Source: Planctomycetaceae bacterium (GTDB taxonomy: Bacteria > Planctomycetota > Planctomycetia > Pirellulales > Pirellulaceae). From it: 33,482 nucleotides of DNA. Below, in pieces: positions 1-33,482 of the stretch (position 1 is the stretch's first letter; every line of letters begins with the position of its first letter). Below the pieces are notes generated by a model, which was not told the DNA's origin, searched no databases, and saw only the letters and a program-made list of their open reading frames with translations. The stretch lies in NCBI GenBank assembly GCA_027487375.1, contig JAIYDQ010000219.1, forward strand, positions 1 through 33,482. The letters are read 5' to 3'. The position numbers and the translations under genes are program-made.

Positions 1-3000
1 AACTGAAAGTCCTCCCATGATAGCGATCGCCATCGGCCCCCAAAAGACGCTTCTCGTAAGAGGAATCATCGCGAGGATTGCCGTTGCAGCGGTCAAGATC
101 ACCGGCCTCGCACGACGCACCGCAGATTCAATCACGGCCTCCCATTCTGTCAGTCCGCCTTGCATATCCTGCTCAATCTGATCGATCAAAATCACGGAGT
201 TTCGCATATCCATCCCGGCAAGCGCTATAACACCTAACAATGCGACGAAGCCAAATGGCGCGTTAAAAATAAGCAAAAAGGTAACGGCGCCGATTAACCC
301 CAGTGGAGCAATCCCAAACACAAGAGCCGCTTTCTTAAAGCTTTGAACCTGAAGCATAAGCAGTGTTAACATGATCAGAATCATCACAGGGAAAACGCTA
401 AAGAGAGCAAGGTTCGCTTTCTCACTTTCTTCAACGGCGCCGCCCCGTTCAATTCGGTAACCAGGAGGTAGCTCCAACGCTAGAAGCTTAGGAAAAATTC
501 GATTCGTAACGTCGGGTGCTTGAACACCGTCGATGATGTCGGATCTGACAGTCAGCATTGTCTCTTGATTCCTACGCCACAAAATGGGTGGTTCCAATTC
601 ATAGTGAGCTGTTGCGACTTGGCTAAGAGGAATCGCCTTTCCATCGTTATTGAACAACGATAGGTTCTGAAGCGAGTCCAGCTCTAATCGTTCTTCAGGA
701 ATTGCTCTCGCAACAACCTCGACGGTCTCGGTTCCTTCTCGAAACTGCGCGATAGGTGCCCCGGAGAGCAAGGTTTGAAGCGTTGACGAAATCTCTTGTG
801 TGTTCAAGCCCATGGATCGCGCTCGGTCTTGATCAACAGCCAATCGAATCATCTTCGAAGCCTCGCTCCATTCGAAGTTAACATCAACAGTCGCCTTCTC
901 TTGCCGCATGATTTCTCGAACCTTGTCTCCAATCGCGAGTACTCCTTCACGATCAGGCCCCATCACACGAAACTGAACAGGAAATCCAACCGGCGGACCA
1001 AAATCCAGTCGCAGAACACGCAGCCTTGGTGCAGCGAACTGCGGGTCCGATTCAAAGGCTGCAAGCAGCTCGCGTCTTAACTTCTCACGTGCTTCGACCC
1101 CCGTAGTTTCTATGACAATTTTTGCAAAGCTCGCGTTGGGAAGATCCGGATTCAGCGCAAGAAAAAATCTTGCGGAACCAGCCCCTGTGTAAGAGGTAAA
1201 ATGGTTTACATCCCACTCATAATCATGCGAACGATGGATCAAGAGATCAAGAAATGAAAATGGTTGGTTCTTGTGCTCTCGATCTGTGTCGTCTGGGTGC
1301 GGTAGTTTCTTGACCAACAACGACTCGACTCTTCGGACCATATCGGCTGTCGCCAAAAAGGACGAGCCTTCCGGCATCTTGATATCCACCATCAACTCAG
1401 GTCGTGATGACTGAGGAAAAAACTGCTGCTGCAGTTGTGTAAAGCCGTACATCGATGCGATAAAAGCAACCAAAGTCACCGATACAACCTTCAACGGATT
1501 GCGAACACAAAGCGTGATGATCGAACGCAAGGCTCGGTACATCCCCGTGTTATAATCGTGATGTTCTTTCGATGAAGCAAGCTTTTCTGGAAGCAACATT
1601 ACGCCAAGGTAGGGAGTAAAGACGACAGCAGTAAACCACGAGGTCATCAAAGCGATTCCGACAACCCAGAAAATTCCACCTGCATATTCACCCGCGGCTG
1701 ATTTGGCAAATCCCACTGGGATAAAACCCGCTGCGGTAATCATCGTTCCTGACAACATCGGAAACGCAGTGGATGACCAAGCAAAAGTTGCCGCATCAAC
1801 GCGACTCCAACCTTGCTCCAACTTCACTGCCATCATTTCAACAGCAATGATCGCGTCATCCACTAATAAACCAAGCGCCAGAATCAATGCGCCTAAGCTT
1901 ATCCGATCCAAATCCATACCAATCGAGTTCATGATGACCATGGAGATAGCCAGGACGGTAGGCACACTGAGAGCCACTACGATTCCGGTTCGAAACCCAA
2001 GACTCAGAAAGCTTACGCAAAGAACGATTATCAAAGCCTCGACGAACGATCGCAAGAATTCTGATACAGACTCGTCGACCACCGAAGGCTGAAAGGCGAC
2101 AGTCCCAATTTGGACACCGGCAGGCACTTCGGTTCGAATGATTTGCATCTCCTTTTCAATTCGCTCGCCCAGCGCTAAAACATTCCCGCCTTTTCTCATG
2201 ACGACTCCGAGTCCAACGCTTTGTTTACCGTCAAAACTCATCGTAAACTCCGATGGATCTTCGTACCCTCGTTTGATTTCAGCGATGTCACCCAATTTCA
2301 GTGTTCGGTTCAATCCGCTGACGGGAACATTCGAGATTGCTTCGACCGCGTCGAAGGCTCCATCGACTCGAACAAAGACACGGTCTTGTTCGGTCTCGAT
2401 TTTTCCCGATGGCAATATTGCGTTTTGCGCGGTGACACTGTCAAAGATCTTTTGTGGCGAGATGCCGAGTGTCGCAAGCTTTCGATGAGAAAGTTCGATA
2501 AAAACTTTCTGAGGTTGGTCGCCGATGATGTCAACCTTCTCAATATCATTGACTCGCAACAATCGCTTCCTCGCGGATTCGACAATACGTTTCAATTCCG
2601 CGGGGGTATAATCGTCGCCATGAAATGCGTAGATTGCGGAATAGACGTCACCATATTCATCGTTGACTGACGGACCAAGAACTCCTTGAGGAAGTGTACC
2701 GCGGATATCGTTCAACTTTTTACGAAGCTGGTACCACGTTTCGGGAACTTGCTTTTTGGGAATCGTATCTTTTAGCTGGACGAGAACGAGCATTCGTTCT
2801 GGCAAACAGTAAGTTCTCAGAAAATCGAGATACGGTGTTTCGCGAAGCTTGTCTTCGATTCGCTCTGCAACTTGCCTCTGCACTTCCTCCGCGGTCGCAC
2901 CAGGCCAAGTCGCGGAGACGATCGCCGTTTTAATTGTAAACGATGGGTCTTCAGCCCTCCCCATTTGCAAGTAGGCCTGCAATCCGGCAAGTAACGAAGC

Positions 3001-3075
3001 ACCAATCAAAAACAGTATGAACGACGGATGAGTCACAGCCCATCGCGACAGATTGAAACTAGGAAGGCTTTTCAC
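1..3075 (-). CDS. RND efflux transporter permease (AcrB/HAE1-like), 3' end outside window
   Basis: Minus-strand open frame from a GTG at 3075 (overlapping the TGA of the upstream adaptor gene, AAGTGAAAAG) through position 1 without a stop in the parts I translated. Translation contains RND-like segments such as GLVVDDAIIAVEMM-type and SVPTVLAISMVIMNSIGMDLDRISLGALILALG. Not listed in the ORF track because it runs off the edge. Confidence 0.9.
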   Translation of the reverse strand, partial: MKSLPSFNLSRWAVTHPSFILFLIGASLLAGLQAYLQMGRAEDPSFTIKTAIVSATWPGATAEEVQRQVAERIEDKLRETPYLDFLRTYCLPERMLVLVQLKDTIPKKQVPETWYQLRKKLNDIRGTLPQGVLGPSVNDEYGDVYSAIYAFHGDDYTPAELKRIVESARKRLLRVNDIEKVDIIGDQPQKVFIELSHRKLATLGISPQKIFDSVTAQNAILPSGKIETEQDRVFVRVDGAFDAVEAISNVPVSGLNRTLKLGDIAEIKRGYEDPSEFTMSFDGKQSVGLGVVMRKGGNVLALGERIEKEMQIIRTEVPAGVQIGTVAFQPSVVDESVSEFLRSFVEALIIVLCVSFLSLGFRTGIVVALSVPTVLAISMVIMNSIGMDLDRISLGALILALGLLVDDAIIAVEMMAVKLEQGWSRVDAATFAWSSTAFPMLSGTMITAAGFIPVGFAKSAAGEYAGGIFWVVGIALMTSWFTAVVFTPYLGVMLLPEKLASSKEHHDYNTGMYRALRSIITLCVRNPLKVVSVTLVAFIASMYGFTQLQQQFFPQSSRPELMVDIKMPEGSSFLATADMVRRVESLLVKKLPHPDDTDREHKNQPFSFLDLLIHRSHDYEWDVNHFTSYTGAGSARFFLALNPDLPNASFAKIVIETTGVEAREKLRRELLAAFESDPQFAAPRLRVLRLDFGPPVGFPVQFRVMGPDREGVLAIGDKVREIMRQEKATVDVNFEWSEASKMIRLAVDQDRARSMGLNTQEISSTLQTLLSGAPIAQFREGTETVEVVARAIPEERLELDSLQNLSLFNNDGKAIPLSQVATAHYELEPPILWRRNQETMLTVRSDIIDGVQAPDVTNRIFPKLLALELPPGYRIERGGAVEESEKANLALFSVFPVMILIMLTLLMLQVQSFKKAALVFGIAPLGLIGAVTFLLIFNAPFGFVALLGVIALAGMDMRNSVILIDQIEQDMQGGLTEWEAVIESAVRRARPVILTAATAILAMIPLTRSVFWGPMAIAIMGGLSV

Positions 3076-4292
3076 TTTTGCATCTCCCAAACTCGAACTT
3101 TCATAGCTTCATCGAGCTTTTGAACGCCAGCAGAAACAATGAATTGCCCCGAAGTTAACCCGCTCGATATTTCGGACATGCTAGCCCCGTACGATTTGAC
3201 TGTGACCGTCTGAGGACGAATCGAAAATACGCCGGTATTCAACGGATCCGGACTAGCTAACCATACGGCCGATTTATTTCCGTGCTGAATGATTGCTGCC
3301 GATGGGATACTCATCGCATCTTTGTTGAAACCATCGCTGGTTGCGGGTTGCGGTGTACCGAATGTTTCGCTTACGTTGTCGTCCCAGCTGACTGTTGAAG
3401 TCATTCCAAGTTGGATCTCTGCTGGTGGTCGTTCGATAGAGAAGCGAGCGCGATAAGTGCGAGTTACCGGATCTGCGACAGGCGATAGCTCTCGAAGCTT
3501 TGCCGTAGTTCGCACATTTGGAAGCGACCAGAATTGGACTGAAGCAATCAAGTTATCAGGAAGCGAACTTCGATTCTCTGGGATGTCAACGACTGCCTCG
3601 AGTTGTTCGGTTTGGGCAATCACGCAAACAGGCGTTCCTGCCGCCACGACCTGTCCCGATTCTGCTTGTACGCTTATCACGATCCCAGTAGTGTCTGCCA
3701 CGAGTTGGCAGTAGGCTAGCTGGTTGTTGGCAAGTTGCAGTTGTCGCTCCGCACTTGTCTGTTGACCTAACGCGATATCTCTTGCCGATAAACCGAGATC
3801 GTACTCCGATTGACTAATTGCATTGCTTCGTCGTAAGTCAGCCAGTCGTTGCTCCTCGGCGGTACTTTGCCTGACTGCAGCCCTCGCGACGACAAGGTTT
3901 GCTTCGGAAGTCTTTTGTTGTAGCCGATAATCCTCAGCATCCAATTCAAACAAAATGTCGCCCGACTTTACCTTTTGACCTACCTCAATTTTTCGACTCA
4001 CAATTTTACCGCCAACCCGAAATCCAACGGGCGTTTCGTATCGAGCGCGGACGGTCCCGGTAAAGACGTTCTTGGTACATCGTGCTTCAACACTTCCAAC
4101 CTCAAACATTCGTACCGGTACAATGGGAAGCACAATCTTGTTGGTCGACTTCGAAGCTTCTGGCAAATGTGCGTTTGACGACGATTGCAACCCTTGATTC
4201 TTCAAACCCACCGCCGCGAGGACGGCGGCAGATACGGAAAACAAAACCGCTGCGGACATGACGATGACCCGTTTTTTAAAGATGCTTTTCAT
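3072..4292 (-). CDS. RND efflux periplasmic adaptor subunit (membrane fusion protein, HlyD/AcrA-like)
   Basis: 406 aa; N-terminal membrane anchor, GTVRARYETPVGFRVGGKIVSRKIEVGQKVKSGDILFELD biotinyl-lipoyl-like motif, coiled-coil hairpin, translationally coupled to the RND permease. Confidence 0.92.
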   Translation of the reverse strand: MKSIFKKRVIVMSAAVLFSVSAAVLAAVGLKNQGLQSSSNAHLPEASKSTNKIVLPIVPVRMFEVGSVEARCTKNVFTGTVRARYETPVGFRVGGKIVSRKIEVGQKVKSGDILFELDAEDYRLQQKTSEANLVVARAAVRQSTAEEQRLADLRRSNAISQSEYDLGLSARDIALGQQTSAERQLQLANNQLAYCQLVADTTGIVISVQAESGQVVAAGTPVCVIAQTEQLEAVVDIPENRSSLPDNLIASVQFWSLPNVRTTAKLRELSPVADPVTRTYRARFSIERPPAEIQLGMTSTVSWDDNVSETFGTPQPATSDGFNKDAMSIPSAAIIQHGNKSAVWLASPDPLNTGVFSIRPQTVTVKSYGASMSEISSGLTSGQFIVSAGVQKLDEAMKVRVWEMQK

Positions 4293-4324
4293 CGGCGTAA
4301 TACCTTTTGAAGAATTGAATGAGC

Positions 4325-4347
4325 CGTCAGCTAATGACGAAGCGTCA
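4325..4347. promoter_or_regulatory. putative TetR operator (copy 1), CGTCA-N5-TGACG-N3-CGTCA
   Basis: CGTCAGCTAATGACGAAGCGTCA, 33 bp upstream of the adaptor start codon; includes the 17-bp inverted repeat AATGACGAAGCGTCATT (4333-4349). Same geometry and orientation as the site at 5116-5138. Confidence 0.7.
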
Positions 4348-4367
4348 TTTTTTCAGCAAAAAAATTT

Positions 4368-5114
4368 CTAGTTGGTTGTTGTTAGTAAATTGGTTTCGTT
4401 CAAGTTGAACTCGGTCCGAATCGCTTGGTGGAATTGGTCCATCTTTTGGAATTGCTCCTCGACTCCAAGCAGAGGTTGCCAACCGAATCCGTTCATCAAC
4501 GTATAACAGTGGTGACGAATCGCCTTGGGAGCATCAGTTATCCCAAGCTTGGCGAGAGAAGGGCTGGTTGCGGCAAGGACTTGGCTACCGTAATTCAATG
4601 CCCAAAATCCGAAGATGATTTCTTCGGGGGAAAGACCGTCGCGAAGAGCTAAGTCTCCGGCCATCATCGCATCTCGGACGATCCCCGAAACAACCCCCAT
4701 ACACCGACTTTCGCATTGTTGAATCAACTCTTGTCGGCGAGGACTTGATTTGTCCCAAATTGTGCTGTTTCGAATCCATTCTTCTATCGCAAAATGGTCT
4801 GTGCAGGCTTGCGTGTAAACCTCGCAGGCCGCACCGATCCCCATAAGTCGCTCTCTCGGAATATGACTCAATTGCGAACCAAACTGGAATAGCCGAAATC
4901 GCAACTCCATCGACTCAATGGCCAGGGCAATTACGATTTCCTCTTTGTTCGGGAAATGGTTGTAGAGAGTCCCCTTGGCATACTCCATCAAGGACGCCAA
5001 GCGGTCCATGCTGAGTGCCTGATACCCCTCTCGCAGCAAAATGGGACGGGCAAGCCTTAGGATTTGCCCCTCTCGCTCAGCGATCTCTCTTTGTTTTCTG
5101 CTTAAAACGACCAT
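4368..5114 (-). CDS. TetR/AcrR family transcriptional regulator
   Basis: 248 aa; N-terminal HTH typical of TetR: ILRLARPILLREGYQALSMDRLASLMEYAKGTLYNHFPNKEEIVIALA; sits directly upstream of the efflux genes. Confidence 0.92.
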   Translation of the reverse strand: MVVLSRKQREIAEREGQILRLARPILLREGYQALSMDRLASLMEYAKGTLYNHFPNKEEIVIALAIESMELRFRLFQFGSQLSHIPRERLMGIGAACEVYTQACTDHFAIEEWIRNSTIWDKSSPRRQELIQQCESRCMGVVSGIVRDAMMAGDLALRDGLSPEEIIFGFWALNYGSQVLAATSPSLAKLGITDAPKAIRHHCYTLMNGFGWQPLLGVEEQFQKMDQFHQAIRTEFNLNETNLLTTTN

Positions 5115-5115
5115 G

Positions 5116-5138
5116 CGTCAATTATTGACGCTTCGTCA
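5116..5138. promoter_or_regulatory. putative TetR operator (copy 2), CGTCA-N5-TGACG-N3-CGTCA
   Basis: CGTCAATTATTGACGCTTCGTCA immediately upstream of the tetR ATG; includes 17-bp inverted repeat GCGTCAATTATTGACGC (5115-5131) and TGACGCTTCGTCA (5126-5138). Confidence 0.7.
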
Positions 5139-5155
5139 CAAAAAGTCAAGTGACT

Positions 5156-6052
5156 TTAGCGATATCTGAAAATGCAGTAGATCGCGTTCCAAAGATCCTT
5201 CAGGCCGATCTTTTTTCCTTCGCTCCAAGAACGAGCTCGGTAACTTATAGGTACTTCTGGGATTTGAATTCCAAGCCGCGAGATTTTTGCGGTGATTTCT
5301 GGCTCAAACCCGAATCGAGGCTGCTCAATTCGAATATTTTGCAAGACATCACGGCGGAAGGCTTTGTAGCAGGTCTCCATGTCTGTCAGTTTTTGCCCGG
5401 TTACCCAGTTGCTAAGCCCGGTAAGGCTAGCATTACCGAAACGATGAATCCAAGAGCTGTTTTCGGACTCCGAATTCAAGTACCGTGATCCGTAAACGAC
5501 CGTGGCTCGACCATCGATAATCGGCTGGATGACTTTCATGATGTCTTGAGGATCATACTCGAGGTCAGCATCTTGAATAATGACGATGTTCCCCTCGGTA
5601 AGGCGGAAGCCGGTCTGAAGAGCAGCACCTTTGCCTTGATTTACGCAGTGAAAAAAGAGTTCGACACATCCGTCTTGCGGGATGCTAAGAAGTGCTTCCT
5701 GCGTGCCATCAGTGCTCCCATCATCGACAATCACGATCTGTTTGCTCACCGGGAGACGCTTCACGGCTTCAACTATCTTAATGACCGATTCACGTTCGTT
5801 AAAAACGGGAATCACTACGGAAAGCATCGGACGAGTGATTCGAAGCCGATCGTTTCCTAGATTATCGTCGACTGCCTTCTGGACCTCGGACAATTCGTCA
5901 AAAACACGCAATTCAACGCCCGACTCGAGACCGTAGCTGGACTGCATTTCAGCAATCCACTCACGCTCGTATGTTTGAGTCGACATTGGGAGTTGTGTCG
6001 TGGACGAATCGTTGTTCATGGGGCGACGTTGCTTACAAAGAGCATCAGACAA
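5156..6052 (-). CDS. glycosyltransferase family 2 (dolichyl-phosphate mannosyltransferase-like)
   Basis: 298 aa; LSVVIPVFNERESVIKIVEAVKRLP, IVDDGSTDGTQE, IIQDADLEYDPQD, VVYGSRYL. Start could instead be 6019. Confidence 0.9.
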   Translation of the reverse strand: MSDALCKQRRPMNNDSSTTQLPMSTQTYEREWIAEMQSSYGLESGVELRVFDELSEVQKAVDDNLGNDRLRITRPMLSVVIPVFNERESVIKIVEAVKRLPVSKQIVIVDDGSTDGTQEALLSIPQDGCVELFFHCVNQGKGAALQTGFRLTEGNIVIIQDADLEYDPQDIMKVIQPIIDGRATVVYGSRYLNSESENSSWIHRFGNASLTGLSNWVTGQKLTDMETCYKAFRRDVLQNIRIEQPRFGFEPEITAKISRLGIQIPEVPISYRARSWSEGKKIGLKDLWNAIYCIFRYR

Positions 6053-6261
6053 TCTATACCCGGTCTATAGTGCATGTGCCGATCGGCGACAATACACAAG
6101 TCCTGTCTGTATCGGTAAATCTAGATTGTTTTTCTTGACCGAAAGCTCCGACAAAGAATCGAAACCTCTTTTCGTCCGATTAAGTTTGCGATCGTAAGGA
6201 TTATGGCGACGAATTGGTGAAACAGGAGTGCAATCACACGTGGCTCTTTACTGGAAAATCG

Positions 6262-6291
6262 AAACCATGCGGTTGAGGTTGCATGGTTTTT
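6262..6291 (+). terminator. intrinsic-terminator-like hairpin
   Basis: AAACCATGC (6262-6270) / GCATGGTTT (6281-6289) 9-bp stem with 10-nt loop, T-run 6287-6291 on the plus strand. Confidence 0.35.
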
Positions 6292-6644
6292 ACCATCGCC
6301 TCTTCGATAACGAACAAATCCCATAAATGAGTGATGCCAATTCGAGTAACTCTCGCTTAGCTTATCGACGTTTCTCTTGACTCATGAATGAATCGAAAAG
6401 GAATTGGAGGTGATCAACAAATCGAGAGCTCGCCGTTACGATTTTGTTATTCGTATAAGGGGATCTATCGCGTTTTTGCCCAAGCCCTCGTGGCATGCTA
6501 ACGTGTCTCATTCCATTTAAATGTGTTGTACTTTACTAGCACTTAAGATCGGGATCAAACCCTCGCGCAGCCGCGTATGTTAAACTACTCTGCGATAAGT
6601 CGATTTCCATATTTGGCGAAACCAATCCCAACATCTGAGCAGTT

Positions 6645-7490
6645 ATGAAAACGACGACCGCCTTACTTCTTTTTCTGTTCGCCTCCCCCGTTCTTGGTCA
6701 GTTTTCCTATCCACCGATATTGAAGGATGCACGCGTTGAAACTTACCGCACGATCGAGTCGACAGATCTGAAGCTTTGGATCTTCGGGGAATCGGACTCC
6801 AGTGCGCTAAAGCCCGCGATTGTCTTCTTCTTCGGAGGTGGTTGGAGTGCTGGATCACCAGCCCAGTTCGAGAATCAGGCGCGACACTTTGCAAAGCGTG
6901 GCATGATCGCCATCACCGCTGACTATCGCGTGAAGTCTCGGCACGGTGTTAAAGCGGTTGAATGCGTCAAAGATGCCAAGGCTGCCGTTGCTTGGGTTCG
7001 AGAGAATGCACAGCGACTCGGAATTGATCCCAATATGATTGCCGTGTCCGGAGGATCTGCTGGTGGTCATATTGCAGCCTGCACGGGCACAATCAGCGGC
7101 CTCGGTAGCGAGGAGCGTCCTAATGCGATGATCTTGTTTAATCCCGCTCTGACTCTTGCTCCCATTGCAGGCAAGAAGCTTCAAGAGAACAAATCGAGAG
7201 CGGAGCTTGGCGTAGAGCGATTGGGCGTAGAGCCCGAAGCGATCTCACCAGCGCATCACGTCGGCCCACATACGCCTCCAACACTTATTCTTCATGGCAA
7301 GTCGGATACTACCGTTCCTTACGCAACCGCTACGGCTTTCGAAGCTGAAATGAAGAAGGCAGGACGCGAATGCAAGCTAGTCGGCTATGAAGGCGCGGGC
7401 CACGGTTTCTTCAACCGCAAAGAGCATTATGCAACGACCCTCGCCGAAGCCGACAATTTCCTCGTAGAACTGGGCTGGATTAAAAAGTAA
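6645..7490 (+). CDS. alpha/beta hydrolase (esterase/acetyl-esterase-like), secreted
   Basis: 281 aa; signal peptide; FFGGGWSAGSPAQF oxyanion-type HG motif equivalent, GGSAGGHIAA nucleophile elbow, LILHGKSDTTVPY, GHGFFN. Confidence 0.88.
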   Translation: MKTTTALLLFLFASPVLGQFSYPPILKDARVETYRTIESTDLKLWIFGESDSSALKPAIVFFFGGGWSAGSPAQFENQARHFAKRGMIAITADYRVKSRHGVKAVECVKDAKAAVAWVRENAQRLGIDPNMIAVSGGSAGGHIAACTGTISGLGSEERPNAMILFNPALTLAPIAGKKLQENKSRAELGVERLGVEPEAISPAHHVGPHTPPTLILHGKSDTTVPYATATAFEAEMKKAGRECKLVGYEGAGHGFFNRKEHYATTLAEADNFLVELGWIKK

Positions 7491-7543
7491 AACTCGAGCG
7501 CTGCTACATAAAAGATGTTCGATAACACATTTAGAATCGGAGT

Positions 7544-7671
7544 TAGCTGGAGACCGCCAGGTTTGCGCTGGAGTTCAGGCTTTAGCTGCTTTTGGCAAAT
7601 CCATTCAAGTTGCCGGGCGCCTAAAGTCTGTACTCCAACAAGGTTGCGAAAGATTTGGCGCTGTCCAACTA
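7544..7671. repeat. dispersed palindromic element, copy A (inverted relative to copy B)
   Basis: Terminal imperfect inverted repeats TAGCTGGAGACCGCC (7544) / GGCGCTGTCCAACTA (7657-7671) and inner GCGCTGGAGTTCAGGCTTTAG / CTAAAGTCTGTACTCCAAC; alignable with 13012-13122 in opposite orientation. Confidence 0.75.
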
Positions 7672-8244
7672 GGCTGGGAAGACAACCTTGTCGTAAACTT
7701 CCGCGGCTGAAAGCTTACTGTCGATGGAGTCGAGTTCGATTTGCCCGTCCAACCCCTGACAGCTTGTCAAATTCCATCTGCCATCAGGATCTCGTGAAAA
7801 GCAATCCATAGAGTGGCGATCTTGAGCAATCACCACATAATGTTGCAAGCTGGGAATCGTTCGATAATGCTCGAACTTCTTTCCTCGATCGTAAGCCTCA
7901 GTTGAATCGGAGAGAACTTCTACAAGCACAACTGGGTTTAGTAGAACGTCCCCGCCATTGGTTTCGATCTGCGGATCGCCACAAACAACAGACAGATCCG
8001 GGTATGTATATAAGCCGGTCGCATCGATTCGAAGCTTCAAGTCGCTCGGGTAGACTCGGCAAGGCTTCTTTTTGAGTTGCTCTCGAAGGCTTGCGCCAGT
8101 GTTAAGGACAATCAAATTATGATTTGCCGAGGCCCCCGCCATTGCGAACGTTTCGCCACGAAAGTATTCGGACCGAAACTCTGCCTTGCTCTCGCGATGC
8201 AGGTATTCGTCAGCTGTGATGTAGTGCTTGGGGACGGTCGACAT
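7669..8244 (-). CDS. Uma2 family endonuclease (DUF820)
   Basis: 191 aa; YITADEYLHRE...EYFRGETFAMAGASANHNLIVLNTGASLREQLKKKPCRVYPSDLKLRI...YTYPDLSVVCG...VEVLSDSTEAYDRGKKFEHYRTIPSLQHYVVIAQD is characteristic of the family. Confidence 0.93.
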   Translation of the reverse strand: MSTVPKHYITADEYLHRESKAEFRSEYFRGETFAMAGASANHNLIVLNTGASLREQLKKKPCRVYPSDLKLRIDATGLYTYPDLSVVCGDPQIETNGGDVLLNPVVLVEVLSDSTEAYDRGKKFEHYRTIPSLQHYVVIAQDRHSMDCFSRDPDGRWNLTSCQGLDGQIELDSIDSKLSAAEVYDKVVFPA

Positions 8245-8413
8245 GAGCTACTCTCCAGAAAATCCTGAGTCCGTTCTTCGCTTTAATTCTAATCGACTTC
8301 CGCCATTCTTGCCTAATCTTTGTCGCACTTTTTGAAGCAACCAAGCAGCTGTTGATAAACTTGATTCGGCACAGGGGAATACAGACTAAAACTAAGTGCG
8401 GTACCTATAGCAT

Positions 8414-9754
8414 TTATGGCGATAGCAGGTCGATTGTTGCCGACGACATGCTGACAATTCCTGTTTCGAGCGAACCTTCGAGATCGGGGTAGAATGTGGG
8501 CGAATGGAGACTTGGTGGTGTTTCATTCAGCTTGCGAAACCGATCAAGTCGCTCGGGAGCAATTACTCCAAGGCGATACATTAAAATTGGAACGCCGGCT
8601 AAACCGTACTGGCTGAAGTCTTCTCCGCCCATGACTTGCTCGCCAGGAAGCACACGACTCTCCCCCAAAGATTGTTGAAAAACTTTAGTCAATCGATCTG
8701 CAAGTGCTTGGTTATTTTCAAGTGCAGGTGTCCCTTCCGAGATTTTGATGGTCGGTTCCGGGGCACCATAAGCCGATGCTACTCCGAGGGCGCGGCGTTT
8801 GATTGAAGCTAGTATCTTTTGTCGTACCTCTGGCGAGTAACTACGAACTGTCAACTGTAAAGTGCATCGGTCACCAATAATGTTGTGCTTGGTTCCACCA
8901 TGAATCGAACCGACGGTAACAACAGCCGGCTCGGTGGGCTTAATCTCGCGACTAACGATTGTTTGAAGACTCATCACCAATTCCGCAGCTTGAACAATAG
9001 GGTCGATCGTACTCTCCGGTGACGCTCCATGTCCGCCGCGTCCATGGACTTCGATATCAACACTGTCTACGTTGGCCAGGATGTAACCTCCACGAACAGC
9101 GATCGATCCGGCCGGCGTTGAGGATTCAACGTGCAGAGCGAGAGCATAATCGGGCTTCGGAAATCGAGTGAAGAGGCCATCGCGCAACATGGCTAACGCA
9201 CCGCTTCCGCGCTCTTCGGCAGGCTGACCAATTAAAAGCAATGTGCCTTTCCAAAGTTTTCTATTCTCCGACAAGAACTGAGCCGAGCCTGTGACAACGG
9301 TCATATGAAGATCATGCCCACAAGCATGCATTACCCCGGTTGGAGTTCCATCTTCGGTTCGCGTCTCAACTGTCGACGCGTAAGGTAGTCCCGTCTTTTC
9401 GGTAACTGGTAACGCGTCCAAGTCTGTGCGGAGCATAACAGTCGGACCGTCACCGTTCTTCAATACTCCTACAATCCCATGCCCACCCACTTGTTCGGTT
9501 ACTTCGAAACCAGCCTTTCGCCAAAGCCCAGTAACATACTCTGCCGTTTGCTTCTCCGCGAACGAAACCTCAGGGTGCCTGTGCAAGTGCTGGTAGTTCT
9601 CGACCAACACTCCCGAGTGCTCTTCAACCCAAGACTCAACTAGTTTCACCTCATCGGAACTGGGTGGCGTTGCCATTGAGCACTCGTTGTTAATACAGCT
9701 CGACAAGCAAAACAAAGATACCGAAGCAAGATTAGTCGTTCGCATAAGATTCAT
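8414..9754 (-). CDS. M20 family amidohydrolase/peptidase (hippurate hydrolase-like)
   Basis: 446 aa; HRHPEVSFAEKQTAEYV, MHACGHDLHMTVVTG, GQPAEERGSGALAML, MGGEDFSQY. Confidence 0.93.
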   Translation of the reverse strand: MNLMRTTNLASVSLFCLSSCINNECSMATPPSSDEVKLVESWVEEHSGVLVENYQHLHRHPEVSFAEKQTAEYVTGLWRKAGFEVTEQVGGHGIVGVLKNGDGPTVMLRTDLDALPVTEKTGLPYASTVETRTEDGTPTGVMHACGHDLHMTVVTGSAQFLSENRKLWKGTLLLIGQPAEERGSGALAMLRDGLFTRFPKPDYALALHVESSTPAGSIAVRGGYILANVDSVDIEVHGRGGHGASPESTIDPIVQAAELVMSLQTIVSREIKPTEPAVVTVGSIHGGTKHNIIGDRCTLQLTVRSYSPEVRQKILASIKRRALGVASAYGAPEPTIKISEGTPALENNQALADRLTKVFQQSLGESRVLPGEQVMGGEDFSQYGLAGVPILMYRLGVIAPERLDRFRKLNETPPSLHSPTFYPDLEGSLETGIVSMSSATIDLLSP

Positions 9755-10028
9755 TTCGACGTGTCTCTAGATAAAAGCTCGAATAGATGTAAGTTCTTCT
9801 CGCCAAATGATAGCAACGCCAGAAAGCATCAGCTAACGTAGTGCGAATTAAACAATAAAGTTTGTACGCATAATGAATTGTTCATAATCAATTGTTGTAA
9901 ACACCAGAACTTTCGCTCATTCTTGAGCTAGGCATCGCGGGGTGATACAGTAAGAATACTGCATATCGCCGATTCGGTTGGGTCGTCGCTGAAAAGATGC
10001 TAGATAAGCTTTTCTCGGAGTCTTTGTC

Positions 10029-11402
10029 GTGTCAGACATTTCTAAGTTGAGTACGTCTTTGGGCGTGGTCTTGTTTTGTGCAATCCTGAACGCTCAAGAC
10101 GGTAACCCGGTGCCGACAATAGAACCACCCGTCGCGGTCGACAAATCCGAAGCGAAGCGACTAGGTGCAGTAGAAACGGGCCAAACCGCAGATAAAACTA
10201 GCGATGTGGATATGGCCTGGGTAAATCGGACAAGACGTATCTTGGAGATTGGAAGCGAGGTTCGCACAACAACCGAGGAACGAACGAAAGCTTACAAAGA
10301 GCTTGAAGAGCTAAAGCCAAAAGATGGAGACGATATTCGCTTGAGCTTCGCGTTTCTTTTAGTTGCCATTTTCGAGAAACAATATCCTCAGGCTCAAGCC
10401 CGCGCGTCGGAGATTCTGAAAAACGATTCCTATTATGTCCCAGCGAGAGTCGCAAATGTGAGATTGCTTCTGACCACAGACAAGAAGCTACCCGCGATCG
10501 CTGAGCTTGAATCGTTAGCAAAAGGACTCGGTTCGCCCTCTAAAACTGTCTCTCAAGATCAACTGACTGCAGCCGCCTCATTTTTAGGACTAGCAGTCGG
10601 TTACCTCGAAGGCCCAGCGAAAGAATCAGTGAAACCGACAAGTCTTAAAGCACTGATCGCAGTAGCAGAGAAAATCCCAACTCCGCTTCTTGAAGTGTTT
10701 TCGCAATCTCGTGCTTTAATTGGCCAGGAGTATCAAGTGCTCATGGAGAAAGGTGAAGAAGCCTTGAAACAGCTTCGTACCGAATCAGCGCAGAAGGCAG
10801 AGGAAATGCGAGCTCAATTGGAAGCGTCAAAAGAGCAAACGTTGAAGGAAGCCGAGGCAACGAAACAGCGACTTGAAGCGAGTTTTGCTCAATCACAATC
10901 CGCATGGAATTCCGCTTGGTCACGAAGCCAAGCAATTACAAGAAGCATTAATTCTCTCCAATCGCAGCAAGCTCAATTCATTACAAGCCTGTCGCTCCTC
11001 CGACCACCGCGAATCGATGAGAACGGCAACATCGACCGCAACGATGAACATCGCTATCTCAATGAAAAGCGTCGGTTAGATAACGCGATTTTCAATCTTG
11101 ATACTCAAATTAATCAACTCTCACTTCAGTACGATCAGGTTCAGAGTATTGGGATGGCAGCGGAGAATCGAATGAATTTTTTACGGCAGCAAGGGCAACG
11201 ATTAGGATTGAACTTAAGTTCCCAGAACGAATCTTTCGCAAAAATGGATCGGACGATTCGTGGTAAGGAAGAAGCAGCAAAGAAGGCCGAAGCAAAGACA
11301 TCTGCAGGAAAACTTCGAAAAGCTCGTTCCTTCAGCACCTACGACGACTTCAATTTCTACAAAGAGCAATCGATGCTCCTGGAAACGCTCCCCAAATCGT
11401 AA
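10029..11402 (+). CDS. hypothetical secreted protein with long coiled-coil region
   Basis: 457 aa ORF; N-terminal hydrophobic segment, helical repeats, heptad-rich EEALKQLRTESAQKAEEMRAQLEASKEQTLKEAEATKQRLEAS; no family recognised. Confidence 0.75.
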   Translation: MSDISKLSTSLGVVLFCAILNAQDGNPVPTIEPPVAVDKSEAKRLGAVETGQTADKTSDVDMAWVNRTRRILEIGSEVRTTTEERTKAYKELEELKPKDGDDIRLSFAFLLVAIFEKQYPQAQARASEILKNDSYYVPARVANVRLLLTTDKKLPAIAELESLAKGLGSPSKTVSQDQLTAAASFLGLAVGYLEGPAKESVKPTSLKALIAVAEKIPTPLLEVFSQSRALIGQEYQVLMEKGEEALKQLRTESAQKAEEMRAQLEASKEQTLKEAEATKQRLEASFAQSQSAWNSAWSRSQAITRSINSLQSQQAQFITSLSLLRPPRIDENGNIDRNDEHRYLNEKRRLDNAIFNLDTQINQLSLQYDQVQSIGMAAENRMNFLRQQGQRLGLNLSSQNESFAKMDRTIRGKEEAAKKAEAKTSAGKLRKARSFSTYDDFNFYKEQSMLLETLPKS

Positions 11403-11480
11403 GTGCATTGACGGAACGTTGGTGAATCAATGCGGGAGATATTTGGGAGTGTCCATTCATTTCTTTCGAATTTTGGAAAT

Positions 11481-12947
11481 CTACGAGAACAATTCCGTTA
11501 CCGCTTGAGCCTTCACTAACTCCCGCGGTTGGTTCAAGTGGTTATATACAATTGTCTCGGGGTCGATACCAAAAGCGTGGTAGATCGATGCCAACAACTG
11601 GCCAGGGTGGACTGGGTTATCGGTAGGTGCGCTCGCCGTCTTGTCACTCTTACCATGCACGTAACCACGTTTGATTCCAGCCCCCGCCACAACCGCGGTG
11701 TAACAATATGGCCAGTGATCGCGACCGTCTGTTGAATTGTTGTTGCCACTGGTGCTAACTCCCCGTTGCGGCGAACGACCAAACTCACCAACCGCGACAA
11801 CCAAAGTGTCTTCAAGTAGTCCACGTTGATCCATGTCTTCGATAAGTGTCGCCAGCCCAGCATCTAACATTGGAGCGGATTGTGTTTTCATTCGTTGGGT
11901 CAAACCAACGTGATGATCCCATGAATGGTTATCACTGTTTGCAACCTTGGGCCAAATGACTTCGACAACGCGTGTTCCAGCTTCGATTAATCGACGAGCC
12001 AAGAGACAACTCTGACCGAAAGTATTTCGACCATATGCATCTTTCAAAACGTCTGGCTCGCTTGAAAGATCAAACGCTTCACGTGCACGCCCTGATGTGA
12101 TGAGCGATAAGGCTTGGGAGAAGTACGTATCAAGCTGTTGATCCTTTACGGCCTCATTAATAGTTGGCATTTGTTTGTTGATGAGATCTCGCAATGCGGC
12201 TCGCCTTTCAAGTCGAACTGCAAAGACCTCCGGTCGCAATTGAAGGTCACGAATCTGAATACGATCCATCTTCTGCAGGTCCATGTCATCACCTTCAGGA
12301 TAAAGCGTATATGGATCGTACGCTTTACCCAGAAAACCTGCCGAGCCACCTTTACCGACAACATTGGATTCTTGCAAAGGTCGCGGAAGCATGACAAATG
12401 GTAACATGGGAGCATCAGCCGGACGAAGCCGGATGATGTTCGATCCGAGATTCGGGAAATCTTTGGGCGTCGGCGGCTCAAGTTGCCCCGAAGGGCTCAC
12501 TTTATCCGTCGTATAGCCAGTCATCATTTGATAGATTGCAGCTGTATGATTGAACAATCCGTTAGGCGTATAGCTCATCGATCGAATCATGGTGAATCGA
12601 TCGTTAACCTTGCTAAGCTTCGGAAGATTCTCCGTGAACTGAACACCGGGAATCTTCGTCGAGATTGGCGCAAAAGCTGACTTCACATTCTCAGGAACGT
12701 TTTCCTTTGGGTCCCACAGGTCAAGATGGCTTGGGCCGCCTTGTAAGTAGACAAGGACCAACCGCTTGGCTTTATTCCATCCTGGGCCGCCTCCAGTAGT
12801 AGACGCCTGCGACGCCTGTAGTTGCAACAAGTTCCCTAGGCTCAGTCCGGCGATCCCGGTTCCGCCTACGCGTAGAACATCTCGTCGAGAGATTTGAACA
12901 CCCGCGTCGCAATTGTCTTTACCTGGTGCACCAATTATTCGCCACAT
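11481..12947 (-). CDS. DUF1501 domain-containing protein, Tat signal
   Basis: 488 aa; [22 protein letters not shown] twin-arginine leader, [66 protein letters not shown]-like AGAGGTGA upstream of ATG. Confidence 0.93.
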
Positions 12948-13011
12948 CGCTTCACCTCTTGTTGGACTGTTGTGTGTTGGACTGTTAAGTGATTTTTGAA
13001 GGTTGATAGTT

Positions 13012-13122
13012 TAGTTGGATAGCGTCACTTTGTTGGAGTACAGCATTTAGGCGCTTAGCACCTTGGATGCTCCCAAAGCGGCTACAGCCTGGACTCCAGC
13101 GCAAAACGACGCTGTCCAACTA
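13012..13122. repeat. dispersed palindromic element, copy B
   Basis: Terminal inverted repeats TAGTTGGATAGCGTC (13012-13026) / GACGCTGTCCAACTA (13108-13122), 14/15 complementary; inner TTGGAGTACAGCATTTAGGC / GCTACAGCCTGGACTCCAGC. Homologous to copy A. Confidence 0.75.
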
Positions 13123-13155
13123 TGCTTGGTTTCTAAAGTTTGCTTTCAATTTGCT

Positions 13156-13172
13156 GCGTCTCGGAGAGACGC
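13156..13172. repeat. small hairpin, GTCTC-N3-GAGAC family, copy 1
   Basis: GCGTCTC GGA GAGACGC followed by GACTACGTG; related to 26902-26922. Confidence 0.55.
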
Positions 13173-13210
13173 GACTACGTGTTTATTCATTGAGCCAAAA
13201 ACGGGACAGG

Positions 13211-16200
13211 TTAGTGGTTGTATAAAAATGCAGGGCTGTTGATTAATGCCCAGCTGATGTCTTCCGCTGCTGTTACTTTTGCGTGCTGAGTTTGTGATTC
13301 GCTTTCCTTCACGTCAGCTCGCAGGCTGACCAATTTCGAATCGTCTGCGATCGGCTTGGAAAGCTTTTCAATACGTCCGCGAAGCTTCACGACTAACTCG
13401 TCTTCTGGAAGCTTTTGTTTCTCTTTGTTCAGAGTTGCTGTCAGTTTCTGCAATTCTGGTGATGAAGTCTTAAAATACTTTAAGCCAGCTTCAGACGCTT
13501 CCTTCGTTCTTTGTCCGCTGGGGGTGATTGCCAGATTTGCGAGCGACTCTGATAGGCCTAACGATGCCTCCACCGGCTCGTCCGAAACTGCCAAACGGAA
13601 ATGGCCTAACCGAAGTTTATCACCGTTGTGCTGTTGGTGTATTTGCCACTGCAGATGTTCACCCGGCTTCAATTCTAGAGGGGTTGCCAGTTCGAAAACC
13701 GCCCAGTGCTCAACTCCACCCGCACCGGCAATCGCCCAACCGCCTTGCTCGGTAGTGTTGTCGTTGATCGCAGCTTCCGGAGAGAAGGTAGCTTGATCGT
13801 AATCAGTAAAACCTTTCGTGAACTTTAGTTTACGCATCACGTCGGGCTTATCTGTTTGCACAACATACAGTTCGAGTTCAGTGATAACGAAGTTCCCGTT
13901 GGAGGATAAACCAGGGCCTTTCGAAGGGAGATCGTTTCCAGGAAGAGCCTCCAATCGAACCGCGGTTATCGGGCTACGTGGAGCCATGGTATCGATTTTA
14001 TAGACACCTTTCGCCCCCTTTCCTTTTGCAGTAATCGAACGATCTGCTTGTTGGGTAAGAGTAGTTCCGGCGGATCCTTTGGCAGAAATCGAGGGCAACA
14101 GATGCCAAAGAGTCTTGTTCATCTTTTCCTTCAGAAACGTTTCGAATTTTTGAGGCAGGACTTTCTCAAAAGCCTCGACCGCTTTCGTCGCAGCGCTCAG
14201 TCGCTCTAGCCTCGCTTTTTCATCAGCCTCGCGTGCAGGCTTGATCTCCGTTTCGCGAGCCAACAACTGCTGCTCGGCTTCGCTCTTTTCAATCTTTGCG
14301 GCCGCTTCTAACTTTGGCTTTTCCTCGACCCACCAAGCTTCTTTCTCAGCGAGCTTTGCAACCAAGCCTTCATGATCGGTTTGAATCTCTTTGAATACCG
14401 TCGAGGCCGCTTCTAGTTCAGCCGCTGTCGCATGACGATTTAGGATACGAAGAAATAGCTCGTCAATAAGCTTCGCATCGTCGGCTGAATTTCGAGCAAG
14501 CTCTTGGATGGAATTCTTGTTATTGGACAATGCGGCTCCAAGAGTCGGTCCACTAACTAGAGCCATCACGGAACCTAGTCGAAGCTCGTTAGATCGCTCG
14601 CACTCGCAGACGCTTTCTCGTGCGGGTCGGCCAAGATTATTCAAGAACCCGTCCGGCAACCCATCTTGCGCATCTGCTAACGAAGCGGAACGCGTCCCGG
14701 GGTCCAATCCAGGAATACTCGACGGCGATCCTGTCACTTGGTGGATTGCGTCAAAGAGCACTTCAGCAGGTAGCCGACGAGGCATTGCGTGCGAGTAATT
14801 TCTCTGGTCATCGTTGTTCCACTGATTTGCTTCGATTGAGAGTTGATAGACTTTCGAATTACAAATCGAACGAATCAGTTGCCGCACATCAAAATTGCTT
14901 TCGATGAACTCCTTCTCGAGATGGGCGAGCAACTCGGGAATGCTAGCCGGATTACCAGCGCGGATATCATCGATGGGCTCAATCAATCCCTTACCAAGCA
15001 AGTAGCCCCACATGCGATTCACATAGCTGCGTGCAAAGTATTGGTTGTTACGACTTGTCAACCAAGCTGCGAAGTCAGCTCTTCTCGATTTATCTGACGG
15101 TTGCGCGTAGTCACAATTGAATGGGAACTTTGGTTCAACAACTGCGTTTGTCTTCTGATGTTTCATTTCACCAGAATTCGAATCGGCTACCTCTTCATAA
15201 AGCGGCTTCGCTCCTTCGACTGCTGTACCCGCGATCGCTCGCTCGCCGGACTCAGGATCCTTCTTTAGTGAGACCTGTGCGAAGTAAGAAGCTGTTTCAT
15301 AATACTGGTCTTGAGTCCATCGTTCAAAAGGATGGTCATGGCATTTGTTGCAGTTGAAACGCACACCAAGAAACAGTTGCGTCGTATTCTCGACGAGATC
15401 TTCAGGAGTTCGAAGTGTCTTGTAGTAGGAAGCAGGTGGATTCACCCGATTCGAACCACTTGCTGTTAGAACTTCATAAACAAATTTATCGTATGGTTTG
15501 TTTGATGACACGCTCTCAAGAATCCATTCTCGGAATTGTTTCGCACCATCTTTACCCAAGAACTTGGAGTTGACCATTAACAAGTCAGACCACTTATTGG
15601 TCCAATGAATATTGAAGGCTTGGCTGCCCAACAACTCTTCAACGACACGCTTTCGCTTATCTTTTGTCGGTGAAGCATCTTCTAAGAAGGCTCGCACTTG
15701 TTCCGATGTTGGCGGTAGCCCGGTCAAATCGAGATGAAGGCGACGCAAGAAATCAGTGTCACTACAGAGTTCCGATGGAGTTATCTTCATTCGCTTCCAT
15801 TTGTCGGCTACCAGTTGATCGATTGGACTTTCCAGCTCAACTTCCGACCAAACAAACCCGTCGCGATTTCCCATGACAGTCAATGTGGTTGCCGCGTAGG
15901 CTCCCTCATAGCGAGCGAGAATGGGCGCCTCACCGCGACGTACCGCGAATACTCGCTCCCCCTCGGAAATGGTTGCGACTTCAGTGTTACCGCTTTCGAT
16001 GAAAGACTCTCGCGTGACATCGCGAGTTGTTCCATTTGCATAGGTTGCCACGACTCTTATCGTTTGGCTTGATCCGATTTCCTCAACCACAGGATTAAAC
16101 GGGAAGACTTCGATCTTAGTAACTCGAGGCGTTGTCATATCGAGCCGTGCACCGCCAGCGATCCACGTTCGCACGACCTGTGTCCGTACTTCGTCCTCTT

Positions 16201-18334
16201 TCAACACCTGTCCCCCAGCATGAGGCACTAATCCAAGTGGTTTAGTCATCATCAGGCTATCTCGTGGAGATGCTGGATTAAATCTTCTTCCGGCAAGATC
16301 ATCCGTTAGAGCACGGATATCATAGATTGGATCGTAGCCACGTAGCGAAAGCTTAAAGCCACCTTTTCCAGCTTGGGCACCATGGCAAGTTCCTTGATTG
16401 CAACCAACTCGAGAGAGAACTGGATTGACGTCGCGAATGAAGTCAACTTCATCCTTGTTGCTTTGACTGACGGACGTCATGATTGTCTGCGAATGGGTGC
16501 CGATTTCTATCGAAATCTTAGCCGAACCAGATTCCGATGGCTGTACCCAACCACGCTTTGAAACGGACACAACATTAGGCTCACTCACCTTGTAGCTTAC
16601 CTGATCCGTTACGTCGACTAAGCGATGATCGTTAGTGTGCGCTGTCACCAGAATTTGAGCCGAGTCATTCCACTTTGCGAGTTGAATCTCGGAGGGTTCG
16701 ACCACGATTCGAATGATCTTTGCAGGATCGATCTTTATTGCAACTTCGGACGTGGATGCGCTAGGTGTAGATACTTTATCACTGTCCGGATTGTTTTTTA
16801 GTTCTGACGAAACACTTGCGGTTTGATGAGTAGTCGCTGCATTGGCTGGAGCTACTTCGAAGTTGGCGATTTCTTTCTGATCTTCGACTGCCCATACGCG
16901 GACTCGTCCATCGGAGCCTGAGGCTGCCAGGCGGCCTTGATGATCGAATGCGATTGAGTAAATCGCGGAGCTATCAACTTTGATCTTCGCAAGCTCTTTG
17001 GACTTTGCAGACAGATACGCATTGAGCTTCTCAACTTCTTTTTCGCTACGTGACTGCGATCGCTTAGCATTAATGACTTTGATATCTTCCGGCATAACGC
17101 CCGAGAAATCGTATGCCCAAACTCGGATTTCGCTTTTCCCATCAAGAACTGCCGCGGCGGCCAATTGTTGGCCGTTCGGGCTAATCGCCACCGCAAAAAT
17201 GCGTCCAGGCAGAGCGTCAAATTGCCGAATGAGATTCGAATCATCACCAATCACTCGAGCGGTTTCTCGGAACACACGATAAACACGCGGAATGCCATCT
17301 GCTCCACCAACTAGAATTTCATTTCGTTCAGGGTGACGAGCGAGTGCTTGTATGCCACCGCGAAGTGCACCTGGAGTTATCGAAGTTACGTTATCAATAA
17401 ATCGCTCTGTCTCAAGCTCGGTCAGCTTCACCGACATGTCACGACCGCCAGAGACGAGATGCTTTCCATCTACTGAAAAAACCGTCGCTCTAGGCCAATC
17501 TTCGTGTGCTCGTTGAAAGAGTTTTTGCTCCCCAGTCGAAGCATCGAAGGCCCTGACTGTGTTATCCGTAAGTCCAACCGATACCAATTTAGAGTCGGGA
17601 GACCAATTCAAACCAAAAACAGTATCACTTCCAACCGACTGGCTCCGCACAAGAGTGCCATCCACGGCGTTCCACAACTGGATCTCGCCACTGATACCCG
17701 GTTGTCCCCCGGAAACGGCTAAAAGCTTCCCATCTGGTGAGTATCGAACGGTTTCAAGACGTGGGCTGATACCAATAAGTCGCTGACTTAATTGCCAATC
17801 CGAGGTTTTATAAATGATCGCTTCATGAAGTCCAGCGATCGCCAGACTCTTTCCGTCGGGCGAAAAGTCAATCGAGGTAACGACCGGTGCTTGAACGTAG
17901 ACTGGTGGATTTTCGGTCGAGTAGGATGGCATCGCGATCGAATCATCGATCGCCCCTGCATCGATCCATTTACGAATGACTTCAATTTCTTCGGGCTTCA
18001 GTGGAGGGCCTTTCTTTGGCATCTCGGCCTTTCCATCAACCGGGGTTATCTCGTCAATGAGATAACTTGCATCCGAATGATTTGGAACAATCGCAGGGCT
18101 ACCTGACTCACCACCACGAACCAAAGCAGCAAAGTCCGTCATCAAGTAATCGCCATTCTTCAACGCACCTTGATGGCATCCCATGCAGTTTGCGCGAAAA
18201 ATTGGAAGCACATCACGATGGTAGCTTATCGATGTTTTCTGATCCGAAGCAAACGAGCCTGAAGAAAAGCTGGTGAACAGAATGAGTGGAATCGCAATTC
18301 TCAGTCTGAAGACAGGGTGGAGATCTAAAATCAT
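13211..18334 (-). CDS. giant PSCyt1 (c-type cytochrome) / WD40 / Ig-like / DUF1549 / DUF1553 protein
   Basis: 1707 aa; FRANCMGCHQG heme site, WD40-like repeats (TSIDFSPDGKSLAIAGLHEAIIY..., YSIAFDHQGRLAASGSDGRVRVWAV), CNQGTCHGAQAGKGGFKLSLRGYDP, DUF1549 segment (LADKWKRMKITPSELCSDTDFLRRLHLDLTGLPPT), CNKCHDHPFERWTQDQYY, DUF1553 segment (RSYVNRMWGYLLGKGLIEPIDDIRAGNPAS ... RESVCECERSNELRLGSVMAL ... DISWALINSPAFLYNH). Confidence 0.9.
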   Translation of the reverse strand: MILDLHPVFRLRIAIPLILFTSFSSGSFASDQKTSISYHRDVLPIFRANCMGCHQGALKNGDYLMTDFAALVRGGESGSPAIVPNHSDASYLIDEITPVDGKAEMPKKGPPLKPEEIEVIRKWIDAGAIDDSIAMPSYSTENPPVYVQAPVVTSIDFSPDGKSLAIAGLHEAIIYKTSDWQLSQRLIGISPRLETVRYSPDGKLLAVSGGQPGISGEIQLWNAVDGTLVRSQSVGSDTVFGLNWSPDSKLVSVGLTDNTVRAFDASTGEQKLFQRAHEDWPRATVFSVDGKHLVSGGRDMSVKLTELETERFIDNVTSITPGALRGGIQALARHPERNEILVGGADGIPRVYRVFRETARVIGDDSNLIRQFDALPGRIFAVAISPNGQQLAAAAVLDGKSEIRVWAYDFSGVMPEDIKVINAKRSQSRSEKEVEKLNAYLSAKSKELAKIKVDSSAIYSIAFDHQGRLAASGSDGRVRVWAVEDQKEIANFEVAPANAATTHQTASVSSELKNNPDSDKVSTPSASTSEVAIKIDPAKIIRIVVEPSEIQLAKWNDSAQILVTAHTNDHRLVDVTDQVSYKVSEPNVVSVSKRGWVQPSESGSAKISIEIGTHSQTIMTSVSQSNKDEVDFIRDVNPVLSRVGCNQGTCHGAQAGKGGFKLSLRGYDPIYDIRALTDDLAGRRFNPASPRDSLMMTKPLGLVPHAGGQVLKEDEVRTQVVRTWIAGGARLDMTTPRVTKIEVFPFNPVVEEIGSSQTIRVVATYANGTTRDVTRESFIESGNTEVATISEGERVFAVRRGEAPILARYEGAYAATTLTVMGNRDGFVWSEVELESPIDQLVADKWKRMKITPSELCSDTDFLRRLHLDLTGLPPTSEQVRAFLEDASPTKDKRKRVVEELLGSQAFNIHWTNKWSDLLMVNSKFLGKDGAKQFREWILESVSSNKPYDKFVYEVLTASGSNRVNPPASYYKTLRTPEDLVENTTQLFLGVRFNCNKCHDHPFERWTQDQYYETASYFAQVSLKKDPESGERAIAGTAVEGAKPLYEEVADSNSGEMKHQKTNAVVEPKFPFNCDYAQPSDKSRRADFAAWLTSRNNQYFARSYVNRMWGYLLGKGLIEPIDDIRAGNPASIPELLAHLEKEFIESNFDVRQLIRSICNSKVYQLSIEANQWNNDDQRNYSHAMPRRLPAEVLFDAIHQVTGSPSSIPGLDPGTRSASLADAQDGLPDGFLNNLGRPARESVCECERSNELRLGSVMALVSGPTLGAALSNNKNSIQELARNSADDAKLIDELFLRILNRHATAAELEAASTVFKEIQTDHEGLVAKLAEKEAWWVEEKPKLEAAAKIEKSEAEQQLLARETEIKPAREADEKARLERLSAATKAVEAFEKVLPQKFETFLKEKMNKTLWHLLPSISAKGSAGTTLTQQADRSITAKGKGAKGVYKIDTMAPRSPITAVRLEALPGNDLPSKGPGLSSNGNFVITELELYVVQTDKPDVMRKLKFTKGFTDYDQATFSPEAAINDNTTEQGGWAIAGAGGVEHWAVFELATPLELKPGEHLQWQIHQQHNGDKLRLGHFRLAVSDEPVEASLGLSESLANLAITPSGQRTKEASEAGLKYFKTSSPELQKLTATLNKEKQKLPEDELVVKLRGRIEKLSKPIADDSKLVSLRADVKESESQTQHAKVTAAEDISWALINSPAFLYNH

Positions 18335-18691
18335 ATCGGCGAAACCTCTTCATACGAGTTGATTGACGCAAGCGATACCGTCATGGAAAACGATCCTCTC
18401 GCAAGTTTCAAAACCGGACTCAGGTAATGGTAGGACCAAGCATTTTCCAGTTCGCTGCAGACTGTCACGCCGATCGGCATTTACCAACCGAAGTGGCGAC
18501 ACGCTAACGAGCAAGATTCCTTTGATAGCGTCCTAAGGTGGGATTGTACCACTTAATTATGCTGCAGAATGCCCAGGGAGTCTTGTGAAAAAGACGCATT
18601 CTTTTGTAAAAATCCGGAATCTGCAGGTTCAACGCTCACTTGCAAAACAGATCCGCCGCATGAATCGCAATTCAACCATCTGGTGGATTAC

Positions 18692-19513
18692 TCAGTTCGT
18701 GAGGTTCTCGCGAATGAAAGCTGGGCGATTGGTTGTTATTCCCATCGCCCCAAGTTTTTTAAAATAGTTTCCGTCAGCCGGCAAATCGACCGTCCAAACG
18801 TGAAATTCTCTTAGCCCATGAACCTTCAGAGCTTCGACAAACGCTTCGGTAACGATTTCGCGATTGCCTTGGGTGCCAAGCCCATCGGCTTTTGATTTTT
18901 TCATTCCATTAACGACCTCAATGAGCGTTGGACTCCACAAACCAGTCTTCTTATCTTGCTTGTAACCAGTGAGCCAATGAGCTGTAATGTTGGGAAACGT
19001 CTCTTTGCATGCTGCTACCGTTTCCTGATTAAATGCAATGATCAGCAAGTCCTTTGAACTCGGTTTGAAGAGATCAAGTTGCTCTTTGAGGAAAGGGACA
19101 ATCTCCGGTCCTGTTTTAAGTTCAATTACAAAACGCTTTCCAGATGGGATAACTTTCATAACGTCAGCAAAAGTCGGAATCGGCTCACCGCGAAACTTTT
19201 CGTCTTTCCAACTGCCGTATTCGAGTGACCGCAAATCTTCTAAAGTCGAATCGGCTATGACCATTTTTTTACCGCCCGTTCGCAGCGTATCCTTGTCATG
19301 AATACAAACGATCTGATTGTCTTTCGTGAGATAGAAATCCCCCTCGACTCCATCAGCCCCTTGCTCCCAGGCAAGCTGAAAGGCGGCAATTGTGTTTTCC
19401 GGTGCGTAGAACGAGGCACCGCGGTGGGCAACGATCATTTGCGCGAACAAAGTCGTCCCGAATGAACTCAAGATAAAACTCAGGAAAACAGTATAAAACT
19501 TCATCAGATTCAA
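18692..19513 (-). CDS. glycerophosphodiester phosphodiesterase family protein, secreted
   Basis: 273 aa; IVAHRGASFYAPENTIAAFQLAWEQGADGVEGDFYLTKDNQIVCIHDKDTLRTG is a canonical GDPD N-terminus. Confidence 0.93.
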   Translation of the reverse strand: MNLMKFYTVFLSFILSSFGTTLFAQMIVAHRGASFYAPENTIAAFQLAWEQGADGVEGDFYLTKDNQIVCIHDKDTLRTGGKKMVIADSTLEDLRSLEYGSWKDEKFRGEPIPTFADVMKVIPSGKRFVIELKTGPEIVPFLKEQLDLFKPSSKDLLIIAFNQETVAACKETFPNITAHWLTGYKQDKKTGLWSPTLIEVVNGMKKSKADGLGTQGNREIVTEAFVEALKVHGLREFHVWTVDLPADGNYFKKLGAMGITTNRPAFIRENLTN

Positions 19514-19709
19514 AAGGATGATAAACGAGATGGATCAGGTATGATCAAAAGCCTTAGAGCATTCAGGATTGATTGTTCTAGAGGACCGTAGATCCGAAAC
19601 TATATCAAAAACGCTTGCAGTAATGAAAGCATCTAGCCTATCTTCATGACATTATCACATTACTGGTAACATTTTCTCCATCACACGATCTCTTTCCATC
19701 CACTAAATC

Positions 19710-20423
19710 ATGACCAAAATTGTTGTGCTTACTGGGGCTGGAGTATCAGCCGAGTCAGGTATACCCACGTTTCGGGCATCCGATGGTCTTTGGGAGGGGC
19801 ATAGAGTCGAAGAAGTCGCAACGCCCGAGGGCTTTCGAGCTAACCCTGAGCTAGTGCTGGATTTTTACAACCAACGACGGCGAAAACTCCTTTCACCTGA
19901 TGTGAAACCGAATGCCGCGCATGTTGCTTTAGCAAACTGGGAGGCGAGTCTTCCACCGAGTGACTTTCTGTTAATCACTCAGAATGTCGATAACCTCCAT
20001 GTTCGGGCTGGATCTAAAAATGTAGTACCGATGCATGGTGAACTACTGAAAGCGCGTTGCGTAGATACAGGAGAAGTTTTTCCATGGTTAGACGACATCA
20101 CTCTCGAGACACCGCACCCTAAGCGTCCTGATCAACTTGGACGGCTTCGGCCGCACATCGTTTGGTTCGGAGAAATGCCACTTGAGATGGAAAAAATTGG
20201 GGAAGCACTCATTGATTGCGATTGTTTTGTATCTATTGGCACTTCGGGAAAAGTCTACCCTGCAGCTGGGTTTGTTCAGATGACTCCCACGGAATGTTGG
20301 CGAGTCGAAATCAACCTCAACTCTTCCGATAACTCTCAAGCATTTGACGACAGCTTTGTGGGGCACGCAACCGAACAAGTACCGCGATTCGTTGACGCTT
20401 GGAAAAAACGATACGGCTCTTGA
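19710..20423 (+). CDS. cobB: SIR2 family NAD-dependent protein deacylase (CobB-like)
   Basis: 237 aa; KIVVLTGAGVSAESGIPTFRASDGLWEGHRVEEVATPEGF, TQNVDNLHVRAG, MHGELLKARC, RPHIVWFGEMPL, FVSIGTSGKVYPAAGF. Confidence 0.93.
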   Translation: MTKIVVLTGAGVSAESGIPTFRASDGLWEGHRVEEVATPEGFRANPELVLDFYNQRRRKLLSPDVKPNAAHVALANWEASLPPSDFLLITQNVDNLHVRAGSKNVVPMHGELLKARCVDTGEVFPWLDDITLETPHPKRPDQLGRLRPHIVWFGEMPLEMEKIGEALIDCDCFVSIGTSGKVYPAAGFVQMTPTECWRVEINLNSSDNSQAFDDSFVGHATEQVPRFVDAWKKRYGS

Positions 20424-20489
20424 GCCAAATCATCGTCCCGGACAGAGATTCAATCAGCTAGCCGGCGCGTTTACCATCTGAACAAAGCA

Positions 20490-21383
20490 CTAGCAAAAGC
20501 TTCTGTCTGACGACGCAGATACACGTTGATCGCGATTTTGTTTAAGCGTAATAAAGGTCAAATCGTCGGGCTTGGATGGAGTGGCGGCCGCAGTACAGGC
20601 TGGTGTGGTACAGGCTGACGCAGAGGCCAACTCGGTGAGCATTCGCTGAGTTGCTATTGCGGACAACTTATCTGCGACACCGGTCAGTTCGCCGCAACGT
20701 AGAATATTAACGACTTCTTCTGTATTGAGATTGTCAAACAAGCCATCGCTTGCAACCAATACTCGGTCGTTCCTACCCAGTTGAATAGGTGGGCCGACTT
20801 CAATTCGCATATGCGGACTGCCTAGGCAGTTCGAGATCAGATGTCGATCCTCATGATGCATCGCAGCATCTGCTTGAAGCATACCCGATTCGACTGCATA
20901 GCCAATCGGTGAATGACTTATCGATTGATATCGAACGCGCCCACGATTTGTGGTCACAAGTACCATCGAATCGCCTGCATGATAGCTTCGAATCATGCCA
21001 TCATGAAACTCAACAATTGCAATCGTGCAAGCCGCACCAATCTTAAGAGACTGTATGGCTCGGTTTGCGTTCTCGATCCCATCAAGGATCGCACTACGGA
21101 TCAATCGCGGATCTTCAAAAGACTGTTCAAGGGACTCAGCCAAATAGTCCATGGCGAGCTTAGACGCTTTATCGCCACCACGCATTCCCCCGCACCCATC
21201 GGCAACAGCGATTACGACTGAGTTTTCACCACAAGGCATGACGAGCGCCGAATCTTCATTGGGTGAAGACTTAAAAGGATCTCGCTGAGAAAATGCTGTA
21301 GCTTGCCACAGAGCGTCCTGCGCGGACTCAAGCGCACTCAATGCTTGATGTAAACAAATTGCAGGTTGTGTGATCAACGACAT
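20490..21383 (-). CDS. PP2C family protein serine/threonine phosphatase
   Basis: NEDSALVMPCGENSVVIAVADGCGGMRGGDKASKLAMDYLAESL, HAGDSMVLV, DRVLVASDGLFDNLNTEEVV. ORF extends to 21494; MSLITQPAICL at 21383 preferred as start. Confidence 0.85.
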   Translation of the reverse strand: MSLITQPAICLHQALSALESAQDALWQATAFSQRDPFKSSPNEDSALVMPCGENSVVIAVADGCGGMRGGDKASKLAMDYLAESLEQSFEDPRLIRSAILDGIENANRAIQSLKIGAACTIAIVEFHDGMIRSYHAGDSMVLVTTNRGRVRYQSISHSPIGYAVESGMLQADAAMHHEDRHLISNCLGSPHMRIEVGPPIQLGRNDRVLVASDGLFDNLNTEEVVNILRCGELTGVADKLSAIATQRMLTELASASACTTPACTAAATPSKPDDLTFITLKQNRDQRVSASSDRSFC

Positions 21384-21622
21384 AGGAGTGATTTTCTGGA
21401 TAAATCTAGTTTTGGTCCAGGGGGTTAGACCGAGGCAGCATGGGATAAATCCAGGAAACAGCCCACGATTTCGAGGCAAAATGCTGGCTTTCACTGCTTA
21501 ATCGAGGGCTTTGAAGAGCATCTGTAGCGGTCGTACCGGTTGTAATTCGCATTCAGCAGATTTGAGTATTGCCGAACAAAATGCCATTTTTGTCTCCAAA
21601 TCTCGCTCAATATCATCATTAA

Positions 21623-21695
21623 CTCTGTATCCTCCGTGCCTCTGTGTTTTTTTCCGCCCGTATTTCGGAAACGCAGAGGCACAGAAATCACAGAG
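21623..21695. repeat. imperfect inverted-repeat element of the 'HRGTEDTE' type
   Basis: CTCTGTATCCTCCGTGCCTCTGTG ... CGCAGAGGCACAGAAATCACAGAG; perfect GTGCCTCTG (21636-21644)/CAGAGGCAC (21674-21682). Spurious ORF reads KKHRGTEDTEL, a string recurring in spurious translations of a widespread bacterial intergenic repeat. Confidence 0.7.
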
Positions 21696-21939
21696 AAAAA
21701 CGCAGGCAACGCGGAACTCTTGAAAGCAGAAATGGTTGTGTTCGGAAAGAAGTATCGTTTTGCTCACAAAACTCAATGGGATAAGAATTTTGTCACTGCT
21801 CGATTCCAGCAATCCAACTACTACCGAGCATTCAATCGCGTCAAATGATTCACTACGTGACAGTCACGTTTAGCTGGCGCATACTGTTGTGGCTTGTTGC
21901 TTACCGTTTAATCAAATTTTTTGCGAACGATCCTGTTCT

Positions 21940-23415
21940 ATGAAGCTACTATTAGCGACCGCTGCTTTACTTTGCATTTTTATCAAGCCAGGATTATGCG
22001 CTGATCGACCGAATGTTCTTTTTGTGCTTTGCGATGATCTGCGGCCTGATGCATTGGGCTGCTATGGTTCCCTTCATGTAAAGACACCTAACATTGATGC
22101 ACTAGCAGAAAACGGAGTGCGCTTTGAAAACGCATTCTGTACTACTTCGCTTTGTTCACCGAGCCGCGCGAGCATACTCACCGGGCTCTACGCGCATCGT
22201 CATGGTGTGCGAGATAACTTCTCAGAATTACCCGCACGACTGTCGCATTGGCCAATGCAATTACAAGCAAATGGTTATGCCACTGCGTACATTGGTAAAT
22301 GGCACATGGGTGAGAATAATGATGAACCGCGCCCCGGATTCGATTGGTTCGTAACACACAAAGGTCAAGGCAAATACTTTGACAACGAATGGAACGTCCA
22401 TGGTAGCGGGTCAAAAGTGATCCCCGGATATTACACCACGGTAGCAACCGATTTGGCACTCGACTGGCTCAAAAAGCAGAATACAACTAAGCCTTGGTCG
22501 CTCTGCATTGGTCAAAAAGCGCCTCACAGTTTTTACACACCTGAGGAAAAGTATGCCCACACTTTCGACTCGGTCAAAGTTTCCTATCCGGCGAGCGCGT
22601 TTCAATTAGATGGGAAACCCGATTGGATCAAGCAACGACTGAATACATGGCACGGCATCTATGGACCGCTATTCGATTGGCGAAAGACCTTTCCAAACTC
22701 AAATCCTGAAGCCGTGAAAGACTTTGAAAACATGGTTCATGGATACTGGGGGACGGTGCTATCGGTGGATGACAGTTTGGGGCGGCTTGTAGATTATCTT
22801 AAACAATCAGGGCAATTCGATAACACGCTCGTCATCTTCATGGGTGATAACGGACTTCTCGAAGGGGAGCACGGAATGGTCGATAAGCGAACTGCTCATG
22901 AACCGAGCATCCGAATTCCACTTATCGCCAAGCTCCCCGGAAGAAAAGAAGGTAAAGTTGTTACGAAGCAAGTCCTTACGATTGATATCGCAGCGAGTAC
23001 CCTTGATATATGCCAAGTCCCACAAATCAGTGGTAGTCAAGGATCTTCTTGGAAGCAAATTGCCACTACAGGCGATGGACCATGGAGGGATAGTTGGTTC
23101 TATGAGTATAACTACGAAAAACAGTTTCCCTATACTCCTAATGTAAGAGCTATACGAACGGATACTTGGAAGTTTATTCGCTATCCGCATGGCGACGGAT
23201 CACCCGATAAACATTTAGCCGAGCTTTATAACCTTCAGTCCGATCCGAAAGAACTTCATAATCTCGTTAACGATCCCAAGTTCAAAGACGTTCGGATCAG
23301 GCTAGAAAAACAACTTGATGCACTTTTGGCTTCAGAAGAACTCACAATTGAATCAGATAAGATGCCAATCGACGAAGGCATCAAGACTGAATTACCCGAT
23401 CAAAAAATCCGATAA
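21940..23415 (+). CDS. sulfatase (arylsulfatase/iduronate-2-sulfatase-like), secreted
   Basis: ORF 21889..23415, start chosen at [44 protein letters not shown]; formylglycine motif [54 protein letters not shown]. Confidence 0.93.
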
Positions 23416-23479
23416 CATCGCGATGCCCTCGGGGGCTTGCGGTCGACACCATCCTCTTCATCTGATTGTCACCCGAATC

Positions 23480-24817
23480 ATGCGAAACTTAATCTATTTT
23501 TTTGCGCTATTGATTGTCAGTCCTCTCTACGCGCAGCAGCCACCTTATGACCAGTATCCGGATGCGAAGCCTCCTTACTATCGCGTACGATATGAAGGAT
23601 CGACGGCCCCCGGCACTTTAATCTATCCGGTGAATTACACGATTTGGATCCCGCCAACAGCAAAACAATTACGTGGCGTAATCGTGCACCAGCATGGGTG
23701 TGGTGAAGGCTCGTGCAAGTCGGGGCTCACCGGTGCGTTTGATCTCCACTGGCAAGCGTTAGCCCAAAAGCATGACTGCGCATTGCTTGCTCCCTCCTAC
23801 GAGCAACCCGACAAAGCCGACTGCCAAATGTGGTGCGATCCGCGAAACGGTTCCGACGCGGCATTTCAAAAGTGTCTTGTCGATCTTGGTGCTCAGTCGG
23901 GTCACGCAGAACTAACTGTTGTTCCCTGGGCTCTATGGGGGCATAGCGGTGGCGGTCACTGGGCAGGCGGAATGGTAATGCTACATCCAGAACGTGTCGC
24001 TGCCGCATGGTTACGTTCTGGTGTACCACTTTTTCAAACTAATCCTGATCGCCCCTCGATCAAGGCTCATGCGTTAACTGATGCCGTGCTTGGTGTACCG
24101 ATCATGTGCAACCCAGGCACAAAAGAAGGGGTGACTGACAAGAAGGGCCGCTTCGCTGGAGTGTGGCCCGCAAACGAAATCTTCTTCAACACAATTCGTT
24201 CCAAAGGAGGACTAATTGGCGTTGCCGTTGACCCGCTTACCGCACACGAATGTGGTAACCAACGCTACCTCGCAATTCCGTGGCTGGATGCATGCCTTTC
24301 GGCCAGGCTTCCAAAGGGATCCGGAGAGCCACTGCTTCGAACACCAACAGAAGACGCGCGACTAGCACCGCTTTATCTTGGAGAAACCGAGTTTGTTACC
24401 CCCGTTTCATCGCGAGATTTCAACGGAGAGATAGAGAAATCGGTTTGGCTTTTGAATAAAGATGTCGCAAGGCTTTGGTCCGAGTATGTAAAGGACACTT
24501 CCGTATCCGATACGACTCCCCCACCAGCGCCAACCGAAGTTGCTATCGACGGAAACAAAATTTCCTGGAGCGCCCAAGCCGACTTGGAAAGCGGGCTTGC
24601 TCACTTCATCATTGAACGTGACGGAAAATTTCTAGCTCGACTACCAGATGCCGGCAAGAATCCATTTGGACGTCCGATTTTCCAGAACCTTCAATACAGT
24701 GACACCCCCTCCCAACCGCTCGTTCCAATGGAATTCACTGATACGAAATCCGAACCTGGGAAAAAACATACCTACCGTGTCATAGCAGTGAATACGGTCG
24801 GCCTTCAATCCAACTGA
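23480..24817 (+). CDS. alpha/beta-hydrolase-like secreted protein with C-terminal FN3-like segment
   Basis: Signal peptide [20 protein letters not shown] at 23480; [32 protein letters not shown] nucleophile elbow; C-terminal [40 protein letters not shown]... resembles fibronectin III. Confidence 0.8.
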
Positions 24818-24897
24818 TCGCAAAAATCGTGTTTGGAGTGAATCACAAAACTTTGACAATCAAGAAATCTTCCACTTACAGTAAAGCAACCAACTCA

Positions 24898-25548
24898 ATG
24901 CGATCCCGATTTTTATCCGTTAGCACGTTTCACCTTTTACTTCTTCTCATCTCAATTGAATCCCCTTCAATGACTCATGCAGAGGAGTGGGTTTCGCTGT
25001 TCGATGGAAAAACAACCTCCGGGTGGGAAGCCAATGAGAAGCCCGAGTGCTTTACCGTGGAGAATGGGGAACTCAAGCTAAATGGTGGGATGGCCCATTT
25101 GTTTTGTGTCAAAGAGGGATATGCCGACTTGAAGAACTTCGAGTTCAAAGCGGATGTGAAAACACTTCCTGGAGCGAATTCGGGATTCTTTTTTCACACG
25201 GAGAACCGAGGCAAAGGCAGCCTGAAGAAGGGTTACGAAGCGCAGATCAATACATCATTTACAAAAGACCCTCGGAAAACCGGAAGCTTGGTGGATGTTC
25301 GCGATGTCGATCAATCTCCTGTCCCTGATGATCAATGGTATGAATACAAAATTCTTGTTGATGGTAAACATATTGTTGTATCCATCAACGGAAAACCAGT
25401 CGTCGACTATATGGAAGAAGAAAAACCAACTCGTAAGAAAGGACGCGAAGAGAGGCTCCTCTCGCACGGAGCTATCGCCATCCAAGCACATGATCCCAAC
25501 AGCACAACCTTTATGCGCAACATCCAAATTCGCAAACTTCCCGACTAA
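24898..25548 (+). CDS. DUF1080 (3-keto-disaccharide hydrolase-like) domain protein, secreted
   Basis: EEWVSLFDGKTTSGWEA...FTVENGELKLNGGMAHLFC...NFEFKADVKTLPGANSGFFFHTENRG...GYEAQINTSF...WYEYKILVDGKHIVVSINGKPVVDYME. Confidence 0.92.
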   Translation: MRSRFLSVSTFHLLLLLISIESPSMTHAEEWVSLFDGKTTSGWEANEKPECFTVENGELKLNGGMAHLFCVKEGYADLKNFEFKADVKTLPGANSGFFFHTENRGKGSLKKGYEAQINTSFTKDPRKTGSLVDVRDVDQSPVPDDQWYEYKILVDGKHIVVSINGKPVVDYMEEEKPTRKKGREERLLSHGAIAIQAHDPNSTTFMRNIQIRKLPD

Positions 25549-25595
25549 GACCAAAGAAGAAGCAGAGTGACATAAGCCTTCCGAACTCATCTTGA

Positions 25596-26741
25596 CTATT
25601 GCTGTTTTGCTTGGAGAGAAGCAGCGCGTTCGTCAAGAACCTCCTGATAGGTCTTTTCGTAAAGCAAGAGCTGAGTTTCGAGATCAAAGAATTCTTCGCA
25701 ACGTTTTCGATTTGCGACACCTATGCGCGACGCGAGTTCATGATCGGTCGCGAGCCGCTCGACCATCTCAATCCAATCTTCCCAAGCGTCGATCAATACG
25801 CATTGTTCTTCTGCCGCAGGGCCTAAAGCTTCTACGATTCCTTCGGCTCTTGTCGTAGCGACGGGAATTCCAACAGCCATCGCCTCCAAAACCACGTTAG
25901 GCATTCCTTCATACCGACTAGGAAGTAGCAGTAGCCTACTGGATCGCATCCACTCTAACACATTGGGCTGCTGACCAACGAAGTGAATCCTAGCTTCGTT
26001 TCGGAGCTGGCTAGCCTGGATCTGGAGACTGCTTCGAAGTGGGCCTTCTCCAATGATAATCAGCTGGAACTGGGGCAGCTTGTTCAGCAATTCATCCGCA
26101 TGAGACACGAGACCATCGATTCCTTTCTGATAGTCAATTCTCCCCACGAACAAGAGACATGGAGTACATAGCGGCAGAGCAAGTTGTCGCTGTGCAAAAC
26201 TTGATATTTCGCTTGCAGGCCTCATACTGCGAACATCTATCCCATTTGGAATTACTATGAGTTTATCGCGAGCGACTCCCTCGCGATGTTCGCAATGGAG
26301 AGCGACAGATTGGCTAACACAGACCAATCTCGCCATTCGTTTCACTGCGGCCTTTGTTACCCACGCACGAAATCGCCTGGGATCTGCGACACGCTCGCCA
26401 CCAACAATTGGAATGTTGTGCTGCGGATAAACCATAGACGCGAGCACGTTTGCGTGAAATAAGAACGATTGAGCGATGTCGGGCGGCGAATTATCAACTA
26501 GCGCTCTTAAGGATTTTGTTAATTGCCATATTTGCCATTTAGATTCCACTCCGAAATACTCGACTGGAATGCAGTCATCTTCGATAGACTTTGCAAGTGA
26601 ATCCTCGCCAGGGTTCGGACGGGGCATCAAACTGATAACTCGTACCGAGTGCCCGCGTCTTTTGAGAAACCGTGCAAGATTGGCAAAACACTTCTCTGCA
26701 CCTCCCACATGCAATTCGGTTGTCAGTAAATCAATTCGCAT
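25596..26741 (-). CDS. glycosyltransferase family 4 (GT1 superfamily)
   Basis: 381 aa; LHVGGAEKCFANLARFLKRRGHSVRVISL, VIPNGIDV, LLFVGRIDYQKGIDGLV, LLLLPSRYEGMPNVVLEAMAVGIPVATTRAEGIVE. Confidence 0.93.
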   Translation of the reverse strand: MRIDLLTTELHVGGAEKCFANLARFLKRRGHSVRVISLMPRPNPGEDSLAKSIEDDCIPVEYFGVESKWQIWQLTKSLRALVDNSPPDIAQSFLFHANVLASMVYPQHNIPIVGGERVADPRRFRAWVTKAAVKRMARLVCVSQSVALHCEHREGVARDKLIVIPNGIDVRSMRPASEISSFAQRQLALPLCTPCLLFVGRIDYQKGIDGLVSHADELLNKLPQFQLIIIGEGPLRSSLQIQASQLRNEARIHFVGQQPNVLEWMRSSRLLLLPSRYEGMPNVVLEAMAVGIPVATTRAEGIVEALGPAAEEQCVLIDAWEDWIEMVERLATDHELASRIGVANRKRCEEFFDLETQLLLYEKTYQEVLDERAASLQAKQQ

Positions 26742-26901
26742 TGAATCTCATAAACTTTACAAAAACTGCATTCGACAATCTACTTGGATGTCTATCCAGG
26801 TTTAAAATCATCACCTCGGAATCCAAATGGAATCTGATGGCAAACCAATTTTCACGCGATCCGGCTTTCAAGTACCGGCGGTTCTGAGCCGCGCAGTCAA
26901 A

Positions 26902-26922
26902 TCACGTCTCAGAGAGACGTGA
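26902..26922. repeat. small hairpin, GTCTC-N3-GAGAC family, copy 2
   Basis: TCACGTCTC AGA GAGACGTGA (9-bp perfect stem, 3-nt loop) followed by CTATGTG; related to 13156-13172. Confidence 0.6.
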
Positions 26923-27157
26923 CTATGTGGTACGGAACAAAGTCTAATACGCCAACCGAAAATTCGAAGCCTGCGAAAATCAAAACTCTTGTTTGCATAC
27001 TATAGACCAAGGACTGCTTCCGCGTTGTATTGACGAGTGCTTTTATTGATGAAATATCGATCGAGTCGACATGGATGGACGCCGGGGTATAATTTGATCG
27101 ATTAGCACGAACCACTCATTGCCTTTCGTAAAAACTAATAGATTCGGTTTTGTATTT

Positions 27158-28246
27158 ATGTCACCCAGCACTCCGGCGGCCAGTGAACTCGATCAATACG
27201 ATTTTGATTTGCCTCGCGAGTTAATCGCCCAAGAACCGCTGGCACAACGCGTCGACTCTCGAATGATGGTCATCCATCGAGAGACCCAAACAATCGAGCA
27301 CGCCCACGTACGCGATTTGCCTGATTACTTGAAGGCGGGTGATACCCTTGTCGTCAATGATTCCAAGGTTATTCCGGCGCGGCTTATCGGGCGGCGGACG
27401 CTCACCGGGGGGCGTTGGGAAGGGCTGTTCCTTCGACAGGACGAGTCTGGCGTCGCGGAACTGCTATGTAAGACCCGTGGCTCGATGGAGATAGGTGAAA
27501 CAGTCACAATCAATGACCTGGAAGGTCGCGACCAAGGGCGGCTTATTTTCCTGGGCTTAGGCGAACAGGGAAGAATGCTAATGAGGCCGGAGTTGCCTGA
27601 GCCTTGGTTCACACTACTGGATCGCTGTGGTCGCGTTCCCCTTCCGCCATACATCCGCGACGGCCAAATGGTGGACGATGATAAAAAGCGATACCAAACC
27701 GTGTATGCGAGAGTAGCTGGATCCGTTGCAGCACCCACTGCGGGACTCCATTTCACTCCGGAATTGATTCAGCGTACGCGCTCAGCAGGGATGGCACTTG
27801 TGGCAGTAACGTTGCACGTTGGAATTGGAACATTTCGGCCGATTCAGGTTGATCGACTTGATGAACATCGAATGCACAGCGAATACGGTGAGATTACGAG
27901 TTCGGTTGCAAAACGTCTACAACTCACAAGATCCGAGGGCAGAAGAATCATCGCGATCGGAACAACTTCGGTTCGTGTCTTGGAAACTGCCGCAGCGCGT
28001 GCAAAATCGCTATCTCCAGATCGTGTCATCGATGAATGGTCAGGCGAGACGGATATCTTCATCAAGCCCGGCCACCAATTTCAAGCAGTCGATGGACTGC
28101 TTACCAACTTCCATCTTCCCAAAAGCAGTTTGATCGTATTGGTATCGGCACTGGCGGGGCATCAACTTGTTATGAAAGCCTACCGGGAAGCTATTGCCGA
28201 GCGATACCGTTTTTATTCTTACGGCGATTGCATGCTGATTCTTTAG
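27158..28246 (+). CDS. queA: S-adenosylmethionine:tRNA ribosyltransferase-isomerase
   Basis: YDFDLPRELIAQEPLAQRVDSRMMV, VVNDSKVIPARLIGRR, PPYIRDG, YQTVYARVAGSVAAPTAGLHFTPELI, VTLHVGIGTFRPIQ, TNFHLPKSSLIVLVSALAG, YRFYSYGDCMLIL. ORF opens at 27119; MSPSTPAASELDQYDF at 27158 preferred. Confidence 0.96.
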   Translation: MSPSTPAASELDQYDFDLPRELIAQEPLAQRVDSRMMVIHRETQTIEHAHVRDLPDYLKAGDTLVVNDSKVIPARLIGRRTLTGGRWEGLFLRQDESGVAELLCKTRGSMEIGETVTINDLEGRDQGRLIFLGLGEQGRMLMRPELPEPWFTLLDRCGRVPLPPYIRDGQMVDDDKKRYQTVYARVAGSVAAPTAGLHFTPELIQRTRSAGMALVAVTLHVGIGTFRPIQVDRLDEHRMHSEYGEITSSVAKRLQLTRSEGRRIIAIGTTSVRVLETAAARAKSLSPDRVIDEWSGETDIFIKPGHQFQAVDGLLTNFHLPKSSLIVLVSALAGHQLVMKAYREAIAERYRFYSYGDCMLIL

Positions 28247-28288
28247 CGAGCACAAACCCAAACACGCGGTGTTTTCGTCATGACACAA

Positions 28289-28440
28289 ACTAGATCGATT
28301 CTTAGGTTAATGTAGCTAATGATTGAGCACGATGACCCGTCGTAGGATAGGCTTCCAGCCTGTCAAGTTCGCTATCGACAGGCTGGAAGCCTATCCTACT
28401 GCAATCTGGCTAGCTACGACTACCTAAGAATTGCTCTAGT
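28289..28440. repeat. nested palindromic (MITE-like) intergenic element
   Basis: Outer imperfect inverted repeats starting ACTAGATCGATTCTTAGGTTAATGTAGCTA (28289-28318) and ending TAGCTACGACTACCTAAGAATTGCTCTAGT (28411-28440); inner perfect 23-bp arms GTAGGATAGGCTTCCAGCCTGTC (28342-28364)/GACAGGCTGGAAGCCTATCCTAC (28377-28399) with 12-nt loop. Confidence 0.8.
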
Positions 28441-28468
28441 GCTCGGTTCAGATTAGATTCTTAGATAG

Positions 28469-28596
28469 CGGAATTCTTACGAATTCCGATGTTAGTGGAA
28501 ACGGCTGCCAAACCTACGGCATTCAGATGTCTTACGACATCTGCTACGGGTATAAAATCATCAGCTCAGGTTTCATCAACCGGTAGCTTACTACCG
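28469..28596. repeat. series of mini-hairpins with TTAC/CTTA tetraloops
   Basis: CGGAATTC-TTAC-GAATTCCG (28469-28488), CAGATGTC-TTAC-GACATCTG (28524-28543), CGGTAG-CTTA-CTACCG (28581-28596). Confidence 0.6.
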
Positions 28597-29880
28597 ATAC
28601 AACGATTGTCCGACCGACTCAATTGGCTGAGGATGACCAACCGAGTAGTCGTAATCAAACTTCAAGGCCTGCTCGGCGCCTTCAGAACCAATCGATGCGC
28701 TTAAGGAACTTTCGATCGAAGGTGGGTCAGCAGGAATCGTTCGGGGCGAAGCAACGCTGTTGGATTTAGCTTTCCCTGGCTCTTGAGTCGTTTGATTTAG
28801 CTGATCTCGATACCAACTACCGCCACTCGTCGGCGTTATCGCGCGATCATTCGTCGATTTTTGAATGGATGCCTGAGCTAGTTCTGGCGGTCGGTTTGTC
28901 GCGGCTACAGAGGCAACGCGTATCGGTTCAATCGTTGTTGGCAGTTGCGTTCCAATCAAACGTGGCCCGGCGGGATTCTTCACTGCCGCAACTGTCGCGG
29001 TTGCCGAGCGTCGCGAAACCATGAGCGCATCCGCAGTATGCTGAGCGACATCGCCGCCTCCATCATAAACCCATTTATTCCAAGCCGTTTGAAGCTTACC
29101 AATCATGGGGTAGCCGTAATGAGCTTCTGTAGCGGCAACCCAGTCCTCGGTACTTAATCCGGCTTCGAGAAATTTAACAAAGTGCTGTGGCCCACCCTGT
29201 GCGATAAGAAAACTTGTGACGCTGTATCCTTGTGCATAAAGCGGCATAATATCCGAGGGATAATCCTTGAGAGTAAACATGGTTGCGAAAGGAATACCAC
29301 GTCCAGAAGACAAGAAGCGGATGAGGAATTGATCATGCTTAGACCGTTCGCTTCCGTGTTCGACCGTTGTACATGCTCCTTCATCCGCCCAACGTGGGAC
29401 AGTTTTATTGAGCGGAGCAAAATGCGTTGCTAGGACTGTATGCGTGATCTCGTGCGGTAGAACGCTATCAAGTATCCGCTCTTGGGACCCAGTAACATTC
29501 ATCCGCCAGTCTCGAATAGTTCGATTGCCAGGAACAAATGTTGTACTTCCTCCAGCCCCTAAGTTAGGTGCAGCCGACACGGTGATCGGACATGGTTGGG
29601 ACCAAGCTGGCAACGGATGTCCAAGCCAATAGATTGCAAGGTCATTGCGCTGCTTTTCAGCCGCCTGAGCAACCTTGCCAGCAAAAGTTGGATCCGAACA
29701 GATAACGATAAAGTTTTGAGTTCGAACTGCGGTCGGTTGACGCGACATCCCAACTACTGAAGCTATAGGACCAGTACTACCTGGCCAAGATTGCCCTGAA
29801 GCATTTTCAACATTCGCAAAAGTTACCAAATTCAAAATAGCGACGAAGACGAGATTCCGAGGACTTGTTTTGGCATCCAT
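28591..29880 (-). CDS. HExxH-containing putative metallopeptidase-like secreted protein
   Basis: 429 aa; signal-like N-terminus, SVLPHEITHTVLATHFAPLNKTVPRWADEGACT (HExxH ... E gluzincin-like arrangement), low-complexity C-terminus. Confidence 0.75.
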   Translation of the reverse strand: MDAKTSPRNLVFVAILNLVTFANVENASGQSWPGSTGPIASVVGMSRQPTAVRTQNFIVICSDPTFAGKVAQAAEKQRNDLAIYWLGHPLPAWSQPCPITVSAAPNLGAGGSTTFVPGNRTIRDWRMNVTGSQERILDSVLPHEITHTVLATHFAPLNKTVPRWADEGACTTVEHGSERSKHDQFLIRFLSSGRGIPFATMFTLKDYPSDIMPLYAQGYSVTSFLIAQGGPQHFVKFLEAGLSTEDWVAATEAHYGYPMIGKLQTAWNKWVYDGGGDVAQHTADALMVSRRSATATVAAVKNPAGPRLIGTQLPTTIEPIRVASVAATNRPPELAQASIQKSTNDRAITPTSGGSWYRDQLNQTTQEPGKAKSNSVASPRTIPADPPSIESSLSASIGSEGAEQALKFDYDYSVGHPQPIESVGQSLYR

Positions 29881-30244
29881 GCCGTATTTTGCTCCGGGAA
29901 GTATGACGAGATAGTTCGGTTCCGTTTAAGTGCGACTGCCACTGGCATCCATGCCAATTGCGAATCGACCCGATCTAGCCTCGACTTGGTGGTCTGATCT
30001 TTCGGTTGGAAGTCTACGAAGTGGACGAAAACATCCTCCAGGTCAATCTTGAGCAAATCTTCGGAATAATCGTTAAAAACCTCTCAAACGCTAGCACTTA
30101 ACAGTCTTTGTCCGAGAGCCGGAATCATTTACATGGCCGCGCAGTTAAGCGTCGGTAAGAGTTCTTAAGCCATCAACGCAAACCATCGGCGCGTATACGG
30201 TTTCGCGATTATTTTGGTAGCGACTTTGAGTTTTTAGACAAACC

Positions 30245-31879
30245 TTGATGAATCCAATTCCGAATTTATCGAAGACTTGGGCAGCCTCGAATCTGCTAAC
30301 GAATCGTCGCCGCGACGTCTTGCTTTATGCAGTTCTCGCGATCGCGACGGCTTCGATGTTTTTGGCGTATATCTCTCGAATGCACGATGTAACTCACGAT
30401 GCATTTCACGAAATGGCGTTAGCTCGTGAATGGTTTCTGACAGGGATACTTCCGACCGACGATCTCTTCGCGTACACGCCGACGGTTTCGCCTGCTGTTC
30501 ATCATGAATGGGCTACTGGAGTCGCTTTGTATTGGGTTTCCGCGATGAGTCCACTCGGGCTCGACGGCATGATTCTTTTGAAAATGATCCTTGTCGCAAC
30601 CTTAGGCGTGACTCTTTATCGCGTTGCACGAGGTAACGGAGCTCATCCAATCGTCTTCTTTTTGCTAGCTCCTATCGTCTTTCCCATGCTCTGGGTTGGG
30701 TTCGCGACACTCCGCGCTCAGCTATTCACTTTGGTGGCGATTGCGTTGACCTTACTCATGCTTCAATCAGATTGGCGAGGGGAGCGTAAATGGGTTTTTC
30801 TTTGGATTCCGTTGTATATCGTCTGGCTGAATTTACACGCGGGATTTGTTGTTGGATTAGGATTAGTCGGCTTTCATGTTCTGGAACGGCTACTGATCAT
30901 CGCCAAAAAAGAATTTCAGCAGGACGAGTCCAAATTCAAGCAAAACCAAGGTTTTTTGAAATCGTTTCAAAGCCTGCTGCTTTCGAAACAGCTTTATCGA
31001 AAAGCGTACGAAGAGCTTTGGCATTTGGTTGCCCTCGTTCCAATTGTCTTGTGTGGCCTATGCTTGAATCCTTGGGGATGGCAGTATGTGCCTTATCTCA
31101 TCAAGGCGATCACGATGCCGCGTCCGTTGATCTTGGAGTGGCAACCGATTTGGTTCACCTATGATCCGCTGACCACGCTGCTAACGTTTGGTTGCTCTGT
31201 TTTAATGATTGGTTACGCCGCTAAACAAAGACGTTGGGATCGACTCCGAGGCTGGCTCTTTTGCCTCTTAGCGGCGTACATGGCATTGAAGCATATTCGC
31301 CACGGTTCAATCTATGCAGTCGTTTGGCTCGCAATGGTTCCCGCGTGGATCACACCGACTCCGTTTGGAAGATCGCTTATCCGTTTCGTTAACAACACAC
31401 GTCAACGATGGCTTCAGTCTTCTGCGTTGGCAATCGCTGCTTCACTAGGATTTGCGTTTTATCAACCATTTTATCGGGCAACAGTTCCTGACGATGTCGC
31501 GCCATCTTCTTATGGCTTCCCGAAAGGAGCGGTTGATTACTTAGAATCCCATCAAGCCCACGGGAACGTAATGACTCCGTTCCATTGCGGAGCATATGTT
31601 TCATGGCGTTTGTATCCAGCGGTAAAAGTCAGCTTGGATGGTCGCTACGAAGTCGCTTATCAACCGCAAGTCATGGAACAACACCGAAGTTTTTATGAAG
31701 CCGCGCCGGGTTGGCAAGACACATTAACCGCGTATCAGCACGATTTTGTAATCGTGCCCAAAGATGCAGCAGTGTATTCGGCCTTGCGAAGCAGAACTGT
31801 GCCTGCGGCAGGGAGTTGGTCGTGCATCTACGAGGACGACTACTTTGCTCTTTTTAGCAGAATGGAAGTTGGCACCTAA
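30245..31879 (+). CDS. polytopic integral membrane protein (possible PMT/GT-C glycosyltransferase-like)
   Basis: 544 aa; many hydrophobic segments (DVLLYAVLAIATASMFLAYI, IVFFLLAPIVFPMLWVGFATL, LVALVPIVLCGLCLNPWGW), C-terminal soluble part SLDGRYEVAY...FVIVPKDAAVYSAL. Family assignment tentative. Confidence 0.7.
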   Translation: MMNPIPNLSKTWAASNLLTNRRRDVLLYAVLAIATASMFLAYISRMHDVTHDAFHEMALAREWFLTGILPTDDLFAYTPTVSPAVHHEWATGVALYWVSAMSPLGLDGMILLKMILVATLGVTLYRVARGNGAHPIVFFLLAPIVFPMLWVGFATLRAQLFTLVAIALTLLMLQSDWRGERKWVFLWIPLYIVWLNLHAGFVVGLGLVGFHVLERLLIIAKKEFQQDESKFKQNQGFLKSFQSLLLSKQLYRKAYEELWHLVALVPIVLCGLCLNPWGWQYVPYLIKAITMPRPLILEWQPIWFTYDPLTTLLTFGCSVLMIGYAAKQRRWDRLRGWLFCLLAAYMALKHIRHGSIYAVVWLAMVPAWITPTPFGRSLIRFVNNTRQRWLQSSALAIAASLGFAFYQPFYRATVPDDVAPSSYGFPKGAVDYLESHQAHGNVMTPFHCGAYVSWRLYPAVKVSLDGRYEVAYQPQVMEQHRSFYEAAPGWQDTLTAYQHDFVIVPKDAAVYSALRSRTVPAAGSWSCIYEDDYFALFSRMEVGT

Positions 31880-31931
31880 CCAACTCCCGCATTGACTGAG
31901 AAGTTGTCTCTCCGATCGAGAACAACCCCGA

Positions 31932-32810
31932 TTACTTGCGTCGCTTCATTGCTTCAGCAACTGCCTTGGCCATATCTGCTGGCGATGGCGCGACAACGAT
32001 ACCCGCAGCTTCCAAGGCCGCAACTTTTTCTGCTGCTGTACCTTTCCCGCCGCTGATGATCGCACCCGCGTGTCCCATGCGCTTACCTGGAGGTGCAGTC
32101 GCGCCGGCGATAAAGGCTGCTACAGGCTTCGTCACGTGCTTTGCAACGTATTCGGCTGCCTTTTCTTCCGCATCACCACCGATCTCACCGATCATCAGAA
32201 TGACTTCGGTTGCATCGTCCTTTTCGTACAACTCAAGCAAGTCAATCTGCGAAGTTCCAATGATTGGATCACCACCGATACCAACGCATGTTGACTGACC
32301 AAGCCCCAATTGCGAAGTTTGCCATACCGCTTCATAAGTCAGCGTACCGGAGCGACTCATGATGCCTACCGCACCAGGCTTATGAATGTATCCGGGCATA
32401 ATGCCGATCTTGCATTCGCCTGGAGTAATAATTCCTGGGCAATTGGGTCCGATGAGATACGAATTGCTTTTACGAACAACTTCGTAAACGTGAACCATAT
32501 CTAGAACAGGAACTCCTTCAGTGATCGCACAGATGACTTTGATTCCTGCATCGACCGCTTCGAGGATAGCGTCCGCCGTGAATGCGGGCGGAACGAATAT
32601 CATCGATGCATTGGCGCCCGTTTGTTCAACCGCTTCTTGAACGGTATCAAAAACAGGAAGCCCTTCAACCATCTCTCCCTTCTTGCCCGGTGTTACACCA
32701 CCGACCATCTTGGTCCCATACTCTTTGCAGCCTTTTGTATGAAAAGCGCCAGCTTTGCCTGTGATCCCTTGGCAGATCACCCGAGTTTCTTTGTTTACGA
32801 GAATGCTCAT
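31932..32810 (-). CDS. sucD: succinate--CoA ligase subunit alpha
   Basis: [110 protein letters not shown] opens at 32870; 32810 preferred start. Confidence 0.96.
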
Positions 32811-32936
32811 GGAATGATTGATTTCGTTTCGTGTTGTCGAAGGCCGCTTAAAGATACGGCCGGTGAACATTGAATGGATTTGTGTAAGTTGATTAAATGC
32901 CGACGGCTTTTAACTCGATTTGTTTCTCTGGAGCAA

Positions 32937-32967
32937 GCTTGCCTTTGCAGTGAGATCAAAGGCAAGC
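32937..32967. promoter_or_regulatory. intercistronic hairpin in the sucC-sucD spacer
   Basis: GCTTGCCTTTG (32937-32947)/CAAAGGCAAGC (32957-32967), 11-bp perfect stem, 9-nt loop; no T-run. Confidence 0.6.
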
Positions 32968-32987
32968 CGAACACTTTGATCAGCGGA

Positions 32988-33482
32988 TTACTTGACGGAA
33001 GCAACAACTTTCTTGGCCGCATCCGTGAGATCGTCCGCAGCGATAACCGCCAGGCCGCTCTCCTTCAGCATTCGCTTACCTTCTTCGACTTCGGTACCTT
33101 CCAATCGTACAACCAATGGCACCGTGAAGCCGACTTCTTTCGAAGCTTCGATCAAAGCAGTCGCAATCGTTGTGCAACGAGCGATACCACCGAAAATGTT
33201 GACCAGGATCGCTTTCACGTTTGGATCGGAAAGTATGATTCGGAAAGCTTCCGTAACTTGCTGCGTGTTGGCACCACCGCCCACGTCAAGGAAGTTTGCC
33301 GGAGCGCCGCCGTGATACTTGATAATGTCCATGGTCGCCATCGCGAGTCCAGCGCCATTAACCAAGCACGCGATATTTCCATCCAGCTTCACGTAGCTAA
33401 GACCAGTATTTGACGCTCGGACTTCGGCCGGCTCTTCCTCTGCCAAGTCTCGCAGTTCCTTAAGGTCAGGATGTCGGAACAT
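32988..33482 (-). CDS. sucC: succinate--CoA ligase subunit beta, C-terminal part (5' end outside window)
   Basis: [81 protein letters not shown] is the canonical SucC C-terminus. Confidence 0.96.

Follow-up and report, generated by a model that had tools for sequence, protein, structure and literature searches.

The window, as we call the whole stretch of 33,482 nucleotides that was analysed, corresponds to contig C302 of a genome of 5.46 Mb that is split into 529 contigs, and it carries three co-oriented genes on the minus strand that link a regulator to efflux functions. These are tetR (4368-5114), encoding a TetR-family repressor of 248 aa (Pfam TetR_N, E=5.9e-11), the gene of a 406-aa RND periplasmic adaptor, or membrane fusion protein (3072-4292; TIGR01730, E=3.6e-58, and HlyD_D23), and the gene of an RND permease (1-3090), which extends past the contig end and matches RND permease models (best E=1.5e-114) with scores below their curated cut-offs, the protein being incomplete. 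The N-terminal helix-turn-helix (HTH) of TetR was confirmed with PF00440 (42.4 bits, cut-off 24), and the matches obtained in sequence searches with this protein lay mainly over the HTH part. The synteny of the tetR, adaptor and RND genes is kept at the ortholog loci. In the closest relative (L037, 11289-12744) the genes that follow the RND permease are, by eye, NUDIX-type hydrolase-like and peroxiredoxin-like, and an outer-membrane factor gene was not seen in the stretch examined.

Two 23-bp sites accompany these genes. Along the operon, on the minus strand, both read TGACG-N3-CGTCA-N5-TGACG, which is a 13-bp palindromic core with a third half-site on its downstream side. Site A (5116-5138) comprises the core TGACGAAGCGTCA at 5138-5126, the N5 spacer ATAAT and the third half-site TGACG at 5120-5116, and a single base separates its end from the tetR ATG (5114-5112). 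Site B (4325-4347), located between tetR and the adaptor gene, comprises the core TGACGCTTCGTCA at 4347-4335, the N5 spacer TTAGC and the third half-site TGACG at 4329-4325. An earlier note on this DNA had reported the pattern, written as CGTCA-N5-TGACG-N3-CGTCA, as occurring twice in the same orientation with one copy abutting the tetR start, and both 23-mers proved exact at these positions. Because AAG, the N3 spacer of one core, is the reverse complement of CTT in the other, the 13-bp cores of A and B (4335-4347 and 5126-5138) are one sequence inverted; since this relation between the spacers is absent in the relatives, we take it as probably due to chance.

When up to three mismatches were allowed, the pattern matched six times in the window against 1.25 expected, a number that 0 of 100 shuffles reached, and the four non-exact matches all overlap sites A or B. 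In the whole 5.46 Mb genome the exact 23-bp pattern occurs at A and B only, with 0 matches for the reversed control. The 13-bp core by itself, TGACGNNNCGTCA, is present at four genomic places, compared with seven per strand for the control pattern. Its two extra copies lie inside unrelated ORFs, by eye those of a membrane protein (HlyD/peptidase-like, L033:1501) and of a GntR-type regulator (L036:1501). A wider regulon in the same genome was rejected, as these two further core matches are at chance level.

A loose threshold gave TetR matches in 35 of 60 relatives, and TetR orthologs (E<=1e-20) were present in 106 of the 398 genomes of the class as well as in named planctomycete genomes, the closest named relatives of the protein being Planctomycetota and Pirellulaceae MAGs. 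After removal of obvious duplicates the ortholog set comprised 95 loci, all analysed in tetR orientation. A core with at most one mismatch, called as the best match within a region of fixed size, lies no more than 150 bp upstream of tetR at 72 of these loci (site A). At 54 loci such a core lies near the tetR-adaptor junction, at most about 200 bp from the tetR stop (site B), and the other 41 gave no clear B core in this search. The counts are not independent, since the loci have a common ancestry and were picked by their resemblance to this TetR. The mismatch thresholds and regions were set after a first look at the loci, with control regions of comparable size scored by the same rule: the core was found in 0/95 and 0/95 inside tetR, in 2/94 and 0/94 far upstream and in 0/92 downstream, and shuffled upstream regions gave 0.38 core matches per set. 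The third half-site, TGACG at +5 (at least 4 of 5 positions), is present at 81% of the B and 46% of the A sites, far above nearly all other offsets. A chance match of the 23-bp pattern was thus rejected, given the shuffles, the uniqueness in the genome and the comparison of ortholog with control regions. The genome-wide and ortholog search that the earlier note had suggested as a check gave the opposite of the outcome that the note had named as refuting its reading: A and B are alone in the genome and are conserved at orthologous tetR/efflux loci, and this supports its proposal of a TetR operator, still a predicted one, with autoregulation.

Site A overlaps a predicted sigma-70-type promoter of tetR (5121-5149, minus strand) with the -35 hexamer TTGACT at 5149-5144, a spacer of 17 nt that contains the operator core, and the -10 hexamer AATAAT at 5126-5121. 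This is the sole sigma-70-like match in 4200-5250, and since about one is expected by chance from shuffles, the weight of the predicted promoter rests on conservation: in 47 of the 72 ortholog A sites the core lies between both hexamers (at least 4/6), and AATAAT stands out in the column frequencies of the A sites. With the -10 ending at 5121, the usual start distance places the predicted transcription start at about 5114, the A of the tetR ATG, and the core starts 24-25 nt before the tetR start codon in 38 of the 72 A sites. The tetR mRNA is therefore probably leaderless, and a conserved inverted repeat inside the predicted promoter of a regulator is what would be expected of an autoregulated operon, in which TetR would probably occlude its own promoter.

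The residues of the recognition helix vary together with the half-sites, which is the most direct indication in the sequences of which protein binds. In one clade of eight TetR proteins the half-sites are GGACG at all loci and all eight proteins have Gly46 and Arg52; neither residue occurs in any of the other 86 TetR proteins, and GGACG half-sites are confined to the eight. TGACA half-sites accompany 8 of 9 proteins with Arg47 compared with 7 of 85 without it (p=5e-7, uncorrected for the scan over columns and residues). On a tree built without the helix-turn-helix columns the Arg52/GGACG change is a single event, and the Arg47/TGACA change arose two or more times (three on the best tree). A tree-based independent-pairs sign test of helix residue against half-site gave the same direction with p=0.5, on too few events to reach significance. 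With so few independent events the correlation is suggestive rather than proof, and as such it points to this TetR as the likely binder of the sites.

Site B has features of its own. A run of seven T followed by G (4358-4364, minus strand) starts 17 nt before core B, and in 50 of 70 B sites a T-run (T6-8) begins 15-20 nt ahead of the core, the distance being exactly 17 in 27 of them. In the window there is no hairpin before this run (hairpin energy 0, no terminator match), and a terminator hairpin at this place was rejected. Among 48 ortholog T-runs near the tetR stop, 14 follow a hairpin with z < -1.5 (mean z over the 48, -0.66), so that a terminator is plausible in some species but not in the window. 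A G+C hairpin ahead of the T-run was observed in L005, L045, L143 and L153. Site B also lies inside the open adaptor frame in 48 of 70 orthologs, about two thirds, 40 of which have an in-frame ATG shortly upstream, preceded in 28 by a Shine-Dalgarno-like motif. In L106-L112, L115, L116, L120, L122, L124, L129 and others, site B codes for residues at the adaptor N-terminus, a peptide resembling SFFAKKMTTRQKMTR, and where B is coding the adaptor ATG often overlaps the 3' end of tetR.

Dozens of relatives share both the sequence and the placement of the sites, which makes it almost certain that these are the regulator's own binding sites, and we give a probability of roughly 85% to the reading that both are operators of the TetR encoded between them, with autorepression at A. 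At site A, a TetR dimer positioned between the -35 and the -10 of the tetR promoter would block RNA polymerase, probably together with a second dimer aided by the third half-site. The same promoter probably starts a tetR-adaptor-RND transcript, from the leaderless end of which tetR would be read. At site B, the same TetR would repress the efflux genes at a second level, and an inducer, presumably a substrate of the pump, would free TetR from both sites. The arrangement is a familiar one and its unusual details are those of the second site. Judging by its position, the likeliest role of B, which we put forward tentatively and at somewhat less than even odds, is that of a roadblock beside the T-run that stops elongating polymerase, with a local promoter perhaps being blocked instead in some lineages. 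A more specific version is doubtful: polymerase coming from the tetR promoter and stalled by the bound TetR would have its active site close to the T-run, 10-17 nt upstream, and tetR would be transcribed but the efflux genes only after the inducer has acted. If such a repressor-gated elongation block operates, site B would be, in most planctomycete orthologs, operator and adaptor coding sequence at once.

The main rival to a roadblock is that B serves as the operator of a separate sigma-70 promoter of the efflux genes, with the -35 (TTG) supplied by the end of the T-run and the -10 by the A+T-rich N5. The T-run and the TTG do stand at a near-fixed distance from core B, both hexamers reach at least 4/6 in 17 of 54 B sites, in the window the adaptor ATG comes 33 nt after the site, and the hairpins seen before the T-run in some orthologs could end the tetR transcript. 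There is, however, no promoter match at B in the window and no -10-like peak comparable to that at A (mean best 2.6 versus 3.4 of 6), and where B is inside the adaptor frame with the start codon upstream, a transcript that started just after B would lose that codon. We consider a separate promoter rather unlikely. The earlier note had claimed separate control of the efflux genes, which implies such a promoter: its link of the sites to these genes holds up, and the promoter is less secure, as none was found in the window and B falls within the adaptor frame in most orthologs. Less likely again is a repression loop of about 790 bp in which TetR joins A and B. The two sites are conserved together, at distances of 770-942 bp (median 787, 42 loci), but the distance simply tracks the length of tetR and shows no helical phasing at periods of 10, 10.5 or 11 (Rayleigh p 0.4-0.8), although phasing counts less at such length; we regard looping as improbable.

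Two further explanations would take one or both sites away from this regulator. Site B could have been kept for the adaptor N-terminus that it encodes (a peptide resembling FFxxK[LM]TxRQxxTxR) instead of for protein binding, as the frame is open and the peptide conserved in many orthologs. Yet the DNA pattern is the same in the window, L004, L041, L042 and L065, where the adaptor frame over the site has stops, and in coding B sites the codon choice is near fixed (ACG in 40 of 49, CGT in 41 of 49), which together place the constraint on the DNA; moreover, site A has this motif too, in front of tetR. A purely coding explanation was rejected on the grounds of these stops and codons, and we give it hardly any credence. 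That the sites arose by chance or are targets of a different regulator is just as improbable: a match to a consensus is by itself no proof, but these sites are conserved with this TetR family, are absent elsewhere in the genome and number 0-2 in the control regions, and their half-sites change with the recognition helix.

As regards the mode of binding, the earlier note had read each site as two overlapping palindromes sharing the central TGACG, which two overlapping dimers might occupy. In the overlapping palindrome, CGTCA-N5-TGACG, the half-sites have a polarity opposite to that of the core. A symmetric dimer would hence read the two palindromes differently, and tandem dimers would be the simpler reading. 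Tandem dimers of the same polarity, 18 bp apart, would fit at least as well as overlapping ones, and the comparison of orthologs lends this some support. At +13 of the B sites, where a fourth half-site CGTCA would lie, the first two bases are C in 72% and G in 85%, an enrichment that may partly be coding constraint because this stretch is in the adaptor frame in most orthologs. Eight B sites have an adaptor frame that opens only after the third half-site begins; in this small sample the third half-site is kept and position 27 is G in 7 of 8. At site A, a pair of core-like palindromes spaced by 17-18 bp occurs in several orthologs (e.g. L008, L011, L058, L059 and L062). With its conserved third half-site, the 23-bp site falls within the range known for operators of two dimers (22-32 bp).

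In AcrR/AcrAB and TtgR/TtgABC a TetR-family repressor gene adjoins an RND efflux operon, and a palindromic operator overlaps the promoter. By comparison with this general knowledge the locus described here is similar, with the regulator beside adaptor and RND genes and an operator over a promoter, and autoregulation would be expected. Unlike in those systems, the planctomycete tetR is not divergent but co-oriented with the efflux genes as the first gene of the operon, a second predicted operator lies between tetR and the adaptor gene, the half-site is TGACG and the lineage is planctomycete. According to PMC4150764, QacR, CprB, CgmR and Ms6564 bind as two dimers to operators of 22-32 bp. The site here is comparable in size, its three half-sites spanning 23 bp and a degenerate fourth, if included, extending it to 31 bp, but it has three recognisable half-sites in place of one long palindrome. 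QacR was among the PDB sequence matches of our TetR through the HTH only, with no similarity detected outside it in this search. MAB_4384, the regulator of MmpS5/MmpL5 efflux in Mycobacterium abscessus, is likewise a TetR of an RND-type pump and is described in PMC5895659 as placing two dimers on a 27-bp operator; that operator differs, being made up of two degenerate inverted repeats of 13 nt and lying between divergent genes.

The titles and abstracts found on planctomycete TetR/RND operators, leaderless planctomycete transcripts and roadblocks formed by repressors at terminators apparently do not describe this arrangement, and at that level of the literature no operator of such a kind was found for the Planctomycetota. 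For a TetR/efflux regulator that is widespread in this phylum there is now a predicted operator with good support, together with a predicted promoter and half-sites that correlate with the recognition helix. The second site, beside a T-run and often in coding sequence, raises the question of whether TetR may control elongation as well as initiation in one operon. A locus on a contig titled as a Gammaproteobacteria MAG (L063) encodes a TetR with 33% identity and has a perfect core with a TTGACA -35-like hexamer upstream, reflecting either transfer or mis-binning.
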